Assembly: GCA_937877715.1 (NCBI GenBank)
Contig: CALEHW010000013.1
Location: 1-64,000, forward strand
Direction of reading: 5' to 3'
DNA length: 64,000 nucleotides
DNA from: an uncultured Methylophaga sp.
GTDB taxonomy: Bacteria; Pseudomonadota; Gammaproteobacteria; GCF-002020875
The notes beneath the pieces are model-generated. The model worked only from the letters and a program-made list of their open reading frames with translations. It had not been told where the DNA came from and ran no database searches. Made by a program: the position numbers and the translations under genes. Positions 1-64,000 of the stretch are shown one piece after another; the first letter of the stretch is position 1, and each line of letters begins with the position of its first letter.

Positions 1-133
1 CCAGATACGCCGCCTGATTTCAACCCCTCAAACACCAGATTCGAGCATAACTCAAGAGATAAACAGTATTCTTTTGTTGTGTTATGTGTTGTTGCGCAAG
101 ACTTACTATATAGAGTGCAATATAAATAAACTA

Positions 134-247
134 CTAAGAGTTACTTAGAATAACTGATAGTCATCGGATCAATTAAAAATACTAAGAGTTACTTAGGGCT
201 TTGTGATGCCTCATAAGAGACCATCTGAAATGCTAAGAGTTACTTAG
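134..247. repeat. Three identical 15-bp inverted repeats
   Basis: The sequence CTAAGAGTTACTTAG occurs at 134-148, 182-196 and 233-247. Each copy is an inverted repeat (CTAAG, 5-bp spacer, CTTAG), and the intervals between copies are 33 and 36 bp. The copies are identical through all 15 bases while the DNA between them differs, which points to selection on the sites. They lie 200-320 bp upstream of the XRE-type regulator at 453. The simplest reading is operators for that repressor or for a gene left of the window. Confidence 0.75.
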
Positions 248-274
248 GGTGGTTATTGATTATAGCTATGTAGA

Positions 275-292
275 ATACGTATTTATACGTAT
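275..292. promoter_or_regulatory. ATACGTAT palindromic site, copy 1
   Basis: ATACGTATTTATACGTAT consists of two ATACGTAT half-sites separated by TT and is symmetric. It lies 160 bp upstream of the XRE regulator. Sites differing at a single base are found at 50192-50209 (before the ArsR gene) and 59311-59328 (between the DUF302 gene and a small membrane-protein gene). Its role as an operator is inferred; the regulator is unknown. Confidence 0.6.
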
Positions 293-452
293 GGATTAGT
301 ATTAAAGATTAAAATAGAATTCGTCTGTTTATATATCATTGAAGCTTGGAGGATCTTTCGTGATGTTGGAAAAGACTTTGTCTAACAGCAAATACTGTAG
401 AAATACCCTTGATATTTTAACGTTCAAAAGTGAGTTCTCAGGTGGACGATAG

Positions 453-794
453 ATGATCTTTGGAGAACGATTAAAGCAGGCAAGAAACAAGGCTGGATTA
501 TCGCAGGAGAATCTTGGAATAAAGATAGGCATTGCCCCATCATCTGCTAGCCCTAGAATTAATCAATATGAGAGAAATCGTCATAGGCCCAGTGACCAAG
601 TAATTGTTCAATTGGCGCTGGCACTTGGGGTGCCTACCGCCTTTTTTTATACAGAAGACAAGAATCTTACCAAATTAATTCTTCAATGCTCCCAGCTGGA
701 AGCTGGCAAACAAAAAACCCTCACTGAATATATTGAGAAAGAATATGGCATTAAATGTTGTGCAGAGGGCAAGTGCTGTATAGATGATATATGA
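453..794 (+). CDS. XRE-family HTH transcriptional regulator
   Basis: This 113-residue protein has an N-terminal Cro/C1-type helix-turn-helix (about residues 5-62, with RLKQARNKAGLSQENLG and an INQYERNRHRPS recognition region). A short helical tail follows. The C-terminus has two cysteine pairs, C102-C103 and C108-C109, separated by AEGK, so it could bind a metal, a persulfide or an Fe-S cluster; this is inference. AGGTGG about 7 bases before the ATG supports the start. It is convergent with recG. The repeats at 134-292 lie upstream and may be its targets. The XRE assignment is firm; the effector is unknown. Confidence 0.85.
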   Translation: MIFGERLKQARNKAGLSQENLGIKIGIAPSSASPRINQYERNRHRPSDQVIVQLALALGVPTAFFYTEDKNLTKLILQCSQLEAGKQKTLTEYIEKEYGIKCCAEGKCCIDDI

Positions 795-848
795 AAATGA
801 ATAAAAACAATTATAGGGATTTAGTGTGGCAATAACCTCAATAATTAT

Positions 849-2918
849 CTATCCAGTGGAGTGATAATGCTCTCCCTGAGGAATCCAGCGTCGGATCAGC
901 TTTTTGATCATGGAGGATGCGGATAGCGGATCATGTGCCATTATTTGTTGCGCACTTTTCTCCACCAGAGGTATCAGCAGCTGGTCTTGTGAGAGGTCGG
1001 CAATCTTTAGCTGGAGTGTGCCGGTCTGCCGTTTCCCCAGAAGCTCACCAGCCCCCCTCATCTCCAGATCCTTGCGTGCAATCTCAAAGCCATCGGTGGT
1101 GTCGCGTATGGTCTGTAGTCTCTCGGTCGCGTCTCTGGATAGTGGCGGTCGATACATCAGGACGCAGCTACTGGAGAGTGCACCACGCCCAACTCTTCCC
1201 CGGAGCTGATGAAGTTGGGCTAGACCCAGCCTCTCCGCGTTCTCGATGATCATCAGGCTGGCATCGGGGACATCGACCCCAACCTCGACAACAGTAGTTG
1301 CCACCAGAATCTGAATCTTGCCCTGGTAAAACCGGGTCATCACCTCATCCTTCTCACGGGCTGACATCCGCCCGTGGAGCAGACCAACAGAGAGATCTGG
1401 TAACTGCTTCTGGATCTCCTCAGCACTATCTGTTGCGGCCTGACACTGCAGTGCCTCGGACTCCTCAATAAGCGGGCAGACCCAGTAGACTTGCCGCCCC
1501 TGCAGGCAGTTGGCGTGGACTCGCTGCAGAACCTCACTGCGGCGTGACTCGGGAACAGTAACCGTTTTGATCGGGGTGCGGCCCGGGGGGAGCTCATCAA
1601 TTACACTGCTGTCGAGATCGGCATAGAAGGTCATCGCCAGGGTGCGGGGGATTGGGGTTGCCGTCATGATGAGTTGGTGTGGCAGGTAGCTGCCCCTCTC
1701 TCCTTTCTGCTTTAGTGCAGCGCGCTGCTCTACCCCAAAGCGATGCTGCTCATCGATGATGACTAGGGCAAGATTATGAAAGCTGATATCTTTCTGAAAC
1801 AGGGCGTGTGTTCCTACCGCAATAGAGCAGCCGCCATCAGCAATCTGTTGCACCATCTGTCTGCGCTCTTTTATGTTCATCCCTCCGGATAGAAAACCAA
1901 CATTAATGCCCAGTGGTTCCAGCAGTGTGTTGATGTTTTTGAAGAGTTGTCTGGCCAATAGCTCCGTTGGTGCCATGAGGGCGCTCTGCAGACCCGACTC
2001 GGCTGCATGTAGTGCAGCAGAGAGCGCAACAATGGTTTTGCCTGACCCTACATCCCCCTGCAGCAAGCGTCGCATGGGGTGGGATTGCTGTAGATCCTGA
2101 AAAATCTCTTTGATGACACGTTGCTGCGCAGTTGTCAGGGAAAATGGTAGCAGTTGCAGAAGGTGGTCAACACGGCCCCGGTCTTGGGAGAGGGGGGTTG
2201 CCTGCTCTTTTCTATAGTGGTTGCGGAGCTGTTGCAGGCTTAAATGGTGGGCCAACAGCTCCTCAAAGGCAACTCGTCCCCGGCAGATGGCCAACTGCTC
2301 TGCAGAGAGTGGGGTGGTTGGTCTGTGCAGGGCCTGCAGTGCATTTTGCAGGGTTACCGCTCGTAGCTGTTGTGGGAGTTGGGCCTCCGGGAGTAGCTCC
2401 TCAACAGAGTGCAGAGCAAGCTCCAACGCTTGGCTGGTCAGTAAGAAAAGGGTGCGCTGGCGTAGCCCCTCAGTGGACGGATAGATGGGGGTTAGGGTTG
2501 TCTCCAATCCCGGTTGCTGTTTTCCAGGTTGGAGGAGACGATATTCGGGGTGGACCATCTCCAGCCCGGAGGGCCCCCTGCGAATCTCCCCGAAACAGCG
2601 AATACCCTTTCCGCTCTGCAGTGAGGATTGTTGAGACTTATTAAAATGGAAGAGGCGGATGGTGATTGAACCGGTCTGATCCTCTACGGCGCAGAGCAGA
2701 GCGCGTCGTCTACCGAAACGGATGGCACAGCTCTGGACCTCGCCCTCGATCAGGCACTCGTCTCCGGGGCGGAGAGAGGCGATGGGCGAGATGGTTGTCC
2801 GGTCCTGATAGCGGAGCGGCAGGTGAAATAGCAGATCCTCTATTTTGCGGATCTCCAGTTTTGCGAGTCGGGCGGCGAGTCGGGGACCAACCCCTCTTAG
2901 AGTGGAGAGATCGGTCAT
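849..2918 (-). CDS. recG: ATP-dependent DNA helicase RecG
   Basis: RecG reverses stalled replication forks and branch-migrates Holliday junctions. The 689-residue length matches the family (about 690). An N-terminal wedge/OB region (about 1-160, helix-hairpin-helix motif near RGVGPRLAARLAKL) is followed by SF2 helicase domains with Walker A GDVGSGKT (288-295), the DEQH box (389-392) and TATPIPRT. The C-terminus keeps the conserved QLRGRVGRG and GELLGKRQTG blocks. It is the last gene of the minus-strand series gmk-rpoZ-spoT-ridA-recG, a classic gammaproteobacterial order. No defects are seen. Confidence 0.98.
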   Translation of the reverse strand: MTDLSTLRGVGPRLAARLAKLEIRKIEDLLFHLPLRYQDRTTISPIASLRPGDECLIEGEVQSCAIRFGRRRALLCAVEDQTGSITIRLFHFNKSQQSSLQSGKGIRCFGEIRRGPSGLEMVHPEYRLLQPGKQQPGLETTLTPIYPSTEGLRQRTLFLLTSQALELALHSVEELLPEAQLPQQLRAVTLQNALQALHRPTTPLSAEQLAICRGRVAFEELLAHHLSLQQLRNHYRKEQATPLSQDRGRVDHLLQLLPFSLTTAQQRVIKEIFQDLQQSHPMRRLLQGDVGSGKTIVALSAALHAAESGLQSALMAPTELLARQLFKNINTLLEPLGINVGFLSGGMNIKERRQMVQQIADGGCSIAVGTHALFQKDISFHNLALVIIDEQHRFGVEQRAALKQKGERGSYLPHQLIMTATPIPRTLAMTFYADLDSSVIDELPPGRTPIKTVTVPESRRSEVLQRVHANCLQGRQVYWVCPLIEESEALQCQAATDSAEEIQKQLPDLSVGLLHGRMSAREKDEVMTRFYQGKIQILVATTVVEVGVDVPDASLMIIENAERLGLAQLHQLRGRVGRGALSSSCVLMYRPPLSRDATERLQTIRDTTDGFEIARKDLEMRGAGELLGKRQTGTLQLKIADLSQDQLLIPLVEKSAQQIMAHDPLSASSMIKKLIRRWIPQGEHYHSTG

Positions 2919-2955
2919 GGCCCGTTACAGGGTTTAGCTATGGTCAACAGGCCGC

Positions 2956-3342
2956 TTACTGCCCCAGCTCCATCACCCCATCCATCTCGACGCCAGCATC
3001 TTTTGGCAGTGCGGCAACGCCAACAGCAGCGCGTGCCGGATAGGGCTGTTCAAAATATCGTGCCATCACCTCATTGACCAGGGGAAAGTGGCTTAGGTCG
3101 GTAAGAAAAATATTCAGTTTGACGATATCTGCCAGTGATCCCCCGGCAGCCTCGGCTACGGCACTGAGGTTGTTGAAGACCCGCACAATCTGTCGCTCCA
3201 TATCTCCATCGACCATCTCCATGCTCTCCGGGTCGAGTGGAATCTGGCCCGAGAGGTAGATGGTCTCTCCTGTACGGACTGCCTGTGAGTAGGTCCCGAT
3301 GGCCTGTGGAGCGCGGTTAGTCTGGATGATCTCTCTTGTCAT
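2956..3342 (-). CDS. ridA: RidA family enamine/imine deaminase
   Basis: RidA hydrolyses reactive 2-aminoacrylate and related enamine/imine intermediates released by PLP enzymes. The 128-residue protein has the family's full length. Typical signatures are the start ([16 protein letters not shown]), LSGQIPLDP, and the C-terminal [20 protein letters not shown] block with the conserved substrate-binding Arg. It lies between spoT and recG on the same strand, as in many gammaproteobacteria. Function by family; high confidence. Confidence 0.95.
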
Positions 3343-3422
3343 GGTATGTTCTCGGCTCCTTAAGGTGGTTATTCCAGGCCCGGTAAATGTCTGCTCGCTA
3401 TGGTTGTGCTGCAGGGGGCAGA

Positions 3423-5639
3423 CTAGCCGTTGATCCTCTGGATGTTTCTCACTGGCCTGAGCTTCTTGATATTACGGATAATGGTAGCTAGATGTTTTCT
3501 GTCTGTCACGCGGAGGGTAAAGGTGATGGCGTTGGTGTGCCCATCCTGGTCATCCACAATTACGTTATCAATATTGGAGTCCATCTCGGAGATGGTTGCG
3601 GCGATGGTGGCCAGCACCCCACGCTTGTTTGCAACGGTAACCCGGATCTCGGCGGGCAGATTGCGCTGACTTTTGTCAGACCACTCCACAGAGATCCACT
3701 GCTCCGGCTGGTTCCGCAGGTTGGCCACATTTTTGCAATTGTGTCTATGAATAACCAACCCCTTGCCCGAGCTGATGTGGCCAATAATTGGATCTCCGGG
3801 GATGGGGTGGCAACACTTCGCAAAGTGGACCACCATACCCTCGGTCCCCCGAATCATCAGAGGGCGCTGATCATGGTTTTTTCCTCTGCGCCTGAGAATG
3901 GGTGAGAGTACCGATAGAGGATTCCAGAGAAGCCCCTTGCCTTTCAGTTTTGGCTGGTTGCCAGCAGAATCGGAGCTCTTGGTGCAGCACTGAATAATGT
4001 TGCCAGCAACCAGTTCGGCCATTCGCTGCCCCATGCCGATCTCGTTATAGAGCGCTTCCAGATTATTCAGCTGGAGTTTCTCCAGCACCGGGGTGAGCCC
4101 CATCTTCTTGAAGCGCTTTCTCGATATGTTGTGGTTGGAGAGCGCCTTGAGCAGCAGTTTCTCACCCAGACGTACCGCCTCACTCTGCTGCAAGTTCTTC
4201 AGGTAGTGACGAATATTGCTGCGCGCCTTTCCTGTGGTTACAAACTTGAGCCATCCAGGTTGCGGGAGGCTGTCGGGTGAGGTGGTAATCTCAACAGTCT
4301 GTCCATTGAATAGGGGGGCACTGAGGCTGGCAGGCTTGCGGTTGATTCTGGCGGCGACTGCATGGGTTCCCACCTCTGTATGGATACGGTAGGCGAAATC
4401 CAGGGCTGTTGCTCCGCGGGGAAACTCCATGATCTTTCCCTTTGGGGTAAATATATATACCTCATCCGGAAACAGGTCGATCTTTACGCTCTCCAGAAAC
4501 TCCATTGAGTTGCCGGCATTTTTCTGTAGATCAAGCAGATCCTGTAGCCATTGGCGGGCCCGTTTTTCGGTACCGCTAACCGTAGCGGAGTGGTTACTGT
4601 CGGGATTGTCGTTCTTGTAGTCCCAGTGGGCTGCAATCCCCTCCTCCGAAATTGTATGCATCTCCTGGGTGCGAATCTGAATCTCTACCGGCACCCCATG
4701 GGGGCCAAACAACACGGTATGGAGTGACTGGTAGCCATTGGCCTTGGGGATAGCGATGTAGTCCTTGAATTTCCCTGGCACCGGTTTGTAGATGCTGTGG
4801 ACAATACCCAGCGCCTGATAACAGTCCTCTATCGTGGGGACAATAATACGAAACGCATAGACATCGTAGATCTCTCTGAAGGGGAGGTGTTGATCCCTCA
4901 TCTTCTTGTAGAGACTGTATAGATGTTTCTTGCGCCCACTGATCTTAGCCTCAATGTTGGTCTCCAGCAGGTGCCTGCGGATGGAGACCTCAATAGTCTC
5001 CAGGATCTCCTTGCGGTTGCCGTGTGCCTGGCTCACCGCCTCGGCGAGAACTCGCGAGCGCATAGGATAGAGGTTGGAGAACCCGAGCTCCCTGAGCTCC
5101 ATTGTAATTTTGTTCATTCCCAGCCGATGGGCGATCGGGACATGGATCTCGAGGGTCTCGCGGGCAATCCGCCGACGCTTTTCCGGCCTCATGCCGTCGA
5201 GTGTCCGCATATTGTGGAGACGATCCGCCAGCTTGATCAGAATGACCCGAATATCCCGAGTCATTGCCAGCATCATTTTGCGGAAATTCTCTGCTTGTGC
5301 ATGCTGTGGGCTCTCCATATGCATACGGGTCAGTTTGCTGACGCCATCAACCAGCTCGGTGACATCCTGCCCGAAACGGTCGGCCAGCTCCTGTTCGGTG
5401 TGGTTAGTGTCCTCCAGCACATCATGTAGCAGGGCCGCCATGATGGTGGTGTGGTCAATCCGCATCTCGGCGAGAATGCGGGCAACCTCGATGGGGTGGT
5501 AGATGTATGGTTCGCCGGTCAGGCGGTGTTGGCCATCATGGGCCTCTGCGGAGAAAAGGTAGGCCTCATAGATCTGGCTGACCTGTTTCTGATCAAGATA
5601 ACCCTCCAGTAGAGAGACAAGGTCGCTGATCAGAAACAT
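3423..5639 (-). CDS. spoT: Bifunctional (p)ppGpp synthetase/hydrolase SpoT
   Basis: SpoT makes and degrades the alarmone (p)ppGpp. The 738-residue protein has an N-terminal HD hydrolase domain with the HD pair at 72-73 ([10 protein letters not shown]), a synthetase domain (about 215-330, GYQSLHT motif), a TGS domain (about 390-455), and a C-terminal ACT domain (about 660-735, [17 protein letters not shown]). The intact HD motif identifies the bifunctional SpoT type rather than RelA. It follows rpoZ with a 21-base gap in the minus-strand operon. Confidence 0.97.
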
Positions 5640-5660
5640 GGCGTGGGTACAATCGTGGTG

Positions 5661-6035
5661 TTACGCCACCTTCTCTTCAGTAGCGTTATCGGCAGTGGTG
5701 ACGATTGTCTCGGCAGCAGCGGACTTCGTAATCTCTGTGTTCTCTTCGCCCTCGCCCCCATTTTCTCCCTCATCACTGTCAGCCTTCAGCAACTCTTCAT
5801 CGGCAGCTTTTGCGGCAGCATTGAGTTGATCCAGAACCTCACGACTCATCAGCCCCTCCGCAATCTCCCGCAGCGCAATCACAGTTGGCTTATCGTCATC
5901 CAGCGGCACCATCGGGGTTCCACCCATGGAGATCTGTCTTGCGCGCTCGGCAGCAATCAGGGTCATGTCAAAACGGTTATCAATTTTATCGAGGCAATCT
6001 TCTACAGTAATGCGAGCCATCAGTGGTAACTCCAA
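5661..6035 (-). CDS. rpoZ: RNA polymerase omega subunit
   Basis: Omega aids RNA polymerase assembly and forms part of the ppGpp site. The N-terminal core ([10 protein letters not shown] as the start, then [20 protein letters not shown] and [13 protein letters not shown]) is highly typical. The protein as read is 124 residues, longer than the about 90 of E. coli, because of an acidic Ala/Glu-rich tail after residue about 85. The reading frame upstream of MARIT adds four residues (start at 6035); MARIT at 6023 is the more likely initiator. It lies between gmk and spoT as expected. Confidence 0.95.
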
Positions 6036-6074
6036 TCAATTATCGGTCCGAAAAGGGCGGTAATTCTATATAAA

Positions 6075-6716
<642 letters not shown>

Positions 6717-6839
6717 TTAATACGTAAAAAATAAACTATATTATCAGTGTGTTATTTGTTGTTTTGTGGCTGTCGGTTGTTTCCTGTCACCATAAAAAAT
6801 ACATGTTTTTCCCGTTCTAAGTGGTAACAAAGGTAGCTG

Positions 6840-7142
6840 TTAATGGGCTGTTGTAGCGGTAATTTTGACGCCTAATGCATTACAAACACGCTGGATTGTT
6901 TCAAATCGGGGTTGAGCAGATGGTCGAAGTGCTTTGTATAGCGCCTCTCGTTTAATACCACTTGCCTTTGCTATCTCAGACATGCCTCTGGCCTTTGCAA
7001 TATGCCCTAGAGCAGCTGCTAACTCTCCAGCATCGCCATCTTCAAGCACCTGCCGAATGTACTCGGCGATCTCTTCCTCGGAAGTGAGGTATTCAGCCAT
7101 ATCAAATTCAGATAAATTACTAATAGTTTTTGTCTGGTTCAT
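6840..7142 (-). CDS. HigA-like addiction module antitoxin
   Basis: This 100-residue protein resembles the antidote family of HigBA/HI1420-type modules. An N-terminal arm (FDMAEYLTSEEEIAEYI) is followed by a DNA-binding helix-turn-helix (about 55-95, MSEIAKASGIKREALYKAL and FETIQRVCNALGVKI). It overlaps the toxin gene by four bases (ATGA), so translation is coupled. Toxin-first order is typical of this family. It should neutralise the toxin and repress the operon through the palindrome at 7453-7470 (inference). Confidence 0.9.
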   Translation of the reverse strand: MNQTKTISNLSEFDMAEYLTSEEEIAEYIRQVLEDGDAGELAAALGHIAKARGMSEIAKASGIKREALYKALRPSAQPRFETIQRVCNALGVKITATTAH

Positions 7143-7444
7143 GATTGTTGCTCCAGTAGTGACAATGCTAGCTGTTTGGCCGCTTTAATATCCTCTTTTT
7201 GAGAGCTTTTATCACCTCCGCCAAGCATAACGATGATAGTTGTCTCGGTTTGGATGTAATACATACGCCAGCCAGGGCCAAAAAACTCTCGCATCTCAAA
7301 TACCCCTTCACCAACAGGGCTTGTGTCCCCAAGTAAGCCTCGTTGAGCTTTTTCAAGGCGACGAAGCAACCGGAATCTTGTTGGATGATCCTTTAGGTTG
7401 TCGATCCAATTTTCAAACTCCGGCGTTTTCTTGATGGCGTACAT
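7139..7444 (-). CDS. RelE/ParE-superfamily toxin (HI1419-like)
   Basis: The 101-residue protein matches the addiction module killer family that pairs with HI1420-like antidotes. Family features are FENWIDNLKDHPTRFRLLRRLEKA, the GVFEMREFFGPGWRMYYIQ strand and the LLGGGDKSSQKEDIKAAKQLA C-terminus. Members are usually ribosome-dependent mRNA endonucleases. The start lies 8 bases from the palindrome at 7453-7470, and no clear Shine-Dalgarno precedes it. Together with the antitoxin and the divergent primase-helicase it forms an inserted island. Confidence 0.9.
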   Translation of the reverse strand: MYAIKKTPEFENWIDNLKDHPTRFRLLRRLEKAQRGLLGDTSPVGEGVFEMREFFGPGWRMYYIQTETTIIVMLGGGDKSSQKEDIKAAKQLALSLLEQQS

Positions 7445-7452
7445 GCTATTAT

Positions 7453-7470
7453 TGTAATCGAACGATTACA
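7453..7470. promoter_or_regulatory. Palindromic operator of the toxin-antitoxin operon
   Basis: TGTAATCGAACGATTACA is a perfect 8-bp inverted repeat around a 2-bp AA centre. It sits immediately before the toxin gene, where the antitoxin of such modules normally binds. The same 74-bp gap (7445-7518) contains the promoter of the divergent primase-helicase, so one repressor could affect both directions. Confidence 0.7.
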
Positions 7471-7518
7471 GAATGTGAACTTATTAAGTGCAATGCACGC
7501 CATATTTGGATTGGTGGT

Positions 7519-9897
7519 ATGTCTGAAATTGAACGGCTACGAAAAGAAAACAGGCGCTTGCGAGCTTTACTGAAGCAGCATGGAATTGTTGACCCAATGG
7601 CGGTGGAGCAATCACCTGTCCAGGATGATAACGGGGATGTCTCCAATGTTGCGTTAACAACAAAGCAGAAGATTACACTGTTCCGAGGGTTGTTTCATGG
7701 CAGGGAAGATCTCTATCCGGTTCGTTGGGAGAGCAATAATGGCCGATCAGGCTATTCTCCGGCATGTGCTAATGAATGGAAGCCTGGTCTATGTGGAAAG
7801 CCCAAAATCAAATGTGGTGCATGTGACAACAGAGCATTGCTGCCGCTAACGGATCGAGTGATCTACAGACATCTGAGCGGAGAGATCACAGTGGGTGTCT
7901 ACCCATTATTGCAGACTGAACAGTGTCACTTTCTTGCGATAGATTTTGATAAAGAGAGCTGGCGTGAGGATGTACAATCGATAGTAGCAACCTGCAGATA
8001 TTTTCAAATACCGGCTACGATTGAGATTTCTCGTTCTGGCAATGGTGCCCATCTGTGGATCTTTTTCAGTCAAGCGGTGCCATCTGCTGAGGCTAGACAA
8101 CTTGGCGCAGCGCTGATCAGCTATACCTGTTCACACTCTAGGCAGCTTGAGCTTACCTCTTATGATCGTATGTTCCCAAATCAGGAGCGTATGCCTAAAG
8201 GAGGTTTTGGAAACTTGATTGCACTACCGCTGCAGAAAGGGCCAAGAGACCTGGGAAGATCAATTTTTGTCGATGATCAATTGCACCCGTATTCGGATCA
8301 ATGGGGCCATTTGAATGGCATTGGGCGGATGGATGAGGTGGACATTTCCACATCCATACAACAGCTCAGTGAGGGACATCATGTGCTGGATGTGGCCTAT
8401 ATTGAAGAAGAGGTACTGAGTGAAACGCCGTGGAAGGGCAGAAAGAAAATGCTCAGCAACAAGATTGAAGGCACATTGCCACAGCAAGTGGTGGTCACGC
8501 TGGAAAATCAGATTTACTTTGAAAAAGGGGGGCTGACACAGCCGTTGACCAATCGGCTGATCCGTTTGGCTGCCTTTCAGAACCCAGAATATTACAAGGC
8601 ACAACAGATGCGTTTTTCGGTGTGGGATAAGCCACGCATCATAGGGTGTGCTGAAAATTACCCGAACCATATCGCTCTGCCTCGTGGCTGCCTGGATGAT
8701 GTAAAACAGCTGTTACAGGATAATGGCATGGGCCTTCAGATTGCGGATGAGCGCTATCAAGGTGTCCCGATAGCCTGTGAATTTAATGGTCGCTTGAGAA
8801 AGGAACAGAAGGAAGCGGTTACAGCTATGATACGACATGATGCAGGTGTGTTGTGTGCACCGACTGCTTTTGGCAAGACAGTAACGGCAGCCTCCATTAT
8901 CGCTACACGAAGAGTGAATACACTGATTATCGTCAATCGAACGGATCTGCTACTGCAGTGGCTTGAACAGCTTCAGCTCTTTCTGGATTGTGAAAGTAAT
9001 GCTCTGGGACGATTAGGTGGAGGAAAACGGAGCCCTTCATTGAGAGTTGATGTAGCAGTGATGCAATCACTGGTTAGAAAGGGTGAGGTCAACGAGATTG
9101 TAGAGCGGTATGGGCAAGTTATTGTGGATGAGTGCCACCATATCTCATCGGTTAGCTTTGAACGGTTGATGAAGCAGGTGAAAGCACGTTACGTATTGGG
9201 GCTGACGGCTACACCGGAGCGTAGAGACGGGCACCATCCAGTGATTTTCATGCAGTGTGGTCCGATTCGACACCGTGCAAAGGCTGCAGAAACTGCACCG
9301 CGTATCTTGCAAGTAGTTCCTCATACGATGGCTTCAGAAGGTTTGATTGAATCCGGGAAGATACAGGAGATCTTCCAGCACCTTATTGAAGACCAGCAAC
9401 GCAATCGTTGTATTGTCAAAGATGCGATAGAGGCATACAAGCAGGGACGAAAGGTATTGCTGTTAACGGAAAGAACAGGACACTTGGAGACGCTATGGAA
9501 GTTGCTGGATGGAAAGATTGAAAACCTGTTCTTGTTGCATGGGCGATTGAGTAAGAAGAAGCGAAAGACTGTTAAAGAGGAGCTTCATGCTCTTTCAGAG
9601 AACGAGCCGAGACTCTTGTTGGCAACGGGAAGATTGATTGGTGAAGGGTTTGACCATCCGCCACTGGATACGCTGGTTTTGGCGATGCCGGTATCCTGGA
9701 AAGGTACTCTTCAGCAATATGCGGGACGTCTGCATCGTGATCATATGACGAAGCATGACATTGTGATTCATGATTATCTGGATATTAATTTGCCTCAACT
9801 GATGAAGATGTGGGAGCGTAGACAGAAAGGGTATCGCTTGATGAAATACCAGATTTTGAGTGAAAAAGACTTGCTGGGTGTTGAGGTAATTCGATGA
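7519..9897 (+). CDS. TOTE-type AEP primase-SF2 helicase fusion
   Basis: This 792-residue protein fuses an archaeo-eukaryotic primase domain to a helicase. It starts with a short coiled coil (1-20). A four-cysteine cluster (C83, C92, C99, C102) follows. The primase core has AIDFDKESW (D142, D144) and SRSGNGAHLW (S173 to H178). The helicase has Walker A APTAFGKT (447-454), DECH (537-540), LGLTATPERRDG and a C-terminal QQYAGRLHRDH arginine-finger motif. This layout is that of the TOTE conflict-system primase-helicases, which are predicted anti-element systems. Codon use is more AT-rich than in the flanking genes. It is divergent from the toxin-antitoxin pair and ends 12 bp from yicC. Biological activity is inferred. 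Confidence 0.85.
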   Translation: MSEIERLRKENRRLRALLKQHGIVDPMAVEQSPVQDDNGDVSNVALTTKQKITLFRGLFHGREDLYPVRWESNNGRSGYSPACANEWKPGLCGKPKIKCGACDNRALLPLTDRVIYRHLSGEITVGVYPLLQTEQCHFLAIDFDKESWREDVQSIVATCRYFQIPATIEISRSGNGAHLWIFFSQAVPSAEARQLGAALISYTCSHSRQLELTSYDRMFPNQERMPKGGFGNLIALPLQKGPRDLGRSIFVDDQLHPYSDQWGHLNGIGRMDEVDISTSIQQLSEGHHVLDVAYIEEEVLSETPWKGRKKMLSNKIEGTLPQQVVVTLENQIYFEKGGLTQPLTNRLIRLAAFQNPEYYKAQQMRFSVWDKPRIIGCAENYPNHIALPRGCLDDVKQLLQDNGMGLQIADERYQGVPIACEFNGRLRKEQKEAVTAMIRHDAGVLCAPTAFGKTVTAASIIATRRVNTLIIVNRTDLLLQWLEQLQLFLDCESNALGRLGGGKRSPSLRVDVAVMQSLVRKGEVNEIVERYGQVIVDECHHISSVSFERLMKQVKARYVLGLTATPERRDGHHPVIFMQCGPIRHRAKAAETAPRILQVVPHTMASEGLIESGKIQEIFQHLIEDQQRNRCIVKDAIEAYKQGRKVLLLTERTGHLETLWKLLDGKIENLFLLHGRLSKKKRKTVKEELHALSENEPRLLLATGRLIGEGFDHPPLDTLVLAMPVSWKGTLQQYAGRLHRDHMTKHDIVIHDYLDINLPQLMKMWERRQKGYRLMKYQILSEKDLLGVEVIR

Positions 9898-9909
9898 TAT
9901 TCAAGCGTT

Positions 9910-10776
9910 TTATAGAATATTTTGCACCTGCTCTCTCATTTGTTCAATCAACACCTTCATCTCAACGGAGATGCGGGTGGTCTCTATATATGCCGATTTT
10001 GACCCCAGGGTGTTGGCCTCACGGTGGAGCTCCTGCATCAGGAAGTCGAGACGACGGCCGACAGACCCGCCCTTTTTCAGAACACGCTCTACCTCATCCA
10101 GGTGGGTGGTGAGTCGATCCATCTCCTCATCGATATCCAGCTTCTGGGCCTGTAGTGCCATCTCCTGCTCCAGACGACTCTCGTCAGCCTGATCCAGGAA
10201 CTCCTCCAGGCGCTCACGAAGTTTTTGTCTGACGCTCTCCATGACTTTTGGCATCTCTGTTTTTGCCTGTTCAACTAGAGGGCGCATCGCATCACAGCGC
10301 TGCTGGATCATCTCTCGCAATCGCTCACCCTCACGCCGGCGGGTCTCCACCAGCTCATTGAGGGTATCTGACAGTAGCTCCAGAGCGCTCTGTTGGATCA
10401 GTGATGTGTCTGTTGCCTCGGATCGGATCACCCCGGGCCAAGAGAGGATCTCCATCGGATCAATGCGGGCGGCATTATCCATATGGTGGCCTACAACCTT
10501 GGCCGCATCGGCAACCTGCTGTGCAAGCTCCTCATCAATCTGAACCTTGTTATCGGTATGGGCAGCTGGGGTGTAGCGCAGTCCGCACTCCACCTTGCCA
10601 CGCCCCAGCCTCTTGCGCCCCATCTCTCTGGCCATGTTCTCGATCTGACGCAGATCCTCGGGGAGTCGCATAAACAGCTCAAGGTAACGGTGGTTGACGG
10701 CACGGATCTCCCAGGCAAGGCTGCCCCACTCAGCCTGTAGATCTTTTCGCGCAAAGGCGGTCATGCTCTGAATCAT
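9910..10776 (-). CDS. yicC: YicC family endoribonuclease
   Basis: YicC-family proteins are RNA-cleaving stress proteins. The 288-residue length equals E. coli YicC (287). Conserved ends are visible: MIQSMTAFAR at the start, EIRAVNHRYLELFMRLPEDL, and the C-terminal DFLMQELHREANTLGSKS and EMKVLIEQMREQVQNI. It is divergent from rph, as in E. coli and relatives. The usual downstream partner gmk has been displaced by the 6840-9897 island. Confidence 0.95.
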   Translation of the reverse strand: MIQSMTAFARKDLQAEWGSLAWEIRAVNHRYLELFMRLPEDLRQIENMAREMGRKRLGRGKVECGLRYTPAAHTDNKVQIDEELAQQVADAAKVVGHHMDNAARIDPMEILSWPGVIRSEATDTSLIQQSALELLSDTLNELVETRRREGERLREMIQQRCDAMRPLVEQAKTEMPKVMESVRQKLRERLEEFLDQADESRLEQEMALQAQKLDIDEEMDRLTTHLDEVERVLKKGGSVGRRLDFLMQELHREANTLGSKSAYIETTRISVEMKVLIEQMREQVQNIL

Positions 10777-10848
10777 TTTTGAACCCTTCTCCCGATTACC
10801 GGATAATGTGCCGTTTCAATAGATGGAAAGTATACAAGGAGTTTCCCC

Positions 10849-11562
10849 ATGCGACCCAGCAAAAGAGAGCCCAACCAGATGCGGGAGATCAAGATCACCC
10901 GAAACTACACCAAACATGCAGAGGGCTCTGTATTAGTGGAGTTTGGCGAGACTAAGGTGATCTGTACCGCCTCGGTTGAGGATAGAGTTCCGCGCTGGCT
11001 AAAAGGCAACGGCAGGGGGTGGGTAACCGCAGAGTACGGCATGCTGCCGCGCTCAACAGGTAGCCGAATGGGGCGTGAGGCGGCGCGGGGTAAACAGGGT
11101 GGCCGCACCATGGAGATTCAACGCCTGATTGGCCGCTCCTTGCGGGCAGCGGTTGACCTTAAGGTGCTGGGTGAACAGATGATCACGGTTGACTGTGATG
11201 TAATCCAGGCTGACGGTGGAACCCGCACTGCATCCATCACAGGTGGTTTTGTGGCGCTCTCTGATGCGATTCAACATTTGATGGAGAGTGGTGCTATCAA
11301 ACAGAACCCAATTACAACACCAATTGCATCCGTCTCTGTCGGGGTTTACCAGGGGGCACCTGTTCTTGATCTGGATTATGATGAGGACTCCAATGCTGAA
11401 ACAGATATGAACGTAGTTATGAATAGTGAGGGGCAGTTTATTGAGGTGCAGGGTACTGCAGAGGAGGCCCCCTTCAGTATGGAGGAGATGCGGCAGATGT
11501 TGGCACTGGCACAGCAGGGGATTGGTGAATTGATTGCTCATCAACAAGAGTCTCTGGCGTGA
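10849..11562 (+). CDS. rph: Ribonuclease PH
   Basis: RNase PH trims tRNA 3' ends phosphorolytically. The 237-residue protein carries the family start ([20 protein letters not shown]), [14 protein letters not shown], the arginine-rich [16 protein letters not shown] and the [19 protein letters not shown] active-site region. AAGGAG lies before the ATG. It leads the plus-strand operon rph-rdgB-hemW-carbonic anhydrase, and its stop overlaps the GTG of rdgB. Confidence 0.98.
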
Positions 11563-12146
11563 AGAAAATCATACTGGCAACCGGCAACAGGGGAAAGGTG
11601 AGAGAGCTGGGTGAGCTGCTCGCCAATGTTGAAATGGAGGTAATGCCGCAGACAGAGTTCAATGTAGTAGAGGCAGAGGAGACCGGCCTCACCTTTGTCG
11701 AGAACGCCATTCTCAAGGCGCGCAATGCATCAGCCCATACTGGATTGCCAGCGATTGCCGATGATTCGGGGCTGGAGGTGGATTTTCTCAACGGCGCCCC
11801 GGGCATCTACTCCGCCCGTTATGCCGGAACCGATGGCAATGATCCCGCCAACAACCAGAAACTGTTGAGGGCGCTGGATGGGGTGCCGGAGGGGCAGCGC
11901 ACCGCACGTTTTCAGTGTCTGATGGTCTACATGGAGCATGCAGAGGATCCAACTCCACTAATTGCCCAGGGGAGCTGGGAGGGGCGTATCCTCACTGCCC
12001 CACAGGGAGAGAATGGGTTTGGCTATGACCCGATCTTTTTTGTTCCGGAGCAGGGATGCAGCTCGGCAGAGCTGCCAGCAGAGGTTAAAAACCGGTTGAG
12101 CCATCGGGGGCAGGCACTGAAAAAATTGGTGGAGATGGTGAGCTGA
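11559..12146 (+). CDS. rdgB: XTP/dITP diphosphatase RdgB
   Basis: RdgB removes non-canonical purine nucleoside triphosphates from the nucleotide pool. The 195-residue protein has [15 protein letters not shown] at the N-terminus, [33 protein letters not shown] and the C-terminal [10 protein letters not shown] and LSHRGQAL motifs. Its start is GTG, overlapping the rph stop by four bases. Its TGA overlaps the proposed CTG start of hemW. Confidence 0.97.
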
Positions 12147-13324
12147 CAGCGCTCAATCTAACCACGGCAACCCCCCTCTCACTCTACATCCACCTTCCGT
12201 GGTGTGTGCAGAAGTGTCCCTATTGTGATTTTAACTCCCATGCCGCCCCGGAGCCGCCTCTGTATTCTGCTTATATAGACGCACTGCTGCGTGATCTGGA
12301 GTGGGAGTTGCCGGGAATCTGGGGGCGTCCGGTGCACTCCATCTTTATCGGCGGAGGCACCCCCAGTATCTTTCCTGCGGAGCAGATTGAGCACTTGCTC
12401 TCGGGGATTCGTGCCAGGGTTCCATTCGGGCCGGATCTTGAGGTGACACTGGAGGCCAACCCAGGAACGGCAGAGCAGGGCAGATTCATGGGGTATAGGA
12501 GCGCGGGTGTAAACCGTCTCTCCATAGGGGTACAGAGTTTCAACAATAATCATCTGCAGAAACTGGGACGGATTCATGATGGGGTAGAGGCAGCTACTGC
12601 GGTGGAGATGGCCAGAGAGGCAGGATTTGAGCAGATCAATCTGGACCTTATGTTCGGATTGCCGCATCAGGATCGATCAGAGGTGATAGAGGATCTGCAG
12701 CGGGCTGTTGCGTTGGGAGTGGATCATCTCTCTTGGTATCAGCTCACCATGGAACCCAACACCCAATTTGGCCACCAGCCACCATCGCTTCCCGATGATG
12801 ATGAGCTCTGGGAGATGCAGCTGAAGGGGCAGGAGCTGTTACAGGGGGAGGGGCTTGAACAGTATGAGGTCTCGGCCTATGCGAGGAAGAAGAGCGAATG
12901 CCGCCACAACCTTAATTACTGGCGTTTTGGGGACTATCTCGGGATCGGGGCTGGTGCCCACACCAAGATAACCATGGCTGCAGATGGAGCTGTTATCCGT
13001 TCGTCACGACATAAGAGCCCACATCACTATATGGATGGTGCGGGGTCGGAGCGTGTATTATCCGGCCGTTATGCTGTTGTTGAACAGGACATTCCCTTGG
13101 AGTTTATGATGAACAGACTACGGCTAAATGAGCCGTTTACAGTAGGGCAATTTGAGGAGCGTACTGGCTGTGGATGGAATAAGGTAGAGTCAGCGGTTGA
13201 AGAGGGGTGCAGAGAGGGGTTACTGTTACGCACTGGAGAGCAGGTTGTTGCAACTGACCGTGGAAGACAATTTCTCAACGACCTGCTGGCACTATTTATG
13301 GATATAAAACGAAATGGAGAATAG
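12143..13324 (+). CDS. hemW: Heme chaperone HemW (radical SAM), probable CTG start
   Basis: HemW is a radical-SAM-type heme-trafficking protein formerly called an oxygen-independent coproporphyrinogen oxidase. The Cx3Cx2C cluster motif reads CVQKCPYC; from a CTG start its cysteines are C21, C25 and C28. The nearest canonical start, GTG at 12206, falls inside this motif and would delete the first cysteine and the IHLPW strand. Back to the in-frame TAA at 12086 there is no ATG, GTG or TTG. CTG at 12143 overlaps the rdgB stop as CTGA and has GGTGGAG about 8 bases upstream, giving 393 residues (E. coli 378). Other motifs: IGGGTPS, EANPGT, GVQSFN. ATT at 12125 is a weaker alternative. Confidence 0.93.
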
Positions 13325-13327
13325 AGA

Positions 13328-14449
13328 ATGAGATCGGTGGGAGATTTTCAGCTGGACCAGCGCATGATGCGCTATAGTCAATTCATTCCTAGGCTCTACA
13401 ACTTCTGCATCTCGCTGGGGTTTGAGCCGGGCAGGATCATGCCCTCTCGCGCCTTCTGTTCGGATGAGAATCAGGGTTTCCCCATTATTCTCATCGCCAA
13501 ACACTTTGGAGCCTTTCCATTCAACCATGGGCGGGTTGGGGGCATTGTGGCAACCGATCGTCACGGGCCTCACGCCCACCATGGACAGGATATGGTGATT
13601 ATTCAGGCCAGCCACGTTGGTTATGACCCGGATACAGAGCAGTTTGGTAGTTATCGCCGACTGCAGACCAGCCACTGCGAGTCCACCTCCGACTGTGGAA
13701 AAATTGCCGGGATCTCCAGTTGGTATATTAGTGAATACCATTTTGCCTGTGAAAATATCTTGGTGGAGCGGCGTAATGGCGAGATTCTGGTAACTATAGA
13801 CAGCCAGCTGCTCGATGGCTGTCGCCAGGAGGGGTTGGTTCTACGTCTGGAGAGTATGGTGCAACAGGATGAGCAGGGGGAGTATCTCATCCTGCGCACA
13901 CTGAGCACCTCAAAGATATTTCTTGCAACAGCCGCTTTTGCAGAGCGCTTCTCACAACTGGAGGAGGGAGAGGCACAAGTAGTTGGTTCGGCATTGAGCG
14001 CAGAGCTCTTCTCTTTTGAGAGAAAGATTCAGGATGTAGAGGAGGGGCATGACCATCTGGAGAGAAATCTGCTCCCCTACATGCCACAGATTGTAACCAC
14101 AAGCTTCCCAGCACTGCTCGCTGCACAGATCAATTCACAGGTTGAATTTGATCGTGCCTTCAGGGCTATCACTCAGGATCCTGCCTATCAAGGCAAGCGC
14201 CTGTTCTTTATCTCCGGGATCAATATTGATGTCTCACCAGAGATGGGGCAGATCTTCCCGCTGACCAAATTTGTTCCGTGGGCCGCCTACTTTCAGGAGA
14301 GTGATGGCTCTCATATGACTTATGAGCAGGAGGAGCTATGGGAGTTGCTTAGTCAACAGTCTACGGACAATCAGGATCAGATTGATCTAGGCGAGGCTGT
14401 TCAGCAGGCGGAGGAGTTGGCAGAGGTGGTTATTCAAGAGCCCCGGTAG
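13328..14449 (+). CDS. LCIB-like (theta-type) carbonic anhydrase candidate
   Basis: This 373-residue protein resembles the limiting-CO2-inducible LCIB/C carbonic anhydrase family, zinc enzymes interconverting CO2 and bicarbonate. Supporting blocks are MPSRAFCSDENQG (C44, D46), HFGAFPFNHGRVGG, IIQASHVGYD (H96) and TSHCESTSDCGKI (C117, C123), giving a plausible Cys-His-Cys zinc site with a nearby Asp. If C44-x-D46-x-N48 aligns with the family's C-x-D-x-R motif, the arginine is replaced by asparagine, so activity is not assured. It follows hemW by 3 bases and probably belongs to the same operon. An acidic helical C-terminus follows the core. The family call is from memory of motifs and is moderately confident. 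Confidence 0.7.
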   Translation: MRSVGDFQLDQRMMRYSQFIPRLYNFCISLGFEPGRIMPSRAFCSDENQGFPIILIAKHFGAFPFNHGRVGGIVATDRHGPHAHHGQDMVIIQASHVGYDPDTEQFGSYRRLQTSHCESTSDCGKIAGISSWYISEYHFACENILVERRNGEILVTIDSQLLDGCRQEGLVLRLESMVQQDEQGEYLILRTLSTSKIFLATAAFAERFSQLEEGEAQVVGSALSAELFSFERKIQDVEEGHDHLERNLLPYMPQIVTTSFPALLAAQINSQVEFDRAFRAITQDPAYQGKRLFFISGINIDVSPEMGQIFPLTKFVPWAAYFQESDGSHMTYEQEELWELLSQQSTDNQDQIDLGEAVQQAEELAEVVIQEPR

Positions 14450-14469
14450 CAGGAGCTGATCAGAAACAA

Positions 14470-14628
14470 GGGCTGTTGAAAGGGGTCGATGATGTCGAGT
14501 ATGCCACTCTGGAATGGGTAGGCTGGTTTAGCAATCGTCGTCTATTGGAACCAATGGGCAATCTCCCTACCACCGAACTGGAAGAGGAGTATTATCAGCA
14601 ACTGGAAGAGCCAGCCATGGCGGTTTGA
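14470..14628 (+). pseudogene. IS3-family transposase C-terminal remnant
   Basis: A frame from 14470 to the TGA at 14626-14628 translates to a typical OrfB/InsF-like IS3 transposase C-terminus: VEYATLEWVGWFSNRRLLEP, then MGNLPTTELEEEYYQQLEE and PAMAV. The upstream catalytic core is absent, so only about 50 residues remain. It lies 20 bp after the carbonic anhydrase gene and before the Mrp cluster, and records a past insertion at this junction. Confidence 0.85.
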
Positions 14629-14668
14629 CTCAAAACTAAACAGTCTCCGGTAAACTCGGGGCGGTTCG
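14629..14668 (+). mobile_element. Right-end region of an IS3-family element
   Basis: Just after the transposase stop, the sequence CTCCGGTAAACTCGGGGCGG with flanking bases resembles the terminal region that follows OrfB in IS3-family elements (a GC-rich CCGG...CCGGGGCGGTTC end). No matching left end was found nearby, so this is a decayed, immobile fragment. The exact outer boundary is uncertain. Confidence 0.6.
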
Positions 14669-14695
14669 CTAGCGGAATAAGGAGCACCTATTTTG

Positions 14696-15172
14696 ATGAT
14701 GGCTTTTAAGTATGGTGTACTTCTCTTTGTGTTCTGGTTTTTATTGTCGGGGCATTTTGAACCCCTGTTGCTGTTGCTGGGGCTGGCGTCCGTCATGCTA
14801 ACGATTTTTCTGATGAAACGTATGAATGTTATCGATCATGAAAGCTATCCTCTCCATCTTTCCTCACGATTCCCCGCCTTTCTTGTTTACATTTTTCGAG
14901 AAATTGGGAAGGCAAACATCGATGTAATCAAGCGAATAGTGACATACAGGGGTAAATTTATCAGCCCACAACTGGTTGAAATTACGCTACCTCAAAAAAC
15001 TGACCTTGGGCGTGCTATTTATGCAAATGCCATTACTTTAACGCCGGGCACGGTGAGTGTGGAACTAGCCAAAGACAAAATTATTGTCCATGCGCTGACC
15101 AAGGAAGCGGCTGACGATCTATCCACTGGCAATATGGCCAAAGCCATCCCTGATCAGGCTATCAATAAGTAA
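14696..15172 (+). CDS. mrpE: Mrp-type cation/H+ antiporter subunit E
   Basis: MrpE is a small membrane subunit of the multi-subunit Na+(K+)/H+ antiporter. The protein (about 158 residues) has two N-terminal transmembrane segments and the family's cytoplasmic domain with YIFREIGKANIDVIKRIV and ITLTPGTVSVEL. AAGGAGC at 14679-14685 precedes several possible starts (TTG 14693, ATG 14696, ATG 14699); ATG 14696 is chosen for spacing. It is the first gene of the nine-gene cluster. Confidence 0.92.
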   Translation: MMAFKYGVLLFVFWFLLSGHFEPLLLLLGLASVMLTIFLMKRMNVIDHESYPLHLSSRFPAFLVYIFREIGKANIDVIKRIVTYRGKFISPQLVEITLPQKTDLGRAIYANAITLTPGTVSVELAKDKIIVHALTKEAADDLSTGNMAKAIPDQAINK

Positions 15173-15182
15173 GGTTGCTAAA

Positions 15183-15497
15183 ATGTTATTGGAAAATAAC
15201 CTAATGTTTATCGTTACATCTCTGGCGATTCTCGTCACTCTGGGGCTGGTGCTTGCACGGGCACTCATGGGGCCCACTGTTTACGATCGCATTGCGGCGA
15301 TTAATATGTTTGGCACCAAAATCGTATTACTCATCGCCGTTTTGGCTTTTTTGTCAGGGCGAATGGATATACTGGATATTGCTTTGGTCTACGCATTGAT
15401 AAATTTTATTAGTGTGGTGGCAGTTTTGAAATTGGTTGTTTATGGCGATTTTCACTCATCTGAGGATGAGAATATCAAACCGGTGAAGGCAGGCTAG
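15183..15497 (+). CDS. mrpF: Mrp-type antiporter subunit F
   Basis: This 104-residue protein has three predicted transmembrane helices and the MrpF signature ARALMGPTVYDRIAAINMFG followed by DIALVYALINFISVVAVLK. MrpF is a structural subunit of the antiporter. It follows mrpE by 10 bases. Confidence 0.93.
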   Translation: MLLENNLMFIVTSLAILVTLGLVLARALMGPTVYDRIAAINMFGTKIVLLIAVLAFLSGRMDILDIALVYALINFISVVAVLKLVVYGDFHSSEDENIKPVKAG

Positions 15498-15510
15498 TGG
15501 GCCACCAGAG

Positions 15511-15831
15511 ATGATTATCGATGTTCTAAGTTGGCTCTCTCTTATCGGTGGAGGACTGATAGGTATAATCGGCGCTATCGGCATTCATCGATTCCCCGAT
15601 TTTTACAGCCGTCAGCATGCTACGGGTATTGCCGATACCTTGTGTGCCATGCTTATTTTGCTCGGTTTAGGTCTGCAGGCCGGGCTGAGTCTTGCCGCTT
15701 TCAAGCTTGCCCTTATTTTTATCTTTCTCTTCTTCACCAGCCCAACCGCTTCACATGTATTAGCAAATGCGGCGATGCACGGCGGCCTTAAACCGAAACT
15801 GGATAGCGTTGCCACAGAGGAAAGATCTTGA
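15511..15831 (+). CDS. mrpG: Mrp-type antiporter subunit G
   Basis: The 106-residue protein has the MrpG pattern: GGGLIGIIGAIGIHRFPDFY, then RQHATGIADTLCAMLILLG and FFTSPTASHVLANAA. Three transmembrane helices are predicted. Its TGA overlaps the TTG start of the next gene, indicating tight translational coupling. Confidence 0.93.
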   Translation: MIIDVLSWLSLIGGGLIGIIGAIGIHRFPDFYSRQHATGIADTLCAMLILLGLGLQAGLSLAAFKLALIFIFLFFTSPTASHVLANAAMHGGLKPKLDSVATEERS

Positions 15832-16403
15832 TTGACGTCTTTATCAATGTAATCTTGTTAGCATTTCTCGCGATTACTGCGGTGGCCATTGTGCGCATGA
15901 CAAATCTTTTTGCCATTATCATGCTGTTTGGAATATTCAGCTTTCTATCTGCCGCCATGTTTATTGTTATGGATGCCGTTGACGTGGCTTTTACCGAGGC
16001 GGCTGTCGGCGCAGGAATATCGACCGCGCTCATGCTGGCAACGATTGCGTTGACCAAAGATCACGATGAAAAACAATCTGTAAGCTATCGCCCCTGGTTG
16101 CCGTTGGTGGTAGTAATTGCAACCGGCGCCGCATTGGTTTACGGCACTCTGGATATACCCACATTCGGCGATCCTGATGCGCCGACTCAAACACATGTTG
16201 CCCCCTATTATATTGAAAGATCCGCTCCGGAAACCGGGGTGCCAAATATCGTGACAGCGGTGTTGGCAAGTTATCGTGGATTCGATACTCTGGGGGAAGT
16301 CGTGGTTATTTTTACTGCGGGAATCGCGGTATTGCTGTTGATTGGCGGCAGACGCCGAAAATCAACAGCCGTGAGAGACGAAAGAGAGGAAAATGACGCA
16401 TAA
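15828..16403 (+). CDS. DUF4040/MbhD-MbhE-like Mrp subunit
   Basis: This 191-residue membrane protein corresponds to the C-terminal part of MrpA (MbhD/DUF4040-like, with DAVDVAFTEAAVGAGISTALMLATI compressed into residues about 45-75) followed by an MbhE-like helix region (about 140-170, VPNIVTAVLASYRGFDTLGE). In classical Mrp these parts are fused into MrpA; here they stand alone. The start is TTG at 15828 behind GAGGAAAG. It overlaps the next gene by 11 bases. Confidence 0.85.
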   Translation: MIDVFINVILLAFLAITAVAIVRMTNLFAIIMLFGIFSFLSAAMFIVMDAVDVAFTEAAVGAGISTALMLATIALTKDHDEKQSVSYRPWLPLVVVIATGAALVYGTLDIPTFGDPDAPTQTHVAPYYIERSAPETGVPNIVTAVLASYRGFDTLGEVVVIFTAGIAVLLLIGGRRRKSTAVRDEREENDA

Positions 16404-16812
16404 CCTTATCCTTCGGGTCGTCTCAAAATCGCTGATTCCGCTGATTATTGTGTTTGCACTCTATGTGCAGTTCCATGGTGATTTTGGTCCTGGCGGCGGT
16501 TTTCAGGCGGGTGTTATTCTGAGCGCCGCTATCATACTCTATGCTCTGGTGTTTGGGCTTGATGCCGCGGAACAGATCATTCCGTCGGGAATCTTACGCA
16601 TTCTTGCAGGTCTTGGGGTGCTCATCTATGCGGGTACCGGGATTGTCACACTCTTTTCAGGGGGAAATTATCTTGACTACTCGGGGCTGGTTGGCAGCCA
16701 AATCGCAGGGCAGCACCTTGGAATCCTGTTAGTGGAACTCGGAGTGGGGATTACCGTTTTTAGCGTTATGTTGATCATCTTTTTCGCCTTTGCCGGTAGG
16801 GGTAGACCCTAG
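16393..16812 (+). CDS. mrpB: Mrp-type antiporter subunit B (MnhB)
   Basis: The 139-residue protein has four predicted transmembrane helices and the MnhB core FHGDFGPGGGFQAGVILSAA and GLVGSQIAGQHLGILLVELGVG. Its start (ATG after GAGGAAA) lies inside the preceding gene. Its stop TAG overlaps the GTG of mrpC. Confidence 0.92.
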   Translation: MTHNLILRVVSKSLIPLIIVFALYVQFHGDFGPGGGFQAGVILSAAIILYALVFGLDAAEQIIPSGILRILAGLGVLIYAGTGIVTLFSGGNYLDYSGLVGSQIAGQHLGILLVELGVGITVFSVMLIIFFAFAGRGRP

Positions 16813-17168
16813 TGGATTTTATTATTGGCCACTATAATTACTGGATCGCTATCTTCTTGATGATGGCCGGCTTTTATACCGTCATTAGCCGCGGCAATTT
16901 GGTCAAAAAAATTATCGGCCTGAATATCTTTCAGGTTTCGGTCTTTTTACTCTATATCAGCATAGGTACTGTGGCTGGGGGAGCGGCGCCTATTATTACT
17001 GAGGGTGTTGAGCTCTACTCCAACCCCCTGCCCCATGTGTTGATCCTTACCGCGATTGTTGTTGGCGTCGCCACCACTGCACTTGGGCTGGCGCTAGTTG
17101 TGCGCATCAAGGAGGCCTATGGCACCATTGAGGAAGGCGAAATACATGAGCAGGATCATTCATTGTGA
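16812..17168 (+). CDS. mrpC: Mrp-type antiporter subunit C (NuoK-like)
   Basis: MrpC is homologous to NuoK of respiratory complex I. The 118-residue protein has three transmembrane helices with NLVKKIIGLNIFQVSVFLLY and PLPHVLILTAIVVGVATTALGLAL, both family hallmarks. It begins with GTG overlapping the mrpB stop, and its own end overlaps the next gene. Confidence 0.93.
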   Translation: MDFIIGHYNYWIAIFLMMAGFYTVISRGNLVKKIIGLNIFQVSVFLLYISIGTVAGGAAPIITEGVELYSNPLPHVLILTAIVVGVATTALGLALVVRIKEAYGTIEEGEIHEQDHSL

Positions 17169-18643
17169 TGCAGGAACATCTGAGTATACTGCTGGTTGTT
17201 ATTCCCCTTGTTGCAGCTCCGATCGCAGCCATGTTGCCGCGAGGTCGAATGCCTTGGATGGTAACGCTCATGGTGACTTTCATCTGCGCCATACTCGCCG
17301 GCATGCAGTTATGGACGGTTGTTCACGATGGAACCATCAGTTACGAACTAGGTGGATGGGCACCGCCATGGGGAATTGAGTATCGTATCGATGCAGTAAA
17401 CGCCATGGTGGCATTGATTGTTGCCGGCATCGCTGCGCTCACCCTGCCCTATGCCCTGTTAAGCGTTGAAAAAGAGATTCCTGAACGGCAGATCCCGCTT
17501 TTCTATAGCGCTTTTTTACTCTGTTTTACTGGTTTACTGGGCATTACCCAAACCGGTGATATCTTTAACGTATTCGTTTTTCTGGAGATCTCTTCACTCT
17601 CATCCTATGCACTGATCAGCCTTGGGCGAAAGCGTCAGGCGCTGACTTCAGCCTACCAATACCTGATTATGGGGACGCTTGGCGCAACCTTCTTTTTGAT
17701 CGGTGTGGGCCTGATCTATTCACAAACCGGAACTTTGAACATGATGGATCTGGCGGAGCGACTGCCCGAGGTCTCCGGACTCAAAACAGTACACACCGGT
17801 TTCGCCTTTATCATGATCGGTGTCGCGCTGAAGTTGGCGTTGTTTCCTCTCCATCTCTGGCTACCCAACGCCTACACTTACGCGCCAACGGTGATTACCA
17901 TATTTCTCGCTGCTACTGCGACCAAAGTGGCGCTTTATGTGATGCTGCGCATCTTATTCACTATTTTTCCAGACGGTTTTGTATCGGCGACACCTACGGG
18001 TGATCTGTTTATTTTGTCCGGTATGGCCGGGATTCTCAGCGCTTCGATTTATGCCATTTACCAGATGGATATAAAACGATTGTTGGCCTATTCTAGTGTG
18101 GCGCAAATCGGCTATATGGCGATGGGGATCGGCTTTGCTTCGGCGATGGGCGTGACTGCGACCATCATTCATCTTTTTAATCATGCCCTGATGAAAGGTG
18201 CCCTGTTTATGGCGGTTGGTGCGATTATTTATCGTATCGGTGTCTGTCGCTTGGATAACATCCAGGGTTTGGGGAGACAGATGCCCTGGACCTTTGGCGC
18301 CATTGTCATTAGTGGTTTGAGTCTGATTGGCGTACCGGGCACGGCCGGATTTGTCAGCAAATGGTACCTGGTATTGGCAGCACTGGAACAGGAGGCATGG
18401 ATAGCGGTTGCCATTATTCTTATTGGATCACTGCTCGCCGTGGTCTACATGGGAAAGTTAATTGAAGCGCTATATTTTAAACCGGCAACGGAAACCAACC
18501 TTGCGGTGAAAGAGGCGCCAATGCTACTGCTGATCCCTACCGGAGCTCTGGTTCTAGCAAATATCTATTTTGGTCTGGACACCGAATTGACAGTAGGGGT
18601 TGCGGAACGCGCCACACAGGCATTGGGAGTAGCGGCCAAATGA
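17165..18643 (+). CDS. mrpD: Mrp-type antiporter subunit D, first copy (NuoN-like)
   Basis: This 492-residue, about 14-helix protein belongs to the proton-translocating NuoN/MrpD family. It keeps the channel Glu of TM5 (FNVFVFLEISSLSSYALIS) and the channel Lys of TM7 (VALKLALFPLHLWLPNAYT). The discontinuous-helix region GFVSKWYLVLAAL is also present. A GTG at 17165 and an ATG at 17168 are both possible starts. The stop overlaps the ATG of the next paralogue. Confidence 0.93.
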   Translation: MMQEHLSILLVVIPLVAAPIAAMLPRGRMPWMVTLMVTFICAILAGMQLWTVVHDGTISYELGGWAPPWGIEYRIDAVNAMVALIVAGIAALTLPYALLSVEKEIPERQIPLFYSAFLLCFTGLLGITQTGDIFNVFVFLEISSLSSYALISLGRKRQALTSAYQYLIMGTLGATFFLIGVGLIYSQTGTLNMMDLAERLPEVSGLKTVHTGFAFIMIGVALKLALFPLHLWLPNAYTYAPTVITIFLAATATKVALYVMLRILFTIFPDGFVSATPTGDLFILSGMAGILSASIYAIYQMDIKRLLAYSSVAQIGYMAMGIGFASAMGVTATIIHLFNHALMKGALFMAVGAIIYRIGVCRLDNIQGLGRQMPWTFGAIVISGLSLIGVPGTAGFVSKWYLVLAALEQEAWIAVAIILIGSLLAVVYMGKLIEALYFKPATETNLAVKEAPMLLLIPTGALVLANIYFGLDTELTVGVAERATQALGVAAK

Positions 18644-20106
18644 GCGCGACAACACTGATTTTGGCAACTTTGCTGTTACCGCTGCTGGGAGCTGCCGGGA
18701 TTATTGCCGCGCGACGCAATCCAGATATACGGGAAGGGGTAACGCTGATTACCGCCTCGCTGGTTGCGATTTTAGTCGTGATCATCGCAGATCGGTTCCT
18801 GGATGGAGAGGAATTCGCGCTAATCGTTGCTGAACCAATGCCTGGAATTGCTATCGCATTCAAGATTGAAGCCTTGGGAATGTTGTTTGCGCTGGTTGCC
18901 GGTCTATTATGGATCGTGACATCAATCTACGCGATTGGATACATGCGTAGCCATAACGAAAAGAATCAAACCCGATTTTTTGCCGCATTTGCGGTTGCCA
19001 TCTCCTGCACCATGGGCATTGCATTTTCCGACAACCTCTTCACCCTGTTTCTTTTTTATGAGCTGTTAACGCTTTCGACCTATCCGCTGGTAACCCATAC
19101 CGGCACCGCCGAAGCAAAAAGGGCAGGGCGAACATATCTCGGCATACTCTTGGGCACCTCCATTGGACTGTTCCTGCTGGCTATACTCATCACCTGGTTT
19201 GTATCGGGTAGCGTCACCTTTCAGGAGGGCGGCATTTTAGCGGGCAAACTTGACCCTGCATGGGCTGGTCTACTCTATGCGTTGTTTCTCTTTGGTATTG
19301 GCAAAGCAGCATTGATGCCGTTTCATCGCTGGTTGCCTGCAGCAATGGTTGCACCGACTCCCGTAAGCGCTTTGCTGCATGCCGTGGCCGTTGTTAAAGC
19401 TGGGGTATTTACCCTGCTCAAGGTGACTATCTATATATTTGGCTCAGATTTCATTCTAAGCAATGATATAACCGGTGGTTTGATCTGGGTGGCGGCGGCA
19501 ACCATCTTGTTCGCATCACTGATCGCCATGGGTAAAGATAATCTCAAGGCACGTCTGGCCTATTCCACCATAAGCCAATTAAGTTACATTGCACTGGGCG
19601 CCATGTTGGCAAGCAAGGCCGGCCTGATTGGCGCTTCCATGCATATCGCCATGCATGCCTTCGCGAAGATAACTCTCTTCTTTGCCGCTGGCTCAATTCT
19701 TGTGGTAACCCATAAAAAATTGGTAAGCGAGTTGAACGGACTGGGCAGGGCCATGCCGATCACATTTGGTGCGTTTCTCATAGGCGCCCTAAGCATTATC
19801 GGTCTACCGCCCTTTGGCGGAATGTGGAGTAAATGGTATCTCGGTTTGGGAACCGTCGAGTCGGGTCAATTGATATTGCTCGGCGTGCTGATGTTTAGCT
19901 CATTATTGAATATTGCCTATCTGCTGCCTATTCCGATACGCGCATTTTTCAGCAAGCCCGCCGGTGGCGAACACTACACTGAGATTAAAGAGGCGCCAAA
20001 AACGATTTTATTGGCGATGATGATCACATCAACCGCCTGTGTAATACTATTTTTCTATCCGGATCCATTTTATCAACTGGCAACCTTGGCTGCCGGAGGG
20101 CCTTGA
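18640..20106 (+). CDS. Mrp-type antiporter large subunit, second NuoN/L-like copy
   Basis: The 488-residue membrane protein is a paralogue of the preceding subunit. It has the TM5 Glu (FLFYELLTLSTYPLVTH), the TM7 Lys (GKAALMPFHRWLPAAMVAPT) and a second Lys (HAVAVVKAGVF) typical of NuoL/MrpA-like channels. The WLPAAMVAPTPVSALLHAVA sequence is closer to NuoL/MrpA than to MrpD. It may supply the channel that a full-length MrpA would provide (inference). Confidence 0.9.
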   Translation: MSATTLILATLLLPLLGAAGIIAARRNPDIREGVTLITASLVAILVVIIADRFLDGEEFALIVAEPMPGIAIAFKIEALGMLFALVAGLLWIVTSIYAIGYMRSHNEKNQTRFFAAFAVAISCTMGIAFSDNLFTLFLFYELLTLSTYPLVTHTGTAEAKRAGRTYLGILLGTSIGLFLLAILITWFVSGSVTFQEGGILAGKLDPAWAGLLYALFLFGIGKAALMPFHRWLPAAMVAPTPVSALLHAVAVVKAGVFTLLKVTIYIFGSDFILSNDITGGLIWVAAATILFASLIAMGKDNLKARLAYSTISQLSYIALGAMLASKAGLIGASMHIAMHAFAKITLFFAAGSILVVTHKKLVSELNGLGRAMPITFGAFLIGALSIIGLPPFGGMWSKWYLGLGTVESGQLILLGVLMFSSLLNIAYLLPIPIRAFFSKPAGGEHYTEIKEAPKTILLAMMITSTACVILFFYPDPFYQLATLAAGGP

Positions 20107-20107
20107 G

Positions 20108-20362
20108 ATGACCGAGACGACTCAAAAAAAGCATCTATTCGATAATCCCAGGAATGTGGAGCGCCTGTTAAAAGGGTTTTATGTGATCTGCATCATCTTG
20201 ATCATCGCCGATTTTATCATCCATCGCCACACTACGATGGGATGGGAAAAGATACCAGCATTCTATGCTTTTTACGGTTTTATAGCCTGTGTTGTGCTAG
20301 TTGTAGTCGCAAAAATTATGCGCAAGGTGGTTATGCGCAAGGAAAATTATTACGATGAGTGA
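20108..20362 (+). CDS. Small two-helix membrane protein of the Mrp cluster
   Basis: This 84-residue protein has a charged N-terminus and two predicted transmembrane helices (about 23-40 and 50-72), ending in a basic then acidic tail (KIMRKVVMRKENYYDE). I do not recognise a named family. It starts 1 base after the previous stop and overlaps the next gene by 8 bases, so it is almost certainly part of the complex or its assembly. Confidence 0.75.
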   Translation: MTETTQKKHLFDNPRNVERLLKGFYVICIILIIADFIIHRHTTMGWEKIPAFYAFYGFIACVVLVVVAKIMRKVVMRKENYYDE

Positions 20363-22055
20363 GTTACCACCGTTCTTATTATATTTTATTGCCGCCTTTT
20401 TAGTGCCGGCAAGTCGGGGTAGGGTACGTAAAATTATTCTATTGGTAACCCCCATCGTTGCGGCTTTGCATATATGGTTGAATATTGACACAGGAGTTCT
20501 CTCAACTTACTCAGTTCTCAATATTGAATTGACTTTTATGCGAACGGATAAACTTAGTTTGATCTTTGCTTATCTGTTTTGCCTCGCCAGTTTTATCGCA
20601 ACCATTTTCGCGTTACAGGTAAATGACACCAAGCAGGAGACCGCCGGACTGGTGTATGTGGGCAGTGCGCTGGGTGCGGTGTTTGCCGGGGATCTGATCA
20701 CCCTGTTTATTTTTTGGGAGTTGCTGGCGATAAGCTCGGTAGTCTTTATCTGGGCGCGTGGCACAGAGCGGGCAATAGATACGGGTATGCGATACCTGAT
20801 ATTCCAAGTGTTGTCAGGAGTGTTTTTACTGGCCGGCGCATTGGTGCAGTATCAGGCTACCGGTTCTTTGGCCTTTGATCATATTGGTCTGGAAGGGATA
20901 GCGAGTTGGTTAATCTTTATCGCATTTGGAATCAAAAGCGCATTCCCTTTTCTGCACAACTGGCTTACCGATGGCTATCCTGAGGCAACGGCAACTGGCA
21001 CGGTATTTTTGTCGGCATTCACAACCAAGGTCGCGGTCTATGCCTTGGCACGAGGTTTTGCAGGTGAAGAAATATTGGTATACATCGGGATCACCATGGC
21101 ATGCTTTCCGATTTTCTATGCTGTCATCGAAAATGATCTGCGAAAAGTTCTGGCCTATAGTTTGATCAATCAGGTCGGATTTATGGTGACCGGCATCGGT
21201 ATTGGAACAGCACTGGCACTGAATGGCGCGGTTGCGCACGCATTTAGCGATGTGATTTTTAAGGGATTGCTGTTTATGACGATGGGTGTCGTGTTACATC
21301 GCGTAGGTCATATTAATGGTTCCAGCCTGGGTGGGCTCTATAAGTCCATGCCAAAAACCACTGCGTTCTGTATTATCGGCGCCTTATCGATCTCCGCGTT
21401 CCCACTGTTCAGTGGCTTCGTCAGTAAGTCTATGGTCATGGCTGCATTGGTGCAGGAGGACTATAGTTATTTATGGCTATTTATGTTGTTTGCCTCAGCT
21501 GGTGTATTCCACCATGCGGGCATCAAGATTCCTTACTTTGCGTTCTTTGCGCATGACTCCGGTCTCCGCCCCAAGGAGGCGCCCATCAATATGTTGATTG
21601 CCATGGGGCTGGCCGCAACACTCTGCATATTTATTGGAACTCAACCACAATACCTATATTCACTGCTACCATGGGAAGCAGATTACTGGCCATACGATGT
21701 AACCCATGTGCTTACTCAGCTGCAGTTACTCTTCTTCTCCGCGTTGGCATTTGTCTGGCTGAATAAACGAGGAATATATCCACCGGAATTGCGTTCAACT
21801 AATCTGGATGTGGAGTGGATCTATCGAAAATTTCTACCTGCAGGTATTCATCGGGGATTGATATTTTTTCGTAATGCAAAAGAATCGACAATGACGGCGG
21901 CGATTGCCCCCATGTACAGTATTCGTTACTCATTTTCTCAATCCACTATTGCCAAATATCACCTCTCTGAAAGTTGGCCGACGGGCAGCATGGTGTTATG
22001 GATTTCGATTATTCTCGTTGCTTACCTGTTGCTAGATATCTTTGTATACGGATAG
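20355..22055 (+). CDS. Mrp-type antiporter large subunit, third NuoN-like copy
   Basis: The 566-residue protein is the third NuoN/MrpD-family subunit in the cluster. The TM5 Glu (LFIFWELLAISSVVFIW) and TM7 Lys (GIKSAFPFLHNWLTDGYPEA) are present, as is a second Lys (FTTKVAVYALARGF). A C-terminal extension of about 80 residues after residue 480 (WIYRKFLPAGIHRG) ends in one more helix, as in some MrpA/NuoL-like proteins with lateral arms. Last gene of the cluster. Confidence 0.9.
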   Translation: MSELPPFLLYFIAAFLVPASRGRVRKIILLVTPIVAALHIWLNIDTGVLSTYSVLNIELTFMRTDKLSLIFAYLFCLASFIATIFALQVNDTKQETAGLVYVGSALGAVFAGDLITLFIFWELLAISSVVFIWARGTERAIDTGMRYLIFQVLSGVFLLAGALVQYQATGSLAFDHIGLEGIASWLIFIAFGIKSAFPFLHNWLTDGYPEATATGTVFLSAFTTKVAVYALARGFAGEEILVYIGITMACFPIFYAVIENDLRKVLAYSLINQVGFMVTGIGIGTALALNGAVAHAFSDVIFKGLLFMTMGVVLHRVGHINGSSLGGLYKSMPKTTAFCIIGALSISAFPLFSGFVSKSMVMAALVQEDYSYLWLFMLFASAGVFHHAGIKIPYFAFFAHDSGLRPKEAPINMLIAMGLAATLCIFIGTQPQYLYSLLPWEADYWPYDVTHVLTQLQLLFFSALAFVWLNKRGIYPPELRSTNLDVEWIYRKFLPAGIHRGLIFFRNAKESTMTAAIAPMYSIRYSFSQSTIAKYHLSESWPTGSMVLWISIILVAYLLLDIFVYG

Positions 22056-22098
22056 AAATAATTAACAACCCCGCAGCAAGTTGCGGGTAATTGAGCCC

Positions 22099-23502
22099 CT
22101 AAAAGGAGCCGCCAAGCGCAAGATGGAGCACAATTCTGTTATCAATGCGATCCGCAACCGCTTGCAGGCGGTTACTCTCGTGGTCGTAGGCGCGCTGTTT
22201 TGCATCTAGCAATGCAAGAATATCTATCAGCCCGTTCTGGTAACGGCCAAGTGCCAGGATAGCGGCTTGATGTGATTCATTGGTTGCACGCGCAAGCGAT
22301 GCTACCCGTAGCTGGTGATAGTGGTCAGCTGCCAGCGCATCCTCAACCTCACGAAATGCAATCAGTATGGTCTGCGCGTGAGCGATCCACGCCTCTTGAT
22401 GGCCAATCTTCTCCAGCATCTCTTCGGCCTTGAGCTTTTCCTGCTGAAACAGGGGTTGAGTCAGGTTGCCGAGCAGGGACCAGATTAGGTAGTCCCAGTC
22501 GAGTAGACTGTGTAGCTCCAGGCTCGATGTCCCGCCCCTGGCAGTCAGAGAGAAAGAGGGGAGACGGTTTCTTGCAGCCACCTCTGCATCAAGCTCAGCT
22601 GCAACCATTCGCTTGTTGCTGGCAGCAATATCAGGGCGTCGTTCCAGTAGCGCAGAGGGAAGTCCTGCAGGGATTGGATTGTTGATCTCTGGTAGCTGTT
22701 CAGCAACCATCAACTCGGTTGCTGGGTAGCGACCCAGTAGAGTCTCCAGTTGTCGAAGCAGGCGAGTCTGCTCCATCTCTTTGCTGGTCAGCCGCTCTTC
22801 TGTGGTTGCCACCTCACTACGAGCTAGGTGGAGGTCGAGGGCATCAACCAGACCGTTATGGTAACGCTCTTCAATCACCCCCAGAGCCTCTATGTCGGCA
22901 GTCAGTCGCCGTCTTGCAAGACGAACCTGCTGCTTTGATTCAATGGCGGCATACCAGCTCCGTGCCACCTCTGCCGCAAGAGAGAGCTTGGCAGCCTTGA
23001 GATCGATGGCGGCAGCCTCTTCCCGGGTAACTGCCGCACGCTGTTGATCAGAGAGGCGCTTCCAGAGGTCAACCTCCCAAACAGCAGAGAGCTCCAGTTG
23101 ATGCCGGTTGATGGTAGATGCGGTGTCAGTGGAGGAGATGGAGCGAGTCCGTTTTGAGCTGATACCGCCATCTACAGTTGGATGAAGGTCGGTGGAGGTG
23201 ATGACGGCAGTTTCACGAGCATTTTTCCATTTGAGCGCAACAATCTGCAGATCATGATTATGGCCAAATGCCTCTGTTACCAGCTTCTCCAATTGTGGTG
23301 ACTGGAGCTCTTTCAGCCACCCATCAGAAACCTCCCCGCTCTCTGTGCCACTGAGCTGAGCCGCTTTCCATGAGGTTGGCAGGGCCACCTCAAGCTTCAG
23401 CGTTTCTGTGGGCAGCCTGGAGGAGTCACCAGCACAGCCACTCAGCGCGCCACTGATAATTAGCAGCAGGAGCTGCTTATTGCCCAGACTGAGAAATTTC
23501 AT
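22099..23502 (-). CDS. TolC/NodT-family outer membrane efflux lipoprotein
   Basis: The 467-residue protein has a lipoprotein signal (SGALSGCAG, lipidated Cys near residue 23) and the TolC-family repeat architecture. Coiled-coil helices and EERYHNGLVDALDLHLARSE and LGRYQNGLIDILALLDAKQR mark the two repeats. Such proteins form the outer-membrane duct for tripartite exporters. No periplasmic adaptor or inner-membrane pump gene adjoins it, so its partner is elsewhere. Convergent with the Mrp cluster. Confidence 0.92.
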   Translation of the reverse strand: MKFLSLGNKQLLLLIISGALSGCAGDSSRLPTETLKLEVALPTSWKAAQLSGTESGEVSDGWLKELQSPQLEKLVTEAFGHNHDLQIVALKWKNARETAVITSTDLHPTVDGGISSKRTRSISSTDTASTINRHQLELSAVWEVDLWKRLSDQQRAAVTREEAAAIDLKAAKLSLAAEVARSWYAAIESKQQVRLARRRLTADIEALGVIEERYHNGLVDALDLHLARSEVATTEERLTSKEMEQTRLLRQLETLLGRYPATELMVAEQLPEINNPIPAGLPSALLERRPDIAASNKRMVAAELDAEVAARNRLPSFSLTARGGTSSLELHSLLDWDYLIWSLLGNLTQPLFQQEKLKAEEMLEKIGHQEAWIAHAQTILIAFREVEDALAADHYHQLRVASLARATNESHQAAILALGRYQNGLIDILALLDAKQRAYDHESNRLQAVADRIDNRIVLHLALGGSF

Positions 23503-23765
23503 CCCCGTATGATGGCCCTGTTCACTCTCTTTTGTCTATAGTTGTCCTGAGTTATGTGCATTCATGGATACTTTGCTGCTGCATTTATGCTGATCCAGCT
23601 ATAGGGGTGCCCATCAGGCCCCATTATCCTCTTGAATAAGAAGTGATTGATTGCTATTATTCGCACCCAATCCGACGAGCCCAGTCCGACCCATATCTAC
23701 TCTACCAGATGTGCGTTGGCGATGTTGCGTCAGCATTATATAACCTCTTGAATGGTAATAGTTTT

Positions 23766-25589
23766 ATGGAAATGATCCAGCGCTTTCTCCCCTTTCTTAA
23801 ATGGTTCCCAATGGATGGAGAGACTATTCGAGCCGACCTTATTGCCGGCCTCACTGTCGCCCTGGTTCTGATCCCTCAATCCATGGCATATGCCCAGCTG
23901 GCGGGGTTGCCGGCCTACTTCGGGCTCTATGCATCATTCCTTCCGGTGATGGTTGCGGCCCTCTGGGGATCCTCCAAGCAGCTTGGTACCGGACCGGTTG
24001 CGGTGGTATCGCTGCTTACTGCGGTTGCAGTCGGCACCGCACTGCAGTCTAACCTGCCAGAGGGTATCAGTAGTATTGATGCCATGAACCAGGAGCAGTT
24101 GGTGCAATTCTATGTTCCCCTGGCAGTATTGCTGGCCCTGCTGGTCGGCATATTCCAGCTGACACTGGGGGCGCTGAAACTGGGCGTGGTAGTCAACTTT
24201 CTCTCTCACCCGGTGATTGTTGGCTTTACCAATGCGGCAGCAATGGTGATTGGACTCTCCCAGCTCAACAAGATTTTTGGTGTCACCAAGGATCGTAGTG
24301 ACTTCTTCCTCGGGGATATCTGGGGGGTGCTACAGCAGCTGGGCGACACCCATTACTGGACCCTGTTTATGGGGGTGCTGGCATTTGTCATCATGATGGG
24401 GGCCAAGAAGTTCATGCCCAAGCTTCCTGGGGTACTGCTTGCGGTAGTGGTCACCACGGTGTTGAGTATTGTGATGGGGTTCCAGGCCATGGGAGGTGCA
24501 GTAGTTGGTGAGATTCCACAGGGGCTACCAACCATGAAGGTTCCAACCATCAATCTTGAGGTGCTGGGCATCCTCTTTACCAGTGCAATCGTCATCTCCG
24601 TAGTGGGCTTCATGGAGGCGATCTCCATCGCCAAGGCGATGGCTGCCAAGACCAAGGACAGAGTCGACCCCAACCAGGAGTTGATTGGACAGGGGCTGGC
24701 TAATATTGTGGGTAGCTTTTCTCAGGCCTATCCAGCCAGTGGCTCCTTCTCGCGCTCAGCTGTAAACCTCAACGCCGGGGCAAGAACTGGCATGTCATCG
24801 GTCTATACTGCGGCACTGGTGCTGATCACCCTGCTCTTCCTGACCCCACTGCTCTACCATCTGCCCAAGGCGGTACTGGCAGCAGTCATCATGATGGCGG
24901 TAGTCGGGCTTATTAACTTCAAGGCGTTCAAGCATGCTTGGGTTGCCAACAAGCATGACGGTATTGCATCGATAGTGACCTTTGTTGCTACCCTCGGTTT
25001 TGCCCCTCACCTGGATCAGGGGATCATGATCGGTGCGCTGCTGGCTCTGGGTCTCTACCTCTTCACCACAATGAAACCGCGTGTTGCCATCCTCGGACGT
25101 TATGCTGATGGGACTCTGCGGGACATTCGGGTTCATGCGCTACCACAGGATAGGCGCATCGTAGTGCTCCGTTTTGACGGTTCACTCTACTTTGCCAATA
25201 CCTCATATTTCGAGGAAGCGGTTCTTGAGGCGCTCTGTGTCCGCCCGGATGTGCAGTATGTATTGGTGGTAGGTGATGCGATCAATCAGTTGGATGCGTC
25301 CGGTGAGGAGATGCTGCACCAGCTGGTCAATCGCCTGAAAGATAACAATATTACCTTGGTATTCAGTGGGTTGAAGGCACAGATCCATGAGGTTATTAGT
25401 CGTACGGGGCTGTTTGGCCATATTGGCGCAGAGAACATACATCCAGATGAGGATATGGCGATTAAGTACATCTACCGTCGACTGGATGGTGAGGATTTTG
25501 ACAAGGAGTACTGTCCCCTGATTACCCCTGAGGGAGAAGAGCAGAAAGAGCAGAGTGGGCGGCGAGACTCCCTGGAGGAGACGTTCTGA
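23766..25589 (+). CDS. SulP-family inorganic anion transporter
   Basis: SulP carriers move sulfate, bicarbonate or other anions. The membrane domain has the typical GLTVALVLIPQSMAYAQLAG, GTGPVAVVSLLTA and PASGSFSRSAVNLNAGA segments. A C-terminal STAS domain (about the last 140 residues, VLRFDGSLYFANTSYFEEA) follows. The frame is open back to GTG 23643, but the first 41 residues look non-coding; ATG 23766 gives 607 residues, close to family length. The substrate cannot be read from the sequence; sulfate or bicarbonate are equally plausible here. Its TGA overlaps the thioredoxin start. Confidence 0.93.
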   Translation: MEMIQRFLPFLKWFPMDGETIRADLIAGLTVALVLIPQSMAYAQLAGLPAYFGLYASFLPVMVAALWGSSKQLGTGPVAVVSLLTAVAVGTALQSNLPEGISSIDAMNQEQLVQFYVPLAVLLALLVGIFQLTLGALKLGVVVNFLSHPVIVGFTNAAAMVIGLSQLNKIFGVTKDRSDFFLGDIWGVLQQLGDTHYWTLFMGVLAFVIMMGAKKFMPKLPGVLLAVVVTTVLSIVMGFQAMGGAVVGEIPQGLPTMKVPTINLEVLGILFTSAIVISVVGFMEAISIAKAMAAKTKDRVDPNQELIGQGLANIVGSFSQAYPASGSFSRSAVNLNAGARTGMSSVYTAALVLITLLFLTPLLYHLPKAVLAAVIMMAVVGLINFKAFKHAWVANKHDGIASIVTFVATLGFAPHLDQGIMIGALLALGLYLFTTMKPRVAILGRYADGTLRDIRVHALPQDRRIVVLRFDGSLYFANTSYFEEAVLEALCVRPDVQYVLVVGDAINQLDASGEEMLHQLVNRLKDNNITLVFSGLKAQIHEVISRTGLFGHIGAENIHPDEDMAIKYIYRRLDGEDFDKEYCPLITPEGEEQKEQSGRRDSLEETF

Positions 25590-25912
25590 TTCAGGTTGAT
25601 GTAGGGAGCTTCGACCAAGTAGTGGTCGAGGAGTCCTCACGACGGTTGGTGGTACTGGATATCAGTGCAGAGTGGTGCAGCCCTTGCCGGGCGCTGGAGC
25701 CCATCCTTGAACGACTGGCCGAGGAGTATGCAGGCAAGTTCCTGCTCGCCAAACTGGAGGCAGAGGATGAGAACATGAAGATTGCCGGTCGCTTTGGAGC
25801 GCGTGGCTTTCCCACCGTGATCGCCTTTGTCGATGGAGGAGAGGTGGAGCGCTTTCAGAGCGCACAACCAGAGTCGTTTGTGCGGGCCTTTATCGAGCGC
25901 AATTTGGCCTGA
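25586..25912 (+). CDS. Thioredoxin-family protein, probable CTG start
   Basis: This is a single-domain thioredoxin with the active site WCSPC. From CTG 25586 it has 108 residues with cysteines at 31 and 34, almost exactly E. coli thioredoxin (108 residues, C32/C35). The nearest canonical start, GTG 25622, gives 96 residues and removes the first beta strand. There is no ATG, GTG or TTG between that GTG and the in-frame TGA at 25529. CTG 25586 overlaps the SulP stop as CTGA with GGAGGAG five bases upstream. The cis-Pro is in ARGFPTVIAF. The pairing with SulP suggests redox maintenance of the same pathway (inference). Confidence 0.88.
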   Translation: MIQVDVGSFDQVVVEESSRRLVVLDISAEWCSPCRALEPILERLAEEYAGKFLLAKLEAEDENMKIAGRFGARGFPTVIAFVDGGEVERFQSAQPESFVRAFIERNLA

Positions 25913-25921
25913 TTTTACGGG

Positions 25922-27061
25922 TTAGCGGATTCCGCGCAGGTAGAGCCACTCAAATAGCAGTTTTGCCCAATGGAAGAGGCAGGTCTTGAGGATGATTGCC
26001 CTCTTCATGTCACGATAGACCAGTATTCCGGAGTTGACTGAGTCAACGATACAGACCAGCTCCACCTTGAACTGGTGATTCTCCGGGCTACCAGAGATAT
26101 CCGAAAGCATGTTTTTTACTGCAGACTCGGCCTGCAGATCGGCCATATGGGCCTGTTTAGGCATCCACCCCGGCCCAGGGAAACTGCCACAGTCGCCAGC
26201 CACATAGATCTTTGCAAACCCCGGAACCCGGCCAGCCTTGTCAGCGACCACAAACCCCCCGGGTGAGAGCGGCAATCCACTCTCGGCCAGCCACTTGGGG
26301 CCGGTTAATCCAGGCATGAAGAGGGTGAGATTGCTCTCGAACTCCCCTCCTTTGGTAATGATGCTGCTGTCGGTAAATCCCTTCATCTTGTGGCCGAGGT
26401 GGGTCTCAATTCCTCGCTTCTTCATCTCCCTTAACAACCCCTGAACTGCCTTGGGACCAAGCCGCTTGCCTGGTTCTGGTGCAGGGCTGAAAAAGACTAG
26501 GTTGAAGTGGTCACGGCGCCCCTGCTTACACAGCAGGGTATCGATTCCATAGAGAAACTCGAAGACTGGGCCGCCACGCATTGCTGCCGGCTCTTTGGGG
26601 TTGCCACTAAACCCCATAGCGATGGTTCCACCGTCCATCTCTGCAAGTCGGTCACGAAGCTGTTCCCCTGCATGAATTCCATCACAAGGGATAATGACAT
26701 GCTCCTTAACGCCGGGGAGCTTGCGGATAAAGCGGGCTCCACTGGCAATTAGCAGGCGATCATATGAGAGTGGTCCCTGGTCGGTGCTGACCTGACTGTT
26801 CTGTGGGTCCAAGCCAGTGACACTGCCCTGAAAGTAGCGCACGTTGAAGCGGGCAAAAAAGGTGCCGAGCGGAATCTCCAGATCCTCACGTGATCGTAGT
26901 CCGGAGGGGATCCAAACAGTACTGGGAAGGTAGGAGAATATAGGACGAGGCGCAACAACAGTTATTGAGCCATCAAAGCGATTTTTGCGTAGTGTCCTGA
27001 CAGCCTTTAGTGCGGCAAAACCGGCACCAAGGATTACTATTTTCTCTCTATCCAGCTCCAT
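25922..27061 (-). CDS. SQR-like FAD-dependent oxidoreductase
   Basis: This 379-residue flavoprotein belongs to the sulfide:quinone oxidoreductase/NDH-2-like disulfide-reductase superfamily. It has an N-terminal dinucleotide site (VILGAGFAALKAV), the second FAD motif IYVAGDCGSF and a C-terminal amphipathic anchor (FHWAKLLFEWLYLRG). Two SQR-type cysteines are present (C126 in IIPCDG and C337 in ELVCIVD). The middle cysteine expected before the GPVFEF block is absent (FSGNPKEPAAMRGGPVFEF). It may act on sulfide, another sulfur species or NADH. It is in an operon with the TlpA-like gene 12 bases upstream. Confidence 0.85.
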   Translation of the reverse strand: MELDREKIVILGAGFAALKAVRTLRKNRFDGSITVVAPRPIFSYLPSTVWIPSGLRSREDLEIPLGTFFARFNVRYFQGSVTGLDPQNSQVSTDQGPLSYDRLLIASGARFIRKLPGVKEHVIIPCDGIHAGEQLRDRLAEMDGGTIAMGFSGNPKEPAAMRGGPVFEFLYGIDTLLCKQGRRDHFNLVFFSPAPEPGKRLGPKAVQGLLREMKKRGIETHLGHKMKGFTDSSIITKGGEFESNLTLFMPGLTGPKWLAESGLPLSPGGFVVADKAGRVPGFAKIYVAGDCGSFPGPGWMPKQAHMADLQAESAVKNMLSDISGSPENHQFKVELVCIVDSVNSGILVYRDMKRAIILKTCLFHWAKLLFEWLYLRGIR

Positions 27062-27073
27062 GATAAAATTATC

Positions 27074-27649
27074 CTACTCCAGAATGATGGGCTTTATTTC
27101 ATGTTCAAACGAAAGCTTGCTTAGTTGACCACGGTGAATATAGCGAATCTGCCCCTCACGATCGATTATTACGGTATATGGGAGAACCTGGTTGCTGTTT
27201 CCCCACTTTGACATAATTTCGCTGCTGGTGGTTAGCAGAACTGGATAGTTTATCTCCAGGGTACGGGTAAAATTTTTAACCTTGTCGGGATCGTCGATAC
27301 CAATACCAATAATCTGCAACCCATTGACGCCATACTCGTTCTGATATTCGATAAATTCTGGGATCTCGTATTTACAAGGCGGGCACCAGGTTGCCCAGAA
27401 GTTAAGCATGATTACCTTCCCCTTCCAGTCACTTAGTTGGTGGAGATTCCCTTCTGTATCCTCCAGGTAGAATGGTGGGATATCCCATGCGCTGGTTACT
27501 CCACCATCAAGCTGAAAATCTATGGTACGTGGTGCAGAGGATGCCGTTGGTTGCTCTGCCACCCAGAGGCCGCCGAGCTTATAGGCAACAATGGCGGCAA
27601 CAACTAGTAATATCCAGTAGAGAGCAGTAGTAAACCTGTTTTTATCCAT
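27074..27649 (-). CDS. TlpA-family thiol-disulfide oxidoreductase
   Basis: The 191-residue protein has one N-terminal membrane anchor (YWILLVVAAIVAYKLG) and a periplasmic TlpA/ResA-like thioredoxin domain with MLNFWATWCPPCKYEIPEF. These proteins reduce periplasmic disulfides, often in cytochrome maturation or sulfur metabolism. It precedes the SQR-like gene on the same strand with a 12-base gap, suggesting a joint periplasmic redox role. Confidence 0.93.
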   Translation of the reverse strand: MDKNRFTTALYWILLVVAAIVAYKLGGLWVAEQPTASSAPRTIDFQLDGGVTSAWDIPPFYLEDTEGNLHQLSDWKGKVIMLNFWATWCPPCKYEIPEFIEYQNEYGVNGLQIIGIGIDDPDKVKNFTRTLEINYPVLLTTSSEIMSKWGNSNQVLPYTVIIDREGQIRYIHRGQLSKLSFEHEIKPIILE

Positions 27650-27690
27650 AATAGTGTGCTGCCTCCCCTTAGTCTGATGGCGAGTATATC

Positions 27691-28362
27691 CTACTCTCTA
27701 TCCTTCTCGAATAGCAGATCCCATACTCCATGTCCGAGCCTTAGGCCGCGTTTCTCAAATTTTGTGATAGGGCGGGATTCAGGGCGCGAGGCAAAATTTC
27801 CCGCTCCTGACAGGTTGTTGAGGCCGCTCTCCTGACTTAGGACCTCCATCATCCGCTCTGCATAGTCTTCCCAGTCTGTTGCCAGGTGAAACAGCCCGCC
27901 GGGTTTGAGACGGCTGAGAACCATAGTTACGAATTCAGGCTGTACGATACGACGTTTATGGTGTCGTTTCTTATGCCAAGGGTCAGGGAAGAAGAGCATG
28001 ACTGAATCGAGGTTATTTTCCGCAAGCTGATGGCCGAGCACTTCAATGGCGTCATGTTTCAGCAGACGTATATTGGTGATCTCGTTTTTTTCAATTTCAT
28101 CCAGCAGTCGCCCAACACCGGGGCGATGAACCTCGATCCCAAGGTAGTTATTCTCGGGGTGTGCCTGCGCCATCTCCAGCAGCGCATGACCCATTCCAAA
28201 ACCTATCTCGAGATGGAGAGGGGCGTTACGATTGAACAGTACGGTAGGATCAATGGGGGTTTCCGGATTAATTCCAAATTGTGGCCAGAGTCTATCCAGC
28301 GCGCTCTTCTGGCTCTTTGTCATCCGTCCCTCGCGACGAACAAAGGAGCGAATATGACGCAT
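27691..28362 (-). CDS. trmB: tRNA (guanine-N7)-methyltransferase TrmB
   Basis: TrmB makes m7G46 in tRNAs. The 223-residue protein has the SAM-binding LEIGFGMGHALLEMA motif, NYLGIEVHRPGVG, and the diagnostic FFPDPWHKKRHHKRRIV segment. It follows thiG by 14 bases on the minus strand, an order (thiS-thiG-trmB) common in gammaproteobacteria. Confidence 0.97.
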   Translation of the reverse strand: MRHIRSFVRREGRMTKSQKSALDRLWPQFGINPETPIDPTVLFNRNAPLHLEIGFGMGHALLEMAQAHPENNYLGIEVHRPGVGRLLDEIEKNEITNIRLLKHDAIEVLGHQLAENNLDSVMLFFPDPWHKKRHHKRRIVQPEFVTMVLSRLKPGGLFHLATDWEDYAERMMEVLSQESGLNNLSGAGNFASRPESRPITKFEKRGLRLGHGVWDLLFEKDRE

Positions 28363-28376
28363 TTTTTTTGGAGCAA

Positions 28377-29162
28377 TCAGAGAAACATACCATCCAGGGG
28401 CGATGAGGCGCTGGCATAGGCCTTCTTGGGCATACGTCCGGCAAGAAATGCCTCACGTCCCGCCTCAATTCCCTTCTTCATTGCAGATGCCATAAGTACA
28501 GGATCCTTGGCAGCCGCAATTGCGGTATTCATCAGCACTCCGTCACAACCAAGCTCCATTGCGATAGCTGCATCCGAGGCAGTGCCGACACCGGCGTCAA
28601 CCAGAATGGGTACGTTGGCATTCTCTACAATTAGTCGAATATTGTGGGGGTTGCGAACTCCCAGACCAGAGCCTATGGGGGCAGCCAGCGGCATTACTGC
28701 AACACAGCCCATCTCCTCCAGGCGTTTGGCAATTAGAGGGTCATCAGTGGTGTAAACCATTACCTTGAAACCATCCTTGATCAGAGTCTCGGCAGCCTCC
28801 AGGGTGGCGGTAACATCTGGGTATAGGGTCTTCTCATCACCCAGCACCTCCAATTTCACCAAGTCATGGCCATTCAGAAGTTCACGGGCCAGGCGACAGG
28901 TACGAATCGCATCATCGGCGGTGAAGCAGCCCGCAGTGTTGGGGAGAATGGTATATTTTTCGGGGGGGATGGCATCCAGTAGATTTGGTTCGTCAGGATT
29001 CTGTCCAATATTGGAGCGACGGATGGCAACAGTCACGATCTCTGCCCCACTGGCCTCGGTCGCCAGTCTGGTCTCCTCGAGATCCTTATACTTTCCCGAT
29101 CCCACCAGCAGGCGGGAGTGGTATCTTTCTCCAGCAATTACCAACGTATCATTCTCGGCCAT
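28377..29162 (-). CDS. thiG: Thiazole synthase ThiG
   Basis: ThiG builds the thiazole phosphate ring of thiamine from deoxyxylulose phosphate, dehydroglycine and ThiS-thiocarboxylate. The start at 29162 ([14 protein letters not shown]) gives 261 residues, the family's usual size; the frame is open further upstream but overlaps thiS. Visible motifs are [47 protein letters not shown] and [15 protein letters not shown]. Its Shine-Dalgarno (GAAGGA) lies inside the 3' end of thiS. Confidence 0.97.
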
Positions 29163-29166
29163 TCTG

Positions 29167-29394
29167 TTATTTTCCTTCTCTGTTATCTGCTGCTGTACCA
29201 CCGCCAATGGCATGGACAATCTCGATTCTGTCACCATCACCAAGCGGTCGTGTCTCATAGCTGCTTCTTGGAATAATCTCCAGATTAATCTCCATGGCAA
29301 CTCTCTTTTCACCCAGCTGCAGGGACTCTACAAGGTCGGCAGCAGTGGATCCGTTGGGAAGTTGGTGGTTTTCACCATTCAGAACAATAACCAT
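29167..29394 (-). CDS. thiS: Sulfur carrier protein ThiS with C-terminal extension
   Basis: ThiS is a ubiquitin-like protein that carries sulfur as a C-terminal thiocarboxylate. The first 66 residues ([45 protein letters not shown]) are canonical. The family normally ends at the Gly-Gly; here nine more residues (TAADNREGK) follow before the TAA. The extension would need removal before ThiF could adenylate the glycine. The thiG Shine-Dalgarno lies in this extension, so loss of an earlier stop is an alternative explanation. Confidence 0.92.
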
Positions 29395-29775
29395 TAGATA
29401 GATGTTAATTAATTATTAGGGATTGCAGTTTGAGTTGCGGATTGTCGTTTGATCTACCCATGGTGTCAATGGATAGGGGGTACCTAACCACAACTTGCCC
29501 AGTATTACGTACTATTGTGATTCATGGGGTTTAGTAACCAGGCTGGGTAGCCTGTTGGGGGGGATGTAGCAGAGGGCTCTAAACAGAGGGGTCCATATGT
29601 ATGGGTGAGATTAGGGAATCCCTGAATAAGTCATGTGCGATTGCATACCGCCCATAGCACTCAATATCTTCGCTTTAATCCTGAGCTATATGGGTGTGAT
29701 TCAATTCACACAGACTTGTTCAAAGGTTCCTTAGCGTAATACGCTTAGATTTGAAAAAGATGTTTTCTGGTGTTC
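29395..29775. other. Gene-free gap with CRP-like site
   Basis: No coding frame or known RNA is recognised between thiS and ompW. A perfect CRP-type palindrome TGTGATTCAATTCACA lies at 29695-29710. A near-perfect 19-bp palindrome, CTTAGCGTAATACGCTTAG, lies at 29730-29748, directly after the ompW stop. The first may be a regulator site, and the second could be a weak ompW terminator or an operator. The thiS promoter should lie near 29400-29450 but could not be picked out. Confidence 0.5.
29695..29710. promoter_or_regulatory. CRP/Vfr-type palindromic site
   Basis: TGTGA, six bases, TCACA is an exact match to the core of the CRP consensus. It lies 300 bp upstream of thiS and downstream of ompW, an unusual position for either gene. 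It may serve an unannotated small RNA in this gap, or it may be fortuitous. Confidence 0.4.
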
Positions 29776-30447
29776 CTAAAAACGACGCCCAATTCCAATC
29801 CCAAAGATAACTGGATCTATATCAACATCCACGTGCGCAGCGCCAAGCGTGGTTCCAGTAAAGTGGGCGGTTGTATCCATGTCAATACGTTTCAGATCGG
29901 CATTGATAAACCAATCTTTATCAAGGGCAATATCAACGCCCAATTGTGTTGCAAGCCCCCAGGATGAATCCATCTCAACTTCTGCGCCACTCTGATAGAT
30001 GCCGCCAGTTACCTTCTCGCTGAAGAACTTGGTGTAGTTGATGCCCACACCAGCATATGGGCGAATATCTCCATCTGGAAGGAAGTGATATTGTAGTGTC
30101 AGAGTTGGTGGTAAAGCCCGCGCATTAATAATGTTGTTGTTTGCAGCAATGGTTCCCAGGGCCGGTACATCATGTTTAGAGGTGCCGAGTATAATTTCAC
30201 CGCCCCAGTTTTTTGTAAACATATAGGTGAAATCAAGTTCCAGAATGGTCTCATCTGTAACGCCGACGCTGGATCCGGCTATAGGTGCAAGAGGTGTTCC
30301 AGAAGAAACCACACTGCTGGTCTCATTAGGGTTTATATTGATTACTCTTCCTCGTACCAGCCAATCACCTTGCTCATAAGCCTGACTCAAGGATGATACT
30401 AAGAGTAGGTATATGGTTGATAATGCTGTTGTAAATTTTATATTCAT
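29776..30447 (-). CDS. ompW: OmpW-family outer membrane protein
   Basis: The 223-residue protein has a signal peptide (cleavage after about residue 23, SSLSQA) and an eight-stranded barrel typical of OmpW. Signatures are WLVRGRVININPNETS, FTYMFTKNWGGEIILGT, PPTLTLQYHFLP, IRPYAGVGINYTKFF and the terminal Phe in GIGIGRRF. OmpW forms a narrow hydrophobic channel. A stand-alone gene, with a Shine-Dalgarno (GGAGAAAC) before its ATG. Confidence 0.94.
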   Translation of the reverse strand: MNIKFTTALSTIYLLLVSSLSQAYEQGDWLVRGRVININPNETSSVVSSGTPLAPIAGSSVGVTDETILELDFTYMFTKNWGGEIILGTSKHDVPALGTIAANNNIINARALPPTLTLQYHFLPDGDIRPYAGVGINYTKFFSEKVTGGIYQSGAEVEMDSSWGLATQLGVDIALDKDWFINADLKRIDMDTTAHFTGTTLGAAHVDVDIDPVIFGIGIGRRF

Positions 30448-30881
30448 TTTGTTTCTCCATGGCTATATAGCGCGACAAAAATAAGCTTTTATAAAATATG
30501 ACATATATTAATAAATAAAGAGCACCAAGAAAAGTAACCAACAAATATCAATAAACATATTTTTATTAAGGTTACATCAGACGCTCTAATAAATGATATA
30601 AATTATAAATAAATTATTTAATCAGCATATAAGTGCTGTATATCAACAATTGTAATACTACAGTAAGTTACCTCATCATAGGTTGAGCTGTGGTCTGTAT
30701 TTCAGATATTTCTTCTGTGTAAAGAAAAATTGTTATAGGCAAGGTGGTGGTATGGTGAGGTCAGCTGCTCTCAGTAAGGCCGTTAGATGTAGGCATATCG
30801 TTTTGAATTCGAATAATTGCTTGCCATTCACCAGTTCTTTTGCGTAAAGTTGCACCCGATTTTTCCTGATGTGACAGATTT
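30448..30881. other. AT-rich gene-free gap
   Basis: This stretch between the divergent ompW and the tRNA-Gly gene is very AT-rich around 30470-30660 and contains only short frames without supporting signals. It presumably holds the ompW promoter and the tRNA promoter. No repeat, insertion sequence or structured RNA was recognised. Confidence 0.5.
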
Positions 30882-30955
30882 GCGGGTGTAGTTCAATGGT
30901 AGAACTCCAGCTTCCCAAGCTGGTCACGTGGGTTCGATTCCCATCACCCGCTCCA
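30882..30955 (+). tRNA. tRNA-Gly(CCC)
   Basis: A complete cloverleaf of 74 nt is visible. The acceptor stem GCGGGTG pairs with CACCCGC, the D arm contains GTTCAATGGTAGAAC, and the anticodon stem CCAGC/GCTGG encloses the loop TTCCCAA with anticodon CCC. The T arm is TGGGTTCGATTCCCA and the 3' end is an encoded CCA. Confidence 0.97.
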
Positions 30956-31014
30956 AAATTTACTTATCCCCACTTCTGCCATATACTGCGCCGTTGCTGG
31001 TAGTGGTAGGTTGA

Positions 31015-31101
31015 TGCGTGCCTAATGGCACGCACCCTTCGGGGGCCTATAGCAGTCCCGACACCCTATGGGATGTCGGTCAATTCCCGTCACCCGCTCC
31101 A
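31015..31101 (+). repeat. Structured spacer with duplicated tRNA-Gly 3' end
   Basis: About 120 bases after tRNA-Gly, positions 31077-31101 repeat the 3' end of that tRNA, including the identical last 12 bases TCACCCGCTCCA. Two strong hairpins precede it: TGCGTGCC/GGCACGCA (31015-31034) and CCGACACCC/GGG-A-TGTCGG (31058-31079). This could be a decayed second tRNA gene or a trace of integration at the tRNA 3' end. It does not form a complete cloverleaf. Confidence 0.6.
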
Positions 31102-31119
31102 GAATAGATATAGGAAATT

Positions 31120-31392
31120 ATGATGGCAAAAACAGTACAGTGCGTGAAACTGGGACGTGAGGCAGGGGGTTTGGAGCGTCTACCATACCCGGGAGATCTG
31201 GGGCAGAGAATATTTGATAATGTCTCGGCTGAGGGGTGGCAGATGTGGATGCAGCAGCAGACCATGCTTATTAATGAGAACCGTCTTAATATGGGTGAGG
31301 CGAAATCAAGAAAATTCCTTGAGGAGCAGATGGAGGCCTTCTTTTTTGGTAAAGGCGGAGAAAAACCAGAGGGATATATCCCAATCACTTGA
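31120..31392 (+). CDS. yggX: YggX-type oxidative damage protection protein
   Basis: YggX is thought to protect Fe-S enzymes from oxidation or to traffic Fe(II). The 90-residue protein (89 from the second ATG) matches the family in length and carries VQCVKLGREAGGLERLPYPG with the conserved Cys, then GQRIFDNVSAEGWQMWMQQQ and KGGEKPEGYIP. It sits between tRNA-Gly and tRNA-Phe rather than after mutY. Confidence 0.95.
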   Translation: MMAKTVQCVKLGREAGGLERLPYPGDLGQRIFDNVSAEGWQMWMQQQTMLINENRLNMGEAKSRKFLEEQMEAFFFGKGGEKPEGYIPIT

Positions 31393-31470
31393 CCAAAGCC
31401 TCGTGATGCGATTCAATACGCATCCTGTTTTGAGGTTGCGGCCATAAAAAATAGACCATACACAGTATCT

Positions 31471-31546
<76 letters not shown>

Positions 31547-31554
31547 TTCATGAA

Positions 31555-31584
31555 AACCTGTCGATTCTGCCGGCAGGTTTTTTT
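31555..31584 (+). terminator. Terminator after tRNA-Phe
   Basis: The stem AACCTGTCG/CGGCAGGTT (one G-T pair) has a 7-base loop and is followed by a T run, a typical intrinsic terminator. Confidence 0.85.
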
Positions 31585-31674
31585 ATTGTAATAGCTGTAT
31601 AATGAACCGCCTATATTGCATAACCAAGGCGAGCCCTTCACTAGGGCCGGGTTTTTTGCGGACGCAGGTTGTTT

Positions 31675-31887
31675 ATGGACCAGAAAAAAATCGATCGAGC
31701 GCTGGAAATCGTTGGCCAGATGGGTTGCGAAAAGACGCGGGAGATCATTCGTCAACTGGATGCGGGGGAGGATATACACCCCTGTGACAAGCTATCTATT
31801 GATGAGTGTCAGTCAATGCTTGAAGAGCTGAAAGAGGTGATGTCAGTCTACGGTGATGACTGTTGTCCAATACCAAGTCTGCAGTAA
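31675..31887 (+). CDS. Small hypothetical protein
   Basis: A 70-residue, helix-rich acidic protein (MDQKKIDRALEIVGQMGCEK at the start) with four cysteines, including a DDCCPIP motif near the C-terminus. No family is recognised. ATG 31675 is preferred; a TTG at 31669 would add two residues. Upstream at 31630-31660 a GCCC/GGGC hairpin with a T run resembles a terminator, so it may have its own promoter after that or be read at low level. Coding status is supported by amino-acid composition only. Confidence 0.6.
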   Translation: MDQKKIDRALEIVGQMGCEKTREIIRQLDAGEDIHPCDKLSIDECQSMLEELKEVMSVYGDDCCPIPSLQ

Positions 31888-31968
31888 CTGCCCGATAAAT
31901 ATATTGCGCTCCCTCGTTTCCCGGTTTTCGCTTATGCAGGGATGGTGAGCTGTTTGGGTGCTCCCTAC

Positions 31969-32769
31969 CTAGAGATAGCGTGACCAGTTACGCTCCCCCT
32001 TGCCGAAGACAAAAAAGTGCGGATTCAATAGCGATTCCTTGGTGTTATAGCTCAGGGGATTCATTGCGGTATCGGTTATCTGCCCCCCGGCCTCCTCAAC
32101 AATGCACTGTGCGGCTGCAGTATCCCACTCAGAGGTTGGTCCCAGTCGCGGATAGAGATCCGCCTTCCCCTCGGCAATCAGACAGGATTTGAGAGAGCTG
32201 CCCATCGGAAAGATGCGGTGTGAACCGATCTTGTCGAGAAACTGGGTAATCACCTCATTGCTGTGGGAGCGGCTCCCAGCAACCACCAGCTGCTCTCCGG
32301 ATGGAACCCGGGCATGGATCTTTTTGGGAGGGTGGTCTGGCAGCTGTTTCCAAGCGCCGCCATTACGCCAAGCGTAGTAGAGTATGCCATTTACGGGCAC
32401 CTGAATGACCCCAATAATTGGGTGCCCGTTTTCGATCAGGGCAATATTGACGGTAAATTCACCATTCCTCTTGATAAATTCGCGGGTGCCGTCGAGCGGG
32501 TCGATCAGCCAGTAACGCTGCCACTGCGACCTCTCTGCAAATGGGATCGATTCGGACTCCTCGGAGAGGATGGGAATATCCGGGGTGAGTCTCTTTAGCT
32601 CCTCAAGGATTGTTCTATGGGCTGCCAGATCCGCATCTGTCAGGGGGGTCTTGTCCTCCTTGTCGGTGACGGTAAAGTCAGCCTCGTAAATTTCCAGGAT
32701 CTTCTCTCCGGCGCGGTGTGCCAGGGTGGTGAGGGGGGCGATCAGTGGCTTCAGCTCCAGTGGGTTCAT
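31969..32769 (-). CDS. cysQ: 3'(2'),5'-bisphosphate nucleotidase CysQ
   Basis: CysQ hydrolyses 3'-phosphoadenosine 5'-phosphate formed in sulfate assimilation. The 266-residue protein is an IMPase-fold enzyme with metal-binding ILSEESE, WLIDPLDGTREFIKRNGEFT and SEWDTAAAQCIVEEAGG. It overlaps nudE by four bases on the same strand. The nudE-cysQ pair beside yrfG is a conserved gammaproteobacterial arrangement. Confidence 0.96.
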   Translation of the reverse strand: MNPLELKPLIAPLTTLAHRAGEKILEIYEADFTVTDKEDKTPLTDADLAAHRTILEELKRLTPDIPILSEESESIPFAERSQWQRYWLIDPLDGTREFIKRNGEFTVNIALIENGHPIIGVIQVPVNGILYYAWRNGGAWKQLPDHPPKKIHARVPSGEQLVVAGSRSHSNEVITQFLDKIGSHRIFPMGSSLKSCLIAEGKADLYPRLGPTSEWDTAAAQCIVEEAGGQITDTAMNPLSYNTKESLLNPHFFVFGKGERNWSRYL

Positions 32770-33314
32770 TGCTGCCCCATCTCTCGTACCATGAAGAGAG
32801 CAGCTATAGTGCGTGCCTCGGTCATATCATCCTGCGCCATAAGCTCGTTGAGCCGACTCAAGCTCCAAGGAACCACCTCAATCTCCTCCGGCTCATCACC
32901 GGGCAAACTCTTTTCGTAGAGCTCCCTTCCCACCACGATATGGGTGGTATGGCCAAGGTATCCGGGGGCGATGGTAACGGAGTCGATATGGTCCAGTTGG
33001 TTGGCCCCATAACCAACCTCCTCCATCATCTCCCGGTTGGCGGCTTGCAGGATTGACTCACCGGCATCGATCTTCCCCTTTGGCAGTGCCAGCTCATAAC
33101 GCCCGACACCGACAGCATACTCTCTGATCATCAGCACCGTATCGTCATCCAGCATGGGGACAATCAGCACAGCCCCACGTGAGGAGCTTCTGAGCCGCTC
33201 CCACTGCACCTCGATTCCATTGGAAAAGCGCAGGTCAACAGTCTCGACGGTAAAGAGCTTACTCTTGACGCAGATCTCGGTCTTCAGGATCTCCGGTGGA
33301 TTTCGGTTTTGCAT
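32766..33314 (-). CDS. nudE: ADP compounds hydrolase NudE
   Basis: NudE is a Nudix hydrolase acting on ADP-ribose, Ap3A and NADH. The 182-residue protein has the Nudix box GKIDAGESILQAANREMMEE followed by VGYG. The flanking VERLRSSSRGAVLIVP-like strand region (with W in the third position) and YLGHTTHIVVGRELY are typical. Divergent from yrfG, with a 20-bp gap between the two starts, so the two promoters must overlap the genes or each other. Confidence 0.95.
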   Translation of the reverse strand: MQNRNPPEILKTEICVKSKLFTVETVDLRFSNGIEVQWERLRSSSRGAVLIVPMLDDDTVLMIREYAVGVGRYELALPKGKIDAGESILQAANREMMEEVGYGANQLDHIDSVTIAPGYLGHTTHIVVGRELYEKSLPGDEPEEIEVVPWSLSRLNELMAQDDMTEARTIAALFMVREMGQQ

Positions 33315-33334
33315 AAGGGTTATCCTACCCCACT

Positions 33335-33991
33335 ATGGTTGACTGGTCACAAATAGAAACGGTTCTGCTGGATATGGATGGAACTCTACTGGATCTCCAT
33401 TTTGACAACTACTTCTGGCTCGAGCATGTTCCGCTGCGTTATGCAGAGAAGAGGGAGATGGGGCTGGAGAGCGCCAAGGATGAGCTGTTTCGGCGCTACA
33501 AGGAGATTGAGGGAACCATAGAGTGGTACTGCGTAGACCACTGGAGCAGGGAGCTTGATCTCGATATTTTGCAACTTAAAGAGGAGGTGCACTACCTGAT
33601 TGCAGAGCACCCCCATGTGCGGGATTTTCTTGCGGCGGTGCGGGGGTCGGGGCGACGTGCCGTGTTGGTTACCAATGCCCACGGCAAGAGCTTGGCTCTG
33701 AAGATGCGCAAGACAGAGCTTGGCACCTATCTTGATGCCACTCTCTGTGCTCACGACTTTGGCTTACCGAAGGAGAGCCCGGAGTTTTGGGAGAGGCTGC
33801 AGGAGGCGGAACCATTTGATCCAAGACGCACCTTATTGGTTGATGATAGCCTCAATGTGCTGCGTTCAGCGCAGCAGTACGGGATTCATCATCTGTTGGC
33901 GATTCACCAACCCGATACAAAAAATCCTCCAAAGGATGTGGAGGATTTTGCTGCCATCTACCACTTCAGTGAGCTGTTGCCAATCCCATAA
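33335..33991 (+). CDS. yrfG: GMP/IMP nucleotidase YrfG (HAD family)
   Basis: YrfG dephosphorylates purine mononucleotides. The 218-residue HAD-like protein has motif I LLDMDGTLLDLHFDNYFW, motif II VLVTNAHGKS and the C-terminal LLVDDSLNVLRSAQQYGI. Its place next to nudE and cysQ matches E. coli. Confidence 0.95.
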   Translation: MVDWSQIETVLLDMDGTLLDLHFDNYFWLEHVPLRYAEKREMGLESAKDELFRRYKEIEGTIEWYCVDHWSRELDLDILQLKEEVHYLIAEHPHVRDFLAAVRGSGRRAVLVTNAHGKSLALKMRKTELGTYLDATLCAHDFGLPKESPEFWERLQEAEPFDPRRTLLVDDSLNVLRSAQQYGIHHLLAIHQPDTKNPPKDVEDFAAIYHFSELLPIP

Positions 33992-34010
33992 GGGCAACAG
34001 CAGACATCGG

Positions 34011-35348
34011 TTAGCGGTTGCGTGGGCGACGGCGCTGCCCGTCTCGGTGGCCAGCATGAGACTGGCCATGCCGCCCGTTGTTGGATGAGCGATTGCCCGG
34101 TTTGCCGCCACCACGGTTACGGGATGGGCGTTTGACGGGTGGTTCCAGCTTAGCAAGCATGTTGCCGGCAATAGAGCCCACAGGAATCTTGTGATCGATG
34201 TAATCCTCGATCTCTGGCAGTGAGAAGGAGTATTTCTCACAGGCGAAACTGATGGCATCCCCACTAGCACCGGCACGGGCTGTTCTACCGATACGGTGTA
34301 CATAATCCTCACGATCCTGAGGCAGGTCGTAGTTGAAGATGTGGCTCACCTCAGGAATATGGAGCCCGCGAGCTGCAACATCGGTGGCGACCAGCACCGG
34401 AATCTCACCCTTTTGAAACTTCTCCAGTAGCTGTTGCCGTTTTTTCTGTGGTACATCACCAGAGAGTACGGCTGCCGGGAAGTTGTTGCCCTCAAGAAAA
34501 CTCCAGACCTTGTCGGCCTCGAACTTGGTGTTGACGAAGACAATGCTGCGGTGTGGTGCCATATCTTTCATCAGCCCAATGAGCAGAGGGATTTTTTCAT
34601 TATTGGCGGGGTAGTAGACCACCTCATTAACGTTGCTTGCAGTTACCTGTTCCGGCTCAATTTTGATCTGTTCAGGACTGTTCATGTGGTCGTAGGCCAG
34701 CTCCATAACCCTGAATGAGAGAGTGGCGGAGAAGAGCATGCTCTGTCGCTTTTCCGGCTTGGGGGCACGGTTCAGCAGGAAGCGGATATCCTTGATGAAG
34801 CCGAGGTCAAACATGCGGTCAGCCTCATCCATAACCACCACCTCAGCCGCCTTGAGGTCAAACACGTGGCGCTTGAAGTAGTCGATGATGCGACCGGGGG
34901 TACCAATCAGGATATCAACCCCATCCTCGATCACCTTGCGTTGTTGCTCATAGCCGGTACCGCCATAGGCGAGCCCAAGCTTCAACTCGGTAAATTTGCC
35001 CAGCTGTTCGGCATCATTGTGGATCTGGATTGCCAGCTCGCGGGTGGGGGCCAGAATAAGCGCCCTAGGCTGGTTTACGTTTTTCCAGTGTGGAGGGTGT
35101 TTTCTGATCAGGCGATCCATAATCGCCAGCAGAAATGCGGCAGTTTTTCCGGTTCCGGTCTGCGCCTGTCCAGCCACATCCTTGCCCTCAAGGGCTAGTG
35201 GAAGCGTCTGTGCCTGAATTGGAGTACAGTATTCAAAATCGATCTCCTCAACACCCTTGACAAGTTCAGGGGAGAGTTTCAGAGAAGAGAAAGTAGTCTC
35301 CGAAAGGTGTGATTTCTTGTCGGTGCTCTGTTTGCTCGGTAAGTTCAT
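34011..35348 (-). CDS. rhlB: DEAD-box ATP-dependent RNA helicase RhlB
   Basis: RhlB unwinds RNA for the degradosome. The protein has AQTGTGKT, APTRELA, DEAD (VVMDEADRMFDLG), SAT and HRIGRTARAG in order, and a basic Gly/Arg/Asn-rich C-terminal tail (after about residue 395) for RNA or RNase E contact. ATG 35348 (MNLPSKQSTD) is preferred over the upstream in-frame ATG at 35387, giving 445 residues. Divergent from trxA-rho, the standard gammaproteobacterial context, which identifies it as RhlB rather than another DEAD-box paralogue. Confidence 0.95.
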   Translation of the reverse strand: MNLPSKQSTDKKSHLSETTFSSLKLSPELVKGVEEIDFEYCTPIQAQTLPLALEGKDVAGQAQTGTGKTAAFLLAIMDRLIRKHPPHWKNVNQPRALILAPTRELAIQIHNDAEQLGKFTELKLGLAYGGTGYEQQRKVIEDGVDILIGTPGRIIDYFKRHVFDLKAAEVVVMDEADRMFDLGFIKDIRFLLNRAPKPEKRQSMLFSATLSFRVMELAYDHMNSPEQIKIEPEQVTASNVNEVVYYPANNEKIPLLIGLMKDMAPHRSIVFVNTKFEADKVWSFLEGNNFPAAVLSGDVPQKKRQQLLEKFQKGEIPVLVATDVAARGLHIPEVSHIFNYDLPQDREDYVHRIGRTARAGASGDAISFACEKYSFSLPEIEDYIDHKIPVGSIAGNMLAKLEPPVKRPSRNRGGGKPGNRSSNNGRHGQSHAGHRDGQRRRPRNR

Positions 35349-35504
35349 GGGAGCGGAGAATAGCAGAGAACCTATAATTATGTGCAAATAAAGACTTGCA
35401 TTGTCTGGGCGATTAGGCTGAAATAAGGGTAACAGTCTTGAAATATAGCCGCCACATGTTGTGGTATCAGGCGTAGAAGATCCCCCCTAAGGAGCGAGTA
35501 AACA

Positions 35505-35831
35505 ATGAGTGACGATATCGTCTATATTACCGACAGCAGCTTTGATGATGAGGTGTTGGCTGCGGATCTGCCGGTGCTGGTCGATTTCTGGGCAGAGTGG
35601 TGTGGCCCATGCAAGATGATTGCCCCAGTTCTTGAAGAGGTTGCCGCTGAGTATGCAGGGCGGGTGAAGGTTACCAAGCTCAATATTGATGATAACCCCA
35701 ATACTCCCCCCAAGTTTGGTATCCGTGGAATTCCGACGTTGATGCTCTACAAGGATGGCGCGGTTGAAGCTACCAAGGTTGGTGCAGTCAATAAGTCCCA
35801 GCTCTCGGCTTTTCTGGAGGAGAGCCTCTAA
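35505..35831 (+). CDS. trxA: Thioredoxin 1
   Basis: The 108-residue protein is a canonical thioredoxin with [20 protein letters not shown] and the cis-Pro [13 protein letters not shown]. It supplies reducing power to ribonucleotide reductase, PAPS reductase and others. AAGGAG precedes the ATG. It is followed by its own terminator and then rho, as in E. coli. Confidence 0.98.
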
Positions 35832-35852
35832 ACCATTTTCTACTGCGCCTCA

Positions 35853-35884
35853 GGCCAAGCAGGGGCGCATTTTTTCAATTCACG
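35853..35884 (+). terminator. Terminator after trxA
   Basis: Stem TGCGCC/GGCGCA encloses a 14-base loop and is followed by six T residues, 20 bases after the trxA stop. Confidence 0.75.
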
Positions 35885-35993
35885 TAACCCGGCTACCCCG
35901 CTTCGCTTCTGAAGCTCCCTAGGGTAGTTAGCAAATTTAGCCACTTTTCAAACTATCCACTACCCCCCCTTATATAGAGACCCCCAAACCATA

Positions 35994-37250
35994 ATGAATC
36001 TAGCAGAACTCAAGCTGAAGAGCGTTCCTGAACTTCACGAAATTGCGCAGGTAAGTGAGATTAATGTCCAAAACCGTCAGAGAAAACAGGATCTGATATT
36101 TACCATCCTCAAGGGGCTGGCGAAGCGTGGGGAGAGCATTGAGGCTGGAGGTGTCCTGGAGGTTCTGCAGGATGGTTTTGGTTTCCTGAGGTCGAGTGAT
36201 GGCTCTTATCTGGCGGGTCCGGATGATGTCTATGTCTCGCCAAACCAGATTCGACGATTTGGGATGAGAACCGGGGATACGGTTACTGGCACAGTGCGCG
36301 CACCCAAGAAGGGGGAGCGCTATTTTGCCCTACAGAAAGTTGACAACATCAATGGCGAGCCCCCGGAGAAGGGGAGGAACAAGATACTGTTCGAGAATCT
36401 CACTCCGTTGCACGCCAATGATCGCCTTACCATGGAGCGTGGCAATGGTAGTACAGAGGATCTCACAGCCAGACTGATAGATCTCGCCTCGCCAATTGGT
36501 AAGGGCCAGCGTGGTCTGATTGTCTCCCCACCAAAGGCGGGAAAGACAGTTATCATCCAGAATATAGCCAAGGCCATTGAGTACAACCACCCCGAGGTGG
36601 AGCTGATGGTGCTGCTGATTGATGAGCGTCCGGAAGAGGTGACCGAGATGCAGCGCTCAGTAAAAGGGGAGGTGGTCTCCAGTACCTTTGATGAGCCGGC
36701 AACACGTCACGTACAGGTGGCGGAGATGGTGATCGAGAAGGCAAAACGGTTGGTGGAGCACAAAAAGGATGTGGTTATTCTGCTTGATTCCATCACCCGT
36801 CTGGCACGTGCCTACAATACCGTGGCTCCCTCCTCAGGCAAGGTGCTGACTGGTGGCGTGGATGCCAATGCGCTGCACCGTCCGAAACGTTTCTTTGGCG
36901 CGGCCCGTAATATTGAGGAGGGTGGCAGCCTTACCATTATCGCAACAGCGTTGGTGGAGACTGGTTCAAGAATGGATGATGTGATCTATGAGGAGTTCAA
37001 AGGGACCGGTAATATGGAGCTTCACCTTGATCGCCGCATTGCTGAGAAGAGGGTGTTCCCGGCGATTAACATCAACCGTTCCGGCACACGTAGAGAGGAG
37101 CTGCTGACTAATCCAGAGGAGCTGCAGAAGATCTGGCTGTTGCGCAAGGTACTGCACCCAATGGATGAGCTGGCAGCGATGGAGTTTGTGCTGGAGCGTC
37201 TGCGTGCGACCAAGAGTAATGCAGACTTCTTTGATGCAATGAAACGATAG
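35994..37250 (+). CDS. rho: Transcription termination factor Rho
   Basis: Rho is the hexameric RNA-dependent ATPase that terminates transcription. The 418-residue protein has the N-terminal RNA-binding domain ([18 protein letters not shown]), Walker A PPKAGKT, the [13 protein letters not shown] motif and [16 protein letters not shown]. coli Rho has 419 residues. The 160-bp leader after the trxA terminator could hold the autoregulatory region, as known in E. coli (inference). Confidence 0.99.
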
Positions 37251-37253
37251 CTA

Positions 37254-37281
37254 TTGTCATCAATCAGGTTTTAGGTATAAT
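37254..37281 (+). promoter_or_regulatory. Sigma-70-type promoter of rpmE
   Basis: TTGTCA at 37254-37259 and TATAAT at 37276-37281 are separated by 16 bp. They lie directly after rho and about 60 bp before the rpmE start. Confidence 0.7.
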
Positions 37282-37343
37282 TCGCGTCCCGGATTTGGTC
37301 CTTGAGGCCAATAGAATGAATTTGAATAGTTGAGATAAATGCG

Positions 37344-37550
37344 ATGAAGAGCGGAATTCACCCAGAGTACACAGACTTGGACGTAACTTGTAGTTGCGGG
37401 CACGAGTTTACAACCAAATCCACCATGTCGGACGATAGCATGCACATTGATGTATGCTCTAAATGCCACCCATTCTTCACTGGAAAACAGAAGATTGTGG
37501 ATACTGCGGGACGCGTTGACAAATTCAACCAGAAATACGGCAGCATGTAA
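37344..37550 (+). CDS. rpmE: 50S ribosomal protein L31
   Basis: The 68-residue protein matches zinc-containing L31: [20 protein letters not shown], then [20 protein letters not shown]. The cysteines C16, C18, C37 and C40 form the zinc site, so this is the C+ type repressed when zinc is scarce in many bacteria. It has its own promoter and a terminator. Confidence 0.97.
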
Positions 37551-37610
37551 TTCAGTTGGCCTCTGCCTCTGGGCGAGGGCCACACAGTTACTGTATCAGA
37601 CAGCATAGAG

Positions 37611-37641
37611 AAGGGCACATCCTAGGATGTGCCCTTTTTTA
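37611..37641 (+). terminator. Terminator after rpmE
   Basis: A perfect stem AAGGGCACATCC/GGATGTGCCCTT is followed by a T run. Confidence 0.9.
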
Positions 37642-37735
37642 TTGTGACAATTTCGAGCGGCAGCGGTGCGCAACAGCAGTAGAAGTAGAGTAGAATCGTT
37701 GGTTGATTTACGGAAGAGAAAAATAGGGATAATCC

Positions 37736-38800
37736 ATGTCAGAGTTGAAAAATGATCGTTTCTTGCGTGCACTGATGCATGAGCCTGTAGATGTCACTCC
37801 AGTCTGGATGATGCGTCAGGCGGGGCGTTATCTGCCTGAGTACAAGGCGACCCGAGCCCAGGCTGGCAGTTTCATGGATCTCTGCAAGAACCCGGAGCTG
37901 GCCTGCGAGGTAACTATTCAGCCGCTGGAGCGCTTTCCTCTGGATGCCGCTATTCTCTTCTCGGACATTCTTACCGTGCCCGATGCAATGGGTCTGGGGC
38001 TCTACTTTGCAGAGGGCGAGGGGCCGAACTTTGAACGCCCGGTCCGTACTGCTGACGATATAGAGAAACTATTTGTTCCCGATCCCGAGGGTGAGCTGAA
38101 ATATGTGATGGATGCTGTACGCACCATTCGCCGGGAACTTGATGGACGGGTACCGCTAATCGGATTTGCCGGTAGTCCCTGGACCCTGGCCACATATATG
38201 GTGGAGGGCAAATCGAGCAAGGAGTACGCAATTACCAAGGCGATGATGTACTCCGATCCGGCGATGCTCCACAAGATTCTGGATGTTACGGCAAGGTCAG
38301 TTACCGCCTATCTCAACGCACAGATTGCCGCCGGTGCCCAGGCAGTGATGGTATTTGATAGCTGGGGCGGCGCTCTTTCTCATGATGCCTACCGGGAGTT
38401 CTCTCTGCACTATATGCAGCAGATTGTGGATGGCTTGACCAGAGAGAATGAGGGCCGCAAGGTGCCGGTGATCCTCTTCACCAAGGGTGGCGGACTCTGG
38501 CTAGAGTCGATGGCAGAGACCGGCTGTGACGGACTTGGACTCGACTGGACGATCGATATTGGCCAGGCACGCGGACGTGTTGGAGAGCAGGTTGCACTGC
38601 AGGGCAATATGGATCCGTCTGTACTCTACGGCACCCCTGAACGTATCCGTGAGGAGGTGGCAACCATTCTGAGTCGTTACGGCAGCGGCTCAGGCCATGT
38701 ATTCAATCTTGGCCACGGCATTCATCAACATGTTGATCCGGAGAATGCCGGAGTATTTGTAGAGGCGGTTCATGAGTTGAGCGCCCAGTATCATCAGTAG
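37736..38800 (+). CDS. hemE: Uroporphyrinogen decarboxylase
   Basis: HemE converts uroporphyrinogen III to coproporphyrinogen III in heme synthesis. The 354-residue protein has the family start ([20 protein letters not shown]), [45 protein letters not shown] and [15 protein letters not shown]. Length and motifs are canonical. Terminated by the bidirectional hairpin at 38825-38852. Confidence 0.98.
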
Positions 38801-38824
38801 GTCGGTGTAACTGTATCAGGCACA

Positions 38825-38852
38825 AAAAAGCCGCTCACTGAGCGGCTTTTTT
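38825..38852. terminator. Bidirectional terminator between hemE and adk
   Basis: Stem GCCGCTC/GAGCGGC with a 3-base loop has an A run before and a T run after, so it serves both convergent genes. Confidence 0.9.
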
Positions 38853-38871
38853 GTTTTGGCATGATGGAAGA

Positions 38872-39636
<765 letters not shown>

Positions 39637-39699
39637 TTATCAGATTAACAAGGGGTTCATTACCAGTTGAGGTTTTCAATGGGCAGATAAGGAATTCAT

Positions 39700-40608
39700 T
39701 CAGCTACCAGGCAAGATGGTATCAACTATCCGTTCCGCCTGGCGCCCGTAATCACCCCCAAACAGGTTGAAGTGGTTGAGGATATGGTAGAGGTTGTAGA
39801 GATTTTTTCTCCAGTTATATCCATCTTCCAGCAGCCAGATCTCACTGTAGGCACTGTAGAAGCGGCTGGAGAATCCACCAAAGAGCTCGGTCATCGCCAG
39901 ATCAGCCTCCCTATCTCCGTAGTAGAGTGCCGGGTCGTAGATGACAGGTTCTCCGGATTTTGCAGTTGACCAGTTCCCACTCCAGAGGTCTCCATGGAGC
40001 AGGGATGGTATCGGACTACCAGTTTCGAGCAGGGGTTCAATCTCCGTAAGTAGCTGCTCCCCCTTCTGTAACAGGGTGCTGGAGGCGCCTCGTTCGGCAG
40101 CCCAGCGGAGTTGTGGTCCAATGCGGTGCTCCCGCCAGAATATCCCCCATGATTGCTCCTGCTGGTTTATCTGTCGTGTTGAGCCAATTGTATTGTTGCG
40201 ATACCAGCCAAAAGTGGCTGGTGCGGTGCTTCCCACTGGTTTGGTGATCTGGTGCATCCTGGCCAGCCCATGGCCCAGCGCCTCCTCCGATCTGGGTGTG
40301 CCGGCTCCCATATCGATGAACTCCATGACCAGAAATGCGTGGTTGCCAACAACACCAGCCAGGATTGGCTCCGGAGTTTGCAGGGTGTTGGATTCTCTTA
40401 TCTCCTCCAGGGCGGCATGCTCTGCCAGAAACATATCCAGCCGTGATGCCTTGTTGATTTTTACAAAGAACCGTCCCCGCTCCGTGGTTTTGAGGAGAAA
40501 GACCTGATTGATATCCCCTCCAGATAGTGGCCGGTGGGCACGGTACTCCATTTTAGTTTGGAGATATTGTGTAAGTTGATTGGCAATTTTCTTCAGTAAC
40601 TCATTCAT
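39700..40608 (-). CDS. Fructosamine kinase family protein
   Basis: The 302-residue protein belongs to the fructosamine/ketosamine-3-kinase family, which repairs glycated amines by phosphorylating the sugar. It shows the aminoglycoside-kinase-like catalytic loop LLHGDLWSGNW and the metal motif VIYDPALYYGDREADLAMTE, followed by a conserved YNLYHILNHFNLFGG block. It stands alone on the minus strand upstream of adk. Confidence 0.94.
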   Translation of the reverse strand: MNELLKKIANQLTQYLQTKMEYRAHRPLSGGDINQVFLLKTTERGRFFVKINKASRLDMFLAEHAALEEIRESNTLQTPEPILAGVVGNHAFLVMEFIDMGAGTPRSEEALGHGLARMHQITKPVGSTAPATFGWYRNNTIGSTRQINQQEQSWGIFWREHRIGPQLRWAAERGASSTLLQKGEQLLTEIEPLLETGSPIPSLLHGDLWSGNWSTAKSGEPVIYDPALYYGDREADLAMTELFGGFSSRFYSAYSEIWLLEDGYNWRKNLYNLYHILNHFNLFGGDYGRQAERIVDTILPGS

Positions 40609-40828
40609 TGCTGGAAAAACAATTCACACTGTGCATAACGGAAGATGACAAGAAAAAACTAATGGATCCATTGTTTTCATGTTTATTAGTAAAGCAACAT
40701 AGACTTTAATACGTTGTTTTGCATCGTTATTTTTTTATTTAATTAGTTTTGGGAGTAATTTTGGGTTTTTACATTCGGTGGCGCGTTGGTGGCGTGCCAG
40801 CTCTATTCACAGAGTTATCCACAGGAGG

Positions 40829-41764
40829 TCAGATGGGAAGCTGATTCTCTCTGTGCCAGCCGAGGATTCGTCGGAACACCTCTGGATCCTTGATGTGAGT
40901 CATCTCACCGGGACGTGGAAAATGCATGTCCAGCAGTCGGGAGAGCCAGAAGCGTAGAGCGGCTGCACGCAACATTGCAGGCCACTGTTCACGCTCCTCT
41001 GGGTTCAGAGGGCGCTGTTTTCGGTAGTGGTTGAGAAAAGAGTTGTAGCGCCCCATATCGATTCTACCATCTGCCTCTGTGCACCAGTCATTTATGGTGA
41101 TGGCAATGTCATAGAGTAGGGCATCGTTGCAGGCGTAGTAAAAATCGATAATTCCGGTTAGGTGTTCATCAATAAAGAGTGCGTTATCCCTGAACAGGTC
41201 GGCATGGATCACCCCTTGTGGAAGATCGCTGCGTCTGGAGCCAGATTGAAACTGTAGCTCCTCTTCGAGAAATAGCTGCTCCTCTGGGCTCAGTTTTTCA
41301 GCAAGGCTCTCTATACTTTCACGGCACCAGCCAATGCTGCGAGGATTTTCTCGATATCCAGCAAAATTGTGAGCCATGGTATGCATGCGCCCCAGTGCCT
41401 GCCCCAGCTCTGCACAGTGCATGGTATTGGGGTGGTCAATTCCGCAGCCCCGCAGTCGCTGCACCAGTGCAGACGGTTTGCCGTGGAGTTGTTGTAGGGT
41501 CTCACCATTGTTGTCTGCAATGGGATGTGCGCTTGGGACCTCATGCTCCGCAAGAAAGGCCATGATGCCGAGAAAATATGGGAGCTCATCCCGCACCAGA
41601 TGTTCAAATATGGTTAGGACAAAATCACCTTTACTGGTGGTTACGAAATAGTTAGTGTTTTCAATCCCCGCCTGAATTCCCTCATATGAGATCAGCTCTC
41701 CGACGCTGTACTGCTCCAGAAAGGCGACAAGCTCATCTCTTGAGATGGTGGTGTAGACAGACAT
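40829..41764 (-). CDS. thrB: Homoserine kinase (ThrB, APH-fold type)
   Basis: This is the proteobacterial aminoglycoside-phosphotransferase-fold homoserine kinase, which makes O-phosphohomoserine for threonine synthesis. The 311-residue protein starts MSVYTTISRDELVAFLEQYS and has GIQAGIENTNYFVTTSKGDF, VIHADLFRDNALFIDEHLTG and IDFYYACNDALLYDIAITIN. It lies downstream of the DUF2782 gene and divergent from polA, as in Pseudomonas. Confidence 0.96.
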   Translation of the reverse strand: MSVYTTISRDELVAFLEQYSVGELISYEGIQAGIENTNYFVTTSKGDFVLTIFEHLVRDELPYFLGIMAFLAEHEVPSAHPIADNNGETLQQLHGKPSALVQRLRGCGIDHPNTMHCAELGQALGRMHTMAHNFAGYRENPRSIGWCRESIESLAEKLSPEEQLFLEEELQFQSGSRRSDLPQGVIHADLFRDNALFIDEHLTGIIDFYYACNDALLYDIAITINDWCTEADGRIDMGRYNSFLNHYRKQRPLNPEEREQWPAMLRAAALRFWLSRLLDMHFPRPGEMTHIKDPEVFRRILGWHRENQLPI

Positions 41765-41784
41765 CGGTAGTAATCAGATCAACT

Positions 41785-42174
41785 CTACCAGCGGAACAGT
41801 ACCCACTGGGGAATCCGGAAGTTGGGGTTTAGATCGTCATGCCGGGACTCCAGATAGCCATCCCCATCCATATCGCTCAGATAGTATGGGGGCGCGCCCT
41901 TGGGAGTGATCTTGACCAGATAGAGACGGCCATTGACCCGAAACTCCTCGGCAATATAGTGTGGTTTCTTGACAATTCTTACCTCCGGTTCAGGCAGATT
42001 CCCGATCTCATCCTGTAGCGATGGAGACGACTGCGGCAGCGGAGGTGGGGTGATTGGAGTGAGCGCAGGGGGTAGGGGAGCAGGAACAGGTTGTGCAAGA
42101 CTAATCTGGAGAGAGAGCAGTAGAGACAGACCGGTAAGTAGTCGAACCATGGTTATTCCTCGATTGTTGGGCAA
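41785..42174 (-). CDS. DUF2782 domain-containing periplasmic protein
   Basis: The 129-residue protein has a signal peptide (MVRLLTGLSLLLSLQISLAQ region; a start at the internal ATG 42150 is likely), a Pro-rich linker and a small domain with VRIVKKPHYIAEEFRVNGRL and YYLSDMDGDGYLESRHDDL. The family is found next to polA and thrB in many gammaproteobacteria; its function is unknown. Confidence 0.9.
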   Translation of the reverse strand: MPNNRGITMVRLLTGLSLLLSLQISLAQPVPAPLPPALTPITPPPLPQSSPSLQDEIGNLPEPEVRIVKKPHYIAEEFRVNGRLYLVKITPKGAPPYYLSDMDGDGYLESRHDDLNPNFRIPQWVLFRW

Positions 42175-42236
42175 ACAGAGTATTTACTCGGTATCATGAT
42201 ACGACAAATTAGTTCAGAGTTCCCGTTTTCATAGTC

Positions 42237-44963
42237 ATGGATAACCCTCCTAAATCAGCTCTACCAGATGCACCGACAGGCCGTTCACTCATCTTGGTGG
42301 ATGGATCATCGTACCTCTACAGGGCTTTTCATGCACTGCCGCCACTGACCAACTCAAAGGGTCAGCCAACAGGAGCAGTTTATGGTGTAGTAAACATGTT
42401 GAAGAGCCTGCTTGAGGAGTATAGACCTCAACATGTTGTAGTGGTTTTTGATGCCAAGGGGAAGACATTCCGTAATGACCTCTATCCAGCCTACAAGGCC
42501 AACCGACCACCAATGCCGGATGATTTGCGGAGCCAGATCGCCCCGCTTCACGCAATCATTCGGGCGCTGGGAATTCCACTGATAGTTCATGATGGGGTAG
42601 AGGCTGATGATGTCATCGGAACCCTGACCAGAGAGGCAGAGTCCAGAAATATCCCCGTGCTGATCTCGACTGGTGACAAGGATATGGCGCAACTGGTTAC
42701 CCATGAAGTGACCTTGATTAACACAATGAACGGAGTGGTCATGGGGCCAGATGGGGTGGCGGAGAAATTTGGGGTACGACCAGATCAGATTATTGACTAT
42801 CTCACCCTGGTGGGAGACACCTCAGATAATGTTCCAGGCGTCCCCAAGGTGGGTCCGAAGACCGCAGCCAAATGGCTGAATAAGTTTGGCTCGCTGGATG
42901 AGATCATCTCCCATGCAGGTGAGGTTGGAGGCAAGGTGGGGGGCAGTCTGCGAGCAACCCTGGATCAGCTCCCTCTGTCACGAGAGCTGGTGACTATCCG
43001 TTGCGATCTGGATCTGGGAGTTGGGCCATGGGATCTGCAGCCCAAGGAGCCGGACCATGATGCACTGTTGAAGCTTTATGGAGAGATGGAGTTCAAGCGT
43101 TGGCTTTCGGCCCTGACTGGTAGTGATGATGAGGAGGGTGAGCAGCAGAGAGAGAGTCTGAGAGTTGAGACGATTCTCACCAAGCAGCAGCTGGAGCAGT
43201 GGTTGCAGCGGTTGGAGCAGGCAGAGCTGTTTGCAATCGATACCGAGACTACCAGCATACGCTCCATGGAGGCAGATCTGGTAGGGATCTCCTTTGCTGT
43301 AGAGCCGGGCAGCGCGGCCTATCTGCCGCTGGCACATCGCGATCTTGAGGCGCCGCCTCAGCTTGATCGAGGGTGGGCACTGGAGCAGTTGCGACCCCTG
43401 CTGGAGGACGCTGCACAGCATAAGGTTGGGCAGAATTTGAAATATGATGCTACGGTTTTTGCCAACCACGGGATTCAACTGGGGGGGGTTGCATTTGATA
43501 CCATGCTGGAGTCCTATGTGGTTGATAGCAGTGCGACGCGACACGATATGGATTCACTGGCACTGAAGTATCTTAATCACAAGACCATCTCCTATGAGGA
43601 GGTGGCGGGAAAAGGGAAGAAGCAGCTCCGTTTTGATGATGTACCCATTGCAGAGGCCGCCCCCTATGCGGCTGAGGATGCAGAGGTCACCCTACGGCTA
43701 CACCAGACGCTGTGGCCTAAACTGGAGCAGGAGCCACAGCATGAGAGGCTTTTCCGGGAGATTGAGATGCCGTTGCTTGAGGTGCTCTCCCGGGTTGAGC
43801 GCAACGGGGTTGCTATCGATACGGGGATGCTGCAGCGACAGAGCCTAGAGCTTGCAGAGAAGATAGATGGCATCGAGCGGCAGGCCTTCGAGGAGGCTGG
43901 GGATCCCTTCAACCTCTCCTCACCGAAACAGATTCAGGCTATCCTCTATGAGCAGAAGGGGTTGCCGATACTGAAAAAGACCCCCAAAGGGCAGCCATCA
44001 ACAGCTGAGTCGGTACTGCAAGAGTTGGCCCAAGACTACCGCCTGCCGCAGCTGATTTTGCAGTATCGCGGCATGAGCAAGCTGAAATCGACATATACAG
44101 ACAGACTCCCGGAGCAGGTGAATGCCAGTACCGGTCGTGTCCACACCTCATACCATCAGGCAGTTGCAGTTACCGGGAGGCTCTCCTCGTCAGATCCGAA
44201 CCTGCAGAATATTCCGATCAGAACCGAGGAGGGGCGGCGGATTCGTCAGGCCTTTGTGGCCGGGGATGGTCAGCTGCTGGTGGCTGCCGACTACTCTCAG
44301 ATCGAGCTGCGGATCATGGCCCACCTGTCACAGGACCGAGGGCTGCTGGAGGCGTTTCGTGAGGGGAGGGATGTCCACCAGGCAACTGCAGCGGAGGTCT
44401 TTGCTGTGGATCCGGAACAGGTGACTACGGAGCAGCGGCGCAGCGCCAAGGCGATAAATTTCGGCCTGATCTATGGCATGTCGGCATTCGGTCTGGCTAA
44501 ACAGCTGGGGATTAGTCGGGGTGCGGCGCAGAGTTATGTCGATCTCTACTTTGAACGTTACCCCGGGGTAAAACAGTATATGGAGCAGACTCGACAGCAG
44601 GCGAGAGACCAGGGGTATGTGGAGACCCTATTTGGGCGCAGGCTCTATCTGCCCGAGATTAATTCAAAAAACGGGCAGCGTCGACAGTATGCGGAGCGGA
44701 CCGCAATCAATGCACCGACGCAGGGGACAGCTGCAGATATCATCAAACGGGCGATGATTACTGTGGATCATGTCCTGATGGAGAGTGGCTCCTCTGCGAG
44801 GATGATCATGCAGGTTCACGATGAGCTGGTGTTTGAGGTTGTGGAGAGCGAGATGGAGAAGTTGGTTGCGCTGGTGCGCAGAGAGATGGAGTCGGCAGCA
44901 GAGCTTGATGTGCCGCTGGTTGTCGATGTGGGGAGTGGCCTCAACTGGGATGATGCCCGCTAA
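42237..44963 (+). CDS. polA: DNA polymerase I
   Basis: The 908-residue enzyme has all three domains. The 5' nuclease lies at about 15-300 (LILVDGSSYLYRAFHALPPL, VEADDVIGTL). The 3'-5' exonuclease at about 320-500 keeps the catalytic DTE (FAIDTETTSIRS) and YAAEDAEVTLRL. The polymerase keeps AADYSQIELRIMAHLSQD, KAINFGLIYGMSAFGLA and MQVHDELVFE. Proofreading residues are present, so the enzyme should be fully active. Confidence 0.99.
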   Translation: MDNPPKSALPDAPTGRSLILVDGSSYLYRAFHALPPLTNSKGQPTGAVYGVVNMLKSLLEEYRPQHVVVVFDAKGKTFRNDLYPAYKANRPPMPDDLRSQIAPLHAIIRALGIPLIVHDGVEADDVIGTLTREAESRNIPVLISTGDKDMAQLVTHEVTLINTMNGVVMGPDGVAEKFGVRPDQIIDYLTLVGDTSDNVPGVPKVGPKTAAKWLNKFGSLDEIISHAGEVGGKVGGSLRATLDQLPLSRELVTIRCDLDLGVGPWDLQPKEPDHDALLKLYGEMEFKRWLSALTGSDDEEGEQQRESLRVETILTKQQLEQWLQRLEQAELFAIDTETTSIRSMEADLVGISFAVEPGSAAYLPLAHRDLEAPPQLDRGWALEQLRPLLEDAAQHKVGQNLKYDATVFANHGIQLGGVAFDTMLESYVVDSSATRHDMDSLALKYLNHKTISYEEVAGKGKKQLRFDDVPIAEAAPYAAEDAEVTLRLHQTLWPKLEQEPQHERLFREIEMPLLEVLSRVERNGVAIDTGMLQRQSLELAEKIDGIERQAFEEAGDPFNLSSPKQIQAILYEQKGLPILKKTPKGQPSTAESVLQELAQDYRLPQLILQYRGMSKLKSTYTDRLPEQVNASTGRVHTSYHQAVAVTGRLSSSDPNLQNIPIRTEEGRRIRQAFVAGDGQLLVAADYSQIELRIMAHLSQDRGLLEAFREGRDVHQATAAEVFAVDPEQVTTEQRRSAKAINFGLIYGMSAFGLAKQLGISRGAAQSYVDLYFERYPGVKQYMEQTRQQARDQGYVETLFGRRLYLPEINSKNGQRRQYAERTAINAPTQGTAADIIKRAMITVDHVLMESGSSARMIMQVHDELVFEVVESEMEKLVALVRREMESAAELDVPLVVDVGSGLNWDDAR

Positions 44964-45018
44964 TCGCTGCATCTTTGCAGCACAGATGGAGAGCATGGAG
45001 TAGACGATTAGTTGCTTT

Positions 45019-45621
45019 TTATTCCTGCCCGGCACTCTCAAGCCATCCTGTAATGGTGACCTTGGCCTCATCAACCCCGATACCCTTGGTTGCAGAGAAG
45101 ATTTGAACAGTCACCCCAGGGAACTCAGTGGCCATCTCTCTACGCACCTTGTGTAGAGCATTCATTGCCGCTCCCCTCTTCAGCTTATCCGCCTTGGTCA
45201 GCAAAATATGGAGCGGGAGGCCACCCAAACTGTTCCATTCAACCATCCTGCGATCGTTGTCAGTTAGCGGGTGTCGGATATCCATTAGAATGATAACCCC
45301 TCGCAGTACGCTTCGTTGCTGCAGATACTCCCCCAGATCACGCTCCCACTGCTGGCGCACCTTCAGCGGCACCTTGGCAAAACCGTAGCCTGGCAGATCC
45401 ACCAGATGACACCCATTGCCTAGTGCAAAGAAATTGATCAGTTGAGTGCGGCCAGGGGTCTTGCTAGTCCTGGCCAGCCCATTGATTCCGGTCAAGCGGT
45501 TCAGGGCGCTGGATTTTCCTGCATTGGAGCGTCCAGCAAATGCAACTTCAGCAATACTATCAGTGGGGCACTTGGAGAGATTTGGGGCACTGGTCAGAAA
45601 AACGGCCTGATTAAGATTCAT
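45019..45621 (-). CDS. engB: Ribosome biogenesis GTPase EngB/YihA
   Basis: EngB is an essential GTPase for 50S assembly. The 200-residue protein has G1 [18 protein letters not shown], the G2 threonine region [14 protein letters not shown]3 [13 protein letters not shown]4 LLTKADK and G5 IFSATKG. Location next to polA is conserved (convergent here). Confidence 0.97.
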
Positions 45622-45896
45622 GGAAGGGGATTATACGCACTCAACACCGAGCAAGACACTGCTGACTATCATCCCATGTGGCCGTTTGTTGTAGTGGAGG
45701 CAACAGGTAAATGGAGACTCTTGCGAGAATTGGTTTTAAGTTGGGCTAATTACGAATATAATTGCAAGTTCCATGTGGATTTATGCGGATATTCAGGAGG
45801 CCTGACCACCCCTTGCGGAGAGTTTGGCAGACTTGGCTCTGTTTTGGGTTTGGTAAATACAGGTTTTGCCTGTTGTGAAATAGAAGGAAAGAATCG

Positions 45897-46895
45897 ATGA
45901 AAAAGGCTGTTTGGACGCAAACTTTGGTTGCAGCATCTGTGCTTGCAATGTCAGGAACAGTAATGGCTGCTGGTGATGTTGATGCCGGCAAGGCAAAGGC
46001 AGCCGTTTGTGGTGCATGCCATGGGGTAACTGGCCAGGGTAATCCTGCTTTTCCCGACCCTATGAATCCTGGAAAGACAAAGGCTGTTCCTGCGCTTGCA
46101 GGCCAGAATGGCGGCTATCTTACAAAACAGATGCAGGACTTTAAGTCAGGTGCACGCAAGGACATACTGATGACTGGCCAGGCGCTTGGGTTGAGTGATG
46201 TAGATATAGCAAATCTTGCAGCCTACTATGCAACAGTTGCTGGAGCAGAAGGTGTAACGGTAGATGCAGATGAGGCAGCCAGAGGTAAGAGCCTATACCA
46301 GGGCGGCGACATGGCTCGTGGAGTAACTGCATGTATGGCCTGTCATGGCCCTGAAGCATCAGGAAATGATATGGCAAAATGGCCTGGATTGAGTGGTCAA
46401 CTGGGAGGTTATACAACAGCCCAGATTGAGGCATTCCGATCCGGAGATCGATACAATGATCCAAACAAGATGATGCGTGATGTTGCAAACCGCCTTACAG
46501 ATGGAGATGTTGCTGCGGTAACAGCCTATCTTCAATCTATTGGTGGTGCGGCAGCTAAACCAGCGCCTGTAGCCACGGTGCCAGCGGTGGCCGAGGTTGC
46601 ACCAGCAGCTCCTGCACCGGTTGCATCTGCTAGTTCTGCCGATGGTGCAGCACTGTTTCAGGCTAGCTGTTTTGCATGTCATGGACCAGCAGCACCTGCG
46701 CTGCAGGCACCTCAGGTTGGGGTTAAGGATAACTGGGTGCCTCGTCTAGAGAAGACAGGCGGTCGTGATGGGATGGTTGCAAGTGCAATTACTGGTGTAG
46801 CAGGAACTGCAATGGCTCCCAGGGGTGGTTCTGCATTGAGTGATGCTGAGATTGGCGCAGTAGTGGATTATGTTCTAGCACAGGCTGGACTGTAA
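45897..46895 (+). CDS. Tri-heme cytochrome c (c4-c5 fusion)
   Basis: The 332-residue periplasmic protein has a signal peptide ending near VMAAGD and three CxxCH heme sites: CGACH (38-42), CMACH (146-150) and CFACH (258-262). The first two domains form a di-heme cytochrome c4. The third, after an Ala/Pro/Val linker (about 218-249), resembles cytochrome c5 (GRDGMVASAITGVAGTAMAP). In many gammaproteobacteria c4 and c5 are separate genes. It should carry electrons between the quinol-oxidising chain or sulfide dehydrogenase and a terminal oxidase (inference). Terminator at 46925-46951. Confidence 0.92.
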   Translation: MKKAVWTQTLVAASVLAMSGTVMAAGDVDAGKAKAAVCGACHGVTGQGNPAFPDPMNPGKTKAVPALAGQNGGYLTKQMQDFKSGARKDILMTGQALGLSDVDIANLAAYYATVAGAEGVTVDADEAARGKSLYQGGDMARGVTACMACHGPEASGNDMAKWPGLSGQLGGYTTAQIEAFRSGDRYNDPNKMMRDVANRLTDGDVAAVTAYLQSIGGAAAKPAPVATVPAVAEVAPAAPAPVASASSADGAALFQASCFACHGPAAPALQAPQVGVKDNWVPRLEKTGGRDGMVASAITGVAGTAMAPRGGSALSDAEIGAVVDYVLAQAGL

Positions 46896-46924
46896 TCTGC
46901 GTCGTTCAGAGACAAACCATAAAA

Positions 46925-46951
46925 AAGGCCGCAGAAGTTGCGGCCTTTTTT
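46925..46951 (+). terminator. Terminator after the tri-heme cytochrome
   Basis: Perfect 9-bp stem AAGGCCGCA/TGCGGCCTT with a 5-base loop and a T run. Confidence 0.9.
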
Positions 46952-47053
46952 GTTAGCAGAGAGTGAACCCGTTATGATCTCTCTGGTCACAGGATAAGGT
47001 TGCGGGCGATAGTCTGCATTAATCACAGACAACAGACAACAGAGGATGGAGTG

Positions 47054-47698
47054 ATGACAAAAAGATTGATCACCTGGATGGCTGCCTTGGCGATGGGAAT
47101 GATGTCCATTACCGTGGTGGCTGAGGACTATATGGAGGGTGTAGAGTACACCAGAATCTCCAAGCCACTGCGTACTGTTACCAAGCCGGGAACGGTCGAG
47201 GTGCGGGAGTATTTCTGGTACGGCTGCCCCCACTGTTTTCGTATTGAACCATTGGTGCAGCGCTGGCTTGCCACCAATCCAGAAAATGTGAATTTCCAGA
47301 GGCTGCCGGCAATCCTTGGGGAGAGCTGGGCGCAGGCTGCACAGGCATTTTATGTGGCTGCTCTGTTGGGGGTGCTGGAGAAGATCCACCCCACACTGTT
47401 TGAGGCAATACACCTGCAGGGGCAGAAGAGTCTGGTAAAGGATGATCTGGCGCTAGAACTTTTCTTTGAGGAGCACGGCGTCAACCCTGATCAGTTTCGC
47501 AAGGTCTGGAACTCATTTGGGGTACGATCAAGGGTCAAACAGGCGGTTCGCATGACCCGCAGGTCAGGCATCAAGGGTGTGCCATCGGTTGTGGTCAATG
47601 GAAAATATGTGACAGACCCTGGATTGGCTGGTGGGGTTGAGGAGATGTTCCAGGTAATCGAGTATCTGGTTGCCAAGGAGATGGCATCCGGTTCCTGA
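47054..47698 (+). CDS. dsbA: Thiol:disulfide interchange protein DsbA
   Basis: DsbA oxidises cysteines of exported proteins. From ATG 47054 (MTKRLITWMAALAMGMMSIT) it has a signal peptide and a mature thioredoxin/helical domain with EYFWYGCPHCFRIEP (active site CPHC) and the cis-Pro GVPSVVVNGKY. Length, 214 residues, fits the family. It follows the cytochrome gene, as in Pseudomonas where c4, c5 and dsbA adjoin. Confidence 0.95.
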   Translation: MTKRLITWMAALAMGMMSITVVAEDYMEGVEYTRISKPLRTVTKPGTVEVREYFWYGCPHCFRIEPLVQRWLATNPENVNFQRLPAILGESWAQAAQAFYVAALLGVLEKIHPTLFEAIHLQGQKSLVKDDLALELFFEEHGVNPDQFRKVWNSFGVRSRVKQAVRMTRRSGIKGVPSVVVNGKYVTDPGLAGGVEEMFQVIEYLVAKEMASGS

Positions 47699-47720
47699 TT
47701 GCACTCTCCCGGATCATTTC

Positions 47721-48719
47721 ATGAATCCGGTGCAGAAGGAGTTGCTACGCCAACTCTCTGATGGTGAGCTCCATAGTGGTACAGCACTGGGAGAACAGCT
47801 CGGCATCAGCCGGGCAGCTGTCTGGAAACAGCTTCAGCTGCTCCACTCGTTTGGAGTGGAGATCAACTCTGAGCACCGTCAAGGTTATCGTCTTTCCCAT
47901 CCGGTCTCCTTTCTCGATAGCGGGAAGATTGAGCAATGGCTTGTTCCTCACCTGCGTCCTCGTCTCCCGGTGGTTGAGACCATGTGGGGGTGTGACTCTA
48001 CCAACAGCGAGCTGATGCGCCGCCTGCATGATGGTGCCGAGATTGGGTCTGTGCTGCTGGCAGAGCATCAAACGGCCGGGCGTGGGCGCCGTGGCAAGGG
48101 GTGGGTCTCCCCGTTTGGGAGCAGCCTCTATCTCTCTCTGCTGTGGCGTTTTCCTGGTGGTCCAATGACACTGAGCGGCCTCAGTATTGTGGTTGGAATT
48201 GCCGTGGCCGAGACGGTGAGGGAGTATGGCCTTGTCGATGTGCAGTTGAAGTGGCCCAACGATATCTACCTGCAGGGGCGGAAACTTGGAGGGGTGCTAA
48301 TTGACCTGGAGGGTGAAGCAGAGGGGCCGACCAGTGTGGTTATCGGGATTGGCCTTAATGTGGAGATCTCGCAGCAGAGTGGCCAGACAATTGATCAGCC
48401 CTGGATCTCCCTTGCAGAGCAGATGAGTCTGTCCCCATCCCGCAACCAGCTGGCTGCAGCACTTCTCAACAGGCTGGTGCCACTGCTTGACCGTTTTCAG
48501 CAGGGTGGGATGGTGCCATTTATAGGCGAGTGGGACAATCTGGACCGGATCCGTAACCACCCGGTGACCCTGCAGTTGGGGGAGAAAACAGTACATGGGG
48601 TCGCCAGGGGGGTTGACCACATGGGGGCACTGCAGGTGGAGACCAATGGTGTTATCCAGCGTTATTTTAGCGGTGATGTTTCGGTGCGACCCGTGCGTTC
48701 CAAGAGAGAGACGGCATGA
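47721..48719 (+). CDS. birA: Biotin operon repressor/biotin-protein ligase BirA
   Basis: From ATG 47721 (MNPVQKELLRQLSDGELHSG) the 332-residue protein has an N-terminal winged helix (LGISRAAVWKQLQLLHSFGV), so it can repress, and a ligase domain with AEHQTAGRGRRGKGWVSPFG, LKWPNDIYLQGRKLGGVLID and a C-terminal SH3-like domain. It biotinylates acetyl-CoA carboxylase. Its end overlaps coaX by four bases. Confidence 0.97.
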   Translation: MNPVQKELLRQLSDGELHSGTALGEQLGISRAAVWKQLQLLHSFGVEINSEHRQGYRLSHPVSFLDSGKIEQWLVPHLRPRLPVVETMWGCDSTNSELMRRLHDGAEIGSVLLAEHQTAGRGRRGKGWVSPFGSSLYLSLLWRFPGGPMTLSGLSIVVGIAVAETVREYGLVDVQLKWPNDIYLQGRKLGGVLIDLEGEAEGPTSVVIGIGLNVEISQQSGQTIDQPWISLAEQMSLSPSRNQLAAALLNRLVPLLDRFQQGGMVPFIGEWDNLDRIRNHPVTLQLGEKTVHGVARGVDHMGALQVETNGVIQRYFSGDVSVRPVRSKRETA

Positions 48720-49474
48720 CTACAGGGCGTGGCAGAGAGCTGCTGATCGATAGTGGCAATAGCAGGGTCAAGTGGGGGTGGGGATCAAAAGATGGCATCG
48801 TGGCAAATGCAGCCTTGGAGAACCGAGAGATTGAATCCACCCTGCAGAGACTCTGGGGAAGAGAATTGGTACCATGCAAGATCTGGTTGGCAAATAGTGC
48901 TGGTGAGAGGCGAGAGCATCAGCTTCGGCATATCGTAGAGGTGCTTTGGGGGATAGAGGTTCACTCTGTTCGCTCTTCCACAAGTTTTGGTGGGATAATC
49001 AATAGTTACCATGCTCCGGGTCAGCTGGGGGTGGATCGCTGGTTGGGGCTGATTGCGTCCTGGAGGCGTGTTCGCGGATCGCTCTGTCTGGTTGATTGCG
49101 GGACAGCAATCACCATTGATCTGATCAATGGATCAGGCAACCATCAGGGGGGGGTGATACTGCCTGAGATTGGCGTTAGCTGGGCGGAGTTCGCGGAAAA
49201 AGTGCCACATTTATCGTTAGATCAAGGAAGTTCCAGTAGCTTATTACTGGGAAAAAGTACCGAGGAGGGGCTACGGTACGGGCAGAGTGGCTCTGTGGCT
49301 ACTGTAGATAGAGTGTTGGAAGAAATTTTTCAGCAGCATGGATTGGCTACCTTGTTGGTAACAGGAGGCGGCGGCAAAATACTACAGCAAGAGTCCGCGT
49401 TTGGGTTTTTAAGAGTTGAAAATCTCGTACTGGAGGGGCTTTTTCAGGTTGCGAAATCTGATAACTATCAGTAG
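48716..49474 (+). CDS. coaX: Type III pantothenate kinase
   Basis: CoaX starts coenzyme A synthesis. The 252-residue protein has the ASKHA-fold motifs LLIDSGNSRVKWGWG, GVDRWLGLIASW and LVDCGTAITIDLING, followed by GGVILPEI. Coupled to birA (ATGA overlap), the usual pairing where coaA is absent. Confidence 0.96.
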   Translation: MTTGRGRELLIDSGNSRVKWGWGSKDGIVANAALENREIESTLQRLWGRELVPCKIWLANSAGERREHQLRHIVEVLWGIEVHSVRSSTSFGGIINSYHAPGQLGVDRWLGLIASWRRVRGSLCLVDCGTAITIDLINGSGNHQGGVILPEIGVSWAEFAEKVPHLSLDQGSSSSLLLGKSTEEGLRYGQSGSVATVDRVLEEIFQQHGLATLLVTGGGGKILQQESAFGFLRVENLVLEGLFQVAKSDNYQ

Positions 49475-49487
49475 AATGCGTCCTCTT

Positions 49488-49563
49488 GCCGCTATAGCTC
49501 AGCTGGTAGAGCAACGCACTTGTAATGCGTAGGTCCTCAGTTCGACTCCGAGTGGCGGCACCA
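49488..49563 (+). tRNA. tRNA-Thr(TGT)
   Basis: A 76-nt cloverleaf: acceptor GCCGCTA paired with the T-side AGTGGCGGC region, anticodon stem ACGCA/TGCGT with loop CTTGTAA (anticodon TGT), T arm CTCAGTTCGACTCCGAG and encoded CCA. In many gammaproteobacteria this tRNA leads the Thr-Tyr-Gly-Thr/tufB cluster; here it stands alone. Confidence 0.96.
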
Positions 49564-49568
49564 TATAA

Positions 49569-49604
49569 AACCCCTGCAGAAACACCAGCTTGCAGGGGTT
49601 TTTT
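49569..49604 (+). terminator. Terminator after tRNA-Thr
   Basis: Perfect 10-bp stem AACCCCTGCA/TGCAGGGGTT with a 12-base loop and a T run. Confidence 0.9.
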
Positions 49605-49710
49605 CTTTTCTGGAGTTTCTGCTTGAGCTTTTTTGCCGGGCTTTTTTATCGGTAATAGAGAAAATTTGTAGTGAAAGCTGACATTTAAGAGAGATATTTT
49701 CTGGCAATAC

Positions 49711-49739
49711 TTGAATATTCAATAAAATTATAGTATAAT
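49711..49739 (+). promoter_or_regulatory. Sigma-70-type promoter of the globule-like gene
   Basis: TTGAAT at 49711-49716 and TATAAT at 49734-49739 have the optimal 17-bp spacing. The promoter lies 57 bp before the start at 49796. Its near-consensus boxes predict strong expression, as expected for a structural protein. Confidence 0.8.
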
Positions 49740-49795
49740 GACGGTCGTATTAGGTAAGGTTTTGGGAATATTTGTTGAATTTTAGGAGATTGATC

Positions 49796-50098
49796 ATGAA
49801 AAAAGTTGCATTTTCGGTTATCGCTGTTGCCGCCATGATGGCAACAAGTGTTGCAAGTGCTGGTTGGTTCGGAAGTAATAATAGTGGCTGGAATAATGGT
49901 TATGATGATAACGATTGGCCAGAATGGACCCCAATGTACTGGATGGAAGAGATGATGGATGAGTGGGATAACGACGATGATGATTACCATCGTTATGGTG
50001 GCTATGCTCCACGTTACGGTTATGCGCCTGCTCCTTACTATCCAGCTCCTGCTGTTGCACCTCGTGTACCAGCCCCAGCCGCACCTGCTGTACAGTAA
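49796..50098 (+). CDS. Secreted sulfur-globule-like protein
   Basis: The 100-residue protein has a signal peptide (MKKVAFSVIAVAAMMATSVA, cleaved after ASA) and a low-complexity mature part. An Asn/Trp/Gly region, a WTPMYWMEEMMDEW segment, an acidic run, then Tyr/Gly/Pro/Ala-rich repeats (APRYGYAPAPYYPAPAV) follow. This composition matches proteins of the sulfur globule envelope in purple sulfur bacteria and relatives. ATG 49796 is chosen because GGAGA lies about 8 bases upstream. It sits beside fccAB with a strong promoter and terminator. The assignment rests on composition and context. Confidence 0.6.
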   Translation: MKKVAFSVIAVAAMMATSVASAGWFGSNNSGWNNGYDDNDWPEWTPMYWMEEMMDEWDNDDDDYHRYGGYAPRYGYAPAPYYPAPAVAPRVPAPAAPAVQ

Positions 50099-50127
50099 GT
50101 TAGGATCTGGGAGATGCTCCCAAAGAG

Positions 50128-50157
50128 ACCGGCTGAGCTTTCTCAGCCGGTTTTTTT
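50128..50157 (+). terminator. Terminator after the globule-like gene
   Basis: Perfect 10-bp stem ACCGGCTGAG/CTCAGCCGGT with a 4-base loop and seven T residues. Confidence 0.93.
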
Positions 50158-50191
50158 ATGGCTGAAATCAGGCGAACGGCCTCTCCCCAAT

Positions 50192-50209
50192 ATACGTATT
50201 TTTACGTAT
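50192..50209. promoter_or_regulatory. ATACGTAT palindromic site, copy 2
   Basis: ATACGTATTTTTACGTAT differs at one base from the copy at 275-292. It lies 58 bp before the likely ArsR start, the usual place for autoregulation by ArsR-family repressors. The ArsR protein is therefore the best candidate to bind all three copies (inference). Confidence 0.65.
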
Positions 50210-50247
50210 AGTTATTTTTCCCACGGCTAATAGAATATTACCCTCGC

Positions 50248-50607
50248 TTGAAGGAGGGATGTTTATATGGAGAAGATCAATTTGCCAGAGGGGGTAGTGA
50301 GCTCAAGAAGCTGTCTGCCATCATACGGGCGATCAGCCATCCAACACGCCTGAGAATACTGGGTGCCATTGGAATGGAGGAGAAGGTAGTCACCGATATT
50401 CTGGGTGAAGTAGGGACTACCCAGAGCAATGTCTCGCAACACGTTGAGGTGTTGCGCAAGGCAGGCATTCTGCAGTCACGAAGGGTACATAACAGTGTCT
50501 ACTGTTCAGTAGTTGATTCAGAGATCTTTGGTGTGATCTCCAGTGTCAGGGAATGTTTCTGTACAAATCGACCACATGAAGTGAGCACTCTTCGGCTGGT
50601 TGCTTGA
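50248..50607 (+). CDS. ArsR/SmtB-family regulator, apparent frameshift near the start
   Basis: The protein (up to 119 residues) is a winged-helix repressor: ELKKLSAIIRAISHPTRLRIL, then VGTTQSNVSQHVEVLRKAGI as recognition helix and a beta wing with SRRVHNSVYCSV. Cysteines C86-region and the CFC near residue 103 could sense metal or sulfur. The frame's only upstream start is TTG 50248, which lies before the strong AAGGAGG (50251-50257). The ATG 9 bases after that site (50267) is in another frame, reads MEKINLPEG, and would join the ArsR frame if the G5 tract at 50290-50294 had one more G. It is convergent with fccB. Confidence 0.85.
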   Translation: MKEGCLYGEDQFARGGSELKKLSAIIRAISHPTRLRILGAIGMEEKVVTDILGEVGTTQSNVSQHVEVLRKAGILQSRRVHNSVYCSVVDSEIFGVISSVRECFCTNRPHEVSTLRLVA

Positions 50608-50640
50608 TATCCCAAGCCAGCGATTGGTTCAGAGATAAAA

Positions 50641-50669
50641 AAACCCGGAAGTCGCCTTCCGGGTTTTTT
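50641..50669. terminator. Bidirectional terminator between ArsR gene and fccB
   Basis: Stem AAACCCGGAAG/CTTCCGGGTTT with a 4-base loop, preceded by A residues and followed by T residues, serves both convergent genes. Confidence 0.93.
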
Positions 50670-50686
50670 CATTATGCTACTCTCTC

Positions 50687-52015
50687 CTAATCGGCAAATG
50701 TGTTTGAGGTGATATTCTCATACCAACTCAGAGCATAGTCGACCTCACGAGCACGGTTGGCAGCATTGCGCTTGTCACCGCTTGGGGTCAGACCACCTGA
50801 CATCTTTTGGATCTTGGAGCCATCCTCGCGCAATTTGTAGATTGCAGCGACTGAGATACCATCCTTCGGCTCGAAGGAGATCACGCTGTAACAGGTGTTG
50901 ACGTAGGCAGGGCTTCCTGGGGCCGCACCATTGAGCACAGCAACGATACCAGCTGCACAGACCTTAGCCTCGGAAGAGGCTGCGTAACCTGATTTGGGCA
51001 TTCCCTTGGCCGCACTGGCATCACCAATTACATGGATATTCTTGCGAATTGTGGATTCGAAGGTGTGCAGATTGACAGGACACCAACCGGAATCGTCAGT
51101 CAGGCCAACGGTAAAGGCAAGTGCACCTGCTTTCTGGTCAGGGATGACGTTAATGACGTCAGCCTCGAAATCCTCTACCGCAGCAGAGACGGTCATGCTA
51201 CCAGCATCAACCTCCTCAACTGCGCCACCCTCGGCAGCCTTGACCCAAGTAATGATGGAGTTCTCACCACCATTCTTCGCACCATCAAAGCCGTAGTGGT
51301 TTGTCCACCCTTCACGGAAGAGCCCAAACTTGGAGAACTTGTCCTTTGGATCAAGGATAATAATCTTGGATTTGGGTTTATTCTTCTTAAGATATCCAGC
51401 AATCAGGCTGGCACGCTCATATGGCCCTGGAGGGCAGCGGAATGGGTTGCGTGGTGGACAGATTAGAACTGTTCCACCGTCCTTCATTGAGGTGATCTGA
51501 TCGTGAAGTAGCTGAGTCTGCTTGCCAGCCTTCCAGGCGTGAGGAATCTTGCTGTTGGCAACGTCCTCATTGTGCCCTTCGACAAACTTGAAGCTGACAC
51601 CCGGTGAGACTACGCAACGGTCAAAGCCGTAACTACCACCACCGGCAGTCTTGACTGCATTGTCGGTGATATCGATTACCGTGTCATTGACGATATTGAT
51701 TCCCTCTGCAGCGAGACCATCGTAACCGTGCGCCAGGTAATCCAGCTTGCGCTCGCCTGCGATCACAAAGTTACTCATGAAGCAGGTATGGTAGGTAGTA
51801 TTGGCTTCGATCAGGGTGACATCAATAGCTGGGTCTCCCTTCTTGATGTGGCGGGCAGCAGTTGCACCACCCATACCACCACCAACCACCACCACACGTG
51901 CCTTGGCAGCAGAAGCAGATGGAGTGTATAAGGAGAAGCCCGCAGCGGCTGCTCCAAGCGTACCACCAGAAACCTTTAGAAAGTCTCTACGGTTGAATTG
52001 TTTTTTATTGCTCAT
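50687..52015 (-). CDS. fccB: Flavocytochrome c sulfide dehydrogenase, flavoprotein subunit
   Basis: FccB oxidises sulfide in the periplasm and passes electrons to the cytochrome subunit. The 442-residue protein has a Tat signal (RRDFLK at 9-14) and an FAD site VVVVGGGMGGATAARHI. The cysteine that covalently holds FAD is C78 in TYHTCFMSNFVIAG. The redox-active disulfide pair is supplied by the CPPRNPFRCPPGPYERA region and VNTCYSVISF. It follows fccA with a 15-base gap. Confidence 0.97.
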   Translation of the reverse strand: MSNKKQFNRRDFLKVSGGTLGAAAAGFSLYTPSASAAKARVVVVGGGMGGATAARHIKKGDPAIDVTLIEANTTYHTCFMSNFVIAGERKLDYLAHGYDGLAAEGINIVNDTVIDITDNAVKTAGGGSYGFDRCVVSPGVSFKFVEGHNEDVANSKIPHAWKAGKQTQLLHDQITSMKDGGTVLICPPRNPFRCPPGPYERASLIAGYLKKNKPKSKIIILDPKDKFSKFGLFREGWTNHYGFDGAKNGGENSIITWVKAAEGGAVEEVDAGSMTVSAAVEDFEADVINVIPDQKAGALAFTVGLTDDSGWCPVNLHTFESTIRKNIHVIGDASAAKGMPKSGYAASSEAKVCAAGIVAVLNGAAPGSPAYVNTCYSVISFEPKDGISVAAIYKLREDGSKIQKMSGGLTPSGDKRNAANRAREVDYALSWYENITSNTFAD

Positions 52016-52030
52016 TATATATTCTCCTCC

Positions 52031-52681
52031 TTATTTCTGACTACCGTAGTAGCTGATGACTGCGTCGAGCCCGGACTCGCCCTCACTGGCAAGTAGCTGA
52101 TCAAGTTTTTTCTTCATCTTCCTGCTAATGTCGCGTTCACCACTACGGAAATCGGCCATGGTGTATTTGAGATATGGAACCCATTGACCAGAAAGGATGC
52201 CTGAATCATCTGATGGATCAGAACCGGCATCATTGTGACACTTCTCACAGTATGTATTATGTAGGTCTTCACCTTTTGCAATGGTACGGTGATGTGCTTT
52301 CTGACCTGCTTTTTCGAACGTAAGGCCTGCATAATGACCAGCCATTAAGCCAATCTCCTCATCAGTATAACCCTTTGCAATGCGACCCATAATGGTGGAT
52401 CTGGTGTCGCCATCACGAAACTCTTCCATTGCCTCAACTAGATAATCTTCTGACATTCCGGCAATGGATGGGGTTGCAGGCCCATTACTGTTGCCGTCTG
52501 TGCCGTGACATCCCTCACAGGTACTTGCCAAGAGCGCACCAGATGCACCCGCGATAACTTTTGGCGGTGCTTTTTTCACAGCAGGTGCAGCGGCTACCTT
52601 CTCTTCAGCGGGTTGTTGTGTGGCACAGCCAGCTACTATTGCAGCGGCCAGAACCGAGATTGCAAACGTTTTTAGTTGCAT
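52031..52681 (-). CDS. fccA: Flavocytochrome c sulfide dehydrogenase, di-heme cytochrome subunit (lipoprotein)
   Basis: From ATG 52681, supported by GGGAGGA 7 bases upstream, the protein has 216 residues. Two heme sites, CEGCH and CEKCH, are separated by about 95 residues, as in FccA. The signal peptide ends in a lipobox (IVAGC, Cys19), followed by a QQPAEEKVAAAPAVKKAPP linker. Thus the enzyme is probably anchored to a membrane rather than free in the periplasm as in Allochromatium. It is the promoter-proximal gene of fccAB. Confidence 0.95.
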   Translation of the reverse strand: MQLKTFAISVLAAAIVAGCATQQPAEEKVAAAPAVKKAPPKVIAGASGALLASTCEGCHGTDGNSNGPATPSIAGMSEDYLVEAMEEFRDGDTRSTIMGRIAKGYTDEEIGLMAGHYAGLTFEKAGQKAHHRTIAKGEDLHNTYCEKCHNDAGSDPSDDSGILSGQWVPYLKYTMADFRSGERDISRKMKKKLDQLLASEGESGLDAVISYYGSQK

Positions 52682-53100
52682 TGATTGATCCTCCCTCAAT
52701 TTTATGATCATTTATTATATTCAACTGCGCCGTGCCTACCCTCGCATAACCCAACAAGTTATTTTGTGAGTAGGTGGCACCAGCCATCCGATTTACATCG
52801 AACGAGGAGCCATTCTCTATAAAAAATGTTACTGACGCAACAGTTTATTTTGATAATTAGAGTATTAGTATTTCTTGATATTCAAATGGTCGCATAAAAA
52901 ACCACTGGTCAGGAGACGGACGATTATCAGGCCGGTTTCGGTCTATGCTGGAATAAATTGGAATCCAAATAATCCGAAACCTATATATAGATGCATGGTG
53001 ATGGCGAATATTCCTCTTTTCCAGATGTTTTCTTCAGGGCCCTGTTGTAGTCTTGTTCTATTGTTGCTGGTGTAAGCAGAATTATCTGTAGCGGACGGGA
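52682..53100. other. Gene-free gap upstream of fccA and the SPOR gene
   Basis: The gap separates divergent genes and presumably holds both promoters. Only short frames without Shine-Dalgarno or composition support are present. No ATACGTAT palindrome was found here, so if the ArsR protein controls fccAB it must use a different or degenerate site. Confidence 0.5.
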
Positions 53101-54504
53101 GTGAAGATTGTGAAAAGGGTTGGAATAACTGGAAGACTGGCTGTTTTTGTAGCGGGATCATTGCTGCTGTCTGGTTGTCAGAATGTGACGTTGAGCGAAA
53201 TCACCAAGCGGGCTAAATCCGTAGCAGGGCCTGTCTCTGGAGTTGATCAGAAAAAGCGGAAGGTAGAGGTTCAGGAGAGAACTCTCAGCAGAGTTGCATC
53301 TGCCCCGTCAAATCTGGTTGCCTCACGAGGCGCATCCCCAACAGAGATAATGATCTCGTGGGAGGATGGTAGCAGACCGGCATCCATCTACCATGTTGAG
53401 CGTTCCGATGACGGAGGAGAGAGCTGGTTGCAGCGCGGTACGGTAGGAACTGGTGTGCAGACTTACAGCGATCATACCCTGACCAGTGATAATTCATTTC
53501 TTTACAGAGTGCGTACTCAGCAACAGGTGGAGCAGGAGTTGCTGGAGAAGAAGCGAGCCGAACAGACCCTTGAGGAGCAGAGAGTAAAAGAGGCAGAGAG
53601 GGTGGCGGCTGAGCAGCGCAGAGTCCGGGAGGCTGAAGAGAGGGCAAGAGAGGAGGCGGAGAGGCTCCAGCGGGAGGCAGCTGAGTTTGCAGAAGAGGAG
53701 GCAAAAAAACGTCAGCAGGAGGTTGAACGGAGAGCACAGGAGGAGGCGGAGAGACTTAAAGCAGAGATCGAGAAACAGTCTGCGTTACGTGCTGAGGAAA
53801 AGCGCAAGAGTGCCCTTGCACAGAAGCAGAAGAGTTTAAAGTCACTGCTGGATGGTGCAGAGCGGGAGCTGGCTGCGGGAAATTTGTCAGCAGCCGAGGA
53901 AGTGCTGAAGCAGTATCGTACTAAACAGGGGGACTCTACAATAGGGCAGAAAAGATATGATAGGCTGCTGCGCCAAATTAAATCGATGAGCCAGATCTTG
54001 GCTGATCTGGAGCAGACTAATGATACCGAACGTTATCTGCAAAAGTTATTTGCCGAGGCCTCGGCGTTGAGCAGACATGGGGATTTGACGGGAGCACGCA
54101 AGCGCTACAGTGAAGTGATTTCGATTGATCCCACCAACAAGCCAGCAAAGGAGGGTTTGCAGGCCCTGCCCAAACAGCCAGAGAAGGTGGTCTCAAAGCA
54201 GAGCAGAAAAGTGAAAAAAGGCAAGAGCTCTCTACTTGGAAAGAGTGCAGCTGGCTGGATAGTACAGGTTGCGACCTATGGTGATAAGAATAAGAAAACT
54301 GCTTACAGCATGTTGGGGATGATAAAAAAAGCCGGATTCAAGGGTATATTTATCAAGAAGCAGGAGCTTGCTGGAAGGACTCTATACCGTCTTCGTCTTG
54401 GCGCATACGGCGACAAGAGTGAGGCCACGGCGCTTCGTGACCGTATAAATGGCGAGATGGCAGAGCAGGGGATTGTCAGTCGGGTGACCCTGCAGAAGAG
54501 GTAG
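53101..54504 (+). CDS. SPOR-domain lipoprotein with FN3 and coiled-coil
   Basis: The 467-residue protein starts at GTG 53101. A lipobox (LLLSGC, Cys26) is followed by a fibronectin type III-like domain (about 67-138). A long charged coiled coil rich in Glu/Arg/Ala (about 140-265) and a helical region with TPR-like ARKRYSEVISIDPTNKPAKEG come next. The C-terminal SPOR domain (about 387-465, WIVQVATYGDKNKKTAYSML) binds denuded peptidoglycan at division sites. It is probably an envelope protein acting in division or septal remodelling. It overlaps the convergent next gene by 29 bases. Confidence 0.85.
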   Translation: MKIVKRVGITGRLAVFVAGSLLLSGCQNVTLSEITKRAKSVAGPVSGVDQKKRKVEVQERTLSRVASAPSNLVASRGASPTEIMISWEDGSRPASIYHVERSDDGGESWLQRGTVGTGVQTYSDHTLTSDNSFLYRVRTQQQVEQELLEKKRAEQTLEEQRVKEAERVAAEQRRVREAEERAREEAERLQREAAEFAEEEAKKRQQEVERRAQEEAERLKAEIEKQSALRAEEKRKSALAQKQKSLKSLLDGAERELAAGNLSAAEEVLKQYRTKQGDSTIGQKRYDRLLRQIKSMSQILADLEQTNDTERYLQKLFAEASALSRHGDLTGARKRYSEVISIDPTNKPAKEGLQALPKQPEKVVSKQSRKVKKGKSSLLGKSAAGWIVQVATYGDKNKKTAYSMLGMIKKAGFKGIFIKKQELAGRTLYRLRLGAYGDKSEATALRDRINGEMAEQGIVSRVTLQKR

Positions 54505-55174
54505 TAACCATTCTGGCTAATAGCTCACTGACCTGCATGGCGTTCTCATTGACTCTTGTGCCATCCTTCTCTGACTGATCGATAATCTCCTTGGCATGTT
54601 GGTGGAGAGATTTCAGCTGCTCCAGATCCAAAAATTCGAGAACTTTCTCAACCATGGTTGGGCTCTCGGAGAGCAGGGTTGCTGGTAACTCATTGATGCT
54701 GATGGGGCTCTGGTCTCGCATCATGGCAGCAACAACAGAATTCTCCAGCGCCTTGTGGTGAATTTTCCTGGACGCCTGCTCATGTTGTAGCTGATTGATA
54801 AAGGTGCTGTCATCTCCACCCTGTTTTAGCAGGGTCTGCTCAAATAGGATAATAAGCCTGGATAGCGCCTGCCTCTCCTGTGGCAGTGGCACTCCTAGTA
54901 CCATGCAGTCTGTATAACACTTGTCGAGTTTTGGTATCAGCTCAAGAAGTTGCTCGGTTTTTGCGCGCTCCGGAAGTTCGGAGACCTTTCTTACCAGCTC
55001 CTGAAACTGATGCTTGAATTGCTCCTGCTCCTCACGGTCACGCTCTCTCGCCTCCACAACCTGATGCTGAACTACTGTTCTGGAGCTTTCCGGGAAGAGC
55101 GGGTTATTCCATCTGCGCTTTAACTGCTGTTCCCAGCTACCGGGAGTTTTACTGAAATTTGGGGATAGATTCAT
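54476..55174 (-). CDS. Hypothetical helical protein
   Basis: A 232-residue, soluble, helix-rich protein without signal peptide or membrane segment. Basic N-terminus (WEQQLKRRWNNPLFPESS), a charged coiled-coil stretch (about 40-65), then repeated amphipathic helices. It has a Cys pair, KCYTDCMVLGVPLP. I do not recognise the family. It is divergent from typA with a 57-base gap and overlaps the SPOR gene tail by 29 bases. Confidence 0.75.
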   Translation of the reverse strand: MNLSPNFSKTPGSWEQQLKRRWNNPLFPESSRTVVQHQVVEARERDREEQEQFKHQFQELVRKVSELPERAKTEQLLELIPKLDKCYTDCMVLGVPLPQERQALSRLIILFEQTLLKQGGDDSTFINQLQHEQASRKIHHKALENSVVAAMMRDQSPISINELPATLLSESPTMVEKVLEFLDLEQLKSLHQHAKEIIDQSEKDGTRVNENAMQVSELLARMVTTSSAGSPD

Positions 55175-55231
55175 GGTTCATAGTATAATTGATCGCTTCT
55201 CTTTCTTCCCCCTGTTCCAGGTAGCTATCTG

Positions 55232-57058
55232 ATGTCCGATCTCATTAAAAATCTGCGAAATATAGCAATCATCGCCCATGTCGACCATGGTAAAACCACG
55301 TTGGTTGACCAGCTGTTGCAGCAGTCTGGAACCCTGGAAGTGCATGGTGAGGCGGAGGAGCGTGTTATGGACTCCAATGATCTGGAGAAGGAGCGTGGAA
55401 TAACCATTCTTTCGAAGAATACGGCAATTCGCTGGAATGAGTACCGGATCAATATTGTTGACACCCCAGGGCATGCAGATTTTGGCGGAGAGGTAGAGCG
55501 TGTCCTCTCTATGGTAGATTCTGTGCTGTTACTGGTTGATGCAGTAGAGGGTCCGATGCCACAGACTCATTTTGTTACCCAGAAGGCGCTGGCTCAGGGT
55601 CTGTGTCCCATAGTTGTAGTCAATAAGGTCGATCGTCCTGGTTCGCGTCCTGATTGGGCAGTTGATCAGACTTTTGATCTATTTGATCGCCTAGGCGCAA
55701 CTGATGAACAGCTTGATTTTCCGGTGATTTACGCCTCGGCACTACAGGGTTTTGCTAGCCTTGATTCTGGTGTGCACGAAGGTGATATGACTCCACTGCT
55801 TGAGGCTATTATTGAAAATGTATCCTCACCTGAGGTTGATGTAACTGGCCCCTTCCGGATGCAGATAAGTGCGCTGGATTACTCTAGTTATGTAGGTGTA
55901 ATTGGGGTAGGACGTATTGAGCGTGGTAGTGTCACCACCAATTCGGCTGTTACCATTCTCTCTGTGGATGGCTCCAGGAGAAATGGACGCATGCTGCAGA
56001 TTCTCGGATTTGACGGGTTGGAGCGGGTTGAGGTGGAGCGTGCAACCGCCGGAGATATTATCGCTTTTACCGGCATTGATGGGCTGAAAATTTCCGATAC
56101 CATCTGTGATCAGAGTGCGGTTGAACCGCTCCCTCCGTTGACAGTGGATGAGCCAACCCTGAGCATGACCTTCCAGGTCAACAACTCCCCATTCGCGGGA
56201 AAAGAGGGCAAGTTTGTCACCAGCCGCAACATTCGCGAGCGCCTGCAGCAGGAGCTGATACACAACGTGGCGCTACGGGTTGAGGAGGGGGATGATCCTG
56301 ACAAATTCCGGGTCTCCGGGCGGGGTGAGCTCCATCTCTCCATTCTGATCGAGAATATGCGGCGTGAGGGGTATGAGCTGGGAATTTCACGCCCTGAGGT
56401 GATTATCAGGGAGATTGATGGGGTGGTCAGTGAGCCTTACGAGAGCATGACTGTGGATGTGGAGGAGAATCATCAAGGTGCGGTGATGGAGAAACTGGGG
56501 GAGCGCAAGGGCGAACTCACAGATATGGTTCCAGACGGCAAGGGGCGTATCCGCATGGATTACACGATCCCCTCAAGAGGGCTGATCGGTTTCCGTACCG
56601 AATTCCTCACCGCGACCTCGGGTACCGGGCTGATCTACCACACCTTTGACCACTATGGCCCCAAGGTGGAGGGAAAGCTCGGTGAGCGCCACAATGGGGT
56701 GCTGATCTCCAAGGACAAGGGCAAGGCGCTGGCATATGCACTTTTTAATCTGCAAGAGCGTGGGCGGCTCTTTATCGGTCATGCAGAGGAGGTGTATGAG
56801 GGGATGGTGATTGGAATCCACTCCCGTAATAATGATCTGGTAGTCAATCCACTAAAAGCCAAGCAGCTGAATAATATTCGTGCAGCTGGCACGGATGAAA
56901 ACCTGATCCTCTCTCCTCCGATTCGTATGACTCTGGAGCAGGCACTGGAGTTCATCAATGATGATGAGTTGGTGGAGGTGACACCTGCATCAATCCGCCT
57001 ACGCAAAAAGTTGCTGACCGAGAACGAGCGCAAGCGCGCTGCTCGCCCCTCGGCGTAA
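55232..57058 (+). CDS. typA: Ribosome-associated GTPase TypA/BipA
   Basis: BipA is a translational GTPase needed for ribosome assembly and stress adaptation. The 608-residue protein has G1 [49 protein letters not shown] and the C-terminal BipA-specific region ([20 protein letters not shown]). Length and motifs are canonical. Confidence 0.98.
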
Positions 57059-57104
57059 CAGCCAGTACTGTATATATACTAGAAGTCATTCGCCGAACAG
57101 AACA

Positions 57105-57500
57105 TCAATCTAATTGCCGGTTCTTGATCTCCATAAGCTTGCGGCGCTGACGCTTGTCGGGGCGACGCACGTGGTGTGCTCTGGAGTGTGATTCCAGCCG
57201 TTTCTGCTCCACCATCTCCGCTCTCGCCTGCAGACTCTTCGTGCTCTCTCGGTAGAGTTGCTGTGCCTCGCTGGCAGGGCGGCGGTGTCGATTGAGCCGG
57301 ACTACCTCTATCTCGAAATGAGTCTCTCCACGTAAGATCTCTAGCCGGTCTCCAGGGTATACCATACGCGAGGGCTTGATGCGGTTGCCATTGAGATGCA
57401 CCTTGCCTCCAGAGATGGCATTGGTGGCCAGTCGGCGGGTCTTGAAAAAGCGAGCTGCCCAGAGCCATTTATCAAGCCGCAATTTCTCATCTGTATCCAT
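57105..57500 (-). CDS. hslR: Heat shock protein 15 (S4 RNA-binding)
   Basis: Hsp15 binds free 50S subunits carrying nascent chains. The S4 domain is visible at the N-terminus (LRLDKWLWAARFFKTRRLAT and GGKVHLNGNRIKPSRMVYPGD). A basic C-terminal tail follows (RRPDKRQRRKLMEIKNRQ). ATG 57500 gives 131 residues; a TTG at 57518 is also possible. Convergent with typA. Confidence 0.95.
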   Translation of the reverse strand: MDTDEKLRLDKWLWAARFFKTRRLATNAISGGKVHLNGNRIKPSRMVYPGDRLEILRGETHFEIEVVRLNRHRRPASEAQQLYRESTKSLQARAEMVEQKRLESHSRAHHVRRPDKRQRRKLMEIKNRQLD

Positions 57501-57569
57501 AAAAAATTCACAATCCAATCCTGACTATTACGATATAGTATAGCTACAGGGAGGAACGGCACAACAGAT

Positions 57570-58523
57570 ATGAATACATTTACTGAGACCATTCAGTCTA
57601 GGAAGCAGGTGCTCGAGGAGCACCTGGGAAGCTTCATGGGGAGACTTGCGGAACGCTGTGCAGATGGTTGGGGTGATCAGGAGCGTCTCGATCATTTGTT
57701 GCTCGATGCATTGGATAATTGTGATGATATCCCGGCCTGCCGGCTACTCTACATTGTTGATATTAATGGTCTGCAGTTGAGCTCCAATGTCTTCTCGACT
57801 GGCAAGCTCGACTCTTCAACGGTTGGTCAGGATCTCTCGGAACGTCCCTATATTGCCACCGTGGTCCCCAGTAGTGGTTTTCACCTCTCGGATGTCTATA
57901 TCAGTCAGAAGAACCGCCGTAGCCTGATTACTGCGGTACAGCTAATCCGCTCGGCAGATGGAGCGAAGGGATTTGTCTGTGCCGACTTTGAGCTTGGGAT
58001 GTTGCCTGAGATCGACCGGCCCTCGGAGGATCGGAGGATCTGGATGCAGGTCAAGGGTGATCCATCCATTCGAGAGACCCTGTTCATGCAGAGCAGAGCA
58101 ACCAGCCCCATGGATGAGCGCATCGATGATGTGCTCTCCACAATTGATGAGTTGATTGTGGAGCGTGGTATTTTTCATGCCAAGCTACACTTTGCCAGTT
58201 CACGTGCAACTCTTTGGATTTACGACGACCCCTACCGTTATCGGGTTCATGTGTTGGATGAGATTCTCAACCCCTCAATCTGTCTGGCCTATCCGCTGCG
58301 CCCCTACCCTGATGATGCACTGGTTCCAAAGGAGATGGTGCGGGATGTTCTGGAGCGTTTCAGGTGGTTGCGTGAGATTGATGAGACTATCTATCTGCGT
58401 GCCGGTTCACTGAATATCATCAATGGTATTGTTGCTCTCAATTTCTCCTGTGATGGCTCCCACTATCTGCCATATGAGGAGTTTATGGATATGGATGAGA
58501 GCTTCTGGTTTGGCTCGGATTGA
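57570..58523 (+). CDS. PDC (Cache) sensor domain protein without output domain
   Basis: The 317-residue protein has a PDC/dCache-type sensor fold (about 60-165, RLLYIVDINGLQLSSNVF and LSERPYIATVVPSSGFHLSD). A second region (180-315) is rich in aromatic and charged residues (TLWIYDDPYRYRVHVLDEIL). No signal peptide, membrane helix, kinase, methyl-accepting or GGDEF domain is visible, so it is a cytoplasmic stand-alone sensor. Ligand and partner are unknown. Confidence 0.8.
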   Translation: MNTFTETIQSRKQVLEEHLGSFMGRLAERCADGWGDQERLDHLLLDALDNCDDIPACRLLYIVDINGLQLSSNVFSTGKLDSSTVGQDLSERPYIATVVPSSGFHLSDVYISQKNRRSLITAVQLIRSADGAKGFVCADFELGMLPEIDRPSEDRRIWMQVKGDPSIRETLFMQSRATSPMDERIDDVLSTIDELIVERGIFHAKLHFASSRATLWIYDDPYRYRVHVLDEILNPSICLAYPLRPYPDDALVPKEMVRDVLERFRWLREIDETIYLRAGSLNIINGIVALNFSCDGSHYLPYEEFMDMDESFWFGSD

Positions 58524-58545
58524 TCTCTGTGTGATTATAAGCATG

Positions 58546-58581
58546 CAACAAAAAACCGCTCAGATGAGCGGTTTTTTGTTG
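58546..58581. terminator. Bidirectional terminator between PDC and DUF302 genes
   Basis: A perfect 17-bp inverted repeat containing ACCGCTCA/TGAGCGGT with A and T runs around a 2-base centre serves both convergent genes. Confidence 0.93.
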
Positions 58582-58602
58582 TAACTATCTCTGGAAATCC
58601 AA

Positions 58603-59085
58603 TCAGAAGGCACCCTCAGCAGCACCAGAGATTATGTTATCCATCTTCGCTGCAACAGCCTCAGCCAACTCTTTTGCCTCTGGGGGCATCTCCATGGCAG
58701 TAATCATCTCGGAGTTCATGCTCCACATCCTGATCTTCCCATCCAGCCCCTCAACCACTGCGATTCGGCAGGGCATTACGATGACAAAGGCGTCAGAGAC
58801 GTCTGCCAGTACGGCGGCGGTCTTGGCATCACAGAGGTTGTGGATGCTGAGATGGCGATATGGTTTTCCGGTAACGGCCTCTACCTGCTTGTATAGAGGG
58901 AACATGGCCACGTGAAGAATGCCCTCACTGATGGAGAGCTGTTTGATTGATTCATCAACCTCTTCAGCAGTGATACCTTCTTCGATATCTGTTGCCACAT
59001 ACATGTCCTTAAACTCAAACGCACCCGCCTGTGTAGAGATTATGGCGAATGAGAGTGCAACCAGTAGTTTGGTGATATTTTTCAT
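58603..59085 (-). CDS. DUF302 domain secreted protein
   Basis: From ATG 59085 (MKNITKLLVALSFAIISTQA) the 160-residue protein has a signal peptide and a DUF302 domain with LCDAKTAAVLADVSDAFVIV and MPCRIAVVEGLDGKIRMWSM. DUF302 proteins are common in sulfur-oxidising and hydrogen-sulfide-exposed bacteria; their biochemical role is not established. The ATACGTAT palindrome at 59311-59328 lies upstream, beyond a possible small gene. Confidence 0.88.
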   Translation of the reverse strand: MKNITKLLVALSFAIISTQAGAFEFKDMYVATDIEEGITAEEVDESIKQLSISEGILHVAMFPLYKQVEAVTGKPYRHLSIHNLCDAKTAAVLADVSDAFVIVMPCRIAVVEGLDGKIRMWSMNSEMITAMEMPPEAKELAEAVAAKMDNIISGAAEGAF

Positions 59086-59146
59086 GATGTAAACGAATTC
59101 CTCTGAATCTTTTGTTGTGTCACTAGCCAAGCGATGTTAATCGATT

Positions 59147-59263
59147 TCACCGTTCAGTACAAAAAATTCTCTGGTAGGGGATTCTGGGAATCAGGCGGCG
59201 CCCTGCAACAGACAGCGCAATACCCACACCATACAGGATGCCGGCTACGGTTGAGAGAACCAT
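59147..59263 (-). CDS. Possible small membrane peptide
   Basis: A 38-residue frame (MVLSTVAGILYGVGIALSVA, then a basic GRRLIPRIPYQRIF tail) lies between the ATACGTAT palindrome and the DUF302 gene, on the same strand. It has one predicted transmembrane helix. No strong Shine-Dalgarno is visible. It may be a real small protein co-transcribed with DUF302 or the 3' remnant of a larger membrane gene; the frame stays open about 12 codons before the ATG. Confidence 0.35.
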   Translation of the reverse strand: MVLSTVAGILYGVGIALSVAGRRLIPRIPYQRIFCTER

Positions 59264-59310
59264 CTCTGATGAGGTGATTCGCTCACTACTGTTCTTGAGT
59301 TATGAGGTAA

Positions 59311-59328
59311 ATACGTAGTTATACGTAT
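59311..59328. promoter_or_regulatory. ATACGTAT palindromic site, copy 3
   Basis: ATACGTAGTTATACGTAT differs at one base from the copy at 275-292. It lies between the DUF302 gene (minus) and the small membrane protein gene (plus), 163 bp before the latter. Confidence 0.65.
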
Positions 59329-59490
59329 TTTGAGCGCCTACTCATCTCCGCACCATTTTTGCACAAGCAGTGGGCCATGGCGATAACTATATGTAATTAC
59401 TGGTAGTAACAAATTGCGCTTATATGATAGGCTCTTTGCCATAACCATTAACTATAAAAAACAGTAATTACCGTCTGGGGGGATGGAGCA

Positions 59491-59676
59491 ATGGAGATTA
59501 CACTGACTGATGCACTAGTTGTCGCCGGTACTGGAATGGCGGTTATCTGGTTGTTTCTGTGGTATATAAATACCCATCCAAAGGGGTGCTGCGGGATCAG
59601 GCGAAGCTTCCTGAAGGATGAGGATCTGCCCCTCAATAAGATAGTTACAGGGCAGAAAGACGAAGATACTGTTTGA
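59491..59676 (+). CDS. Small single-pass membrane protein
   Basis: The 61-residue protein has one transmembrane helix (about 8-27, DALVVAGTGMAVIWLFLWYI) and a short tail with a CCGIRRSF motif. GGGGGGATGGAG precedes the ATG at a good distance, supporting translation. The family is not recognised. It is followed by a strong structured terminator, so it forms its own unit. Confidence 0.75.
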   Translation: MEITLTDALVVAGTGMAVIWLFLWYINTHPKGCCGIRRSFLKDEDLPLNKIVTGQKDEDTV

Positions 59677-59708
59677 CAATATAACAGAATACTAATATAA
59701 TAGCCGGC

Positions 59709-59786
59709 AGACCCCCAGAGATTTCCTTCGAAAAAGAACCTCCTCCTTCTTTCGCAGGTTCCCCCCTTCTCTGGGGGTCTTCTTTA
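59709..59786 (+). terminator. Long two-stem terminator
   Basis: The outer 12-bp stem AGACCCCCAGAG/CTCTGGGGGTCT (59709-59720 with 59769-59780) encloses an inner GAACCT/AGGTTC hairpin and is followed by TTCTTT. It is unusually elaborate for a terminator and could also be the 3' end of a small RNA. Confidence 0.75.
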
Positions 59787-59865
59787 TCTATTCTGTGATT
59801 GACTCAGGTTGAGGATCCGGTCAGGATGTGGGTTTCTAGTATCCCTTCCAAATAACCGCGAGATC

Positions 59866-61086
59866 ATGTGGAATAATCTGACACGCTCCCTGCGCAACCG
59901 AAATTACCGCCGCTACTTTTTCGGCCAGCTGGTCTCAATGCATGGTACACAAATGGCCAATGTGGCACAGGCGTGGCTGGTATATAGTCTGACTAAATCG
60001 AGCTTTATGCTCGGCCTGGTCAACTTCACAATGCTGCTTCCGGTGTTGCTGTTTGGGCTCTTTGGTGGGGTCTTGGCAGACCATGTATCGCGCCGCCATC
60101 TAATGATAGGGTCGCAGGGATTTGCTATGGGGCTGGCGTTTCTGCTGGCGTTTCTTGCGCTTAGCGGGAGGATAGAGGTGTGGCATATCCTGGTTATCGT
60201 CTTTTTCCTGGGGATGGCGCAGGCAGTTGATATGCCGGTGCGACAATCCCTGCTGGCAGACCTGGTTCCCAAGTCGGAGCTCTCCAATGCGGTTGGTCTA
60301 AATTCAGGCGCCTTCAACGTGGCCCGCTTTGTGGGGCCGGCTGCTGCAGGTATGCTACTGCTGAGCTGGGAGGAGGGGTTTCTCTTCGCGCTCAATGGGG
60401 TCAGCTATCTGTTGCTGCTATTTGTGCTGTTGACCATGCGCCTGCCTGCACTCTCCGCTGACAGAGTAGAGAAGATTGGTGGAGCGGGACGGCTGGACGC
60501 CCTTAAAGAGGGGGTATCCCACGCTTGGGGGCACCAGCAGATTCAGCCGGCACTGATCCATGTCGGAATGGTGAGCATGATGGGAACCGCATTCATTGTG
60601 TTGATGCCGGTTTTTGCCGATCTCAGATTTGCGGGGGGGCCGGAGATGCTCGGTATTTTGCTCTCCTCTGCCGGGATTGGTTCTATTGTGGGGGCACTGA
60701 ATCTGGCGCGGCGTACAGAGACCGGCAGGCTCCCGCCGATTATTGCACGAGCAGGGATCTTGGGTGCCGTAGCACTGGCACTATTTGCCCAGAGCGACAC
60801 CCTGCTGCTGGCCATGCCGGTGCTGGCAGTTGCTGGGTTTTCGGTGACCACTGTGATCGCCACCACCAATGCACATATCCAGGTACTGATCGATAATCAA
60901 CTGCGGGGGCGTGTCATGTCCCTGTTTTCGGTAATTTTTATCGGCATGGCACCTATCGGCAGCCTCAGCGCCGGGATTCTGGCTGAATTGATCGGGGTGC
61001 AGATGACGGTCACCCTGTTCGCACTGTTTGGCGGGGCCGGCTCGATTATCTTCGCCCTCAGATTGTCTTCATCAAAGGCTCTCTAG
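59866..61086 (+). CDS. MFS transporter (EntS-like)
   Basis: From ATG 59866 (MWNNLTRSLRNRNYRRYFFG) the 406-residue protein has 12 predicted helices and the MFS signature GGVLADHVSRRHLMI. It resembles the EntS/2A0121 exporter group by MANVAQAWLVYSLT and DMPVRQSLLADLVPKSELSN. Substrate unknown. Its end is convergent with purD with a 29-base gap. Confidence 0.9.
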   Translation: MWNNLTRSLRNRNYRRYFFGQLVSMHGTQMANVAQAWLVYSLTKSSFMLGLVNFTMLLPVLLFGLFGGVLADHVSRRHLMIGSQGFAMGLAFLLAFLALSGRIEVWHILVIVFFLGMAQAVDMPVRQSLLADLVPKSELSNAVGLNSGAFNVARFVGPAAAGMLLLSWEEGFLFALNGVSYLLLLFVLLTMRLPALSADRVEKIGGAGRLDALKEGVSHAWGHQQIQPALIHVGMVSMMGTAFIVLMPVFADLRFAGGPEMLGILLSSAGIGSIVGALNLARRTETGRLPPIIARAGILGAVALALFAQSDTLLLAMPVLAVAGFSVTTVIATTNAHIQVLIDNQLRGRVMSLFSVIFIGMAPIGSLSAGILAELIGVQMTVTLFALFGGAGSIIFALRLSSSKAL

Positions 61087-61115
61087 GATGCTCCCCCCAA
61101 CTTTGGCTCCTGTTT

Positions 61116-62417
61116 TCAGGCAGGATCTTGATCACCCTGTTCCCGCTGAATTGCCCGATATCCAATATCGGTTCGATAATAGACGCCATCCCAGCTGATT
61201 TGGTCAGCAAGCTCATAGGCCTTCTGTTGGGCATCGGAGACGCTTTCACCGAGGGCGCAGGCACAGAGTACACGACCGCCAGCAGTGACTGCCTCACCAT
61301 CTTTTTCAGCTGTTCCCGCATGGAATACCTTCTGCTCTGGAGATGAGCTATCTGGCAGTCCGGAAATGACATCTCCCTTGCGGTAACTTTCCGGATAACC
61401 CCCGGCGGCCAGTACAACCCCCAGAGATGGGCGTGGATCCCACTTGATCTCAACTTGGTCCAGCCTCTGGTCAATTGCAGCATTGCAGAGGGTGACAAGA
61501 TCTGACTGCAACCGCAGCATAATGGGCTGGGTCTCTGGATCGCCAAAGCGGACATTGTACTCCAGCACCTTGGGTATTCCATCGGTATCAATCATCAGGC
61601 CGGCATAGAGGAATCCGGTGAATGGGTTTCCCTCGGCAGCCATCCCCTCGATAGTTGGAATGATGACCTCATTCATCGCGCGCTCGTGGATCTCCGGGGT
61701 AACTACAGGTGCAGGGGAGTAGGCTCCCATACCACCGGTATTTGGACCCTTATCTCCGTTATCTCTCGCCTTGTGGTCCTGTGATGTCACCATTGGCAGG
61801 ATATTCTTGCCATCGGCTACTACTATAAAGCTGGCCTCTTCACCATTCAGGAACTCCTCGATTACGACTTTGTGTCCTGCATCCCCAAAGGCGTTGCCGG
61901 CCAGCATGTCACGAACCGCAGTCTCCGCCTCCTCGATGGTTTGGGCGAGAATCACCCCCTTGCCGGCTGCCAGGCCATCTGCTTTGACCACAATAGGCGC
62001 ACCTACCTGTTGCAGATAATTAAGTGCCTCATCAAGATCAGTAAAGTTACCGTAGGCAGCAGTTGGAATATTGTGGCGTGCGAGGAAATCCTTGGTAAAT
62101 GATTTTGACCCCTCCAGCTGTGCTGCCCCCTGGCTGGGGCCAAAGCAGCGCAATCCGCTCTGCTGAAACTGGTCAACAATTCCCAGCACCAGCGGGACCT
62201 CCGGGCCAATAATGGTGAGATCAACTGAGTGGTCCTGGGCAAACTCTATCAGTTCATCAATTGCCTCTGCCCCAATTGCCACGTTTTCCAGCCTGGGTTC
62301 ACGGGCGGTTCCGGCATTACCGGGCGCCACATAAACTATCTCTACAGCGGCAGACTGTGCCGCCTTCCAGGCGAGGGCATGTTCGCGACCGCCGCCTCCG
62401 ATTACCAATACTTTCAT
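61116..62417 (-). CDS. purD: Phosphoribosylamine-glycine ligase
   Basis: PurD catalyses the second step of purine synthesis. From ATG 62417 (MKVLVIGGGGREHALAWKAA; GGTGGA just upstream) the 433-residue protein is an ATP-grasp enzyme with GPEVPLVLGIVDQF, PIVVKADGLAAGKGVILAQT, GDKGPNTGGMGAYSP and YNVRFGDPETQPIM. It lies downstream of purH, the usual order purH-purD. Confidence 0.98.
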   Translation of the reverse strand: MKVLVIGGGGREHALAWKAAQSAAVEIVYVAPGNAGTAREPRLENVAIGAEAIDELIEFAQDHSVDLTIIGPEVPLVLGIVDQFQQSGLRCFGPSQGAAQLEGSKSFTKDFLARHNIPTAAYGNFTDLDEALNYLQQVGAPIVVKADGLAAGKGVILAQTIEEAETAVRDMLAGNAFGDAGHKVVIEEFLNGEEASFIVVADGKNILPMVTSQDHKARDNGDKGPNTGGMGAYSPAPVVTPEIHERAMNEVIIPTIEGMAAEGNPFTGFLYAGLMIDTDGIPKVLEYNVRFGDPETQPIMLRLQSDLVTLCNAAIDQRLDQVEIKWDPRPSLGVVLAAGGYPESYRKGDVISGLPDSSSPEQKVFHAGTAEKDGEAVTAGGRVLCACALGESVSDAQQKAYELADQISWDGVYYRTDIGYRAIQREQGDQDPA

Positions 62418-62467
62418 ATTTTCCACCATCCCTGTTGCGATATTAAAAGTGGCTGCTCTATCTACTC

Positions 62468-64000
62468 CTAGTGTCGGAAATGGCGCATCCCGGTAAAGAC
62501 CATCGCCATTCCATGTTCATCCGCCGCCGCAATAACCTCGTCGTCACGCATTGAGCCGCCAGGCTGAATCACCGTAGTGATCCCCGCCTCGTGGGCAGCA
62601 TCGATTCCATCCCGGAACGGGAAGAAAGCGTCTGATGCCATGACTGATCCGGGAACTTTCAGCCCTGCGTGTTCTGCCTTGATGCCTGCAATACGGGCAG
62701 AGTTGATGCGGCTCATCTGTCCGGCACCAACACCAATAGTCATACTCTCTCTGCCATAGACAATAGCATTGGATTTAACAAATTTAGCCACCTTCCAGCT
62801 AAATAGCAGATCACTCATCTCCTGCTCGCTTGGTTCACGTTGAGTCACTACGCGGGTCTCATTGGTGAGCAGTAGGTCAGCATCCTGAACCAGAAGGCCT
62901 CCATTCACCCGCTTCATATCCAGTCTATCCTGACTATCAGACCAGGAGCCGGATACCAGCAGACGCACATTCTGTTTCTCGCTGATCGCTGCTGCAGCCT
63001 CATCGGTAACAGCTGGGGCGATGATTACCTCGACGAACTGGCGCTCAATTATGGCACGTGCCGCGGCCTCATCCAGTGGCTGATTGAAGGCGATAATGCC
63101 GCCAAACGCAGATTCCGGGTCGGTTGCGTAGGCACGATCATAGGCCTCCAGCAGGCTCTCACCGTAGGCAACTCCACATGGGTTGGCATGTTTTACAATC
63201 ACACATGCAGGGCTCTCGTCGAACTGTTTGACACACTCCAGGGCGGCGTCAGTATCTCCAATGTTGTTGTAGGAGAGCTCTTTGCCCTGAATCTGCTGGG
63301 CGGTTGCGATGGACCCCTCCGGTGCATTGGGATCCACGAAGAATGCAGCCTTCTGGTGGGGATTCTCGCCGTAGCGCATCTCCTGGGTCTTGATGTACTG
63401 GCTATTGAAAGTACGGGGGAAGTCCGACTTCTCCCCATCAGTACCAATCCGCCCCAGATAGTTGGCGATGGCACCATCATAGTGTGCGGTATGTTCATAG
63501 GTTTTTACTGCCAGATCAAAACGGGTGGCGTCACTAACTGCACTGTTGTTCTCACTCATCTCCTTGAGGACTCTTCCGTAATCATCTGCATCCACCACAA
63601 CGGTTACCGAGGCATGGTTCTTGGCAGCGGCACGCAGCATGGTGGGACCACCAATATCGATATTCTCGATGGCAGTGGGTAGATCACAATCGGGGTTGGC
63701 AACCGTCCGTTCAAATGGGTACAGATTTACCACCACCAGATTAATTGGCGGGATTCCATGCTCCGCCATGACCGCATCATCAGTGCCGCGGCGCCCCAGC
63801 AGTCCGCCATGGATCTTGGGGTGGAGGGTCTTGACCCGTCCATCCATCATCTCTGGAAAGCCGGTGTAGTCAGAGACCTCGGTAACATCTACCCCGCTCT
63901 CGGCAAGCAGTTTTGCAGTTCCGCCTGTTGATAGAATCTCAACATCCTGGTTCGTGAGTTGCTGAGCGAATTCTACAATTCCTCTCTTGTCTGAGACACT
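62468..64000 (-). CDS. purH: Bifunctional AICAR formyltransferase/IMP cyclohydrolase (5' end outside window)
   Basis: PurH performs the last two steps of IMP synthesis. The frame continues to the window edge, giving 510 residues without a start; the family has about 520, so only about ten are missing. The N-terminal cyclohydrolase shows [23 protein letters not shown] and [20 protein letters not shown]. The transformylase part has [30 protein letters not shown] and [19 protein letters not shown]. Followed by purD after 50 bases. Confidence 0.98.

What the first reader, a model, noticed from the sequence alone, without database searches (positions are those of the whole stretch)
275..292. One 18-bp palindrome at three distant loci suggests an undescribed regulon
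ATACGTAT-TT-ATACGTAT occurs at 275-292, with one-base variants at 50192-50209 (before an ArsR-family repressor beside fccAB and a sulfur-globule-like gene) and 59311-59328 (between DUF302 and a small membrane protein). Chance recurrence of a 17/18 match three times in 64 kb, each in an intergenic control region, is very unlikely. The ArsR protein is the natural candidate because its site is where autoregulation would occur.
Basis: partly seen in the sequence, partly recalled or inferred. Interest (0 to 1): 0.7.

Follow-up and report, generated by a model that had tools for sequence, protein, structure and literature searches.

The report
Genus-wide palindromic control site, undescribed regulon
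A short mirror-image DNA word, repeated in front of about thirty genes in five related marine sulfur-oxidising bacteria, sits at a fixed distance from where transcription should begin, so it is very probably the switch of a previously undescribed gene set, perhaps read by an ArsR-type regulator, although nothing has been tested in the laboratory.

Summary
The three window sites are copies of TACGYA-N4-TRCGTA. The genome has eight exact TACGTA-N4-TACGTA copies (about 0.1 expected; reversed control 0). Five of six species of the genus carry 31 copies of the degenerate form (control 0). They recur before the same genes: arsR, small membrane proteins, the tcdA/sulfur-globule locus, DUF302, dCache, crcB. 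The sixth species keeps several of these genes but has no site and no close ArsR homologue.

A -10 box lies 30-32 bp from the dyad at 24 of 29 sites, with a poor -35. The site thus sits near -43 and seems to take the place of the -35 box, which favours activation over simple repression.

The ArsR family is the leading reader (about 0.55), by its own sites and by distribution. The XRE proteins have their own operator. FNR and NarL/FixJ response regulators fit worse, although the 16-bp layout and position are NarL-like. The window ArsR lacks one of the two cysteines that define SqrR/BigR/SoxR, and its start looks frameshifted in this assembly. fccAB has no site. The motif is not enriched elsewhere in the class.

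The parts
275..292 (+). Site 1, ATACGTATTTATACGTAT, upstream of a short leader ORF and an orphan XRE gene
315..320 (+). Predicted -10 box TAGAAT, 31 bp from the dyad of site 1
453..794 (+). Orphan XRE-family regulator (HTH_3) with a Cys-rich C terminus; likely target
   Evidence: Pfam HTH_3; translation
49796..50098 (+). Sulfur-globule-like small secreted protein upstream of site 2; no Pfam match
50192..50209 (+). Site 2, ATACGTATTTTTACGTAT, upstream of arsR
50231..50236 (+). Predicted -10 box TAGAAT, 30 bp from the dyad of site 2
50248..50607 (+). ArsR-family regulator, leading candidate reader; probable true start ATG 50267 in another frame, with a frame break in the GGGGG run at 50290-50294
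   Evidence: HTH_5 and NCBIfam ArsR/SmtB; translations; homologues
50687..52015 (-). fccB, flavocytochrome c sulfide dehydrogenase flavoprotein; convergent with arsR, no site of its own
   Evidence: Pfam FCSD_central and FCSD-flav_bind
52031..52711 (-). fccA-like diheme cytochrome c
57570..58523 (+). dCache-like protein; its relatives are site targets in G002, G003 and G005
58603..59085 (-). DUF302 protein, probable target of site 3
   Evidence: Pfam DUF302; site before the DUF302 operon also in G002, G003 and G004
59147..59263 (-). Remnant of the small membrane protein that precedes DUF302 in relatives
59311..59328 (-). Site 3, oriented by its target as the minus strand; weak -10 TAGTGA at 59283-59288

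Best explanation
The palindrome AAATACGYA-NN-TRCGTATTT is the binding site of one transcription regulator that controls a regulon in five species of this genus. The site lies about 43 bp upstream of the predicted start, where a -35 box should be, at fixed distance from the -10 box. The bound protein therefore probably works directly with RNA polymerase as an activator; blocking a weak -35 is the alternative. It also controls its own gene. Shown by computation: the motif, its enrichment, its recurrence at the same genes, the -10 spacing and the loss pattern.
For: 31 sites against 0 control in five genomes. Same targets across species: arsR in 5, tcdA-downstream membrane protein in 5, DUF302 operon in 4, crcB in 2. 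Conservation in the tcdA-downstream promoters is concentrated on the site and two -10 bases. A -10 box at 30-32 bp in 24 of 29 sites against a 6.6% background; 0 of 5000 shuffles reach the observed score. G001 lacks the sites and both ArsR groups yet keeps DUF302, dCache, coiled-coil and 63-aa target genes. ArsR is a site target in every site-bearing species.
Against: No binding or expression data. Known ArsR proteins are mostly repressors. The fcc-linked ArsR clade is missing from G004, whose site-bearing ArsR falls outside it. The XRE-linked ArsR operon has no TACGYA site. The window arsR looks frameshifted. The 16-bp layout and the -43 position also suit NarL-type activators. Both crcB sites lack the -10 at the usual spacing. 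Only the ArsR, Crp/FNR and GerE families were profiled across the six species.
Confidence: 0.55

Rival explanations
1. A NarL/FixJ-family response regulator reads the site as two inverted heptamers (7-2-7) and activates from about -43. ArsR is then only one of its targets.
For: TACGYAN-NN-NTRCGTA is 16 bp like the NarL site TACCCCTAAAGGGGTA, and NarL sites at napF (-40 to -49) and yeaR (-38 to -47) have the same position (PMC4549865). FixJ selects GTAMGTAG (PMC4999443). RR-A, in a GAF-kinase/response-regulator/rhodanese set beside a DsrC-like gene, is present in all five site-bearing species.
Against: RR-A is also in G001, with the same recognition helix but no site. The region upstream of the RR-A operon has no TACGYA site but carries a different conserved NarL-like block close to TATCCC-N4-GGGATA in the site-bearing species. 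RR-C, the only other such regulator in G000, was not found in G002 or G005. The motif is not enriched in 365 other genomes of the class.
Confidence: 0.17
2. Another regulator reads the site, for instance FNR with changed specificity or a member of a family not surveyed here.
For: FNR orthologues occur in the five site-bearing species and not in G001. Most regulator families were not profiled.
Against: The FNR and other Crp-type recognition helices keep E-x-x-S-R, which reads TTGAT-N4-ATCAA (established knowledge), not TACGYA. Among the neighbours read, no other regulator gene carries the site as consistently as arsR.
Confidence: 0.23
3. XRE proteins read the site, as the first reader also allowed.
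For: Site 1 lies upstream of an XRE gene. XRE genes are paired with ArsR in five species.
Against: All XRE-ArsR operons carry a different palindrome, TTAAGT-N3-ACTTAA, and the orphan XRE has three CTAAGAGTTACTTAG copies of the same form.
Confidence: 0.05

Closest known systems
SqrR / BigR / SoxR / sHdrR, sulfane-sulfur-responsive ArsR repressors
   Same: ArsR fold family; the C-terminal Cys is kept; sulfur-oxidation setting; a site at its own gene. Closest solved relatives are NolR and SqrR.
   Different: The fcc-linked ArsR has Gly or Asp in place of the first defining Cys and a Cys in the wing. The operator sequence is new here, and the promoter layout suggests activation. sox/fcc genes carry no site in the window.
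CzrA / SmtB operators
   Same: Inverted half-sites about 10 bp apart and a QSNVS-type recognition helix (from established knowledge).
   Different: Half-site TGAA/TTCA there, TACGYA here. Those proteins are metal-released repressors.
NarL/NarP 7-2-7 sites (napF, yeaR) and FixJ sites
   Same: 16-bp inverted repeat with TAC...GTA ends, centred in the low -40s, no good -35 (PMC4549865); FixJ consensus GTAMGTAG (PMC4999443).
   Different: G at heptamer position 4, not in the NarL consensus. The distribution of NarL-type regulators does not match that of the sites.

Membership tests
ArsR/SmtB family (protein at 50248-50607) | Winged-helix HTH_5 domain above the curated cut-off | tested here: met
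   PF01022 37.2 bits against 22; NF033788 66.2 bits against 55
SqrR/BigR/SoxR sulfane-sulfur sensors | Two conserved cysteines (Cys50 and Cys116 in SoxR) | tested here: not met
   First Cys replaced by Gly/Asp in the fcc-linked ArsR, second kept. Both present in the XRE-linked paralogue.
SqrR/BigR/SoxR sulfane-sulfur sensors | BigR equivalog score | tested here: not met
   NF040642 41.6 bits against cut-off 155
SqrR/BigR/SoxR sulfane-sulfur sensors | Release from DNA on polysulfide treatment | not testable with these tools
   Needs purified protein
Regulon (one motif, shared targets) | Same site at promoters of corresponding genes in several species | tested here: met
NarL-type 7-2-7 regulon | 16-bp inverted heptamers matching TACYYMT | tested here: not met
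   Length and TAC ends agree; position 4 is invariably G
NarL-type 7-2-7 regulon | Cognate NarL-family regulator with the same distribution as the sites | tested here: not met
   RR-A also in G001; RR-C not found in G002 or G005
Class-II-like activated promoter | Site at fixed distance from the -10, replacing the -35 | tested here: met
   24 of 29 at 30-32 bp; median -35 score 1.9 of 8.5. Start sites themselves are predicted only.

The most novel reading that the evidence does not exclude
An ArsR-family protein that has lost one canonical sulfur-sensing cysteine and has one in its wing acts as a class-II-like activator. It replaces the -35 box at fixed distance from the -10 box at a whole set of promoters for small membrane proteins, sulfur-globule and DUF302 genes: an ArsR regulon switched on by binding rather than by release.
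Probability: 0.3. Interest if true: 0.7.

Novelty: new member of a known kind. Interest (0 to 1): 0.48.

Why it matters
It gives a defined DNA code and a gene list for control in uncultivated marine sulfur oxidisers, where such regulation has hardly been mapped. It groups several unnamed small membrane proteins with DUF302, dCache and sulfur-globule genes under one switch, which is a handle on their function. If an ArsR protein activates these promoters, it would widen what this large family, known mostly for repressors, can do.

Tried and rejected
Terminator or hairpin: rejected because the site precedes a -10 box at fixed spacing. Mobile repeat: rejected because flanks share no sequence beyond the site. 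Regulon spread through the class: of 369 genomes, eight outside the genus had one hit each and twelve had a control hit; the contexts read show no shared targets. Crp/FNR proteins: helices predict TTGAT sites. NarL-type RR-A and RR-C: distribution, and RR-A's own conserved block, disagree. XRE: own operator. GTDB scan with the ArsR alignment: only genus members plus one distant betaproteobacterial hit. Scan with the wider ArsR alignment was swamped by the common rhodanese-linked ArsR. Bias of the TGCGTA half to the promoter side: 8 against 3, not conclusive. Better -35 boxes in site-free G001 promoters: suggestive, but they were chosen as the best match over a region. Literature searches found no description of this motif or regulon.

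Full report
1. The observation. The invariant core is TACGTA-N4-TACGTA. The genome has eight exact copies and none of the reversed control; about 0.11 would be expected from base composition (own calculation). In other species one half is often TGCGTA, so the genus motif is TACGYA-N4-TRCGTA with A/T flanks. It occurs 31 times in five of the six species held, with zero for the control in every genome, and not at all in G001. The stricter ATACGYA-N4-TRCGTAT occurs 28 times. Outside the genus it is not enriched: eight sampled genomes have one hit each and twelve have a control hit, and the contexts read show no shared targets. The genus is known here only from metagenome bins; two records bear SI sample labels, which I take for Saanich Inlet.

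2. The targets. Sites recur before the same genes in different species: arsR (all five site-bearing species); the 45-52 aa membrane protein downstream of tcdA, followed in several species by a sulfur-globule-like gene (all five); a 57-62 aa membrane protein, alone or with DUF302 or the dCache protein (G000, G003, G004, G005); dCache with DUF302 (G002); crcB (G000, G005); a 63-aa protein near purD (G003, G005). In G000 the DUF302 gene and an intact copy of the small membrane gene lie apart, and each has its own site. In the tcdA-downstream promoters conservation is concentrated on the site, two bases of the -10 and the start codon. Site 3 in the window probably serves the minus strand: a remnant of the small membrane protein lies between it and DUF302. 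fccAB, beside arsR, has no site. FccB, CrcB, DsrC, ArsR and XRE are named from Pfam; the sulfur-globule match is weak and below the cut-off.

3. Promoter anatomy. A -10 hexamer lies 30-32 bp from the dyad at 24 of 29 sites, against a rate of 6.6% elsewhere in the same stretches. For 23 sites oriented by their target gene, the score at 31/32 exceeds every one of 5000 shuffles at any offset. Three further sites (L048, L053, L054) were oriented partly by this box and should be left out of a strict count; several other orientations were revised after the target gene was recognised. The dyad is thus near -43. The -35 region is poor: median score 1.9 of 8.5, zero or below at 7 of 23 promoters, and poor at most arsR promoters. 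A site that stands where the -35 should be, at constant distance from the -10, is the layout of activated promoters such as NarL at napF and yeaR (PMC4549865). A repressor overlapping a weak -35 is the alternative.

4. Three lines point to the ArsR family. A site precedes an arsR gene in every species that has sites. G001 has no member of the fcc-linked or XRE-linked ArsR groups and no site, but keeps DUF302, dCache, the coiled-coil and the 63-aa genes, with no palindrome upstream. The spacing of half-sites, 10 bp, suits an ArsR dimer (inference from CzrA and SmtB). The two ArsR groups have nearly the same recognition helix, so which one acts is open; G004's site-bearing ArsR falls outside the fcc-linked clade.

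5. Rivals tested. XRE genes have their own conserved palindrome, TTAAGT-N3-ACTTAA, and three CTAAGAGTTACTTAG copies precede the window's orphan XRE. FNR is absent from G001 too, but its helix predicts TTGAT sites. The 16-bp TAC...GTA layout and the -43 position look like NarL, and TACGTA like the FixJ consensus GTAMGTAG (PMC4999443). Yet the genome has only two such regulators. RR-C was not found in G005 or G002. RR-A is kept with an unchanged recognition helix in G001, and the region upstream of its own operon has a different conserved NarL-like block, close to TATCCC-N4-GGGATA, in the five site-bearing species.

6. Sensing. The closest solved relatives by sequence are NolR, SqrR, BigR and YgaV. 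SqrR, BigR, SoxR and sHdrR use two cysteines (PMC12423496, PMC10451225). The fcc-linked ArsR has lost the first (Gly or Asp) and has a wing Cys and the C-terminal FC; the XRE-linked paralogues keep both. It is an ArsR protein but fails a defining feature of the SqrR group. PMC12423496 notes that many sulfur-linked ArsR regulators lack the pair and may act differently. A thiol or sulfane-sulfur signal remains an inference.

7. Caveats. The window arsR probably starts at ATG 50267 (MEKINLPEG, like MEQMNLPTEG in G005), but that frame fails at a run of five G at 50290-50294; assembly error and true frameshift cannot be told apart here. Only three regulator families were profiled. G001 is one species, and about 46% of its sequence was read directly. 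Start sites are predicted, and nothing has been measured.

Noticed in passing
window 134-148, 182-196, 233-247: Three direct copies of CTAAGAGTTACTTAG, about 48-51 bp apart, upstream of the orphan XRE gene; same form as TTAAGT-N3-ACTTAA before the XRE-ArsR operons of five species. Probably the XRE operator.
   Followed up: partly
window 453-794 and L109-L113: XRE proteins end in Cys pairs (KCC, ECC) and most are paired with an ArsR that keeps the SqrR-type cysteines: a possible second thiol-sensing switch.
   Followed up: partly
window 50267-50300: The reading frame from the Shine-Dalgarno-supported ATG breaks at a run of five G before the conserved ArsR domain.
   Followed up: partly
window 363-452: 29-codon leader ORF with a good ribosome site, stop directly before the XRE start; possible translational coupling.
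   Followed up: no
window 1-55 and L030 end (G000:C3:65980): The first ~55 bases of the window are the reverse complement of the end of contig C3, so a repeated element breaks the assembly here; a degenerate site lies about 100 bp from that end of C3.
   Followed up: no
L288 about 2010-2035, L289:1433, L291:841: Conserved NarL-like block close to TATCCC-N4-GGGATA between a dsrA-like gene and the RR-A two-component operon: a possible response-regulator site for dsr genes.
   Followed up: partly
L291:1877-2563: A Cas6-family protein (PF09559, 182 bits) is encoded in the operon with the DsrC-like protein and RR-A; the gene order is kept in all six species, an odd neighbour for a CRISPR endonuclease family.
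   Followed up: no
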